Of a stretch of 41,765 nucleotides of DNA, positions 1 to 41,765 are shown piece after piece; position 1 is the first letter of the stretch; each line of letters begins with the position of its first letter. The notes beneath the pieces were generated by a model, which ran no database searches, was not told where the DNA came from, and saw only the letters and a program-made list of their open reading frames with translations. The translations under genes were made by a program, and so were the position numbers. The DNA comes from Planctomycetota bacterium. Its GTDB lineage: Bacteria; Planctomycetota; Phycisphaerae; WQYP01. The DNA lies in contig JAJYDU010000004.1 in NCBI GenBank assembly GCA_021790475.1, positions 1 to 41,765 on the forward strand, read 5' to 3'.

Positions 1-462
1 TACTCCCGTAACCGCAATTACAGCCCCTCGCTGGGCGTATGGATCAGCCAGGACCCCGCCGGTTACATCAACGGCGCCGATACGTATCAGTTTGTGCTGA
101 GCAATCCGGTGGGAAATGTGGATCCGGAAGGGCTGTGGAATTGGTCCGACGTATTGCCATGGAATTGGAATTGGAGCTGGCTGCCATGGGTGGGCAAGGC
201 GTTGCCAAAGGCCGCGAAATATGTTGTCCCCGGTGGCGAATTCGTTGAGGGGGCTAAGGCACTACCGGCAATTTCAAAAACGGTTATTGAGGAGGCGGAG
301 TTGCAGCAACAAGAAAAAGATATGCAAATGTGCCCACCGCGCAATCCATTTACCGATCCTCTTTATACCGGTCTAGATAAAATGAGATCCGGAGAAACCA
401 ATATGATGAAACCATCAGAAAGGGCTGCAGTTATTAAGGCCTTCGGTGGGACTCCACGATAA
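1..462 (+). CDS. RHS/YD-repeat protein, C-terminal end (5' truncated by window)
   Basis: The frame is open from the first base and encodes 153 residues. The first 45 match the RHS-repeat-associated core: Y-x-R-N-R-x-Y near the start, then G-V-W-I-S-Q-D-P and the terminal N-V-D-P-E-G-L at bases 115-135. RHS proteins are large secreted or surface filaments whose variable tail after the DPxGL motif is often a toxin. Here the tail is 108 residues, starts with a Trp/Asn-rich stretch and has no toxin fold that I recognise. The next gene downstream is a short, AT-richer membrane-protein gene on the same strand, the usual place for a matching immunity gene. The family call is firm; toxin activity is only inferred from the architecture. 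Confidence 0.85.
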   Translation, partial: YSRNRNYSPSLGVWISQDPAGYINGADTYQFVLSNPVGNVDPEGLWNWSDVLPWNWNWSWLPWVGKALPKAAKYVVPGGEFVEGAKALPAISKTVIEEAELQQQEKDMQMCPPRNPFTDPLYTGLDKMRSGETNMMKPSERAAVIKAFGGTPR

Positions 463-527
463 CACTTGAAAGATTTGCAGAAGAATAACATTTAGAGGGA
501 TATTTGTGAATTTCTAAGGCCTATATT

Positions 528-1217
528 ATGAAACTATTAGATGGAGACAAGATTGGAAGAGATAATAAAAGGGTAACTATTTATTTTGTTTTTAGTCTTT
601 TAGGAATATTGCTATTGGCTTGCGGAATTGGAATCGGCGCTGTTCTGGTAAGATTATCTGATACAAGCAGAGACACTGGGGGGAGACATAGTGCCGCGTT
701 ACATCCAGTTTCTAAGCGTTGGATTATAGATAATGGCTGGCAAGCTGTAATGCGTTATTTTTATGAGAGTCGCCCACTATGGCTTTCGCCAGGAACATAT
801 TTTATACCAGATGCAGGCCGACGCAGATTCTTTGCATTAACTGTAAAAACATCGGCAAACGGTTCGATAAACACGCTTATCTTAGCAGGCCCCGGCCATA
901 GACATCCTTTTGCTCTGACATATATCCGCGATACTCCAGAGTATGGTATACCCGAAATAATTATCAACAGCGGATATAAATTCAGACCATTGATAGATAT
1001 GGGAATCAACGGGAGATTTACAGTCAAGTATAATTCGCATGAATACATAAAAGTAAATCATATCTGGATTAAGGTGTTAGGCTCCCGGAAATCGGGAGAA
1101 ATGCTAACGAAAGGTCATATCTATGCATGGGATATACATCGTGGCGCTTGGGTCCCAGTTGGAAGTTCCGGACGAAAAAAAGGCCGGTGTCAACGGCATA
1201 ATTGTATCAGACGCTGA
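528..1217 (+). CDS. Hypothetical membrane-anchored protein (possible RHS immunity partner)
   Basis: 229 residues of unknown family. Residues about 19-41 form one hydrophobic helix, preceded by a charged N-terminus, so the protein is probably inner-membrane anchored with the bulk outside the cytoplasm. An AAGG lies about 12 bases before the ATG. The gene is visibly richer in A+T than both neighbours, which suggests separate acquisition. It begins 65 bases after the RHS stop and ends 9 bases before the Sel1 gene, so the three may be co-transcribed. Position makes an immunity role possible, but nothing in the sequence itself shows it. Confidence 0.55.
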   Translation: MKLLDGDKIGRDNKRVTIYFVFSLLGILLLACGIGIGAVLVRLSDTSRDTGGRHSAALHPVSKRWIIDNGWQAVMRYFYESRPLWLSPGTYFIPDAGRRRFFALTVKTSANGSINTLILAGPGHRHPFALTYIRDTPEYGIPEIIINSGYKFRPLIDMGINGRFTVKYNSHEYIKVNHIWIKVLGSRKSGEMLTKGHIYAWDIHRGAWVPVGSSGRKKGRCQRHNCIRR

Positions 1218-1226
1218 GGGAATCAA

Positions 1227-2765
1227 ATGACTTCAATAATCCCCATATCCAGTCGCAGAATGATCGTAGGGGCGGTAGCTGCTCTTGGTCTTGCACTGGT
1301 ATTGGTGATAGTTATAGCTATGTTCACAGCGTCGCAAACCAGGTCGAAGCGGCTGGAGAAGGCAGCCAATAACGGAAATGCTGCTGCACAGTTTCGTTTG
1401 AGCCTCCGCTACGAGTATGGCCAAGGCGTTCCTCAGAGCTATCGCAAAGCGATGGTTTGGTGCCGCAAAGCGGCGTCGGCAGGCGACACAAACGCGATGA
1501 CCGCAATCGGCTGGCTCTACCAGCGCGGCCAAGGCGTGCCACGGAATTACCAGAAAGCGATGACATGGTACCGCAAAGCGGCGTCGGCAGGCGACACAAA
1601 CGCGATGACCATGATCGGTTGGCTCTACCAGCGCGGACAAGGCGTGCCACGAAACTACCAGAAGGCGATGGCATGGTACCGAAAGTCTGTGAACGGCGGC
1701 GATGTGGGAGCGATGTACGACATTGGCCTGTTATACGCGCATGGCCAAGGTGTCGCGCAGAGTTACGCGAAAGCCCTGACTTGTTACCGCAAAGCGGCGG
1801 CGGCGGATGTTTCCCAAGCGATGGGCGCCATCTCCACCCTTTATGAGCACGGTTGGGGGGTGCGGAAAAGCTACCAGAAGGCAATGATATGGTTGCGCAA
1901 GGCGGCGGCGGCAGGAAACGCCATAGCCATGTACAACATCGGGTGGCTGTACGAACACGGCAGAGGCGTTCCACGAAACTATCAGAAAGCGATGAACTGG
2001 TACCGCAAGTCTGCGGCCGGTGGCAGTAAACATGCAATGATGGGTATTGGCCGGCTGTATGCGCATGGGCTGGGGACGGGGCAAAACTACAATATGGCGA
2101 GGGTTTGGTTCCGCAAAGCGGCGGCGGCAGGCGATGTCCATGCGATATATATCATAGGTTATTTGTACGCGTATGGCAAAGGTGTTCCACGTAACTATCA
2201 GAAGGCGATGCGATGGCTCCGAAAGGCCGCCGCCGCAGGCGATGTCCAGGCGATGGAGGGCATAGGCAATTTGTACGCGTATGGCAAAGGTGTTCCACGT
2301 AACTATCAGAAGGCGATGCGATGGCTCCGAAAGGCCGCCGCCGCAGGCGATGTCCAAGCGATGTATGGCATCGGTTATTTGTACGCGTATGTCAAAGGTG
2401 TTCCACGAAACTATCGAAAGGCGATGGATTGGTACAAGAAGGCCGCAGCAGGTGGTAACGCATCCGCGATGAATAACATCGGAATGCTTTACTATCGTGG
2501 TTTGGATGTTCCGCGTAACTATCAGAAAGCGCTGGCGTGGTACCGCAAAGCGGCTTCGGCGGGTGATGCCGAAGCGATGGACAACATCGGCTGGTCTTAC
2601 GGGCATGGGCTGGGTGTCAAACGGGGCTATCATGAAACGATGGCGTGGTTCCGTAGAGCTGCCGCGGGTGGAAATACCGATGCGATGGGTAGCATTGGTT
2701 TTCGTAACCGTTCACGGGCAATAGTGGCGAACTTAGCCCATAAACGAGGGTTCCCGATAATATAA
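1227..2765 (+). CDS. Sel1-like repeat protein, N-terminal membrane anchor
   Basis: 512 residues. A GAGGGA ribosome-binding site sits 7 bases before the ATG. Residues about 12-34 are a single hydrophobic segment (anchor or uncleaved signal). From residue 45 there are twelve full 36-residue Sel1 repeats and the start of a thirteenth, each with the pattern A-A-x-A-G-D-x-x-A-M-x-x-I-G-x-L-Y followed by G-V-P-R-N-Y-Q-K-A-M-x-W-Y-R-K. Sel1 repeats form alpha-solenoids that scaffold protein-protein contacts. Repeats 2/3 and 8/9/10 are nearly identical at the DNA level, a sign of recent tandem duplication. Homology breaks inside repeat 13 at base 2704, exactly where a 152-bp terminal-inverted-repeat element begins; the last 20 codons and the stop come from that element. 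Confidence 0.88.
   Translation: MTSIIPISSRRMIVGAVAALGLALVLVIVIAMFTASQTRSKRLEKAANNGNAAAQFRLSLRYEYGQGVPQSYRKAMVWCRKAASAGDTNAMTAIGWLYQRGQGVPRNYQKAMTWYRKAASAGDTNAMTMIGWLYQRGQGVPRNYQKAMAWYRKSVNGGDVGAMYDIGLLYAHGQGVAQSYAKALTCYRKAAAADVSQAMGAISTLYEHGWGVRKSYQKAMIWLRKAAAAGNAIAMYNIGWLYEHGRGVPRNYQKAMNWYRKSAAGGSKHAMMGIGRLYAHGLGTGQNYNMARVWFRKAAAAGDVHAIYIIGYLYAYGKGVPRNYQKAMRWLRKAAAAGDVQAMEGIGNLYAYGKGVPRNYQKAMRWLRKAAAAGDVQAMYGIGYLYAYVKGVPRNYRKAMDWYKKAAAGGNASAMNNIGMLYYRGLDVPRNYQKALAWYRKAASAGDAEAMDNIGWSYGHGLGVKRGYHETMAWFRRAAAGGNTDAMGSIGFRNRSRAIVANLAHKRGFPII
1457..2560 (+). repeat. 108-bp tandem repeats inside the Sel1 gene
   Basis: The DNA repeats with a 108-base period, matching the 36-residue Sel1 unit. The 86 bases starting at 2163 recur unchanged at 2271, and the units around 1470-1570 and 1578-1680 are almost identical. 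Other units are more diverged. Confidence 0.85.
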
Positions 2766-2855
2766 GCCCATTTTTCGCGCGTTTTTTGCTCCAACGGCCT
2801 CCAACATCCGTTTATTTCCCTTTATTTATAATGTTTTTGGCCCGTGAACGGTTAC
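2704..2855. mobile_element. 152-bp MITE-like element with 16-bp terminal inverted repeats
   Basis: Bases 2704-2719 read GTAACCGTTCACGGGC and bases 2840-2855 are the exact reverse complement. The interior has no gene. It interrupts Sel1 homology at its left edge and supplies that gene's stop codon. The termini start with GTAA, as do those of IS66-family elements, so a non-autonomous relative is plausible; no transposase is present in the window. No clear flanking target duplication is visible. Single copies of the same motif occur at 12111-12125 and 13916-13931. Confidence 0.6.
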
Positions 2856-2869
2856 AATCCGGGTTAACC

Positions 2870-2879
2870 TTCTACGGGT
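2870..2879. other. Putative attL core
   Basis: TTCTACGGGT, identical to 10748-10757. To its left lies the chromosomal 152-bp element; to its right the stranded integrase 3' end. Joining the left flank to the right flank of the other copy restores an uninterrupted accC frame, which would end at base 2826. The identity is only 10 bases, so the support comes mainly from the frame agreement on both sides. Confidence 0.5.
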
Positions 2880-3078
2880 CGAACTATCATCAAAAAGGCC
2901 AATAAAACCGCATGTTGCAAATCGAAGCGCTGCAAAAAGCGCTGCAGTTTTTGACGATCTCGCCGAAGATTCGCAATTGCGGACGATTCTGGCCGCGTGG
3001 CCTACGCTCACCGAGCAGGCCCGCAATACTATCCTCGCCATAGCCGGGAACCCGGCGAGCCGGGTAGTTTCCGAGTAA
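2872..3078 (+). pseudogene. Stranded C-terminal tail of the tyrosine integrase
   Basis: The frame continues from the attL core through 65 codons after L-R-V to TAA at 3076-3078. It has no start codon. The segment A-A-W-P-T-L-T-E-Q-A-R-N-T-I-L-A-I-A-G resembles the short helical tail (L-x-x-A-W-P-x-L-P-x-x-x-R-x-x-I) that I know from the C-termini of planctomycete-type integrases. A short A-A-K-S-A-A stretch also matches the intact integrase near its own end. In a circularised element this tail would be joined in frame to the integrase at 9484, giving a protein of about 490 residues. The alternative is a relic of an unrelated older integrase. Confidence 0.6.
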
Positions 3079-3101
3079 GCCAACTATGGAGGCTGGCGAT
3101 C

Positions 3102-3302
3102 ATGCCCAAAAACACCAATGATTCCGCACATTCTGGCGAGCGCGCACCAATAGGCGCACCAAATCATCCGGAAAATGACCCGTCTTTCGCTTTTGTGAGA
3201 GAAAACTGGCCCGATCTGGCCGACGAAGACAAGGCGCACGTGGTCAACGTGGTGCGACGCGCCATGCTTCGCCGCCAGGTAGCACGTGGAGAGACGCCAT
3301 GA
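3102..3302 (+). CDS. Small hypothetical protein of the integrative element
   Basis: 66 residues, ATG preceded by GGAGG about 9 bases upstream. The second half, with V-R-E-N-W-P-D-L-A-D-E-D-K and V-V-R-R-A-M-L-R-R, looks like a compact charged helical protein; no family is recognised. It begins 23 bases after the integrase tail, so in a circular form it would be the next gene downstream of the integrase and could be co-expressed with it. Confidence 0.55.
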   Translation: MPKNTNDSAHSGERAPIGAPNHPENDPSFAFVRENWPDLADEDKAHVVNVVRRAMLRRQVARGETP

Positions 3303-3645
3303 CCGCCGGTACGCCCGCCAGCAAGGCCAAGTAGCCGCGTTGGCGGAATTAGTCTACGCAAGACTAAATAGCCCCCATAAAACACCAACAAAGTCGCACA
3401 TTTCAGAATCGGGCGCAGTAAAAGGCGCAGCATTAGACGGTAATTCCCGTTATCGGACGCAAACCACGGCCCTTGATTACGTCCGGGCGAAGTGGGCCAG
3501 CCCGATCTGCCCGCCTACGCTTCCCGATCTGGCCGCCTACCCGGCCCGATCTGGACAAGGCCCCCTGATCTGGCCGGGTAGACCATTTTGCCGGCGCTGG
3601 CAATATGCTCCCCGCCGCAACTGTTACACATACTCTAATAGTTGA
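3286..3645 (+). CDS. Possible hypothetical protein overlapping the previous gene
   Basis: An open frame of 119 residues with a GTG start that overlaps the preceding gene by 17 bases. The first 40 residues (Arg/Gln-rich, then A-A-L-A-E-L-V-Y-A-R-L) have a protein-like composition; the rest is Pro/Arg-rich and less convincing. There is no recognised family and no strong ribosome-binding site. It may be a short real peptide with a read-on tail, or not a gene. Confidence 0.25.
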   Translation: MERRHDRRYARQQGQVAALAELVYARLNSPHKTPTKSHISESGAVKGAALDGNSRYRTQTTALDYVRAKWASPICPPTLPDLAAYPARSGQGPLIWPGRPFCRRWQYAPRRNCYTYSNS

Positions 3646-3999
3646 CTGCTGTTAACTATTCTCCGCCGTCAACGAGTGCCCTAAGGCTAACGCCAATCGC
3701 CGCGCGCATCGGTTTTTGAGTGTCCAGTCGCGCCCCGTAAATTTTCCCGGAATTATGACATATTGAAGTTGGTAGATATGTTACGTACTGCGGACACTGC
3801 TGGTGGCGCGGCGGTATCGGCAGTATCAGTATCACTACCTCTTAAAGCTTAACAATTCGGAGGTTTCGATACCGATACCGCGTTGCCTGACCCGGAAAAC
3901 GCCTTCCGCCTGCCCCATCCCTTCGACGCTGGACGCACGGCTGGAATGGTTGTATCCATCTAATTCCGCGCGGTATGATCCATCAATGGAACAACTGGT
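3646..3999. other. Non-coding leader region of the element with GTATC-type inverted repeats
   Basis: No convincing gene in these 354 bases. The notable feature is a perfect 10-base inverted repeat, GCGGTATCGG at 3811-3820 and CCGATACCGC at 3872-3881, with additional GTATC copies at 3823-3827 and 3829-3833 and further GATAC on the right side. This could be a binding region for the excisionase/HTH proteins or a replication or regulatory site; the assignment is open. Confidence 0.45.
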
Positions 4000-4332
4000 A
4001 TGAACGCGATGGAAACTAGCCCAAAAACATTTTCCCCGGCGAGTCTTATACGGGATGAACGCGGGCGTCTGCTGCCTGGCCATTTACCATTGCCCGGCGG
4101 CGGAAGGCCCAAAGGCTCACTCTCCCGTGCGCGTCTGCAACGGGAAGCCGCCCGCATGATGGACGCGGCGATGCGCGATACTCTTGTCCGTGAGCAGGCA
4201 AGATTACGCGGACTGATTCTGGCCTGCGCGGAAAGCATATTTAATCGCATCAAAAAGGGCGATACGAAGGCTCTGCGCCAAGCGTGGGAGTTTATGAACT
4301 TCCCCCCGCATAAACCGACGGAAAGACCGTAA
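4000..4332 (+). CDS. Small DUF5681-like protein
   Basis: 110 residues. Residues about 17-42 contain R-D-E-R-G-R-L-L-P-G-H followed by G-G-G-R-P-K-G-S, close to the G-R-F-x-P-G-x-S-G-N-P-x-G-R-P-K-G pattern of DUF5681-type proteins that accompany phage and island genes. The rest is helical and rich in Arg and Ala, ending in a segment on small helices (A-C-A-E-S-I-F-N-R-I-K-K-G-D-T-K-A). Such proteins are sometimes linked to DNA packaging or DNA binding, but their function is not established. The ribosome-binding site is poor for both the ATG at 4000 and the one at 4009, so the start is uncertain by three codons. Confidence 0.6.
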   Translation: MNAMETSPKTFSPASLIRDERGRLLPGHLPLPGGGRPKGSLSRARLQREAARMMDAAMRDTLVREQARLRGLILACAESIFNRIKKGDTKALRQAWEFMNFPPHKPTERP

Positions 4333-4579
4333 CTTCACCTGTATATATTTACTACCGGATTCTGATCGCCGGAAGTTTAACTTTTCTTTTTCGCAACCAG
4401 CACGAGAAGCGCCAACTTTTGAAAACACAAGAATTTGTGCGCGGGAGATTGACACCTAGCAAACGTAATGGCATACTACAGTTTGAGTGATAAGGCCGCC
4501 CGTTCTGGCCGGCAAAAAACAAAGGATAGGTGTAGGTAATTACGCGCGAGCATTTTGCTCGCAGCGCAAGGAGAATTTT

Positions 4580-4765
4580 ATGAGCGACGACCAACTTCTT
4601 CGGGTGAAAGACGTGGCGGCCATTATGCAATGTTGCCAACGGCAGATCTGGCGCCTGGTGGAGCTGGGCAAGCTTCCCGGTCCCTTCCGACCATCGCCGC
4701 GAATGCCGCGGTGGCGACGGATTGATATTGAAAAATATATCGAGTCGCTCGCGAAAAAGAATTGA
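4580..4765 (+). CDS. Excisionase / AlpA-like helix-turn-helix protein
   Basis: 61 residues with AAGGAG 6 bases before the ATG, which decides the start over an upstream in-frame ATG at 4487. L-L-R-V-K-D-V-A-A-I-M followed by R-Q-I-W-R-L-V-E-L-G-K-L-P-G-P-F is the winged-helix pattern of MerR-type excisionases and AlpA regulators, and the C-terminal W-R-R-x-D-I-x-x-Y-I is typical of the wing and last helix. Such proteins bind near attachment sites, bend DNA and favour excision, or activate island genes. Its place upstream of replication genes in an integrase-bearing element fits this role. Confidence 0.8.
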   Translation: MSDDQLLRVKDVAAIMQCCQRQIWRLVELGKLPGPFRPSPRMPRWRRIDIEKYIESLAKKN

Positions 4766-4780
4766 ACTGAACAAAAAAAA

Positions 4781-4808
4781 CCCGGCCGCGGTTAGTTGCC
4801 GCGCCGGG
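4781..4808 (-). terminator. GC-rich hairpin, terminator-like on the minus strand
   Basis: The arms CCCGGC(C)GCGG and CCGCGCCGGG pair over about 10 bases with one bulge and a 7-base loop. On the minus strand the hairpin is followed by eight T residues (the A run at 4773-4780), the form of a rho-independent terminator. On the plus strand no T run follows. No minus-strand gene is evident to its right. Confidence 0.5.
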
Positions 4809-4827
4809 CAAAGAAAAGGATGATAAA

Positions 4828-6711
4828 ATGAGTTTATCCGCACCCCCGAAAAAAAGCAAGCATTCCGAATTGGAAGTTTTTAACCAGAAAATGGCCGCCT
4901 TGGCCGCCACCGCCGCGCCGCCGGAGAAAACCGCCGGCGAAGGCCAACCCGATGGCGCGGAGCAAGCGCCACAAGCTGACGCCCTGCTTGCATTGACGGA
5001 AAAAATGGAACTCTGGCATGATTCGGACGGCGACGGTTTTGCGACCCTTGAACAAGCCGGGCATAACGAGCACTGGCGGCTTAATTTAAAGCCTTTTCGC
5101 TACGCGCTCGCGAACCGATTTTGGTTGGAGCAAGGCAAAGCGCCCAGCGCGCAAGCGATGCAAAACGCCCTGGGCGTGCTGGAGGGTAAGGCGCGGTTTG
5201 AAGGTAAACAGCGCACTACCGCGGTACGGCTGGCGGAGGCGGACGGGACGATATATTTAGACGTGGCCAACGAAGCATGGCAGGTGATCGCCATCAGCGC
5301 CGCGGGCTGGAGCGTGAGCGAAAGCCGAAACTGCCCGATCAAATTCATCCGCCGTCCCGGCGAACTGGCGCTGCCGCTGCCGACGCGCGGCGGAAAATTG
5401 CGCGACCTGAAAGACACGCTCCGAATAAAATCAGACGATACATATATACTTGTCGCCGCGTGGCTGGTGGCGGCCCTGCGCCCCGGCAAACCAATCCCCA
5501 TATTAAACGTCGAGGGTGAGCAAGGTTCGGGTAAAAGTACGCTCTGTCGAATGCTAAAGTCGCTGCTAGATCCCAACGTGGCCCCCTTGCGGAGTTTGCC
5601 TCGCGACGAGCGAGATATGACGGTCGCGGCGCGGAGCTCGCTTATCGTGGGCTACGATAATTTATCCGGCCTGCCCCCCGCGATGAGCGATGCTTTGTGC
5701 CGATTGGCCACCGGCGCGGGCTTCGCTACTCGCGCTCTCTATACAGATGGAGATGAGTCTATATTTTCGGGCGTCCGGCCTGTCCTGCTCAATGGCATCG
5801 ACGCCATCGGAACGCGCGCTGATTTAATGGATAGGTCAATCATCATTACGATGCCTACTATCCCGGAGCTGGAGCGCGCCACGGAATCGTCCATCTGGCT
5901 GGAGTTTCAGGCCGCGCATCCGGGTCTGCTTGGCGCGATTTTTGACGCCGTAGTGCTGGCGCTGGCCAACCTGGAAAAGGTTGCCTTGCCGCGCTCACCC
6001 CGAATGGCGGATTTTGCGCAATTGGCGATTGCTGCGGAGCCCGCTTTAGAAATTCCCGAAGGTAATTTCGTAAAAATATACGAAGAGAATCGCCTAGAAG
6101 TTGGCTGCAACGCCATCGACTTTTCTCCGCCTATGTCCGCCCTGCTTGACTACCTAGACGTCACTGGTTCGTTCGAGGGAAGTCTTTCTGACCTTTTTGG
6201 CTTGCTGGAGGAACGCGCGGCCATTGGCGAAAGAAAGCCAGAAGGCTGGCCCAAGTCGCCGAACAGGCTAAGCTCCATTTTACGCCGTACTGTACCCGTC
6301 CTCCGGATGCGAGGCTATGCCGTTACGTTCTCCCGTTCTGCCGGGAGAGATCGTGGGCGGCGTGTAATGATAGAGAGGTTGGGCAAAGGATCGTCCGGAT
6401 CGTCCGGATCGTCCGAAACGTCGAAAAACCCACAAAATCAAACATTTTTGTCGGACGCAACTTCGGACGCAACTTCGGACGCACCCCCCCCAACCGTCCG
6501 CACCAAAACCCCCGCCAAATGCTGGTTTCGGACGATCCGGACGATCCGGACGATAAAACCGCTACCCATTCTGCACGGCCTCCATCAAAAGGTATCCGAT
6601 GGGACGAAAGGGCCACCGGAGGAACCGACGTATGAATGCAACCCACATTGTTCATCGCCTTACCACCGCCGGATACCGGCTGGAAGACAGAGGCGACAAG
6701 CTGCACATTGA
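4828..6711 (+). CDS. Replication ATPase/helicase of the element (SF3/AAA-like)
   Basis: 627 residues; AAAGGAT precedes the ATG. A Walker A motif G-E-Q-G-S-G-K-S-T lies at residues 230-238, followed by a Walker B-like hydrophobic strand ending Y-D-N at 276-278 and an M-D-R-S-I arginine-finger-like segment around 340. This matches the ATPase core of plasmid and phage replication proteins. Residues 1-60 are low complexity; about 60-200 form an unassigned N-terminal region. The last 110 residues are unusual: S-G-S-S-G-S-S, a triple S-D-A-T and R-T-I-R-T-I-R-T-I, all caused by repeat DNA at 6388-6554. The 3' end overlaps the next gene by 80 bases. It probably unwinds the element's origin together with the primase at 7170. 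Confidence 0.7.
   Translation: MSLSAPPKKSKHSELEVFNQKMAALAATAAPPEKTAGEGQPDGAEQAPQADALLALTEKMELWHDSDGDGFATLEQAGHNEHWRLNLKPFRYALANRFWLEQGKAPSAQAMQNALGVLEGKARFEGKQRTTAVRLAEADGTIYLDVANEAWQVIAISAAGWSVSESRNCPIKFIRRPGELALPLPTRGGKLRDLKDTLRIKSDDTYILVAAWLVAALRPGKPIPILNVEGEQGSGKSTLCRMLKSLLDPNVAPLRSLPRDERDMTVAARSSLIVGYDNLSGLPPAMSDALCRLATGAGFATRALYTDGDESIFSGVRPVLLNGIDAIGTRADLMDRSIIITMPTIPELERATESSIWLEFQAAHPGLLGAIFDAVVLALANLEKVALPRSPRMADFAQLAIAAEPALEIPEGNFVKIYEENRLEVGCNAIDFSPPMSALLDYLDVTGSFEGSLSDLFGLLEERAAIGERKPEGWPKSPNRLSSILRRTVPVLRMRGYAVTFSRSAGRDRGRRVMIERLGKGSSGSSGSSETSKNPQNQTFLSDATSDATSDAPPPTVRTKTPAKCWFRTIRTIRTIKPLPILHGLHQKVSDGTKGPPEEPTYECNPHCSSPYHRRIPAGRQRRQAAH
6388..6554. repeat. Perfect 30-bp inverted repeat built of 9-bp units around a 12-bp triple repeat
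   Basis: The left arm (6390-6419) holds three direct copies of a 9-base unit, TCGTCCGGA or TCGTCCGAA. The right arm (6525-6554) is its exact reverse complement over all 30 bases. Between them are three direct copies of TCGGACGCAACT (the third diverging after TCGGACGCA) at 6451-6486. The core GTCCG/CGGAC therefore occurs nine times in about 165 bases. This layout resembles an iteron origin or a multi-site operator, and it lies inside the coding end of the replication ATPase. Confidence 0.8.
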
Positions 6712-7099
6712 GCCTTCCCCGCCCGCCGAGATTTTAGAAGAACTGCGACGGTTCAAGCCGCAAATCCTCTCCCTGCTCCGGATGGGCACGGAAACTCTAC
6801 AACTGGACTACCGGAGCGTGGCGTGGCTGGCCCTTCTCCAGATAGAACCGGACGCCATTACCCGCCAGACGGTATGGGATGCCGCGGAGGCGGAAGAAAG
6901 AAAATGGGCCTTTCTTGTCCGGGAACACGGCTACCCGGCAGGCTGGTTCGTGTTTGGATACGTGGATGATTTTCTCCGGAAACACCGCCGGAAGGGAATC
7001 GCACTGGAAATCGTGCCCGTCGAAGAGCGAATTGCCGCCTGGTGGCTGGTGGATGCCCCCGACGAACAGAATAACAGCAAGGTAAAGCAGGATGCTTAA
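6632..7099 (+). CDS. TubC N-terminal docking-domain-like protein
   Basis: 155 residues; GGAGGA lies about 8 bases before the ATG and selects this start over an in-frame ATG at 6599. The first 48 residues (I-V-H-R-L-T-T-A-G-Y-R-L-E, then L-H-I-E-P, then E-E-L-R-R-F-K-P-Q-I-L-S-L-L) match the small TubC-N docking fold, which also appears in many plasmid and island proteins beside primases. The remainder (W-D-A-A-E-A-E-E-R-K-W and a V-D-D-F-L-R-K-H helix) is unassigned. It overlaps the ATPase gene and precedes the primase by 70 bases, so it may be a replication accessory or adaptor protein. Confidence 0.6.
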   Translation: MNATHIVHRLTTAGYRLEDRGDKLHIEPSPPAEILEELRRFKPQILSLLRMGTETLQLDYRSVAWLALLQIEPDAITRQTVWDAAEAEERKWAFLVREHGYPAGWFVFGYVDDFLRKHRRKGIALEIVPVEERIAAWWLVDAPDEQNNSKVKQDA

Positions 7100-7169
7100 C
7101 TTGCGTAAATTGCGGATGTTGCGAAAAAAAACATAATCCGCCGCAATAACTGAAACATGGAGTTAGAGC

Positions 7170-8147
7170 ATGGACTTTCCCGCTTTCATAAAGTTGGTTG
7201 AGAGTAAAACAGGACGCCCGATGAAGCAATATGGCGTACGATGGAAGGGCCATTGCCCCGCCCACGACGACCAAAGCCCTTCCTTTTCCTGCTGGCTGGC
7301 CGATGATGGATGGATCTGCGTAAATTGCTTTGCCGGCTGCACCACCCGCCAGATTTACAAAGCCCTGGAAGTCGAAAAAAAGGACATGGGGCCGCCGCTG
7401 CGCCCTGGTATGAGCCGCACCGCCGCGGCCCGGCCCGCGACACCATCGGCCCCGCATTCTGCGAATAAAAACGGGCATCCCGGCAGGAATAAACCAGACT
7501 ACCCGAATGCCCGCGCGGCAGTTGATGCTGTCGCCGCCCTGCTCCGGCGGCAGCATCCCGAAATCGAGCGGACGAATTGCTTCCGTTATTGCACCGCCGA
7601 TGCGAAACTGTACGCGGCGGTAATTCGCTTCCGGAATCCGAAAACTTTTCGGCCAATAGCACGTGCGGCGGATGGGAAATGGCAAATAGGTGATCCTCCG
7701 ATTCTGATATGGTTTCCGTATCACGCCGAACGCCTGGGCAACGCGAAAACTGTTCACGTCCCCGAAGGGGAAAAGTGCGTGTTAGCGTTGGAAAAGTATG
7801 GCCTTGTTGCAACAACATCCGCCCACGGCGCACAATGCGCCGACAAGACCGACTGGAAGATACTTTCGGGCAAAAACATTTATCTCTGGCCCGACCGTGA
7901 TGGCCCCGGCGAAGGATACATTTTCGACGTTTGGCTGCATTTGCGCGCGATATGCCCGCAAATCAAGGTGGTACGCCTGCCTGGTCTGCCCGAAGGCGGC
8001 GATATATGCGACTGGCTGAAACAGCACAAACCGTGGACGGAGGATGAAATAAAGGCCGCGTTGGCCGAAGAGATAGACTTAGCGAAAACCTACCCATCCC
8101 CACCGCCGGCCCCGCCGCCCGATTCGGCGGAAGTGGAAAATACGTAA
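7170..8147 (+). CDS. DNA primase, CHC2-type zinc finger plus Toprim-like domain
   Basis: 325 residues; GGAG before the ATG. The N-terminus carries the CHC2 primase zinc site, C29-P-x-H32 and C50-V-N-C53, with a fourth nearby C57. After a Pro/Ala-rich linker (about 80-110), a Toprim-like domain follows: E199 in V-P-E-G-E and the D242-R-D244 pair in W-P-D-R-D-G, the metal-binding residues of the fold. C-terminal W-L-K-Q-H and an acidic helix resemble primase-helicase ends, and a proline-rich tail closes the protein. It would synthesise RNA primers for the element's replication, with the ATPase at 4828 acting as helicase. It is shorter than cellular DnaG, as expected for mobile-element primases. 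Confidence 0.82.
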   Translation: MDFPAFIKLVESKTGRPMKQYGVRWKGHCPAHDDQSPSFSCWLADDGWICVNCFAGCTTRQIYKALEVEKKDMGPPLRPGMSRTAAARPATPSAPHSANKNGHPGRNKPDYPNARAAVDAVAALLRRQHPEIERTNCFRYCTADAKLYAAVIRFRNPKTFRPIARAADGKWQIGDPPILIWFPYHAERLGNAKTVHVPEGEKCVLALEKYGLVATTSAHGAQCADKTDWKILSGKNIYLWPDRDGPGEGYIFDVWLHLRAICPQIKVVRLPGLPEGGDICDWLKQHKPWTEDEIKAALAEEIDLAKTYPSPPPAPPPDSAEVENT

Positions 8148-8170
8148 CACTTTTTCGGAGAGAGAGAATC

Positions 8171-8494
8171 ATGGGAAAAGATATTGAATACCAGTTGCGG
8201 CTGACGGTTGATGAAGCCGACATTCACCTGCCCCGAATAGCCGCGTCCGCGGGCATAGAAGTGGCGGATTTACAGGATTTTTTGTGGCACAATAAAAGCC
8301 TGACGCTGTCCCAAGCCGCGCGGCTGGCCGAATACCTTGGGTTTGAGTTACGCCCCCGCCGCACAAAAGATAAAACCCACAATGAAATTATGCGGGAAGC
8401 GAATATTGTCCTTGGCCGGAAAAACCTGATCTCGAATGCCCGCAGCCTGGCTATTCGCGCTTTAACCAAAGAGAGAGGGCCATATTACTGCTAG
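8171..8494 (+). CDS. Small helix-turn-helix protein (XRE-like)
   Basis: 107 residues; GGAGAGAGAG before the ATG. Residues about 40-62 (F-L-W-H-N-K-S-L-T-L-S-Q-A-A-R-L-A-E-Y-L-G-F) read as the second half of an XRE-type helix-turn-helix, where the usual order is a short recognition helix followed by L-x-x-L-A-x-x-L-G. The first 35 residues look like a separate small strand-helix unit. It is likely a DNA-binding regulator of the element. It starts 23 bases after the primase, so the two are probably in one transcript. Confidence 0.5.
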   Translation: MGKDIEYQLRLTVDEADIHLPRIAASAGIEVADLQDFLWHNKSLTLSQAARLAEYLGFELRPRRTKDKTHNEIMREANIVLGRKNLISNARSLAIRALTKERGPYYC

Positions 8495-8528
8495 GCCCAT
8501 GCCCGGCCCCCACGGATGGAGATTAACC

Positions 8529-8720
8529 ATGCCCGCGCCAGCCCCCCGGCAACCCGCCGCCCGCTGCCCGATCTGTTTGCGGAACCACGTATCGCCCGGA
8601 GCCATTCTCTTCCACCGGGCGGACTGTATCCGCCACCGCCAAAGCCTTCGCCGCAGATCGACCAGTAAGACCATCCGCGCTATAGAAGGCCCGCAAAAGG
8701 CCGTTTGCGGCGGTCTGTAG
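8529..8720 (+). CDS. Small zinc-finger-like protein
   Basis: 63 residues; GGAG about 9 bases before the ATG at 8529, preferred to the in-frame ATG at 8499. A single potential zinc site, C-P-I-C with a later H-R-A-D-C, is followed by an Arg-rich segment (R-H-R-Q-S-L-R-R-R-S). Such small Cys/His proteins are common in islands and may bind nucleic acid. No family is recognised. Confidence 0.45.
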   Translation: MPAPAPRQPAARCPICLRNHVSPGAILFHRADCIRHRQSLRRRSTSKTIRAIEGPQKAVCGGL

Positions 8721-8925
8721 CGATTCTATACTGTTCGCGTATTTGCGCCAGCAGGCATCGCAGGGCGTGGTAATACTCTTGACTCGCACGGTAATGCACG
8801 GCAGAATGTGATAATGGCCCGCGTGGAAATAACGCCGGACGCGGATGCCGATATTGCCGCGGCGCTCCAGTCCACGGAAAGAGAAGCCTTGTCTGATAAT
8901 CCGGGATTGTAGGGGATGGTGAATC
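8721..8925. other. Gap in the element with an open, start-less frame
   Basis: A frame stays open from 8721 to a TAG at 8910-8912; its only ATG, at 8814, would give 32 residues (acidic, ending D-N-P-G-L) without a ribosome-binding site. It may be a short peptide or a gene relic. Bases 8733-8753 (GTTCGCGTATTTGCGCCAGCA) recur with one mismatch at 9400-9420; both copies follow closely after a TAG stop codon. Confidence 0.35.
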
Positions 8926-9264
8926 ATGGACGTGGAAATATGCGAAAACTGCGGGATGAAAATCGGGAAGCTGGAAATGCCCCATGTCTGCAATAATCAT
9001 GTGGTATGCCAGGAATGTTATAAACGCCTGAAGAAAAGCATTTCCCCGCATGGAGGCACTGGCTTATCTATATTGGCAAAAGATATGGCCATTATCGGGA
9101 TTTTTATTCCCTTCGTATGGCTGGTGGCCCTGATAATTGGACATATCGCATTGGCGAAAAATGCTAATGATAAAAGGGCAAAGGATGCTATTTGTATAGC
9201 CTGGGCATCATTTATATTTAATCTGATATTTATTGCATGTTTTATCTTAGGCATTATGCCGTAG
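8926..9264 (+). CDS. Zinc-ribbon protein with two transmembrane helices (DUF4190-like)
   Basis: 112 residues; GGGGATGG precedes the ATG. The N-terminus has C6-x2-C9 and a second C-N-N-H-V-V-C-x-x-C cluster, a small zinc ribbon. Two hydrophobic helices follow (about 53-78 and 88-111), separated by a short charged loop with A-K-N-A-N-D-K-R-A-K-D, like the two-helix membrane unit of DUF4190. A cytoplasmic ribbon with a membrane hairpin is predicted. The gene is richer in A+T than the replication genes. Its role in the element is unknown. Confidence 0.6.
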   Translation: MDVEICENCGMKIGKLEMPHVCNNHVVCQECYKRLKKSISPHGGTGLSILAKDMAIIGIFIPFVWLVALIIGHIALAKNANDKRAKDAICIAWASFIFNLIFIACFILGIMP

Positions 9265-9266
9265 TT

Positions 9267-9388
9267 AACCGATAGTAAATTCATGCCGCAAAGGCAAAAA
9301 CTTTGAACGCAAACTGGCCCATTACCTTACCACTCTGGGTTATCCGGCCACGCGCGGGCTTGCGCGGGCGGCTGATGAAGCCCTATAG
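9267..9388 (+). pseudogene. N-terminal fragment of a resolvase/VRR-NUC-like nuclease
   Basis: An open frame without a start codon encodes R-K-G-K-N-F-E-R-K-L-A-H-Y-L-T-T-L-G-Y followed by P-A-T-R-G and ends at TAG 9386-9388. The G-K-x-F-E-R-x-x-A-x-x-L opening is typical of Holliday-junction resolvase-like and phage PD-(D/E)xK nucleases. The remaining nuclease domain is absent, so this is a relic at best. Confidence 0.4.
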
Positions 9389-9483
9389 CATTCCAAGCCG
9401 TTCGCATATTTGCGCCAGCAATCCTTGACAAGCACGGGAAAGAGCGATAGGATGGAAGCGTTTTACAGGAAAGGGTTTCACCG

Positions 9484-10803
9484 ATGGCCAGTATTTCCTC
9501 TTCTGGTAACGGGCGAAGACTTATTCAATTCGTCGACAAAGACGGTATACGCAAGACCGTCCGGCTGGGGAAAATCAGCAAAAAGCAGGCGGAAAGTTTC
9601 CGCGTCATGGTCGAATCGCTGGTTACGGCAAGCGTTCTTGGCGAACCGGAAGCCTTGGACAACGCTACGGCACAATGGCTGGCCGGACTGGACGACCGGC
9701 TGTACGCCCGCGTGGCCGCCGTGGGACTGGTCAAGCCGCGCGCCGCAACACTCGGTATGGGCATTGCGGCGTTTGTTGAGAGCTTTTTGGCGGCCCGTCC
9801 GGAATACAAGCCTTTAACCATCGACAACGTCAATCAGGCACGCCACTATCTTATAGAACACTTCGGCAACCGTGATATGAGAACCATCACTGCCGCCGAC
9901 GCCGAAGACTTTCGATTGAGTCTTGTAAAGTCCGGTCTGGCGGAAGCGACGTACCGCCGCCACCTGGGCCGATGCCGCCAGCTTTTCAAGGCGGCCATCA
10001 AACGTGGCATCGTCAAGGGCCAAAACCCTTTTGACGACATGGCCGTTACCGCGCGAGCGAACAAAGAGAGGCAGCGCTTTGTGAGCCGGGCGGACGTGGA
10101 CAAGCTTATCGCCGCCGCCCCGGATGCCCAATGGCGGCTCATCATTGCCTTGAGCCGCTACGGCGGCATACGGACGCCAAGCGAAACGCTGGCGCTCAAG
10201 TGGACGGACGTAAACTGGGAGCAGCGCCGCCTTCGCATCCCATCGCCGAAAACCGAACGCTACGAGGGCGGCGACTGCCGGTATATCCCGCTTTTCCCGG
10301 AGCTTGACCGGCCATTGCATGACTGCTTCGAGCTAGCCGAGCCGGGCGAAGAGTATGTGATTAACAGGCATCGTAGCATGTCCCGCAATCTGGGGACGCA
10401 GCTGCGCCGGATTGCCCTGCGGGCCGGGCTGGAGCCGTGGCCAAAACCATTCCACAACATGCGGGCTTCCCGGCAAACCGAACTGGCCGAGTCCTTCCCA
10501 ATACACGTGGTCTGCTCTTGGATAGGCAATAGCCGGGCGGTAGCACAAGAGCATTACTTGACGGTTACGGACGCGCACTTCGCCAGGGCGATTCAACCGC
10601 TGGCGGAAAGCGCTGCGAAAAGCGCTGCAGCAGGTGGCGGAATTGGCGAGAATGGCGGCGACACGGAATCGGCCAACCCTTCAGAATTGCTTGCTATTCA
10701 AGGTAATTCGCTTACATGCACAGACGGACATAACTACGATCCAGCCTTTCTACGGGTTCGTTCCAGCCAGCCGGTATCAACGCGTGCCTGCAGAAAGTCC
10801 TGA
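9484..10803 (+). CDS. Tyrosine recombinase / integrase (C-terminus altered by integration)
   Basis: 439 residues; GGAAAGG precedes the ATG. An N-terminal arm-binding region and a SAM-like core-binding domain (about 95-180) precede the catalytic domain with R230 (in G-G-I-R-T), K256, H324-x-x-R327 (H-N-M-R), W346 and Y358 (in E-H-Y-L), so the full tyrosine recombinase set is present. The domain ends near 380. Codons up to V425 belong to the element; from about 10758 the frame runs into the accC 3' end and the last 14 codons are host DNA, overlapping accC tail to tail. The original tail is probably the 65 codons at 2881-3078. It would catalyse integration and, with the Xis-like protein, excision. 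Confidence 0.9.
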
Positions 10804-12086
10804 TCGCTCATGATCTGGCGATGCAGGGGAATGGTGGTTTTGACCGGCCCGGCGCGAAATTCCTCCAGCGCCCGGCGCATGGTGGCGATGGCCTGCGCCC
10901 GCGTGGGCCGATGCACGATAAGTTTGCCGATCATGGAGTCGTAATTCGGGCCGATGCGGTAATTTTGGTGGGCATGGGTATCGACTCGGACGCCGGGACC
11001 GCCGGGCACGGCGAATTCCTCCAGCACCCCGGGACAGGGAACAAAGCCGCGCTCGGGGTCTTCAACGTTGATGCGACACTCGATGGCGGCGCCGTTGCAG
11101 CGGGCGTCCTGCTGGTCGAGGTCAAGCTTTTCGCCGGAAGCGATGCGCAGTTGCCACTGAATGATATCCTGGCCGGTGACCTCTTCGGTGACCGGGTGTT
11201 CCACCTGAATGCGCGTGTTGACTTCCAGGAAATAAAACTTTTTCTGCCTGTCCATAATGAATTCCACCGTGGCGGCGGAGTAATAGCCGGCGGCGTTGGC
11301 CAGACGCACCGCGGACTCGCAAATCTGCCGGCGGGTTTCGTCATCCAGGATCGGACAGGGCGACTCTTCGATGAGTTTCTGATGGCGGCGCTGAATGGTG
11401 CAGTCGCGTTCGAAAAGGTGTATGACTTTTCCATACTTGTCGCCGAGAATCTGTACCTCCACGTGCCGCGGCTCCTCGTGGTATTTCTCTATGAAGACGG
11501 TGGAATCCTTAAAGGCGGCTTCGGCCTCGGCCTGGGCGGCCTTGAGGGAGCCTTTGAGACTGATGTCGTTATGGGCGACGCGCATGCCGCGCCCGCCGCC
11601 GCCGCCGGAGGCCTTGATAATGACCGGGTATCCGATTTTTCGGGCTACCTCCACGGCCTCTTTTTCCGATTTCACAGGCCCGTCGCTGCCGGGAGTCAGA
11701 GGAACCTTGCACTGGCGAGCCAGATTGCGGGAGGCCAGCTTGGAGCCGAGCATTTTCATGGATTCCACGGACGGGCCGATGAATTCGATCTTGCAGCTTC
11801 GGCATATTTCGGCGAAATGGGCGTTCTCGGACAGAAATCCGTAACCGGGGTGAATGGCCTGAACATCGGCCACTTCCGCGGCGGAAATGATGCGGGGGAT
11901 GTTCAGATAGCTTTCACCCGCCGGGGCTGGGCCGATGCAGATGGCTTCGTCGGCCAGCTGGAGATAAGCGGCATCGCGATCAGCCTCGGAATAGACGGCA
12001 ACGGCTTCGACCCCCAGTTCCCGGCAGGTACGAATGATGCGCAGGGCTATTTCACCACGATTGGCAACGAGAATTCGAGAGAACAT
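10734..12086 (-). CDS. accC: Biotin carboxylase subunit of acetyl-CoA carboxylase
   Basis: 450 residues, the usual length. AGAGGA lies before the ATG. The N-terminal [12 protein letters not shown] fold opens the protein; the ATP-grasp domain has the glycine-rich [11 protein letters not shown] loop near residue 160; [14 protein letters not shown] carries the metal and catalytic residues near 290. The enzyme carboxylates the biotin on AccB using bicarbonate and ATP, the first half of malonyl-CoA synthesis. It lies downstream of accB with a 47-base gap that contains a GTAACCGTTCACGGG-type repeat. The last four codons after T-R-R-K may derive from, or have been changed by, insertion of the integrative element. 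Confidence 0.96.
10748..10757. other. Putative attR core inside the 3' ends of int and accC
   Basis: TTCTACGGGT identical to 2870-2879 and in the same integrase codon phase (x-L-R-V) at both sites. It lies in the last codons of accC on the opposite strand, so insertion replaces only the extreme accC C-terminus. Confidence 0.5.
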
Positions 12087-12110
12087 GTTTTCCTCTAATC
12101 CCGATTTTTA

Positions 12111-12125
12111 CCCCGTGAACGGTTA
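12111..12125 (-). repeat. Solo copy of the 15-16-bp terminal repeat motif
   Basis: CCCCGTGAACGGTTA, the same motif as the ends of the 152-bp element at 2704-2855, sits alone between accB and accC. No partner end lies within a few hundred bases. It may be a relic of a deleted element or a protein-binding site. Confidence 0.6.
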
Positions 12126-12133
12126 GTCCGGAA

Positions 12134-12607
12134 TTATTCCGGTTTGACGAGAAACAACGGCTGGTTGAACTCAACGGCCTGACCATTCTGAACAAGAATT
12201 TTCACGATCGCGCCCGTGGTTTCCGCGCGGATTTCGTTGAACACCTTCATAGCTTCGATAATGCAGACGACGGTGTCTTTTTCGACCGGGGCGCCGACTT
12301 TCACATAAGGATCGGATTCGGGATTGGCCGCGCTGTAGAAAGTGCCGACCATGGGGGATTTCACCGGGACAAGGTTTTCATCCTGGGCCGCTGCGGCGGC
12401 GGCCGGCGATCCGGAGGTCGCGACCGGTCGAATCGCCGATGGTGGGGCGGTGGCGGATGCCGTCCCGCCGCTATCGGGTGTCAGGTCCCGCTTGAGGCGG
12501 ATTTTCGCCTTGTCTTCGACGAGTTCAATTTCGGTCAGATCGTTATCGGCCATCAGCCGGATCAGATCTTTCACGCGCTTGTTGTCGGTAAACGTTTCTT
12601 TGGCCAT
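12134..12607 (-). CDS. accB: Biotin carboxyl carrier protein of acetyl-CoA carboxylase
   Basis: 157 residues with GGAG before the ATG. It has a short N-terminal helical region, an Ala/Pro/Thr-rich hinge (about 46-78) and the C-terminal biotinyl domain with P-M-V-G-T-F-Y and the biotin-accepting lysine K121 in I-E-A-M-K-V-F-N-E. BirA biotinylates the lysine; AccC carboxylates it and AccAD transfers the carboxyl to acetyl-CoA. It lies between the peptidase gene (23-base gap) and accC on the same strand. Confidence 0.96.
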
Positions 12608-12630
12608 TTCTTACTCCAGGCAAGAAACAA

Positions 12631-13746
12631 TCAAATCCGGGCGGAATCCAAATCTTTGGGAAGATGCGAAAGCACGCGGTGGCCGGTCGGCGTCACCAGA
12701 ACGTCATCTTCGATCCGCACTCCTCCCAAACCGGGCAGGTAAATGCCCGGCTCCACCGTGAGAACCATTCCGGGTTGAAGGATAACCTTGCTGCGGGGAG
12801 AAAGCGATAGCTGTTCGTGTATATCCCGTCCGATCCCATGGCCCAGGCTGTGCTCAAACGCCTTGGCATAGCCGGCCTTGGCGATAATGCGACGGGCAAT
12901 TTGGTCGATCTGCCGGCCGGTCCGGCCGGGGCGGATGGCGGCGATGGCCGCCATCTGGGCGGCAAGGACAACCTGGTAAATTTCCTTGATTTTCTCTGAA
13001 ACCCGTCCGATAAAAATCATGCGGGTTAAGTCGCAGCGGTACCCCTTAAACTGGGCGCCCCAATCCACAAGAATGGGTACATTGTTCTGGAGTTTAACGG
13101 AATCGGGGCGATAATGGGGGAGGCTGCCATTGGAACCGGCGGCTACAATGGGATCAAATGCGGCATTGGCGGCGCCGCGGCGGCGCATTTCGTAGACCAG
13201 CAGGCCGGCGATATCATTTTCCGTCATACCGACGCGCAGGCGGGTCTTGAGGGCTTCAAAAGAGCGCTCAGCAATGGCCAGGGACCGCTCGATCAGTCCA
13301 ATTTCATGTTCATCCTTGATGTTGCGAAATCCGACGATCATGTCCTCCACCGGCCGCGGACGAATGCGCTCCGAGCCAGTGAGTTTGCGGATCGCCTGAT
13401 GCTGGCGAAGCGTGAGATTTTCCGCCTGCACACCCAACCTGATTATTCCCGCCCGGCGGGCCAGGCGGATGATTTCTTCGGCCAAACCCTTGCGGCGAAT
13501 CACCGTCCGCACCCACGGGCACTCGCGTTCGATCTGCTGCCTGTAGCGGGAATCGCTTACCAGCCATATCCGATCGGGAGTGAGCAATGCCCAAGAGTCG
13601 TCGCCTTCGAAGCCGGTCAGGTAACTCACGTCCGGAAAATAACTCACCAGAAGGCCGGTGATCTTTCGTTCTTTCATGGCGGCGCGGACGGATTGCCAGC
13701 GGACCTGAATGTACAGGGGCGCCTGGAACATACGCACGCTCATCAT
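12631..13746 (-). CDS. pepP: Xaa-Pro aminopeptidase, M24 family
   Basis: 371 residues from the ATG at 13746, chosen because GGAAGG lies just upstream; a longer frame to 13800 lacks such a site. The N-terminal creatinase-like domain (S-Y-F-P-D-V-S-Y-L-T-G-F) is followed by the pita-bread catalytic domain with metal ligands D (V-D-W-G-A), D (Y-R-C-D-L-T-R), H (S-L-G-H-G-I-G), E (V-E-P-G-I-Y) and E (R-I-E-D-D). It removes N-terminal residues that precede proline. Peptidase-accB-accC order is common in bacteria, usually with efp between; efp is not here. Confidence 0.88.
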   Translation of the reverse strand: MMSVRMFQAPLYIQVRWQSVRAAMKERKITGLLVSYFPDVSYLTGFEGDDSWALLTPDRIWLVSDSRYRQQIERECPWVRTVIRRKGLAEEIIRLARRAGIIRLGVQAENLTLRQHQAIRKLTGSERIRPRPVEDMIVGFRNIKDEHEIGLIERSLAIAERSFEALKTRLRVGMTENDIAGLLVYEMRRRGAANAAFDPIVAAGSNGSLPHYRPDSVKLQNNVPILVDWGAQFKGYRCDLTRMIFIGRVSEKIKEIYQVVLAAQMAAIAAIRPGRTGRQIDQIARRIIAKAGYAKAFEHSLGHGIGRDIHEQLSLSPRSKVILQPGMVLTVEPGIYLPGLGGVRIEDDVLVTPTGHRVLSHLPKDLDSARI

Positions 13747-13962
13747 CGGAACCTTCCCATAACTGATTGGGGGAAATCCGCGGAACGTTTTCCGCATCAA
13801 TCAACAGGCCCTCTTCCGGCCGCCACGCCGGGAGCCTGTCCTGGGAAATATACTCCGGCCACGCCGCGGCGGAACGCACCGTATTGTAACAACTTAGCCG
13901 CTTTTTGGGGGGGGAGTAACCGTTTACGGGGTTAAATAAATTCGCGTTTCGCTGCCGGCGGG
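13747..13962. repeat. Intergenic region with a solo terminal-repeat motif at 13916-13931
   Basis: No gene. GTAACCGTTTACGGGG at 13916-13931 is a one-mismatch copy of the motif ending the 152-bp element at 2704. A run of eight G residues precedes it. The motif is also partly self-complementary (ACCGT / ACGG), so a regulatory palindrome is another reading. Confidence 0.5.
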
Positions 13963-14997
13963 CTAACGGTTGAATTGGGCGTCGAAAACGATGTCGCTGG
14001 GAGCGAAATCGATTTTTCGCACGAAAGCCGCCGCCTCGGTGGCGCCATGCTCCCGGTTCATGTTCTGATCTTCCCATTCCACGGAAAGAGGTCCTTGGTA
14101 GCGGATTTCATTCAGAGCGCGAATAACCTGTTCGAAATTCACGCTGCCATGGCCCAGCGAACGAAATTCCCAGTAGCGCTCCGGATGGCCGAAAGGCAGA
14201 TGTCCTCCGAACACGCCGCTGCGGCGCGGGACCGGGCTGACCCAAACGTCTTTCATGTGCACGTGGTAGATGCGTTGGTTCAATTCGCGGATGAACTGAA
14301 CATAATCCACGCCCTGGTAGGCAAAGTGTGAGGGATCGAAATTGAATCCGAAAGTTTTCCGCTCTTTCAACGCGGCGACTGCCATTTGCGCGCTGGCGAT
14401 GTCGAAAGCGATTTCCGTCGGGTGCGCTTCCAGAGCGAATACCACGCCATGCTCGTCGAAAACATCCAGTATCGGGCTCCAGCGGCGGGCGAAATCGGTG
14501 AAACCATTTTCGATTTGTTCCGGCGTCACCGGCGGAAAGCTGTAGGCCACATGCCAGATGCTGCTGCCGGTAAAACCATTGACCACCACGCGGTGCAGTT
14601 CTTTTTTAATATCGGCGGGCGCGGCGTCAAAAAATTTTCGAGCCGCCCGGGCCGTGCGCTTCATTTGTTCCGCGGCGCGCTGTCGCACGCCTTCCGGCTT
14701 CCCATCGCCCCATACGTGTACGGGAAGAATGGCCTGGTGCCGCTCGTCGATGTTGTCGCACACCGCCTGGCCCGTCAGGTGGGCGCTGATGGCGAAACAC
14801 TTCAGATGATGCGCCTGGAGCATGGCCCATTTATTTTGGCAGTAATTTTTGTCTTCCAGCGCCTTGTCTACATCGAAGTGGTCGCCCCAGCAGGGAAGCT
14901 CGAGGCCGTCGTAGCCGAAGGCTTTGGCCTTCTTGCAGATTGTTTCAAACGACAGATCGGCCCATTGCCCGGTAAAAAGCGTCACGGGTCTGGTCAT
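13963..14997 (-). CDS. Sugar phosphate isomerase/epimerase (xylose-isomerase-like TIM barrel)
   Basis: 344 residues from the ATG at 14997, which has AGAGGA in front; an upstream in-frame ATG at 15054 would read through a 22-base palindrome. The sequence fits the AP endonuclease 2 / IolE-type barrel: G-Y-D-G-L-E-L at the start of a strand, [10 protein letters not shown] with a metal-binding Glu, [10 protein letters not shown] with Asp and His, I-Y-H-V-H-M-K-D-V and L-S-V-E-W-E-D. These enzymes interconvert keto- and aldo-sugars or act on inositols. It is divergent from the sugar ABC importer at 15304, so it probably acts on the imported sugar. The substrate cannot be told from sequence. Confidence 0.85.
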
Positions 14998-15303
14998 CAA
15001 CAAGTCCTCTTGATTTAGAGCCTGTCCGGACAGGCTCTTTGCCGATAAAGACATAATTTTTCTGTTCGCGGATCATATTCTCCGGCAGGTAAAATTGCCA
15101 GCGAATCGCGCGGGGCGATAGTCCATAGCTGATAACCACGCCCCATCCCATCGGCCGGCCGGGCCGAGTGTGTCTGATTATTGCCAAGGAACGCGCTTTT
15201 GTATACAACAGGACAGTGGTCGGGACGGGAAGGAGCGCGGCGGCGACGGTGCCGCAATGCGTATGATTCTGGTGGAAGTTATTAGATCTCCGGGAGGTCG
15301 CCC
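14998..15303. promoter_or_regulatory. Divergent promoter region between isomerase and sugar ABC importer
   Basis: About 300 non-coding bases separate the two divergent starts. Besides the 22-bp palindrome, TTGTATACAA at 15199-15208 is a perfect 10-base palindrome about 95 bases before the importer gene. I could not assign -35/-10 boxes with confidence. No regulator gene lies beside it. Confidence 0.45.
15017..15038. promoter_or_regulatory. Perfect 22-bp palindrome upstream of the isomerase gene
   Basis: Half-site AGAGCCTGTCC followed directly by its reverse complement. It lies 20-41 bases before the isomerase ATG and has the central CG typical of LacI-family operators. A hairpin in the mRNA leader is the alternative. 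Confidence 0.5.
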
Positions 15304-16287
15304 ATGAAACGCATGTTTACTTTTTCGTTTGTGCTGGCGGGATTGCTGGCTTTGGCCGGGTGCGGCAAATCCACCCGCTCCCCGGCCGCCCAGGGCGGCA
15401 AACTCAAGATTGCCGTGATTCCCAAGGGAAGTACGGATGTTTACTGGCAGTACATTCATGCCGGTGCGCTGGCGGCCGGCAGGAAACTGGGGGTGCACAT
15501 TATTTTTCAGGGTCCCATCGAAGACGGCGATCGCATGGCGGAAATTCAAATCATGGATAATTTCATCAACCAGCATGTCAACGGCATCGTGCTGGCTCCG
15601 ATCGATAGCCACGCCCTGGTTCCTCCCGTCCGGCAGGCGAAAGCGGCGCACATTCCCGTGGTAATTATTGATTCCGTCCTCCAGGGCACGCCGGGCAAAA
15701 GTTTCGTGAGTTTTGTGGCCACCAACGACTTCAAGGCCGGCGAGAGGGACGGCCAATACCTGGCCAGGCTGCTTGGCGGCAAAGGAAAAGTGGTCATGTT
15801 GAACTTTCTCGTCGGATCGGGCGCCGCCGTGGACCGGGCCCGGGGGTTCCTGGCGGCTATGAAGCAATATCCCGCGATAAAAATTATTTCCAGAAACCAG
15901 TACGGCGGCTCCACGCCATCCCGGTGCGAGGCGGCGGCTTTGAATATGATGAGCCGGATTCGCCAGGCCAACGGCATATTTTGCGTGAACGAGACCACCA
16001 CCTTCGGCATGTACCTGGCGCTCAAGCAGGTAGGACTGTTGGGCAAGAAAAAATTTGTCGGTTTTGACTGGCAGTCCAACTTCAAACGGCCCATTGAGAA
16101 GGGGCAAATCAACGGGGTCATGGTGCAGGATCCGTTTCACATGGCTTATGAAGGGGTGAAATTTCTGGTTGAACATATTCGCGGTAAAAAAGTTCCTGCC
16201 ACTCTGGATACCCCCGCCGTGATTGTGACGACGAAAAACATCCATACGCCGGCCATTAAAAAACTGGTTAAGATTCCAAATGTGTAA
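15304..16287 (+). CDS. Sugar ABC transporter substrate-binding lipoprotein (RbsB type)
   Basis: 327 residues; GGGAGG before the ATG. A lipoprotein signal ends L-A-L-A-G-C with the lipidated Cys at residue 20. The mature part is a periplasmic-binding-protein type I fold: K-I-A-V-I-P-K-G-S at the first strand, the G-I-V-L-A-P-I-D-S loop, P-V-V-I-I-D-S, and V-G-F-D-W-Q-S near 255, all typical of ribose/galactose-type binding proteins. Anchored outside the inner membrane, it would deliver a monosaccharide to the permease at 17914. First gene of the importer cluster. Confidence 0.92.
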   Translation: MKRMFTFSFVLAGLLALAGCGKSTRSPAAQGGKLKIAVIPKGSTDVYWQYIHAGALAAGRKLGVHIIFQGPIEDGDRMAEIQIMDNFINQHVNGIVLAPIDSHALVPPVRQAKAAHIPVVIIDSVLQGTPGKSFVSFVATNDFKAGERDGQYLARLLGGKGKVVMLNFLVGSGAAVDRARGFLAAMKQYPAIKIISRNQYGGSTPSRCEAAALNMMSRIRQANGIFCVNETTTFGMYLALKQVGLLGKKKFVGFDWQSNFKRPIEKGQINGVMVQDPFHMAYEGVKFLVEHIRGKKVPATLDTPAVIVTTKNIHTPAIKKLVKIPNV

Positions 16288-16288
16288 A

Positions 16289-16312
16289 AACCTGTCGCGC
16301 GAAAGGCAGGTT
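16289..16312 (+). other. Weak hairpin between binding protein and ATPase genes
   Basis: AACCTG and CAGGTT pair around a 12-base loop just after the stop of the binding-protein gene. There is no strong T run. Such intercistronic stems often stabilise the upstream message so that the binding protein is made in excess. Confidence 0.35.
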
Positions 16313-16399
16313 CTAAACAGATCCAATCCGCCGCAACGAAAACTATATGCGGCGATTCCCGTGCCGGCCCTTGTTCCGTGACCCTTGCGAGAAAGGTCA

Positions 16400-17917
16400 A
16401 TGATTTCGGGTTCCGAAACGTCCGTGCCGGCAACGCCGCCCGTGGATCGGCTGCGGATGCGGGCTATTCGTAAACGATTTGGCGCCACGCAGGCGCTGGA
16501 CGGCGTGAGCCTGGCGGTACGCGCCGGTGAGGTGCTGGCCCTGGTGGGCGAAAATGGAGCCGGAAAAAGCACCCTGATGAAAATTCTCTCGGGCGCGTAC
16601 CAGCCCGACGAAGGCGAGATGTGGATCGACGGACGGTCTTACCAGCCGCGCGATCCGATGGCCGCGCGCCGCGCGGGTGTCGCCATGATTTATCAGGAAT
16701 TGTCGCTGGCGCCGCACTTGTCGGCCATGGAAAATATCGTTTTGGGCGTGGAGCCGCGGCACGGTCCGCTGATCGATTGGAACCGGACCCGCCGGATCGC
16801 CGTCAACGCTTTCCGGCAGTTGGGCCGTTCGGATATTCCCGCGGATGTCCCGGTCGGAAGGCTTTCCGTGGCCGAACAACAGCTTGTGGAAATTGCCCGG
16901 GCGATGGCCGTCGGTTGTAAGGTACTGGTGCTTGATGAGCCGACCAGCAGCCTGACGCGCAAGGACATCGCGGGTCTTTTCGCCCTGGTGCGCCGCTTGC
17001 GCGACCAGGGCCACGCCATCGTGTACATTTCCCACTTTCTGGAAGAGGCCAGGGAAATCGCCGGCCGGTTTGTCGTGCTGCGCGATGGTCGGACCGTCGG
17101 CGAGGGAAAAACCGCGCAAACCTCCATTGATCAGATTATTTCCCTGATGGTCGGGCGCAAGGTGGAAGACCTGTATCCCCGTTCCCAACACACGCCGGGT
17201 GAAATGGTTCTTGAACTTTCGGATGTGGCGGGCGCCAAAAAAATCGTTTCCGCTTCGCTGCAATTGCGGCGCGGGGAGGTGCTGGGAATCGCCGGTCTGG
17301 TCGGCGCCGGGCGCACCGAGATGTTGCGGGCCATCTTCGGCCTCGACCCCGTGGTCAAAGGCCGCATTAAAGTTGGCGTTTACTCCGGTCCGACCACGCC
17401 GGCGCGACGCTGGACCCAGGGTGTCGGCGCGGTCAGCGAAGACCGCAAGCGGGAAGGACTGGCGATGGGATTGAGCATTGCCGAAAATATCACGCTTTCC
17501 CGCCTGCCGCTTCTGGTAAGCCCGCGGCGGCAGAAGGCGGATGCGGCCGAGTGGATCCGGCGTCTTGCGGTACGCTGCGGCGGGCCGGCGCAGAAAGTCG
17601 TGCATCTCTCCGGCGGCAACCAGCAGAAAGTGGCCGTTGCCCGGCTGCTCCACCATGGTGTGGACGTGCTTCTGCTCGACGAACCGACACGCGGGATCGA
17701 TGTTGGTTCCAAGGCCCAGATTTATAAACTTATTGATGAGTTGGCTTTGCAGAACAAAGCGGTGCTGATGATCAGCAGTTATCTGCCGGAACTGATGGGC
17801 GTATGCGACCGTATATCCGTAATGTGCCGCGGAGTCCTGCATCCGGCCCGACCAACCCGTGAAATCACTGAGGAGCAAATTATGCTGGAAGCGACCGGTG
17901 CGGGAGCGACTTTATGA
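16400..17917 (+). CDS. Sugar ABC transporter ATP-binding protein, two ATPase domains (RbsA type)
   Basis: 505 residues from the ATG at 16400 (AAAGG upstream). The first domain has Walker A G-E-N-G-A-G-K-S-T, signature L-S-V-A-E-Q-Q-L and Walker B V-L-V-L-D-E-P-T-S-S-L. The second has the degenerate Walker A usual for this family (G-L-V-G-A-G-R-T-E), signature L-S-G-G-N-Q-Q-K and Walker B L-L-L-D-E-P-T-R-G-I-D. Tandem domains with a weak second P-loop mark the carbohydrate importer CUT2 family. It powers uptake through the permease, whose start overlaps its stop by four bases (ATGA). Confidence 0.93.
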   Translation: MISGSETSVPATPPVDRLRMRAIRKRFGATQALDGVSLAVRAGEVLALVGENGAGKSTLMKILSGAYQPDEGEMWIDGRSYQPRDPMAARRAGVAMIYQELSLAPHLSAMENIVLGVEPRHGPLIDWNRTRRIAVNAFRQLGRSDIPADVPVGRLSVAEQQLVEIARAMAVGCKVLVLDEPTSSLTRKDIAGLFALVRRLRDQGHAIVYISHFLEEAREIAGRFVVLRDGRTVGEGKTAQTSIDQIISLMVGRKVEDLYPRSQHTPGEMVLELSDVAGAKKIVSASLQLRRGEVLGIAGLVGAGRTEMLRAIFGLDPVVKGRIKVGVYSGPTTPARRWTQGVGAVSEDRKREGLAMGLSIAENITLSRLPLLVSPRRQKADAAEWIRRLAVRCGGPAQKVVHLSGGNQQKVAVARLLHHGVDVLLLDEPTRGIDVGSKAQIYKLIDELALQNKAVLMISSYLPELMGVCDRISVMCRGVLHPARPTREITEEQIMLEATGAGATL

Positions 17918-18918
17918 CCCGAACGGCGAATCCGCCGGAGATACAAGCCAAACCCAGAAAGCGGATCAACCTCCGCCAGGCGCTCAACGTGAACATACTC
18001 GGGCCGATCATTGGCCTGATACTGGTGAGTATCCTTTTTGGCATCTTGGAACCGCGGGGTTTTCTTCAGCTAGGCAACGCCAAGAATATCCTGCTCGAAG
18101 CGACGATCGTCGCGGTCGCCGCGATCGGAACCACCCCGGTTATCGTTTCCGCCGGCATCGACATCTCCATCGGTGCGACGATCGCGGTGGTGTCGGTGTG
18201 TGTGGCGCTGATGCTCAATCACCACGTACCGCCGGCGCTGGCCGCCATCGGCGGTGTTGGCGTCGGAGCGTTGTGCGGCCTGTTCAACGGCGGTTGTGTA
18301 ACGGTGCTGGGGCTTAATCCATTTATCGTGACGCTGGGCACATTTTTAGCCTTTCGTGGCGCGGCGGATTATTTGAGCAATAACAACATTGTCTACGCCC
18401 CTCCGACCTGGATTAACAATCTGATGCAGGTCACCAGCCATACGCCCCTTGTCCCCTGGGGCGTCTGGCTTATGCTGGCGCTGGCGGCGCTGCTGGCCCT
18501 GATGCTGCGTTACACCCGTTTTGGCCGGCATATTTTCGCCATCGGCTCGAATGAACAGACTGCCCGGCTCTGCGGCATTCCCGTGCGCCGCGCCAAACTG
18601 ATGATTTACGCGCTCGGCGGAGTGTTTTACGGCATCGCGGGCATCCTGGCGTTCGCTTACGAAGACGGCGCCGGCGATCCCACGACTAACAAGAATACGC
18701 CGCTGACGGCGATTGCAGCGGCCGTGATCGGCGGAGCGAGTTTGACCGGAGGACAAGGTTCCATTGTCGGCGCCTTGCTGGGGGCGTTGTTTATCCAGAC
18801 CATTCGCGTAGGCTGCCAGGAACTCCAGTTGTCCATCGGTTTTCAACAGATTGTAACGGGCCTTATCATTCTGGCGGCGGTACTGCTCGACCGGGTCCGC
18901 AATCCGCCGAGTGCCTGA
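17914..18918 (+). CDS. Sugar ABC transporter permease (RbsC type)
   Basis: 334 residues, very hydrophobic, with about nine or ten membrane helices after a charged N-terminus. The segments G-I-D-I-S-I-G-A-T, G-L-F-N-G and N-P-F-I-V-T-L-G-T match the conserved core of CUT2 permeases, and the A-I-G-S-N-E-Q-T-A-R-L-C-G-I-P-V loop is the cytoplasmic coupling region. It forms the inner-membrane channel with the ATPase encoded just upstream and is translationally coupled to it. Confidence 0.93.
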   Translation: MTRTANPPEIQAKPRKRINLRQALNVNILGPIIGLILVSILFGILEPRGFLQLGNAKNILLEATIVAVAAIGTTPVIVSAGIDISIGATIAVVSVCVALMLNHHVPPALAAIGGVGVGALCGLFNGGCVTVLGLNPFIVTLGTFLAFRGAADYLSNNNIVYAPPTWINNLMQVTSHTPLVPWGVWLMLALAALLALMLRYTRFGRHIFAIGSNEQTARLCGIPVRRAKLMIYALGGVFYGIAGILAFAYEDGAGDPTTNKNTPLTAIAAAVIGGASLTGGQGSIVGALLGALFIQTIRVGCQELQLSIGFQQIVTGLIILAAVLLDRVRNPPSA

Positions 18919-19071
18919 TGGGTGGGGCAATTTTTTCGGCCTGCCTGCCGGTAGGCCGGGAGTTTCCGGGGAAACCGGCAATATAAATGATGCCGCTAAG
19001 ACGGCGTGCCGGACACCGCCGCTTTTCCGGCTCCACCCGAAAAAACAAATTTATTTCAGGATCGCCTGACC

Positions 19072-19638
19072 ATGTTCGCCAACCAAACCATCGCCGAGGC
19101 CGTCGTCGCTTGTGAGGCTTTTATTGCCGGCAAAGATGACGCCTGGAGTATTGATCGGCCTTCCGCGGAGTTTCTCCACCAGGTGGTACTGGCCATGCGT
19201 GCCCGGGTAATCCTGGAAATTGGCGCCAGCTACGGCCACAGCGGATTGTTTCTCGCCGCCGCGGCGACGCGCACCGATGGCAGGCTCTTTACCGTTGAAC
19301 GCGACCCGCGCAAAGTGGCCGTCGCCCGGGGCTTCTTTCAACGGGCGGGTCTAAGCGACCGGGTGACGATACTCCACGGCGAAGCCCCCGCCATTCTGTC
19401 CCAGGCGCCCGTTTCCATTGATCTTCTGTTTATCGACGCGACCAAATCGCAGCAGGATATGTATCTTGATGCGCTTTGGCCGCGGCTGGCCCGGCGCGCC
19501 GCAATCATCACCGATAACGTCTCCACCCACCCGGCGGAAATGGCCGGCTTCCTCAACCGGTTGCGTGCCGACCCCCGGCTGGCAAGTGTGTTGGTTCCAT
19601 TCGGCCATGGAATGGAATTTTCCGTTCGCGTGGACTAA
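19072..19638 (+). CDS. SAM-dependent O-methyltransferase (family 3 / CCoAOMT-like)
   Basis: 188 residues from the ATG at 19072, which has AGGA upstream; an in-frame GTG at 19006 would add 22 residues. The SAM-binding motif I is L-E-I-G-A-S-Y-G-H-S-G; T-V-E-R-D-P-R-K ends the second strand; L-L-F-I-D-A-T-K-S-Q-Q-D holds the metal-binding Asp. The family methylates catechols or other hydroxyl groups in the cytoplasm. It follows the permease by 153 bases on the same strand. A link to the sugar locus is possible but not evident. Confidence 0.8.
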   Translation: MFANQTIAEAVVACEAFIAGKDDAWSIDRPSAEFLHQVVLAMRARVILEIGASYGHSGLFLAAAATRTDGRLFTVERDPRKVAVARGFFQRAGLSDRVTILHGEAPAILSQAPVSIDLLFIDATKSQQDMYLDALWPRLARRAAIITDNVSTHPAEMAGFLNRLRADPRLASVLVPFGHGMEFSVRVD

Positions 19639-19754
19639 CCGGATCGCACAGAACCTGTCCGGATAACCCCTGATATGCTGATAACACCTGTGGCATGGTT
19701 GTTCCAGGATATCTGGGATGACCAAGAATCGCCGTAATATACATATCCAATAAG

Positions 19755-19786
19755 AAAAACCCGGGCGAAGACGCGCTGCTGCCGGG
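19755..19786 (-). terminator. Terminator downstream of the coiled-coil gene
   Basis: CCCGG (19760-19764) pairs with CCGGG (19782-19786); on the minus strand the stem is followed by TTTTTCTT. It lies 45 bases past the stop of the minus-strand coiled-coil gene and between two convergent genes. Confidence 0.5.
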
Positions 19787-19830
19787 AAAACGGGGAAAAA
19801 AACGGCGGAGTCTTCCCTGTCGCCGCGGTT

Positions 19831-20886
19831 TTACCGTTCTGGCGGCGGCTTGCGGACCTGGTCGGCCAGAAGCTGCTGTAGATGCGCCAGTTGTTTGGCG
19901 TTGGCTGAGCCTTCGATCGCGCGCACCGCTATGTCCTGCACCTGGGAATACGCCTTCTCAGCCTGTCCCAACAGCTTGGCCATGCGCTCGGACTGTTCCT
20001 TGGTCTGCTGCTCCAGCGCGGCGATCCGCGCGGCTTGCACGTTCTTCTGGCCTTCAAATTCCTGCTTGAGCAGTTGCTCCTGCGCCGCCGCCTCCTGCTG
20101 CAAGCGTACCGTCGTATCCTTAATCGCTTTGGCGGTGGCCGCTTCCAATTCCTTTGGGAAGGCCTCAACCTTTCGCCGCAGGTCGGCGAATTCCTGTTCC
20201 TGGCTCTTGATCACGCGCTGACGCTCGGCGAGGTCCGCCTCCGTCCTGACTCTGGTCTCCGCCAACTGTTTCTGGCCCTTGGCCATTTCGTCGGCGAACT
20301 GATCCTTGGCCTGTTGCTGCTCGCGCGACCAGTTATATCGATACTCTTCCTTCTCCCGTTCACGGCGCTTCAACTCGGCCGCGTCGCGCTCTTTGTTTTC
20401 GGCCTCCCGTTGTTTCTTTTCCTGTTCCCAGACCTGACGCGTCTGGGCTACTTCCTGTTCAAGCTGCGCCTTGGCTGCGGCCAGTTCCTGTTCCATTTCG
20501 GTCCGCTGCTGCTCGTGCGCTTCGATCAACGCGGTGAGCGTGGAGGCGGAGCGCTGAATCTCGTAGATATCCTTGAGATCCTGGTCTTTGGCGGCGATTG
20601 CCCGCCGCACCTGGGTGTAGCGTGCCACTTGCTCTTCCAGTCGGTCGGATAATTCGCCGAGCAGCTTTCCGATACTCGACTTGAGTTCGCCTATCGACTG
20701 CACAACGCCGCGATTAGAGAGTTCCTCGGCCACACCGACCGCCTCCGCCGTCGCTTTGGCGGCGACTTTTTCCTCGGGCGTGCCGTTCGTCTCACGGCGT
20801 TCCGTCAGAGTCTTTTCGTTTTCCGCCAACGCGGCAAGCATCTGTTGCCGCGCCGGTCGTTTCTTGGGAGTGATTTTTTCCACCAT
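19831..20886 (-). CDS. Long coiled-coil protein partnered with the SNF2 helicase
   Basis: 351 residues; GGGAGA before the ATG. The N-terminal 60 residues are polar with an Ala/Glu-rich segment; from about 65 to 345 the sequence is almost entirely heptad-like Glu/Gln/Lys/Ala/Leu helix (for example L-E-Q-E-V-A-Q-T-R-Q-V-W-E-Q-E-K-K-Q), a long coiled coil. No membrane segment or enzymatic motif is seen. The gene follows the SNF2/SWIM gene on the same strand after 135 bases, with a terminator behind it, so the pair is likely one operon. I do not recognise the family; a structural or tethering partner of the helicase is an inference from position. Confidence 0.7.
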   Translation of the reverse strand: MVEKITPKKRPARQQMLAALAENEKTLTERRETNGTPEEKVAAKATAEAVGVAEELSNRGVVQSIGELKSSIGKLLGELSDRLEEQVARYTQVRRAIAAKDQDLKDIYEIQRSASTLTALIEAHEQQRTEMEQELAAAKAQLEQEVAQTRQVWEQEKKQREAENKERDAAELKRREREKEEYRYNWSREQQQAKDQFADEMAKGQKQLAETRVRTEADLAERQRVIKSQEQEFADLRRKVEAFPKELEAATAKAIKDTTVRLQQEAAAQEQLLKQEFEGQKNVQAARIAALEQQTKEQSERMAKLLGQAEKAYSQVQDIAVRAIEGSANAKQLAHLQQLLADQVRKPPPER

Positions 20887-21021
20887 GGCAGGATCTCCCG
20901 CTGGAGAGACAAGAAGTCGTCAACTGACAGTGCAGGATACCCTGGCATTGGGCGCCGTGCAAACATTCCCTGGCCGATGGGCTGGCACACTGGCACTCAA
21001 CCATCCCCCTGATTGCCGGGA

Positions 21022-23583
21022 TTAAAGCTGATGTGTCCGTCCGCGGAACTGTTCCAGCAATTGCCCGATCGTCGAGAGAGCCTGATCCAATACCTCGGGA
21101 CTGGGAACGGGGATTTTCATGTAGGACTCCCCGGTTTTCTCGTCGCGATGCACGATGGACAAGCCGGGCTTGCCGTTTGCCGCGGTGTCGCCGCCGGGCC
21201 TGTTACGGGCTCCAGACGCCAGTTCCTCCAGCAGCGCAAGGCCCGCCTGCAGCAGCCCACCGAGCATATCAACCCCTGAACCCGCCGGGACTTTGGCCGA
21301 CGGGGATGGTATGCCTGTCGTGGCCGCGGCGGGCGGGATGGCCGCACCGGCACGTTGATCCGTGATAGCGCCAGGCACGCCATCGACCCCAGGCGCCGGA
21401 CCCGCTGCGGCGGATTCATCCGCTTCGTCGTACGCGGTGGTGGCGATGTCATCGTTGTCGTCGAGTGCCTGGGGAATCCCGTTGGTAGTCTTCTCTACTG
21501 TTTCCATGAACTTGCCCAGCCGCGATTTGCCAAGGAACACCTCGGAATCGCCGGAATCCAGTGCGCCGGCAAAGAGCGACTTTTTGAACCGCAATACCGA
21601 CAACATCCCCTCTTCGATCGTTCCCTGGGCCACGAAATTGATCACCTGGACCGATCGCGACTGGCCCAGCCGATGGACGCGGCCAATGCGCTGTTCCAGT
21701 ACAGCCGGGTTCCAGGGCAAATCGACGTTCACAACCACCGACGCGGCATGTTGCAGGTTCAGCCCTACACCTCCGGCATCGGTGGAAAGAAACGCCCGGC
21801 ATTTTTCATCAGCACGAAAGCGATCGATCAGCGCCCCACGCTGGTTCCCCGGTACACCGCCATGGAACAGCACGTGCCGCCAGCCGCGATGGTCCATCCG
21901 TCGCACGAGCAGTTCGTGCATCCGCAACCATTGGCTGAACACCACCACCTTGGTGCCGGGTCGTTCAAAAAGATCGTCCAGGAGGGCGGTCAGCTCGTCA
22001 GCCTTGAAGCCAAAGTCAGATCGTTGATCCACCAGATAGGTGCTGTCGCAGCTCATCCGCATGTTCTGGAGGGCCACCATCAGGCGCAAGTGGTCGGCTT
22101 CCGAGAGAAATTTGTAGCGGCGCCATTTGGCGACGATTCTGGCGACAATATCCCTGTTTTCATCGTGCAGTCTTTGTTGTTGAGGCGTCATGGGAACAAA
22201 GAAATTCTTGTCCAGGCGGGCGGGCAGCTCGCGGGCAACAAGATCCTTTTTCCGGCGAATCAGAATAGGCGCCAGCGTGCGGCCAATGGCATCCAGCTTC
22301 TGATAGCCGACCACCTTGCCCGTTTCCGGTTCGCGGATTTGATGGTTCGCCAGGAATTGGAACGTCGGTCCCAGCCGGTGCTGATCCACAAACTGCACGA
22401 TGGACATCAGTTCTTCCAGACGGTTTTCCAGCGGCGTGCCGGTGAGCACAAGGGCGTAAGGCGAGTTGATCCGCTTCACGCACCGTGCAACTATGGTGTT
22501 CCAATTTTTGATGCGCTGGGCTTCGTCCAGAATCACCAGGTCGGGCGACCACTGGGCGATCAGGTCAAGGTCCCGACGGATGGTATCGTAGTTGGTGATT
22601 TTATAAAAACTTTCGCCGGCGAAATGATCCTCGCGCCGCGGGCGCATTCCGCCTATGACGCAGGCGGACCGATCGGCGAATTTTTCAATCTCTCTTTTCC
22701 ACTGATGTTTCAGCGATGTCGGACAGATCACCAGCACTCGCTCCACGCCAAAATGCTTCGCCATGATCTCCATGGCGGCAATGGCCTGGATGGTCTTACC
22801 GAGGCCCATTTCGTCGCCGATGATGCAGCGTCCCGCCCGCGCGGCAAACAAGGCGCCTTCGCGCTGGTACGGGTAAAGCGGAACTTTCAACAGTCGCTCG
22901 AATGCCGGGCTGGCCGCACCTTCACGGTAGGCCCTGACCAGAGCGGCCTCGCGCCGGGTCCGGTCCCGCCGTTCGGCGACGCAGCGGAGCACATCGTCAT
23001 AACAGCGCAGTTCATGATCAATTTTCGCAGCGCCGGCGAGAAATTGATCGAACCGGTCGAAGGCGTTGTCTTTGAGTTGCCCATCGGATTCGAAATATTC
23101 ATCGGCGAGATGCCGCAATGCGGGCGGGCAATCCCTGGCGGGTAGAAAACGCACTTCCCGCCGGGCGCCGTAGCGCAGGTAAACGGAGCTGTAGGCCGGT
23201 TCAAAGCCGCGGGCCAGGGCGGCGGCGTTGTCTTTGTGGCCGCGAATTTTTTCGAGCAGGAATTCAATGTGTTTGCAGGTGCCCAGCGTGTTGGTTGCGA
23301 AATCCGGGCACGAGCAGAAACTCTCGCCGAGATTCGCGCCGCGAATTGCCACGCGATAGACGCCGCCCGTGACGGGGTTGGTCACTTGAAAATCGGAAAA
23401 CACCGGTTCGGATGAGAGATTGGCGTATTCAAATTTCTGTTCCCGTCCGAATTGCCGGCGTAAGGCAATCTGCCATTTGTTCAGCGACATCTCCGCCGGT
23501 CGATGGAGATGCGAAATCTTCGGCGTCTTTTTCAGTGGGCGCGTTGTTTTCGCGGCGCGGGTTGATGCGGTCTTGACTTTCAT
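21022..23583 (-). CDS. SNF2-family helicase/ATPase with N-terminal SWIM zinc finger
   Basis: 853 residues from the ATG at 23583, chosen for the GAGGAAT upstream; an in-frame ATG at 23652 lacks one. A SWIM finger (C-S-C-P-D-F ... C-K-H) lies near residues 90-105. The helicase has motif I G-D-E-M-G-L-G-K-T (about 254-262), motif II D-E-A-Q (about 353), motif III L-T-G-T-P-L-E-N-R, and motif VI Q-R-I-G-R-V-H-R-L-G-Q (about 640). The tail after 700 is Ala/Gly/Pro-rich and ends in an amphipathic segment. SNF2 enzymes translocate on double-stranded DNA and remodel bound proteins; the SWIM finger should help bind DNA or protein. Bacterial roles include transcription recycling (RapA) and defence islands. 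Confidence 0.92.
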   Translation of the reverse strand: MKVKTASTRAAKTTRPLKKTPKISHLHRPAEMSLNKWQIALRRQFGREQKFEYANLSSEPVFSDFQVTNPVTGGVYRVAIRGANLGESFCSCPDFATNTLGTCKHIEFLLEKIRGHKDNAAALARGFEPAYSSVYLRYGARREVRFLPARDCPPALRHLADEYFESDGQLKDNAFDRFDQFLAGAAKIDHELRCYDDVLRCVAERRDRTRREAALVRAYREGAASPAFERLLKVPLYPYQREGALFAARAGRCIIGDEMGLGKTIQAIAAMEIMAKHFGVERVLVICPTSLKHQWKREIEKFADRSACVIGGMRPRREDHFAGESFYKITNYDTIRRDLDLIAQWSPDLVILDEAQRIKNWNTIVARCVKRINSPYALVLTGTPLENRLEELMSIVQFVDQHRLGPTFQFLANHQIREPETGKVVGYQKLDAIGRTLAPILIRRKKDLVARELPARLDKNFFVPMTPQQQRLHDENRDIVARIVAKWRRYKFLSEADHLRLMVALQNMRMSCDSTYLVDQRSDFGFKADELTALLDDLFERPGTKVVVFSQWLRMHELLVRRMDHRGWRHVLFHGGVPGNQRGALIDRFRADEKCRAFLSTDAGGVGLNLQHAASVVVNVDLPWNPAVLEQRIGRVHRLGQSRSVQVINFVAQGTIEEGMLSVLRFKKSLFAGALDSGDSEVFLGKSRLGKFMETVEKTTNGIPQALDDNDDIATTAYDEADESAAAGPAPGVDGVPGAITDQRAGAAIPPAAATTGIPSPSAKVPAGSGVDMLGGLLQAGLALLEELASGARNRPGGDTAANGKPGLSIVHRDEKTGESYMKIPVPSPEVLDQALSTIGQLLEQFRGRTHQL

Positions 23584-24707
23584 TGTAATTCCTCGCAGCC
23601 CGGACAGCCCACCGGGGCGGCACGATGCAAACTCCGGAACGTCGTGGTTCAAAAACCGGCCCCGGCAATATCTGGAAGGCCCGTGCGCATCCGCGGTTGC
23701 TCGATTTTACGAAGACGAATACGCATTACAAGGAAGAACTGGGAAGACGGGGCAATTGGGCGTGGCCGTATTTTTTGACAAAGCTGGTCCCGACTGCCTC
23801 GTCAGCCGAAAAAAGGAATTCTCTTCATAGAGGTGAACACCGTGTTAAGCCGGTTTTTGCCCTGTTGCCAAAAAACGGCCACCCCCGGGCGATTTTGCTC
23901 CTACCCGGTTCGTTTGACACGCTCCCGAACCCGCCGTGAAATAGGGGCATGTCGTGGGGCTGACGGAGCGGCTTCGCCCCTTCTCCTACGCGGCTGGAAT
24001 TCAGTGGCGGACGCAACGCGTAAGTTGTCTAAGAGCGTCCAAAGTCTATCGCCGGGGATCCTTGAACCGTTGTGCGGGAGGTATCGCGTCGTGTTGCTGC
24101 ACGGGCGCGGCGGGCAACAAGGCAGCCCCTCCGCTCGCCCTCCGGGCTCGCTACGGGGCTGTCTTGTTGCAGGGGAGGACTCTCTCTTAGCGAAGCCCAT
24201 TTTTCGCCCAGTTGACAGGGAGTACCTCACAGTTCACAAGACACAGATAGTTTCACTGACGCACCGGATCACGCGGATGAACGCGGATACGGATATTGCC
24301 GGCGCGGCTTTGCCGCGAACAGTTGATCTGTAGAAAGTTGAACAGTAGAAAGAAACTCTATGGTTCCCAGCCTTGATGACAATCTGACATGCCGCCGCCG
24401 GAGCTCTTGGCGTCTTGGCGGTGAAAATCAATCCCCGCGTTCCTCGGTTTTACACTATTACGATAGCAACTGGCAGCCCATTGAAATCCGCACCGGTGGC
24501 GCCACTGCAAGCGATGTCACAAGCCAACTTGAACATCGCCTGTGGGGCGGTAATATGGCCGTGCGGATTTTCAGAATGCGGCAACGAAGGGCATGGCGAT
24601 TCTTCTTTGAAACCACTCTCCCGGCAATCATTTATCACACCCCGTCAATCATGGGGGAGCGTTGCCGTTGTTGACTCTTTACGCGGATTTGTAATCAGGA
24701 GATGACG
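23584..24707. other. Gene-free 1.1-kb region with repeats
   Basis: I find no convincing gene. It holds a 121-base palindromic-ended repeat (23762-23882), a long imperfect hairpin at 24115-24169 (CAACAAGGCAGCCCC against GGGGCTGTCTTGTTG) and phrases such as GATCACGCGGATGAACGCGGAT and CTTGGCGTCTTGGCGGTGAA around 24267-24424, a type of dispersed non-coding sequence seen in many planctomycete and verrucomicrobial genomes. Confidence 0.55.
23762..23882 (+). repeat. 121-bp palindromic-ended repeat, copy 1
   Basis: Begins GTGGCCGTATTTTTTG and ends CCAAAAAACGGCCAC, so the termini are imperfect inverted repeats of about 18 bases. The interior is over 85% identical to 40311-40432, including GTGAACACCGTGTTAAGCCG. 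No coding sequence. MITE-like, or a structured RNA. Confidence 0.8.
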
Positions 24708-27395
24708 ATGGCCGGCGATCATCACCGTCCCGAACTTTCCTTAAACAGGCGCAATTTTCTTTCGGCGACCGCGGCGGCTGCGGCGATTCTGGCCTTGGCT
24801 GGTTGCCAGGCGGGTCCAACCGAATCATCTTCATCGCTTGCGAATTCCGGTGCAAGTTCCATCGGAATTTCGTCGTGGGCGTTTGAACGCGCCAGGGCGC
24901 GGGCCGAGGCAATCGTCGCTCAAATGACACCGGCTGAGAAGATCGGACAAACAGGTATGGCTGCCCCCGCTATCAAGCGCATCGGTCTGCCGGCTTACAG
25001 TTATTATTCCGGCGAAGCGCTGCATGGATTGGTTCGTCACGGGCCGGTTACCTCCTTTCCGTTGCCCCTGGCGCTGGCGGCGACGTGGAATCCGGACCTT
25101 GTTTATCGAATCTACTCCGCCGTATCCGACGAGGCCCGTGCATACAACAACAAATATGCCATGGGTCTTTCCTTCTATTCTCCGTGCGTGCTCAACATGG
25201 ACAGCGACCCGCGCTCGGGCCGCTCTGAAGAAGGCCTTGGTGAAGATCCATGTCTGGTTTCCACCCTCGCTCTGGCCATAGTCAAGGGTATGCAGGGAGA
25301 GAACCCCGATTACCTCAAGACCACGGCTTGCGCCAAATATTTCATCGGCGATCACACCCGCGGCGATGGTACGCCGGTTTCCGCAGCGGTCGATCCGCGA
25401 AGTTTCTGGGAATATTACACCCGGCCTTTTCACGCCTGCGTGCTCCAGGGCGATGTGTTTACCGTCATGGGCGCCGCCCGCTCACTTAACGGCGCGCCAT
25501 GTTGTGCGGACCGCTTTTTGCTGACCGATCTTCTCCGGAGACGCTGGGGATTCCGCGGCTATGTTACGTCCGCTTGCGACGCGATTGCCCAGATGGTTGT
25601 TAGGCGCCATGACGTTCCAACGCTGTATCAGGCGGCGGCTCTGGCCGTGCAGGCGGGATGCGATCTCAACTGCGGCGATACGTACCAGAAACATTTGGCC
25701 CGAGCGGTGGATCTGGAACTGGTCAGCGAAGCGGACATCTCCCGCGCGGTAACGCGTCTGCTTACCGTCCGGTTCCTGCTTGGCGAATTTGAACCACCGG
25801 AGCGGGTTTCCTACAACTCGATTTCTTTTGACGTGGTCGATTCGCCGCCCCATCGGGCCTTGGCGGTGGAAGCGGCGCGGCAAAGTCTGGTTTTGCTCAA
25901 GAATGAAAACAACTTTCTGCCGCTGAATAAATCCGCGCTGAAAAAAGTTGCGGTGATCGGGCCGCTGGCCGATCAATGCCCCCTGGGTGGGTACAGCGGC
26001 GCTCCGTTTGTTCACGTTTCTCCGCTGGAGGGGATCGCGGCCGCTTTGGGGATGGGGATTGATCATTCTGAAATTTCGGCGGGCGGTTTTATCCGTACCG
26101 GCGGATGGGGGCGGCCCCTTCATACCGAGCCATCCGGCGAAGGGAATGTCGATGTCGGTTCGATTCTCAACGGCGACTGGCTGGAATTCAAACCAATGGA
26201 TTTCACCGGCAAAAACGAGATTGTCATCCGCGTCGCCACTGACACGCCGGGCGGTGTCATCGCGGTTCATCTGGACCGTCTCCACGGCCCTTTGGTCGCC
26301 AAACTGCAAGTTCCGGCGACCGGCGGCTGGCGGAACTGGACCAATGTCGCGGCCCCGCTGTATGGTCTGACCGGCCGGCACAAGGTGTTTTTTAAATTCA
26401 GCGGAAGCAACCATCTATTCAACGTTGAACAATTTCGGCTCAATCCGCCAGTCCCGCAACCAGGTAAGCCCGAACTCGTCTTTGCGCCCGGTTGTGGAAT
26501 TCTCGAACCAAAAAGTGAAGATATGTTCCGGAAAGCGGTGGATGCCGCCGGAGGCGCGGATGCCGTAATCATGGTATGCGGTATCAACCAATTGACCGGG
26601 GGCGAAGGTCACGATCGAAAATCGCTCGGACTCAGTGGCGCTCAACCTGAATTGATCCGGGCCATTTACCAGGTCAATCCTGAAATTGTGCTGGTGCTTT
26701 CCGCCAATAACTCGCTGGCGGTCAACTGGGAGCAGGAACATCTGCCGGCCATCCTGGCTGCCGTATTCGCCGGTCAGGCACAGGGAACGGCAATAGCCGC
26801 GGCACTTTTTGGCGACGATAACCCCGGTGGCAAGCTGCCCTGTACCTGGTACAAATCCGCGGATCAGCTTGCGCCGTTCCATAACTACAACATCTTCCAG
26901 GGCCGCACCTACATGTACCTGAAGGAAAAGCCTCTGTACCCGTTTGGTTATGGTTTGAGTTATACCACCTTCCAATTTGGCAATCTGAAGATTTCTTCGC
27001 CGGCGCTTGGACCGGGTGAAACACTCCATGTGTCCGCCACGGTCACCAATACCGGCCGCTGCGCCGGCGCTGAAGTGGCCCAGCTTTATATCGCGCCGCC
27101 TCTGTCCAAAATAAAACGTCCCGGCAGGCAGCTGGTAGGGTTCCGCCGCCTGGAACTCCAGCCCGTCCAGAGCAAGACCATTACGTTCCGATTGCCTTAC
27201 CACGAACAGGCTTTCTGGTACTGGCATGAAGAACAGCGCCGTTTTGTGCTGGAACCAGGAACCGCGAAGCTGCTCATCGGCAATTCATCGGCGGATATTC
27301 ACCTTGTCGGAGAAGTGGAACTTAAGTCGGCCGGGGGCAATGCGGGGCGGGCGGGCGAGATCAACTCGGTTGCGGTGGAATCAAGTGTGGTGTGA
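24708..27395 (+). CDS. GH3 beta-glucosidase/xylosidase-like lipoprotein, nucleophile missing
   Basis: 895 residues. The ATG at 24708 is 6 bases after AGGAG; the ATG at 24702 abuts it. A Tat-type signal (R-R-N-F-L, hydrophobic Ala-rich core) ends in lipobox L-A-G-C. The GH3 barrel (about 55-330) has G-E-A-L-H-G-L, G-E-D-P and N-G-A-P-C-C, but at the nucleophile motif G-Y-V-T-S-D-C-D it reads S-A-C-D: Ala289 replaces the Asp. The usual D-P-R-W-G-R is D-P-R-S-G-R (Ser170) and K-H-F is K-Y-F (Lys210-Tyr211). The C-terminal domain keeps E633 in E-G-H-D-R. An inserted CBM6-like domain (about 470-585) and a final Fn3-like domain (about 770-880) follow family architecture. Binding rather than hydrolysis, or altered chemistry, is possible. 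Confidence 0.88.
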   Translation: MAGDHHRPELSLNRRNFLSATAAAAAILALAGCQAGPTESSSSLANSGASSIGISSWAFERARARAEAIVAQMTPAEKIGQTGMAAPAIKRIGLPAYSYYSGEALHGLVRHGPVTSFPLPLALAATWNPDLVYRIYSAVSDEARAYNNKYAMGLSFYSPCVLNMDSDPRSGRSEEGLGEDPCLVSTLALAIVKGMQGENPDYLKTTACAKYFIGDHTRGDGTPVSAAVDPRSFWEYYTRPFHACVLQGDVFTVMGAARSLNGAPCCADRFLLTDLLRRRWGFRGYVTSACDAIAQMVVRRHDVPTLYQAAALAVQAGCDLNCGDTYQKHLARAVDLELVSEADISRAVTRLLTVRFLLGEFEPPERVSYNSISFDVVDSPPHRALAVEAARQSLVLLKNENNFLPLNKSALKKVAVIGPLADQCPLGGYSGAPFVHVSPLEGIAAALGMGIDHSEISAGGFIRTGGWGRPLHTEPSGEGNVDVGSILNGDWLEFKPMDFTGKNEIVIRVATDTPGGVIAVHLDRLHGPLVAKLQVPATGGWRNWTNVAAPLYGLTGRHKVFFKFSGSNHLFNVEQFRLNPPVPQPGKPELVFAPGCGILEPKSEDMFRKAVDAAGGADAVIMVCGINQLTGGEGHDRKSLGLSGAQPELIRAIYQVNPEIVLVLSANNSLAVNWEQEHLPAILAAVFAGQAQGTAIAAALFGDDNPGGKLPCTWYKSADQLAPFHNYNIFQGRTYMYLKEKPLYPFGYGLSYTTFQFGNLKISSPALGPGETLHVSATVTNTGRCAGAEVAQLYIAPPLSKIKRPGRQLVGFRRLELQPVQSKTITFRLPYHEQAFWYWHEEQRRFVLEPGTAKLLIGNSSADIHLVGEVELKSAGGNAGRAGEINSVAVESSVV

Positions 27396-28770
27396 ACGAA
27401 AAAACGGCCGCGGTCGACATCCGGCGATTTCATCCCCTGCCGACTGCGGCGGTTGCGTGTGCCGCAGCGCCGCCGCGAAGCGCGAAATAAACCGCCAGGA
27501 CGCGGGTTAGCCGCGGGCCCCGGCCCGCGCGTGGTTAAAGAGTTCACGCGGCAATGCGTCGAGTTTTTCGGCATGATCGGCACTCCTTCACATTATTACC
27601 CGCCAGCACGGTATTTAATTTTGGCCGCACTCGCCCCTGTGCGCCAGGCTCACAACACAGGATGAACATCTGGATGCCACGGGCAATTTCCATCGTCTCT
27701 CCGGCGAGCCGGCGGGTTTATCCCGCCGGGATTATCGCCGGCCTGCACATCGTGCCGACCCTTATTTCACCCGCCCGGAATTCAGCGCCGCCTTCCCAGT
27801 CGCAACGGCAAGAACTTTTCCGTTGCGCAATTCCGCCGCCAGCGGCGTGGCCGCAAACCATTCATGTTGCCCTATGCCGGGCCGCAATTGGCAGCGCATC
27901 GCTGAGCAGCCAGAGTCCCAGGAAAATTTCCCAGCCGACCAATACGGTTGTGAATCCGATTATTCCCAGCGGCGCCGGCATCGCCACCGGCGAATGAATG
28001 ACCCGTCAGGCCTTCAACCCCGTGGCCAACAGCAACACCGCGCCGGCAAAAGGATAACGGCTCTGGCCGGGGCAATCAGAAGTGCACTACCCGCCTGTCC
28101 CGCCATGCCGGAGTATGAGAAGTCTTTACCTTGTTTTCCAAAGGCCCGCCGGCGGGCAGGCGAGACAGGAAGCGGAGGAATCATGGGTCGCCTCCTTAGC
28201 TATCCAACCTGTCCCAACCAAATCCTGCAGGTTGTGGTGCAGACCTCCAGATCTGCTGTGCAATGACTGCAGGTCGGAAGACCTGCACCACATATCTCCA
28301 TCCCGGTGCGCTCCGCTTGCTGAGGCGCACGGCGCGGCGGTAATTCCGGCAGGCCTGACGATAAGCCACGCGTGAGTCTGGTATTTCCCGGCGTTGGCTT
28401 ACAAACGTGCATGGTCAGCCTCGTTTGCGTTACGCAGAGCTTTATCTTCGATACGGCCGCACAATTGATTCTATATGGATTGTAAACCCTTCTGGAGCAA
28501 TGGCAAGAGAAAAATTATTTAGATTTTTTCCTTATCAGGGAGATGTTGAATTATGCCCCGTTCCTCAAACAGGGGGTCATGCCTGCCGGCGTGAATCAGG
28601 AAACTGGCGGTCTGGAAGACTGCCCACATAAGGCACGACCACGGCCGGCAGGCTGGCCGGCTTATGGCAGACGCCGCCCCCGGCAGCCAATGTAGTGTCG
28701 ATGCCCCCGGAGGCCCGGGTGAGTTTACCAGTTGGCGCCAGCACATTGGGACCGCCGGGACACATCCGAG
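27396..28770. other. Gene-free 1.4-kb region with repeats
   Basis: No convincing gene on either strand. GCCGCGGTCG (27411-27420) and CGACTGCGGC (27440-27449) form a possible stem just after the GH3 stop. One copy of the 205-base dispersed repeat lies at 27545-27749. A further hairpin pairs GTGGTGCAG (28234-28242) with CTGCACCAC (28283-28291). The stretch 28430-28560 is AT-richer and may be gene debris. Confidence 0.5.
27545..27749 (-). repeat. 205-bp dispersed repeat, copy 1 (structured leader plus start codon)
   Basis: About 85% identical, in inverted orientation, to 38998-39201. Read on the minus strand it holds nested stems (CCGGCGA/TCGCCGG enclosing an 8-base CCGGCGGG stem with loop ATAAA), then a ribosome-binding site AAGGAG and an ATG opening M-P-K-N-S-T-H-C-R-V, after which the two copies diverge. 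Here the frame continues for 94 codons of Arg/Pro-rich sequence without recognisable homology. Confidence 0.8.
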
Positions 28771-29820
28771 TCATGCCTGTGGATGAAGCACTACTTTCAT
28801 GCCGGTGCGACCCTCCGCAGTGGCGAAAGCCTCGTGAATCTTGTTCAGCGGAAAGTGATGGGTAATCAGCGGCTTGACGCGCACCAGGCCTTGTTCCAGA
28901 AGACGCACGGCCATTTCATGGTGGCGCGGCACGCAGCCGTGCGAACCGGTGACGAAACATTCCTTGTAGTGAATCATGTTGGAAAGAATGTTCAGAGGCG
29001 GAGCATTTTTCGGCAGACCGCCGAACAGATTAACGTAACCGCGGTGCGCGACCATCTCAATCGCCTGCCGATGGGTTTCGACTGAGCCGGCCGCGGTTAT
29101 CACAACATCAGGTCCTTCTCCCGCGGTTAGTTCCCGGCAGCGTGCAATCACGTCTTGTTCTTCGGAGGCGATGTAGGCGTCAGCCTGATATTCTCTGGCG
29201 ATATCCAGGCGCAGCCGACTGCGCTGAATGCCGATGACCATGGTTGCACCCATCCGTCGCGCCAGGTCGATCATCATGCACCCGATGGGTCCCAGACCGA
29301 TGATCGCCACGCTTTTGCCCAATGACAGATGGGCCAGTTCCAGACCGTTGATGGCGCAAGCCAGGGGTTCAGCCAAAGCGGCCTCTTCAAAACTCAGCGT
29401 ACTGGAAAACTTCGTGACCGGCCCTTCCTCAAGCAGCAGCCTGGTTAATTTCATATATTGGGCGAAAGATCCTGGAATCTGGTAGCCCACCGCATAATTG
29501 ATCGCGCAATTATTACCAAGGCCGTTGCGACACCAGTGGCACTGGCCGCAGGGTACGTCCGCACCGACCGCCACGCGATCGCCTTCCTTGACGCGTCGAA
29601 CATTTTTTCCCGCCTGGACCACCACCCCCGCGGTTTCATGACCGATGATCGCCGGTGGGACAACCCGCGGGTTGCCGTGATGCAGAATACGAATGTCCGA
29701 GCCGCAGATGCAGACAGCTTCCACGCGCAGCAGGGCCGAATCGTCATCCATTTGAGGCAGGGGAACCTCCTGGACGACCAAAGAATCAAGTGCTTCGAGA
29801 ATGGCGGCTTGCATCATCAT
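28771..29820 (-). CDS. Zinc-dependent alcohol/polyol dehydrogenase (MDR family)
   Basis: 349 residues. Catalytic zinc ligands are C (in C-I-C-G-S-D), H-E (G-H-E-T-A-G) and E (A-E-P-L-A-C); the structural zinc site C-G-Q-C-H-W-C with a later Cys is intact; the Rossmann loop is G-L-G-P-I-G. The pattern is that of sorbitol/threonine-type dehydrogenases, which oxidise a polyol or sugar hydroxyl with NAD(P). It is the last gene of a minus-strand operon, 14 bases after a second dehydrogenase and behind a fused isomerase-epimerase, so the substrate is probably a sugar, polyol or sugar phosphate. Confidence 0.88.
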   Translation of the reverse strand: MMMQAAILEALDSLVVQEVPLPQMDDDSALLRVEAVCICGSDIRILHHGNPRVVPPAIIGHETAGVVVQAGKNVRRVKEGDRVAVGADVPCGQCHWCRNGLGNNCAINYAVGYQIPGSFAQYMKLTRLLLEEGPVTKFSSTLSFEEAALAEPLACAINGLELAHLSLGKSVAIIGLGPIGCMMIDLARRMGATMVIGIQRSRLRLDIAREYQADAYIASEEQDVIARCRELTAGEGPDVVITAAGSVETHRQAIEMVAHRGYVNLFGGLPKNAPPLNILSNMIHYKECFVTGSHGCVPRHHEMAVRLLEQGLVRVKPLITHHFPLNKIHEAFATAEGRTGMKVVLHPQA

Positions 29821-29834
29821 ACATCGTGCTCCGA

Positions 29835-30911
29835 TCAGGGTTGGATGAGAACTTTGGTATGGAATTCAAGATTGTCCCGCATCATCTGGAAAGCCGCCGG
29901 GGCTTGCTCCAGCGGAACGCGGTGCGTGATAAGCGTTCGGAGATTGATTCGTCCGTCCGCCATGGCGGCCAGGGTGGCGTGCCAATCGTCGCTGTTCCCC
30001 GCGATGCTGTATTCGGAATTCCAGACACCCGCCAGAGTTACCTCGCGTCGCATCAACTGCGACCAGAGCGCCGCCGGAAGATGCAGATCGCCCGCGGGAT
30101 TGCCGAGCAACACAACGCACCCGTTACGCCGGACCGACGCCATCGCCTGTAAAAGAGCCGCGGGCGAGCCGGCCGCGTCCACCGCGACATCCACACCCGC
30201 ACCGGCGGTTAAGGAGTCGATGTCAGGTGTGGAATCTTCCCGGCGGCTTGAATAAGCGTGAACAAAACCCATTTGCCGGGCCAGCGCCAGTTTCTGTTCC
30301 ACAATGTCAAAAAGAAGGATCGGGGCGGCGCCCATGACACGCGCCCACTGCGCCACCATCAGGCCGATGGAACCGGCGCCGTAGATCGCCACCGGTCGGC
30401 CCACCAGGATCCGCCCCGCCTGTTTGAGTGCATGGAGGGCGACGGCAGCGGGTTCAATCATCGCGGCTTCCTCCAGGCTTACTTCCGCCGGTACGCGCAG
30501 CAGATTATGGATTGGGACCGCGACGTATTGGGCAAAACCGCCGTCGCGACGCGATCCGAAATAGTCGTAGTTGGCGCATTGTACGTAGCGTCCTTGTTCA
30601 CAGGCGGCGCATTTCCCGCACCAGAGCAGGGGAAATACCGCGACGCGATCCCCCGTTGCGAATTCCTTTACGTCCGGCGCCGTCTTTTCGATTATGCCGG
30701 CGAATTCATGGCCGCAGATCGTGGGAAAACGGTATGTACCCTTGCTGAACACGCGGGGAATGTCCGAGCCGCAAACCCCGCAAAATTTCACGTGGATCAG
30801 TACCTGACCGGGCGCCACGGCGGGCCGTGGTACACGCGTGTGGCGCATGTCGCCCAGGCCGTAGAGAACCAGCGCGTTCATCATTTCGACCGGCGCCGCG
30901 ATCTGGCTCAT
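29835..30911 (-). CDS. Zinc-dependent dehydrogenase, galactitol-1-phosphate dehydrogenase-like
   Basis: 358 residues; GGGAGG 7 bases before the ATG fixes the start. It has C-G-V-C-G-S-D, G-H-E-F-A-G, structural zinc cysteines C-G-K-C-A-A-C with a later Cys, E-P-A-A-V-A-L-H as in GatD-like enzymes, and G-A-G-S-I-G-L for NAD binding. GatD relatives oxidise galactitol-1-phosphate or similar polyol phosphates to ketoses. The start overlaps the upstream stop by four bases (ATGA), so it is translationally coupled to the isomerase-epimerase fusion, consistent with a common pathway. Confidence 0.88.
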   Translation of the reverse strand: MSQIAAPVEMMNALVLYGLGDMRHTRVPRPAVAPGQVLIHVKFCGVCGSDIPRVFSKGTYRFPTICGHEFAGIIEKTAPDVKEFATGDRVAVFPLLWCGKCAACEQGRYVQCANYDYFGSRRDGGFAQYVAVPIHNLLRVPAEVSLEEAAMIEPAAVALHALKQAGRILVGRPVAIYGAGSIGLMVAQWARVMGAAPILLFDIVEQKLALARQMGFVHAYSSRREDSTPDIDSLTAGAGVDVAVDAAGSPAALLQAMASVRRNGCVVLLGNPAGDLHLPAALWSQLMRREVTLAGVWNSEYSIAGNSDDWHATLAAMADGRINLRTLITHRVPLEQAPAAFQMMRDNLEFHTKVLIQP

Positions 30912-32602
30912 ACCGGCGCCTCCCGCGCCGGGCGCTGCTTCAATCCAACGGCTGCCGCGGCGCGCATTTTTTGAGCATTGTTCTGGAGCGTTCCTGAGCG
31001 ATCAAACAGGCTGCTGGTGCCGGCGACGAGAATATCGGCGCCCGCCGCCACCATGGCGGGAATGTTTTCAAAGCTGACATTGCCATCCACCGCGATGGGA
31101 ATGTCCCGGCGGCGAGCTTGCAGCAGGCGGCGACAATCCGCAACCTTGTCTGGCGCGCCGCGACACAACTTCTGGCCGGCAAATCCCGGATTTACGGTCA
31201 TAAGCAACACAAAATCAATATTCGCCAGCACGTAATCCAGCGCGGCTAACGACGTCGCCGGGTTCAGGGCCACCCCGGCCTGGATGCCGGCGGCTTGAAT
31301 GAGGTTGAGCGTCCGATCCAGATGGGTTACGGCTTCCACATGTACGCATATCCGCTGGACGCCGATCCGCGCCAATTCCTGGATAAACCAGTCATTGTTT
31401 TCCACCATCAGGTGCACGTCAAACGGCAGCGAAGTCCGCGCTCGAAGTTGCGCGAGCAATTCCAACCCCAACGGCATATTCGGGACGAAGTGCGCGTCCA
31501 TCAGATCAAAGTGCAGCAGGTCCGCGCCCACTGTTTCTAGATGACGGACATCATCCGCAAGCAGGCACATATCCGCACACATGATCGAGGGCGCCAGCAG
31601 GACTTTTTCTTCGGCGGCGAGGCTCTCTTCCCGAAGGAGAGGTAGATCGGGCGGCGGCGCCACACGGGATCCAGGCGGAGTCTGGAAAACCTCTTTTAAG
31701 TAACGCAACGAAACGCGCAGCATCTCTTCCAGAGCGGGGTCGGAGTAATCGCGTCCCATTTTGGGGCCGCCGATCTCCAGGTAACCAATCAGGTCGGATA
31801 CGGGCAGTTGCCGGGCGCTCGCCAGCAGAAGATCGCGGATTGGCTCGATGTGAATGATTCCTTTGGTGCGCTCCGTCGGCGAAAACCCGAACGTGGCCAG
31901 ATACATCGAGTCGGTGTTTTTCAGGTGCAACTCGCGGATATGGGGCAAAGAGGCCTCCAGCAGCGTCTGGTGGTCATGGCGGAGTTGACTCTGCGCGTCC
32001 ACGTAGCCGTGGGCGATATCGACGCAGTAGCCCACGTCGGCCGTGGTCCGGGCATTCGCCCGATGATAAGCGCGAAGCTCCCCGGCCATGGACTGGATCT
32101 CTTCCGGCAGCGTCGGAGGTTCCGCCAGGCAGGACATGGGTTCGATGGTCAGCCAGCCCACGCCGTGATCCTTTGCCATTCGCATCAGGTCCTTCATGTG
32201 ATGGAGATAGGTTAATATACCCCGTCCCTTGATGCCCATGCGGTCCCGCGGTACGGCGCCGGGATTGGATCCCACCGCCTGGGCGCCCAACAAACCGGCG
32301 ATGGCGATCAATCGTTCGTAATTCCGGCGGGCCGTCTCCACCCACCCCGGCCCGTCGTCACGGAAAAAACCACCCAGCTCGCGATGCGCGGTAAAGACGC
32401 TTGATAAACTTAGCCCCTGGTCTTCCGCCCGCCGGCGGAGGTCCTGGAACCAGGCGTCGGGCAACTGGTATATCTCAAAAAATGTACCGAGCTGAACATG
32501 CTTGACGCCTTCCTGCGCCAGCAGACGGAAAAGCCAGTCATACGAGTAGCGATACTCGACGGGGTCCGTCTTCAGACCGATTTCCAATCGCAAAGGATCC
32601 AT
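30908..32602 (-). CDS. Fusion: sugar-phosphate isomerase/epimerase barrel + ribulose-phosphate 3-epimerase-like barrel
   Basis: 564 residues from the ATG at 32602; longer frames to 32704 add a proline-rich, unlikely N-terminus. Residues 1-310 are an AP-endonuclease-2/xylose-isomerase-like barrel (E-I-G-L-K-T-D, T-I-E-P-M-S, Y-C-V-D-I-A-H-G, H-L-K-N-T-D). After a linker, about 340-555 form an RPE-type barrel: L-A-P-S-I-M-C-A-D, H-F-D-L-M-D-A-H-F-V-P-N (metal His and Asp), D-V-H-L-M-V, M-T-V-N-P-G-F-A-G-Q and V-D-G-N-V-S with the second catalytic Asp. Members act on ribulose-5-phosphate or allulose-6-phosphate. Fusion of two epimerase/isomerase barrels upstream of two dehydrogenases suggests a channelled sugar pathway. 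Confidence 0.85.
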   Translation of the reverse strand: MDPLRLEIGLKTDPVEYRYSYDWLFRLLAQEGVKHVQLGTFFEIYQLPDAWFQDLRRRAEDQGLSLSSVFTAHRELGGFFRDDGPGWVETARRNYERLIAIAGLLGAQAVGSNPGAVPRDRMGIKGRGILTYLHHMKDLMRMAKDHGVGWLTIEPMSCLAEPPTLPEEIQSMAGELRAYHRANARTTADVGYCVDIAHGYVDAQSQLRHDHQTLLEASLPHIRELHLKNTDSMYLATFGFSPTERTKGIIHIEPIRDLLLASARQLPVSDLIGYLEIGGPKMGRDYSDPALEEMLRVSLRYLKEVFQTPPGSRVAPPPDLPLLREESLAAEEKVLLAPSIMCADMCLLADDVRHLETVGADLLHFDLMDAHFVPNMPLGLELLAQLRARTSLPFDVHLMVENNDWFIQELARIGVQRICVHVEAVTHLDRTLNLIQAAGIQAGVALNPATSLAALDYVLANIDFVLLMTVNPGFAGQKLCRGAPDKVADCRRLLQARRRDIPIAVDGNVSFENIPAMVAAGADILVAGTSSLFDRSGTLQNNAQKMRAAAAVGLKQRPAREAPV

Positions 32603-32825
32603 CGTTATTTCCGCAGGAAAAAACGTCAAAATCGACCAGCGTCGCTTATAGGGCATGGATTGGTTTATTTCAAGAAGTTGTACATGAAGCGGGGGGGGCG
32701 GCAACGATCAACGATTTAGATTGTGCCGGGCAACTTTGAGCCGGTATATTGCGGCGAGCAACCCGGACCTGCCGGCTGCGGCAAGTCTGCTTTTTCGCAT
32801 GGCGATTTATTAAGGATTTTGATCA

Positions 32826-33872
32826 GTGTGCCAGCGAAAAGTCCTGTATGGCTTGGTGGTGGGCGCGACATTCGCGGTACTGGCGCCGGGCGCGGGGTTG
32901 TAGGCGTCCGCAAAGATACCCATGCGAATCACCGACCCCAACCTCGCGCCCAACCCCGTCTTTGAAAGACTCAACCCCGCCGGCAATAATTTTCCGGTTG
33001 GTTGGGGCGCCGGAACGGCACGGGGCGCCTCGGTAACCATCACCAAAGTTGCGCACTCCGGAAGCCAGGCGGTGGAAATGAAAGCCACCGCTCCCGTGAA
33101 TTGCTGGATGAATTCGCAGGTAATTCCGGTTCGAGAGGGACGGGTGACATTTTGGTTTCGCGCTCTTTCCTCGAGCGTGGCGGGGAAAAATCTGATTTTC
33201 TATGTCATTGGAGTAAACGCGGCGGGCATTGAGTCCACCCCCCCGTGTCGCTTACGTCGTTCCGGCGGTCGATGTCGGCGATGGGGGTGGCACAAAGGCG
33301 CACTTCAATTCGATTACCGCAATCAGCCGGTAATCAAGGGGATCATTCCGGCTCCCCGGATTAATGAGGGTGTTACGTCCGGCAAAGGCGACTGGATGCT
33401 CGATAATGTGGACCTGCGCCGCGCCCGGCGTCCCGCCGACATGGGCCGAATACCCTCATTTTACACCTGTCAGGCGATTTGCACCACGCTCAGCGGCGCC
33501 ACGCCCGACCGGCATGTAAAGGCTCAACTCATCACGGCCGCACCCGACAAGACGCCTTGGACTTTTCGGGACCGGCACGGCGCTCTGCTGCTGGCGGCCT
33601 GTTCGGCAATCGCCACAGCGCGGTTGAAAGACCACGCGCCCGGTGTTCCGGGAACACTCGTGATCCGCGGTGTGCATCCGCACCGGGTTGAGGCGATTGA
33701 TCCGCTGTATGGCAAGACCCAGCGCCTTGACTTCACCGAAACCGCCGCCGGGGTGAAAATTCCTGGCCTATTGATACGAAATTACCCACTGATCCTGCGG
33801 ATTCGGCGAGGCGCTTGCCTACCACCCCCCGGGGCTTTGCGTTTCCGTTGTCTCGAGGCGGCGCGGGCGTGA
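32826..33872 (+). pseudogene. Decayed secreted glycoside hydrolase gene
   Basis: A GTG at 32826 with AAGGA upstream opens a signal-peptide-like sequence (L-Y-G-L-V-V-G-A-T-F-A-V-L-A) interrupted by TAG at 32901-32903. The same frame continues with a carbohydrate-binding-like beta domain (about 32930-33410). Around 33238-33290 the sequence makes sense only in another frame (R-V-A-Y-V-V-P-A-V-D-V), between a C7 tract and a G5 tract, so two compensating frameshifts exist. The domain then passes straight to a C-terminal beta-sandwich ending N-Y-P-L-I-L-R-I, as in glycosidases, with no catalytic domain between. Nonsense, frameshifts and an internal loss together indicate a pseudogene. Confidence 0.6.
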
Positions 33873-33915
33873 AAAAGATATTATATGATGGTGCTACGAT
33901 ACGAAAGGAGCCGCG

Positions 33916-35517
33916 ATGACGAATATGGAACTATGGGCGCGTTACAAGCAGTATCTGTGTGAATGCCCGAAAATCGGCCTTACCCTGGACATCAGCCGGA
34001 TGAATTTCCCCGATGGGTTTATCGAGCAAATGATGCCCGCCATGCGCGAGGCCCTTGGCGCCATGGAGAAGCTCGAGGCGGGCGCGATCGCCAACCCCGA
34101 CGAAAACCGCATGGTGGGACATTACTGGTTGCGGAATTCCTCCAAGGCCCCCCGTCCCGACATCGATCGCGATATTTCTGAAACTCTCGCACAAATCAAG
34201 AGTTTCGCCAAGGACGTTCGGCGCGGCGGCGTGCGCGCGGCCAACGGCAAAAAATTCACCGATCTGCTGAGTATTGGAATCGGCGGTTCGGCGTTGGGAC
34301 CGCAATTCCTTTGCGACTCTCTGGGAACCGCGCGGGATCGCCTCCGCATCCATTTTTTTGACAATACCGATCCCGATGGAATGGACCGTATCCTGGCCAC
34401 CATCGGAAAAAATCTCGCCCGCACGCTTACCCTGGTCATCAGCAAATCCGGTGGAACCAAAGAGGCCCGCAACGGCATGCTGGTCGCCCAGGCGGCTTAC
34501 CGCGCCGCCGGTCTGGATTTCGCCCGCCAGGCGGTGGCCGTAACGGGCGTGGACAGTGAACTGGATCGCACCGCGCAAAGCGAGGGCTGGCTCAAACGCT
34601 TTGCCATGTGGGATTGGGTCGGAGGACGACAGAGTATCTTTTCCGCCGTTGGCTTGCTACCCGCCGCCATTCTGGGCGTCAATATTGACGCACTCCTCAA
34701 GGGCGCCCGCGACACCGACGCCATCACCCACCGGCCCGATGTCCGTAAGAACCCGGCCGCGCTGCTGGCTCTTATGTGGTATCACGCGGGCGGCGGCCAC
34801 GGCAAAAAAGACATGGTCGTGCTGCCTTACAAGGACCGCCTGGGATTGCTGGGGAAATACCTTCAGCAACTGGTTATGGAGTCGTTGGGAAAGGAAAAAG
34901 ACCTTACCGGAAAGGTGGTGCACCAGGGAATCGCCGTCTACGGAAATAAAGGTTCCACCGACCAGCACACCTACGTACAGCAGCTACGGGAAGGCGTAAA
35001 CAACTTTTTCGTAACGTTCATCGAAGTGCTCCAGGACTCGGCCCTGGCCAAAGAATCTTCGCCATCATCCCTCCTGGAAGTGGATCCGGGTGTGACCTGC
35101 GGCGATTATTTGAACGGTTTTTTCCAGGGAACCTGCAGGGCGCTGTACGAAAACGGCCGCGAAAGCATGACCCTCACCGTCGAAACGATCTCGCCCCGCG
35201 CCATCGGCGCGCTGATCGCTCTTTTTGAACGCGCGGTGGGTCTGTATGCGCAGCTGGTCAACCTCAATGCGTATCATCAACCGGGCGTTGAAGCGGGCAA
35301 GCAAGCCGCCGGCGATGTCATCGCCCTGCAAACCAAGGTTCTGGCCCACCTGAAATCCGGCGGCGCCGGCACGGCCGAACGGGTTGCCGCCGCTTGTGGC
35401 GCAGAACAAGAGGTGGAAACCGTGCTGCATATTTTGCGCCACCTGGCGGCGAACCCGGAACGCGGTGTTCAAGCCGAGCCGGCGGAAGCTCTGGTGGATA
35501 CCGTTTTCCATACTTAA
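33916..35517 (+). CDS. pgi: Glucose-6-phosphate isomerase
   Basis: 533 residues; AAAGGAG 7 bases before the ATG. The SIS-fold motifs of phosphoglucose isomerase are clear: [11 protein letters not shown] near 115, [10 protein letters not shown] (phosphate loop) near 175, and [10 protein letters not shown] near 345, with the catalytic His in the C-terminal third. It interconverts glucose-6-phosphate and fructose-6-phosphate in the cytoplasm. It is convergent with a PfkB-type sugar kinase gene on the opposite strand. Confidence 0.95.
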
Positions 35518-35576
35518 GAATCTATCTCCAATTGGATGTATAGACCTCCCCGGAATTGGCCGTCCGGCGCCTTTGG

Positions 35577-36473
35577 TTAGAACCGCTCCATCCATTCTTT
35601 CGGTAACTGCGGCGTGGCTCCGACGCAGGTGCAGACAAAGGCGCCCACCCGGGCGGCGTATTGATGCACCTGGGAAATGGCATGGCCCCGGAGCAAACCC
35701 ACTGCCAGAGCGGCCGCGAACGCATCGCCGGCGCCCACGGTGTCAACCACGCGAACGGCCTGGCCGGGAATTTCATCAATGTCGTCGGGGCTGTAAAGCA
35801 CGCTGCCTTTTTCTCCCCGCGTGCGGGCGATCAGGCGCAGTGGATATCGCTTAAACAGTTGCCGCGCGATCTCCTGGGGATTCCCCGTCAGCCCCAGCAA
35901 CTTCGCTACAACGGGCAGTTCTTCATCGTTGAGTTTGAAGATATTGCTTTGGGTCAGGGTGCGGTCGATAATCGCGGCGTCGTAATAGTGCTGGCGAAGA
36001 TTGATGTCGAAGATGCGCAAGCAGCGGGGGGACGTTGCGGAGAGCAGGCGCTGAATGGCGTCGCGCGAGACGGACGAGCGCTGCGCCAGCGTGCCGACGC
36101 ACAAGGCGTCGGCGGAGGCGGCCAGCGCCGCCAGATCGTCGTTGGCGAGCATGAAATCCCAGGCGGCATTTTCATGGATGATGTACTGGGCCTGGCCGCG
36201 TGCGTCCAGTGTGATGCTGACCGTGCCGGTGGGATGATCGGCGTCCATGTCGATGTATGTCCGCTCCAGTTGCATGGCCGCGAGCCGATGGAATATTTCC
36301 CGTCCGAGGGAATCCTTGCCGATGCGACTGATCACGACGCCCCGCGCGCCCAGGGCGGCGGCGCAACTGGCAAAGTTTGCCGGCGCCCCGCCCAACTGCT
36401 TCCCGTTCGGCAGAAGATCCCAGAGAATTTCACCCAGCCCTACGACAATCGGCCGTTCGCTGCGCTTGTTCAT
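35577..36473 (-). CDS. PfkB-family carbohydrate kinase (fructokinase-like)
   Basis: 298 residues from the ATG at 36473; the frame extends upstream to 36569 but without a plausible start. G-E-I-L-W-D-L-L-P-N-G and G-G-A-P-A-N-F-A are the N-terminal sugar-binding signature of fructokinases, and D-T-V-G-A-G-D-A-F carries the anion hole and catalytic Asp. L-N-D-E-E-L lies at the usual mid-domain site. It phosphorylates a ketose, most likely fructose, with ATP, giving the substrate handled by the convergent pgi product. Confidence 0.9.
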   Translation of the reverse strand: MNKRSERPIVVGLGEILWDLLPNGKQLGGAPANFASCAAALGARGVVISRIGKDSLGREIFHRLAAMQLERTYIDMDADHPTGTVSITLDARGQAQYIIHENAAWDFMLANDDLAALAASADALCVGTLAQRSSVSRDAIQRLLSATSPRCLRIFDINLRQHYYDAAIIDRTLTQSNIFKLNDEELPVVAKLLGLTGNPQEIARQLFKRYPLRLIARTRGEKGSVLYSPDDIDEIPGQAVRVVDTVGAGDAFAAALAVGLLRGHAISQVHQYAARVGAFVCTCVGATPQLPKEWMERF

Positions 36474-36573
36474 GGGTTGTTTCCATAGGTTATTTAGTAT
36501 ACGATGAGCCGTCGGAAGTAAGACAGAAATTATATATTTTCTGGCGCGGATCAGGCTTGCGGTGAGCATCCAA

Positions 36574-37074
36574 TTATTGGAATTGACGAAAATGCGCCGG
36601 CTGGAGCAGAAAAAGCAGCGTCCCGTGTCCTGTTTTCGTATCCAATTCCACGGCGGCGACAGCGCCTTTTTTCATTTCGCAATTGCCGGTGCGACCGAAG
36701 CATAATTGACCGATCCAGGAACTGAGAATCGGTTCGTGGCCGACGGCGATCGCTCCGCGTATTTTCCCGTCCATTTCCCGCAGGCGGACCAGCAGGGCAA
36801 GGATATCCCCCGGCGGCGCCAGGCTGGGTTCAAGCTTGAGAGCCAGGGCGGTTTTATCGCGGCCTTCCAGCTCTTCGGCGAGAATCTCGGCGGTTTGTTT
36901 CGCCCGGACCAGCGGCGAGGCGAGAATCCAATCGATTTCCGGATCAAGAGCGGCCAGGCCGCGGGCAGCGCGGCGGAATTTGCGCACGCCTTCCGGCGCC
37001 AGGGGACGGAGGGCATCGGAAATATTGGGTGTGGCGGCGACGGCGATGGCATGCCGGCAAAGGTAAAATTTCAT
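36574..37074 (-). CDS. sixA: SixA-like phosphohistidine phosphatase
   Basis: 166 residues, the length of SixA. It opens with M-K-F-Y-L-C-R-H-A-I-A, the catalytic RHG-type motif of histidine phosphatases (R-H with the phosphate-accepting His), continues with L-A-S-P-L-V-R-A-K-Q-T-A-E (phosphate-binding Arg) and has V-G-H-E-P near 115 with the second His. SixA removes phosphate from histidines of phosphotransfer proteins; relatives act on the nitrogen PTS. The gene is 26 bases downstream of an SDR gene on the same strand. Confidence 0.85.
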   Translation of the reverse strand: MKFYLCRHAIAVAATPNISDALRPLAPEGVRKFRRAARGLAALDPEIDWILASPLVRAKQTAEILAEELEGRDKTALALKLEPSLAPPGDILALLVRLREMDGKIRGAIAVGHEPILSSWIGQLCFGRTGNCEMKKGAVAAVELDTKTGHGTLLFLLQPAHFRQFQ

Positions 37075-37100
37075 CGGAGTTCCCCGCGGTTATTCCACCG

Positions 37101-37874
37101 CTACACGCGACGGTGAATGAAAATAGTTTCTCCGGAAGCGCACCACAAGTCGCCGTCGATGGCGGCGATGGCGGCCTGGGCGACATCATCGGGCTGAAGG
37201 ATGGCTTGTGCGGAGACCTTCGGTGCGATCGGCAGCGAACGGAACATGGATGTTTCCACCGCGGCCGGAGCGATACAGACGGCGCGCACGCCGGAGTCGC
37301 GTCCTTCCCGGGCCGCGGCCAGGGTTAGAAGGTTTAAGGCCGCTTTGGCCGCTCCGTATGCACCCAGGCCGGGGAATGGATTGCGCGAAGCTTCGCTGGA
37401 AATATTGACAATGACGCCGCCGCTGGCCGGCCCCCGGTGGGCGGGGTCATTTCCCGGCGTGGTCTGCGTGCATTGATTATGCTGGCGAAGGAATACCGGC
37501 CAGACGGCGCGGGTGGTATAAAAAGTCGCGGAAAGATTGGTGTCCAGGATTTGCCGCCATTGGGCGGGCGTAGTATCGGCCAGGGAGATCATCGGCGCCA
37601 GGCCCGCCACGTTCAAGAGCGCGTCGATACGTTCCTTCCACGCGCGCGCTTGTTCGATAAGATCGCCGGCCCGGTCGGGATCGCTCACATCCGCCGGTAT
37701 GCAGAGAACTTCGGTGCCGTTGCGGCGAAGCTCTTCGGCCAGGCGATGCAGGGCTTCGGCGCCGCGGGCGTTTAACGCCAGCGCCCAACCCCGCGCCGCC
37801 AGCCGGCGCGCCAAGGCGGCGCCGATGCCGCCGGTGGCTCCTGTAATTACCGCGACTTTTTTGCTATCGGTCAT
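37101..37874 (-). CDS. Short-chain dehydrogenase/reductase
   Basis: 257 residues from the ATG at 37874, which overlaps the end of pssA; the frame open to 37997 lies inside pssA and is unlikely. T-G-A-T-G-G-I-G-A is the cofactor loop, L-N-V-A-G the structural N-x-A-G, and the catalytic set is S (I-S-S-E-A-S), Y-G-A-A-K (Tyr, Lys) and an upstream Asn. The substrate is unknown. The T-Q-T-T-P-G-N-D-P insert before the catalytic serine is somewhat longer than usual. Confidence 0.85.
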   Translation of the reverse strand: MTDSKKVAVITGATGGIGAALARRLAARGWALALNARGAEALHRLAEELRRNGTEVLCIPADVSDPDRAGDLIEQARAWKERIDALLNVAGLAPMISLADTTPAQWRQILDTNLSATFYTTRAVWPVFLRQHNQCTQTTPGNDPAHRGPASGGVIVNISSEASRNPFPGLGAYGAAKAALNLLTLAAAREGRDSGVRAVCIAPAAVETSMFRSLPIAPKVSAQAILQPDDVAQAAIAAIDGDLWCASGETIFIHRRV

Positions 37875-38832
37875 ACGCCTGGGTTTCAAACGACGTGCAC
37901 GTGGTCCGCTCGCCGGCGCGATCCGCGCCGTTTCGCTGGAGCAGTTTCCGCCACAACGCGCGGGCGGGCGGGAAAAATGCGTATATGTAAATTCCAAGCA
38001 GAACGGTAAGCTGCGGCTGCCAGAGCACCAGCAATCCCACGAGGACGGCGCGGACCACGTAGGAAAAAGGGCGGCGCCCGCGCAGGTACTGGTTGATCAG
38101 ATGCCCGTAACTGATCCGGCTGACCATCAGAATCGCCGTCAGCAGTAAAATGATCGGCATGGCGTATGGGAATATCCTGGCCACAATCACCCCGATGACG
38201 GGCGGAACATGGAACGGCAGGATATGCGGCGAACCAGGCTGGAGCGCTTCAAAAAAAATTACGCTCGCGGCGATCACTCCGGCGGCGCCGGGCGTGGGCA
38301 AACCCCGGAAGGCCATGTGCTCTTCAATGGCGCGCCGGTTGAGAGTGTTGAATCGCGCCAGCCGCAGCGCCGTGCACGCCACGTAAATCGCGGCGATGAT
38401 CCAGAAAAATCGGCCGAGCATGCTTTGGCCCAGCGGGCCGACAATCTCCAGCGGTCCGGCGGCGCCGTGCGAAAGCAGACTGGAAACCATTTTCAGACAC
38501 AGAAACGCCGGGACAATGCCAAAGCTGACCATGTCGGCCAGAGAGTCAAGTTCGGCGCCAAAATTGCTGGTGGCGCGGGCCAGCCGGGCTATGCCGCCGT
38601 CGAGCACGTCAAAGAACATCGCCGCAAAAATCAGGTAACCGGCCACCGCATATTTTTCGCTAACTACCCCGTTCACATGCGGCACGACGCCGGCGGCGTA
38701 GCCAAGAGCGGCGAAACCGCATAAAAGGTTGCCCAGTGTCAGCAGCGTCGGCAGAACGGAAATGCGCTTGCGCAATCGTCCCGCAGGCCGCAACGGCGGC
38801 TCGCGCAGCCAACGAAGTTCACGATACCGCAT
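37864..38832 (-). CDS. pssA: CDP-diacylglycerol-serine O-phosphatidyltransferase
   Basis: 322 residues from the ATG at 38832 (GAGG upstream). The CDP-alcohol phosphatidyltransferase signature is complete: D-G-G-I-A-R, eight residues, G-x3-D-x3-D (near residue 80). About seven to eight hydrophobic helices surround it, with an N-terminal L-P-T-L-L-T-L-G-N-L segment typical of PssA. It makes phosphatidylserine, the precursor of phosphatidylethanolamine, in the inner membrane. The usual neighbour psd is not within the window. Confidence 0.88.
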   Translation of the reverse strand: MRYRELRWLREPPLRPAGRLRKRISVLPTLLTLGNLLCGFAALGYAAGVVPHVNGVVSEKYAVAGYLIFAAMFFDVLDGGIARLARATSNFGAELDSLADMVSFGIVPAFLCLKMVSSLLSHGAAGPLEIVGPLGQSMLGRFFWIIAAIYVACTALRLARFNTLNRRAIEEHMAFRGLPTPGAAGVIAASVIFFEALQPGSPHILPFHVPPVIGVIVARIFPYAMPIILLLTAILMVSRISYGHLINQYLRGRRPFSYVVRAVLVGLLVLWQPQLTVLLGIYIYAFFPPARALWRKLLQRNGADRAGERTTCTSFETQAYDR

Positions 38833-39389
38833 ATCGCCTCGGCGGCAAGACCCTTTTCCGCACACATCGTGCGATTATATCCGTAACCATATCATAACCG
38901 TCGCCGCCGCCGCATTGCCAGCATACCCCTGGGGTGTGCCGATACTTTTTGGCAAGCTCATGAAAATGGTGAAATCCCTGATACCTTGATACAAAAGTGT
39001 GCAGGCCGGCGATAATCCCGGCGGGATAAACCCGCTGGCTCGCCGGAGAGGCGATGGAAATTGCCCGTGGCATCCAGATGTTAATCTTGTGATATGCGCC
39101 TGGCGCTGGGGGGCGAGTGCGACAAAATTAAATAATGGGCTGGCGGAAAATAACGCGAAGGAGTGCCGATCATGCCGAAAAACTCGACGCATTGCCGCGT
39201 GGACACTTTACCCCGGATATTTCATCAGTTTTTAAAATAGCGAACGGCCGCCGCTTCGAGCATCCGGCCTGCAGCCCACAGAGCCATTTTGGCACGCGGC
39301 GCGCACAGTTTCCCCGCCACCCCCCATTTCCTTTACCTATACGTCTATTCCATCGGCCAGTCCTTTCTTTTCCGCGGGAGTTTGGCGGT
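38833..39389. other. Gene-free region with dispersed repeat copy 2
   Basis: No convincing full gene. It holds the second copy of the 205-base repeat (38998-39201). After its ATG at 39172 (ribosome-binding site AAGGAG) the frame ends after 22 codons. The rest, 39230-39389, is unassigned. Confidence 0.45.
38998..39201 (+). repeat. 205-bp dispersed repeat, copy 2
   Basis: Inverted relative to 27545-27749. The stem of loop ATAAA is kept despite a G-to-A-type change that leaves a G-U pair (CCGGCGGG with CCCGCTGG), and the AAGGAG, ATG and the first nine codons are unchanged. The copies are most alike at both edges and in the stem, and least alike in the middle. Confidence 0.8.
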
Positions 39390-39677
39390 TTACCCGCTCC
39401 TTTTTGGAACGGTCGCCACCGGGGGCGTCGGCAGGGGTAGTTCTTGTAATCGCCGGCAGACCAGGCGGAATAATTCTTGAAAGGGATAGCCGCTGGACAA
39501 ATGCGGCGCCAGCCGTCGCACGCTGGTCGCGACTACCGCCCCGATCTTGAACAACTTGCACCGAATCGTATCCGCTTGTGCCGCGGCCAACTCTGTGCCG
39601 ACCAGCGCCATCCGGCGGACATAATCGACAAGTACATACGCCAACGCGCTAAGCAACAGCGTCCTGCAAATTGGGGC
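39390..39677 (-). pseudogene. C-terminal remnant of an IS1380-type transposase
   Basis: About 96 codons read L-L-L-S-A-L-A-Y-V-L-V, then R-R-M-A-L-V-G-T-E-L-A, then T-I-R-C-K-L-F-K-I-G-A-V-V, closely matching the end of IS1380/IS4-like transposases (A-Y-V-L, G-T-E-L-A-x-A-Q, T-I-R-x-K-L-L-K-I-G-A). The catalytic DDE part is missing. The frame runs on into the tRNA-Leu 3' end, so the fragment abuts the tRNA within a few bases. Confidence 0.7.
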
Positions 39678-39680
39678 GTT

Positions 39681-39762
39681 TGCTCGGGACAGGAATCGAA
39701 CCTGCACTCCTTTCGGAACCGGAACCTAAATCCGGCGCGTCTGCCAGTTCCGCCACCCGAGC
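39681..39762 (-). tRNA. tRNA-Leu (anticodon UAG)
   Basis: 82 bases. The acceptor stem GCTCGGG/CCCGAGC, a D arm with GGCGGAACTGGCAGAC, the anticodon stem CCGGA/TCCGG with loop TTTAGGT giving anticodon UAG, a long variable arm with stem TTCC/GGAG, and the T arm with GGTTCGATTCC are all present. Discriminator base A; the CCA end is not encoded. It lies downstream of the ferredoxin gene on the same strand. Confidence 0.96.
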
Positions 39763-39778
39763 TTTCGCTGGTGAAGTA

Positions 39779-40039
39779 TCACTTTTTATAATGTTCGCCG
39801 TTGATGGCTATGTATTTCTTCCATTCCTCGGGAACATCGTCTTCCGGGAAAATAGCCTTGACCGGGCACTCATCCACACACAAACCGCAGTCAATACAGG
39901 TGTCCGGGTCAATATACAGTTGCACCGCGACCGTGAAATCGGATTCGTCTTTACGCGGATGGATACAATCGACCGGGCAGACGGTTACACAGGACGTATC
40001 CTTTGTGCCAATGCACGGTTCGGTGATCACATGGGGCAT
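39779..40039 (-). CDS. 7Fe/8Fe-type ferredoxin
   Basis: 86 residues from the ATG at 40039, fixed by AAGGAG 11 bases upstream; the frame open to 40180 is unlikely as coding. The first cluster site reads C-I-G-T-K-D-T-S-C-V-T-V-C-P-V-D-C, where the second cysteine of a standard C-x2-C site is Thr, as in ferredoxins that bind a [3Fe-4S] cluster. The second is C-I-D-C-G-L-C-V-D-E-C-P, a normal [4Fe-4S] site. The C-terminal E-E-W-K-K-Y-I-A-I-N matches Thermus- and Bacillus-type ferredoxins. It is a soluble one-electron carrier; the partner enzymes are not in the window. Confidence 0.93.
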   Translation of the reverse strand: MPHVITEPCIGTKDTSCVTVCPVDCIHPRKDESDFTVAVQLYIDPDTCIDCGLCVDECPVKAIFPEDDVPEEWKKYIAINGEHYKK

Positions 40040-40310
40040 GGAAACCAACTCCTTGCAGGCTTCGGGCCATGGGTATCGCGCCATGCGCCCCCGGCCGTCG
40101 CCAACGCTATCCATGCCATTGTAGAATAATCGACTCGCGCGGCAAGTGATTCGGTCCATACGTGCCCGGGCGCGGTGCATGACAACTTAAGCTTGTTTAT
40201 ACTCGGCGGCCATATTGGCAAATGTGGCGGGGGTTATTATCGACCACCGATTATACGGATTACTCGGATGAACCGAAGTTCCTTCCGGGTTGTCCGTGGT
40301 TCGTGGGGGT

Positions 40311-40432
40311 GTGGCCATATTTTTTGGCAAAGTTGGTTCCAGCCGCCTCGTTAGCCGAAAAAAGGAATTATCTTCATAGAGGTGAACACCGTGTTAAGCC
40401 GGTTTTTGCCCTGTTGCCAAAAAAACGGCCAC
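40311..40432 (+). repeat. 121-bp palindromic-ended repeat, copy 2
   Basis: Termini GTGGCCATATTTTTTGGCAA and TTGCCAAAAAAACGGCCAC form imperfect inverted repeats. The order and orientation match copy 1 at 23762-23882. Confidence 0.8.
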
Positions 40433-40527
40433 GCCCGTTCGTGGTGATTATTGCGGCAATTCAGGTTTATTCGTACGCTCTTGGCACTCTTGGATTCTTG
40501 GCGGTTTCCCTTAAAACCATGGCGGCC

Positions 40528-40560
40528 GGGAAGGCCTGCCAGTCGCAGGCAGGCCTTCCC
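40528..40560 (-). terminator. Strong hairpin after the proline-rich gene
   Basis: GGGAAGGCCTGCC and GGCAGGCCTTCCC pair over 13 bases with a 7-base loop, 9 bases past the stop of the minus-strand gene; a modest TTTTAA follows on that strand. It is likely the transcript end, though the same palindrome type also occurs as dispersed repeats. Confidence 0.55.
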
Positions 40561-40568
40561 GCCGGGCG

Positions 40569-41054
40569 TTAGCGACGATCGAACCGCCCGCCAAACCGGG
40601 GGCCAAATCGGTGACCGAAGAAAAATCCAAGACGGAATCCGCCGTATCCGGGGTAGAACGGATGGTAAAACGGATGCCACGGCCGATATATCGGTGCGTA
40701 GCAAGGCGGCGCGTAATAAACGGGCGGCGGGCAATAAACCGGCGGCGCGTAATAAACCGGCGGAGGTGTATACACCGGCTGCGGTGTGTACACGGCCGGC
40801 TGCGGGGGTGGAATATAAGCCGGCTGTGGGGGAACGTAATTGTAAAGCACCGGTGGAGGAACATAGACCGGCGGCGTGTATACAACCGGTGGCGGACAAT
40901 ACACCGGCCCGCCGATGGAAATTCCAAATCCAATGCCGACCTGCGCCTGTGCGGGTGCTGCCGCCATCAAAGCGCCCGCCGTTGCAACTACGGTAAGCAT
41001 CTTCCAACCAGCCCCTCTCCCGGAGATCATTCTCTGAAGCATGTCGGGGATCAT
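40569..41054 (-). CDS. Secreted proline/tyrosine-rich repeat protein
   Basis: 161 residues; AAAGGAG 8 bases before the ATG. A Sec-type signal (K-M-L-T-V-V-A-T-A-G-A-L-M-A-A) ends A-Q-A near residue 37. The mature part is built of short repeats of the P-P-P-V-Y and Y-x-P-P type with scattered cysteines, followed by a Phe/Gly/Arg-rich tail (F-F-F-G-H-R-F-G-P-R-F). Such sequences occur in planctomycete cell-envelope or matrix proteins, but no domain or function is known. The DNA is correspondingly repetitive. Confidence 0.75.
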   Translation of the reverse strand: MIPDMLQRMISGRGAGWKMLTVVATAGALMAAAPAQAQVGIGFGISIGGPVYCPPPVVYTPPVYVPPPVLYNYVPPQPAYIPPPQPAVYTPQPVYTPPPVYYAPPVYCPPPVYYAPPCYAPIYRPWHPFYHPFYPGYGGFRLGFFFGHRFGPRFGGRFDRR

Positions 41055-41409
41055 GGTACCGCTCCTTTCTCAACACGGTTCGCCGCCTGGCGGCGGCCTT
41101 TGTTTATTCCAGCGGGTTCCAAGCCCATCGCTTGCGTCTGTGTAACCCGCTAATTGGTTATACGCATAATATCACATTTGGTTGCACAAAAAATATTTTT
41201 CATCTCTGATTACATTTTACACAAGGAAACTATTTTGTCAAGTGGCCTTAATTTCTTCGTCAACTATTACGCTTATACGAATATTATTTGCTTGTTCCAT
41301 GATGATTATACGTTGTCGTTCGGTAATCCGGTGCGCCAGTCGTCCGCACGCCGGTACGCACAGTCGCAGGTTGGTTCTTTTCTTTTACCGAATTGTTTAT
41401 CATGTGGTC
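41055..41409. promoter_or_regulatory. AT-rich divergent intergenic region
   Basis: 355 bases between two divergent starts; 41150-41300 is strongly AT-rich, in contrast to both flanks, and probably holds promoters for both genes. A short palindrome GCCGCCTGGCGGC (41084-41096) lies in the leader of the proline-rich gene. I cannot place promoter boxes with confidence. Confidence 0.4.
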
Positions 41410-41765
41410 ATGAAGAGATTGACGGGTTCACTTTCGTTGCACAGGCGGTTCCTGCTGCCGGTCACGATGGGCGGCTTTCTGCTGTTGGCGCTGGGGGCGT
41501 CCTGGGGCGTGGAAATGGTCCAGAACCAAACATCACCCTTGCGGGCCGTGACATTTGGGCCAGCCTTGTCATTGAGTCCGAGAAACATTCCTACCGCCGG
41601 TGCGCCCGCCGGGCGCGTATTGGCCCAGAAAGCGCTTTCGGTACATGTCCAGGGGCATCGGCGGATGATCGTTTATTTCCTGCGGCCCCTTGCCGCCAAT
41701 TCCAAAAACGCTTCGGTCCAACAAGCATCGTTGCGGCTTTATGACAAGCTGGTGCAGGGGGATGG
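41410..41765 (+). CDS. N-terminus of an exported hypothetical protein (cut by window end)
   Basis: An ATG at 41410 opens a frame with no stop to the window end (118 codons). K-R-L-x12-R-R-F-L-L-P-V-T-M-G-G-F-L-L-L-A-L-G-A-S-W-G is a signal peptide or anchor. The following part has V-L-A-Q-K-A-L-S-V-H-V-Q-G-H and A-S-V-Q-Q-A-S-L-R-L-Y-D-K, helical and without a recognised family. The ribosome-binding site is weak. A different frame starting at 41154 is open across this stretch but begins in AT-rich intergenic DNA and reads as low-quality protein. Confidence 0.5.
   Translation, partial: MKRLTGSLSLHRRFLLPVTMGGFLLLALGASWGVEMVQNQTSPLRAVTFGPALSLSPRNIPTAGAPAGRVLAQKALSVHVQGHRRMIVYFLRPLAANSKNASVQQASLRLYDKLVQGD

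Follow-up and report, generated by a model that had tools for sequence, protein, structure and literature searches.

Which feature is being maintained where a perfect inverted repeat lies inside the coding tail of a predicted replication gene: the peptide, a hairpin, or a set of protein-binding sites in the DNA? We addressed this question for a Planctomycetota locus, using a stretch of 41,765 nt (the window, to which the coordinates below refer unless another locus is named). The repeat is found toward the 3' end of an ATPase gene and is composed of short units in both orientations, which are arranged as follows.

4828-6711, plus strand: gene of the putative initiator ATPase, 627 aa, with a P-loop near residue 230 and a D5/SF3-like fold (AlphaFold2, Foldseek)
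6388-6416, plus strand: outer forward cluster (F3), three 9-bp iterons with the core CGTCCG at 6392, 6401, and 6410 (repeat calls; position and 9/9 spacing shared with relatives)
6417-6450, no strand: spacer separating F3 from the inner reverse cluster, richer in A+T, a candidate unwinding region judging from its sequence
6451-6486, minus strand: inner reverse cluster, three 12-bp units TCGGACGCAACT with the core CGGACG (repeat calls; inner reverse units at 11-12 bp spacing also in relatives)
6495-6501, plus strand: single inner forward unit CGTCCGC (one or more inner forward units also in relatives)
6528-6554, minus strand: outer reverse cluster (R3), three 9-bp iterons, exact reverse complement of the F3 arm (repeat calls)

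Each arm is 30 nt long (6390-6419 and 6525-6554); the two are 100% complementary and are separated by 105 nt. Tandem Repeats Finder called arrays with a 9-bp period at 6388-6415 and 6529-6554 and one with a 12-bp period at 6451-6483. The initial annotation had described a perfect 30-bp inverted repeat with 9-bp units on its arms and three 12-bp units in between, all of which is borne out by the sequence. The repetition of a GTCCG/CGGAC core was also recovered, but the nine copies counted at that stage are actually ten, in the order +++ --- + ---: GTCCG starts at 6393, 6402, and 6411, with a lone copy at 6496 that had been overlooked, and CGGAC starts at 6452, 6464, 6476, 6529, 6538, and 6547. 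All ten units lie within the open reading frame (ORF), in its 3' coding tail, where the repeats encode GSSGSSGSS, SDATSDATSDA, and RTIRTIRTI; the translation of the ORF agrees with the earlier statement that repeats within the ATPase gene give rise to low-complexity SGSSGSS and RTIRTIRTI peptides. The region 6301-6620 holds 10 copies of one 8-mer (at most one mismatch), whereas 300 dinucleotide shuffles averaged 4.1 copies and never exceeded 6, and the 320-bp segments with the highest copy number in the whole 41.8 kb are those covering the array. No second copy of the array was present elsewhere in the genome.

The AlphaFold2 model of the ATPase (mean pLDDT of 75.7, with a confident core) shows a C-terminal helix-helix-helix-strand-strand unit at residues ~448-517, which we read as a winged helix, followed by the repeat-encoded tail (residues 521-627), which is predicted to be disordered (pLDDT of about 31). 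Comparison of this model with solved structures using Foldseek placed NrS-1 (E = 3e-8), the ASFV primase-polymerase, the SaPI5 Rep primase-helicase (7ola; TM 0.42/0.58), and poxvirus D5/E5 on top, with probability 1.00. At the sequence level, the ATPase reached the cutoff of no Pfam or NCBIfam family, and a search of the sequences of solved structures returned only generic P-loop proteins. The Pfam profiles D5_N, Primase_Cterm, and DUF927 gave no match to the ATPase at E ≤ 5, nor to its relatives at E ≤ 0.1. A fold match without a match to these three profiles points to a protein with a predicted D5/SF3 initiator-helicase-like fold that belongs to a separate sequence family.

The genes downstream of the ATPase are the following.

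6632-7099, plus strand: gene of a TubC_N-like small protein, the conserved partner of this slot (Pfam TubC_N below threshold, E = 0.078; relatives in sister elements)
7170-8147, plus strand: DnaG-type primase gene, with a CHC2 zinc ribbon and a TOPRIM-like region (domain searches)
8171-8494: possible HTH protein gene (sub-threshold matches only)
9484-10803, plus strand: the element's tyrosine integrase, overlapping the recombination junction near 10745 at its 3' end

The start at 6632 is that of an ATG preceded by AGGA and is a predicted one. A genome of the same genus is collinear with the window only from 10745 onward, near where a host ORF on the minus strand (10734-12086) ends, and the sequence to the left therefore belongs to an integrated element. 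The left end of this element is outside the window, which starts at the contig start. In the interval between the TubC_N-like and primase genes (7099-7155), three copies of TTGCG are spaced at exactly 9 bp, with an A-run and a reversed CGCAA after them; this may be an operator or another iteron-like site. One relative (L009) has a similar TTGCG/TTGAAAC run after its ATPase gene. The left part of the window (1227-2765) encodes a Sel1-like repeat protein, named by eye, with 108-bp DNA repeats.

Members of the ATPase family were found by tblastn on plasmids of the archaeon Methanothrix and of Methylobacterium, Candidatus Chlorohelix, Stanieria, and Streptomyces, as well as in a Microbacterium phage. 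A genome scan with the single ATPase protein as the query retrieved no relatives; alignment-based scans gave 103 and 155 relatives in viral contigs (80 kept from each) and at least 333 in genomes (80 kept). The genome relatives are from Bacillota, Planctomycetota, Alphaproteobacteria, delta-proteobacteria, Nitrospirota, Chloroflexota, Acidobacteriota, Actinomycetota, Hydrogenedentota, Atribacterota, and others. In a sample of 129 nonredundant loci from plasmids, viral contigs, and genomes, we searched both strands for the best 8-mer (at most one mismatch) in a stretch that starts where the conserved domain ends and runs 350 bp beyond the stop codon, and compared the copy number of this 8-mer with dinucleotide shuffles. 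Mismatched 8-mers were chosen because exact 7-mer counts missed copies in degenerate arrays.

A strong array of 7-9 bp repeats (z ≥ 4) was found at the 3' end of the ATPase family gene in 49 of the 129 loci. The same threshold was reached in only 1 of 129 stretches of equal length within the gene body, 3 of 106 downstream stretches, and 2 of 248 3' ends of other long ORFs in those loci. When the whole loci were scanned with a sliding segment, 71 of the 89 strong segments lay within 500 bp of the end of the ATPase gene. The link between an iteron array and the replication ATPase gene, first proposed from the window alone, thus holds across phyla, with arrays at the 3' end of this gene and not at the controls. 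In 69 of the 129 loci, z was below 3 at this end, and some of these have an array elsewhere. Relatives that replicate while lacking the whole segment had been named as a case that would count against the proposal, and this is partly what we see, since about half of the family loci have no array at this place, including a viral-contig clade. The arrangement of sites is shared by relatives in about ten bacterial phyla and thus marks a large and unnamed family of what are very probably self-contained units of replication.

Members of that viral-contig clade (L048-L101 and relatives, from IMG/VR), which share the tail motif QKGRSRISIVR, keep the ATPase gene without an array at its 3' end and may have their origin at another site. 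On the Methanothrix plasmid pH6Ac (L012), 9-bp direct repeats GGAGTACAT at positions 4407-4428 and 4565-4587 of the locus flank a GA-rich stretch in the long C-terminal tail, and TGTCC/TTGTCA runs come right after the stop codon.

After refinement, 58 arrays were described. The typical array, which the window resembles, reads +(9)+(9)+ gap -(11-12)-(about 20)+ gap -(9)-(9)-, with spacings in bp, and opposed triples at 8-10 bp spacing were present in 28 of the 58. The lengths of the gaps before and after rise and fall together (r = 0.60), differing by at most 2 bp in 12 of 25 cases (for example, 58/58, 71/71, 56/56, and 33/33). The units themselves are lineage specific (CGTCCG, GCGTCAC, ACCGTCA, AGCGTCC, CGTGGGAA, CTACACC, and GGTGAAC), mostly built around CGTC. 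The A+T content of the two gaps across the family was 0.41 and 0.45, a slight rise over the 0.40 of the gene body, with 17 of 28 and 20 of 28 gaps above the body. A polypurine tract, considered as a further conserved part of the array, was discarded, having p ≤ 0.05 in only 14 of 58 arrays and being absent in the window. Of the structure originally described, it is the oriented units F3-R-F-R3 that are conserved, whereas the long perfect inverted repeat is not, the spacers elsewhere matching at near-chance level. We found no description of this recurring layout in the literature searched. The units GGTGAAC of one relative (L042) appear similar to the iterons of satellite phage P4, which would hint at a link between both origin types.

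We propose that the array is, in all likelihood, the replication origin of the integrated mobile element, or at least the initiator-binding part of it, and that its iterons are bound by the winged helix of the ATPase. Iteron binding by the ATPase, unwinding, a bidirectional start, and origin activity itself are steps that we infer. The ATPase would act as a D5/SF3-type self-loading initiator helicase, whose C-terminal winged helix would bind the 7-9 bp iterons. The opposed triples F3 and R3, with their 9-bp spacing, would, together with the inner units, place two oligomers facing in opposite directions; the DNA separating them would open, and the element's own DnaG-type primase would then prime. 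With the array in the 3' coding sequence of the initiator, the two would make up a self-contained initiator-origin cassette, and the tail peptide would be a by-product. Why the array should be inside the gene is a matter of conjecture: compactness may be the reason, or the keeping of specificity and origin together in transfer. GC skew did not place the origin, as the skew extremes of three plasmids were not at the array.

Iterons often double as control sites, and the array might instead be a partition site (centromere) for plasmid segregation or an autoregulatory operator repressing the operon, with no part in initiation. A ParA gene does follow the array in a Streptomyces plasmid (L018), but of the 58 array loci only 1 has a ParA-type motif nearby, and the partition site was rejected on this count. 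The constant neighbor of the arrays is the helicase, and they are located at the end of a gene and not at its start. We regard both functions as very unlikely replacements for initiation. Autoregulation may nevertheless come on top of it.

A second alternative, to which we also give little credence, is that the 30-bp inverted repeat works as a stem-loop in RNA or DNA, as an attenuator, a processing site, or an origin of the pRN1 type, in which case pairing would matter and not the binding of units. The predicted stem of the window is stable (-79 kcal/mol; RNA fold z = -7.65), its spacers match between the arms as well (6/6), and plasmid pRN1 needs for its replication a stem-loop just downstream of its SF3-helicase replicase gene (PMC4234260). 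The pRN1-type archaeal plasmids resemble the window in having an SF3 helicase with a winged helix and an inverted-repeat element just 3' of the replicase gene, but their proposed origin is a 100-nt stem-loop whose sequence is not conserved, while here the cores are conserved and the pairing of the spacers is not. When the outer arms were compared across relatives, the unit cores were 90% identical and the spacers matched at near-chance level (32/101), which indicates that protein-binding sites are conserved and not a hairpin. Moreover, the inner units and their spacing are kept despite making no contribution to the stem, and many arrays are situated past the stop codon. The hairpin was thus rejected as the selected feature at the level of the family, a rejection that does not extend to the window taken alone. 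Its identical spacers are an exception that may result from recent homogenization. Judging from these comparisons of sequences, the inverted repeat arises mostly because one unit occurs in both directions.

Selection of the low-complexity tail as a flexible linker, with the DNA repeats arising secondarily from codon repeats or replication slippage, has a negligible chance of being right: a 9-bp tandem unit does equal three codons and disorder is predicted for the tail, but units in all reading frames encode many different peptides among the arrays, similar layouts are found after stop codons, and slippage would not give reverse-oriented copies and a dyad-like layout. In the coding arrays, copies per reading frame numbered 48/79/79 in the forward and 59/72/110 in the reverse direction, and in 40 of 43 of these arrays copies of the same direction occupy more than one frame, a mixing by which peptide selection was rejected. 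The encoded repeats vary by locus (GSSGSS, PSAPSA, TVGTVG, SVQSVQ, DGADGA, RTIRTI, etc.), and 9 bp is the commonest spacing both in coding arrays (153 of 224 close pairs) and in post-stop arrays (27 of 66). The frame mixing, the different tripeptides, and the predicted disorder support the view of the initial annotation that the DNA is selected rather than the peptide. Among the relatives, no case of a kept peptide with recoded DNA was seen.

The origin reading is also addressed by loci in which the initiator differs. Relatives of the TubC_N-like gene follow a different ATPase in two sister elements, one in a same-genus genome (L277, in G001) and the other on another contig of the window's own genome (L276). 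This sister-element ATPase, of the GPSTSGKS type, looks unrelated and gave only PHROG matches of unknown function. In the same slot, arrays of the unit GCCGAAA are found at 4069-4279 of L277 (G001:C1), with 11 copies (0/300 shuffles), and at 3958-4152 of L276 (G000:C94), with 7 copies (6/300 shuffles). The sister elements thus have another ATPase with its own array beside the same neighbor, so that initiator and array differ together, suggesting that the rule of an array at the initiator's end extends to another uncharted initiator family. Within the family of the window's ATPase, we used the 32 arrays in which CGTC is followed by A or C. The winged-helix columns were more associated with this base than the rest of the protein (Mann-Whitney test, P about 0.01, in an analysis that ignores phylogeny and is uncorrected for it); of the 35 top-decile columns, 12 belong to the winged helix (51 columns in all), residues 503-508 and 488 standing out. 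We take this apparent association between winged helix and iteron base as a lead.

How does the proposed origin compare with known ones? In the published description (PMC7581432), SaPI Rep and SCCmec Cch2 are helicases that load themselves and, through their C-terminal domain, bind iterons situated immediately 3' of their genes. Their systems share with the window a D5/SF3-like self-loading initiator helicase with a C-terminal DNA-binding domain (predicted in the window), a primase nearby, an integrative element, and an initiator gene with short iterons at its 3' end. They differ in that their iterons are intergenic, while the window array lies within the coding tail and has the recurring F3-R-F-R3 layout, and in that sequence profiles tie the window ATPase to no known family. 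The placement outside the gene does occur in some of the relatives, where the array comes after the stop codon, and not in the window, with its ten units in the ORF. In phage lambda, the iterons are inside the initiator gene O (PMC7466680), where they likewise specify extra amino acids; however, lambda O is not a helicase, and its iterons are each an inverted repeat, located mid-gene, with no opposed triples. In the Streptomyces theta plasmids pFP11 and pWTY27, RepA is reported to bind an iteron region with direct and inverted short repeats (PMC3583192). pFP11 encodes a member of the ATPase family (33% identity), likely the RepA tested for iteron binding, and has an array in the order +++--+--- about 0.55 kb downstream; unlike in the window, the iterons of these two plasmids are noncoding and the neighboring primase is of the prim-pol and not of the DnaG type. 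By analogy, the best reading is that the window system would work like the SaPI origin, with the gene-internal position of lambda.

The origins of small integrative elements are mostly unmapped, and a recurring layout at a fixed place would make the origin and the recognition site of the initiator predictable from sequence in many elements, across phyla. With somewhat more hope than doubt, we extend the proposal to the whole unnamed family of D5-like initiators, found in about ten bacterial phyla and with a relative on an archaeal plasmid: its origin would be a standard cassette, F3-R-F-R3, written into the final codons of the gene for the initiator, the specificities of initiator and origin would always be transferred jointly, and iteron sequence and winged-helix residues would covary. 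If this covariation is true, the recognition code would be readable from sequence, and dozens of natural protein-DNA pairs would provide material for learning how winged helices recognize DNA. The family is also a test case between two published ideas on SF3-helicase origins, stem-loop recognition and unit-by-unit binding, and its compact initiator-origin pairs may serve as vectors for poorly tractable bacteria.
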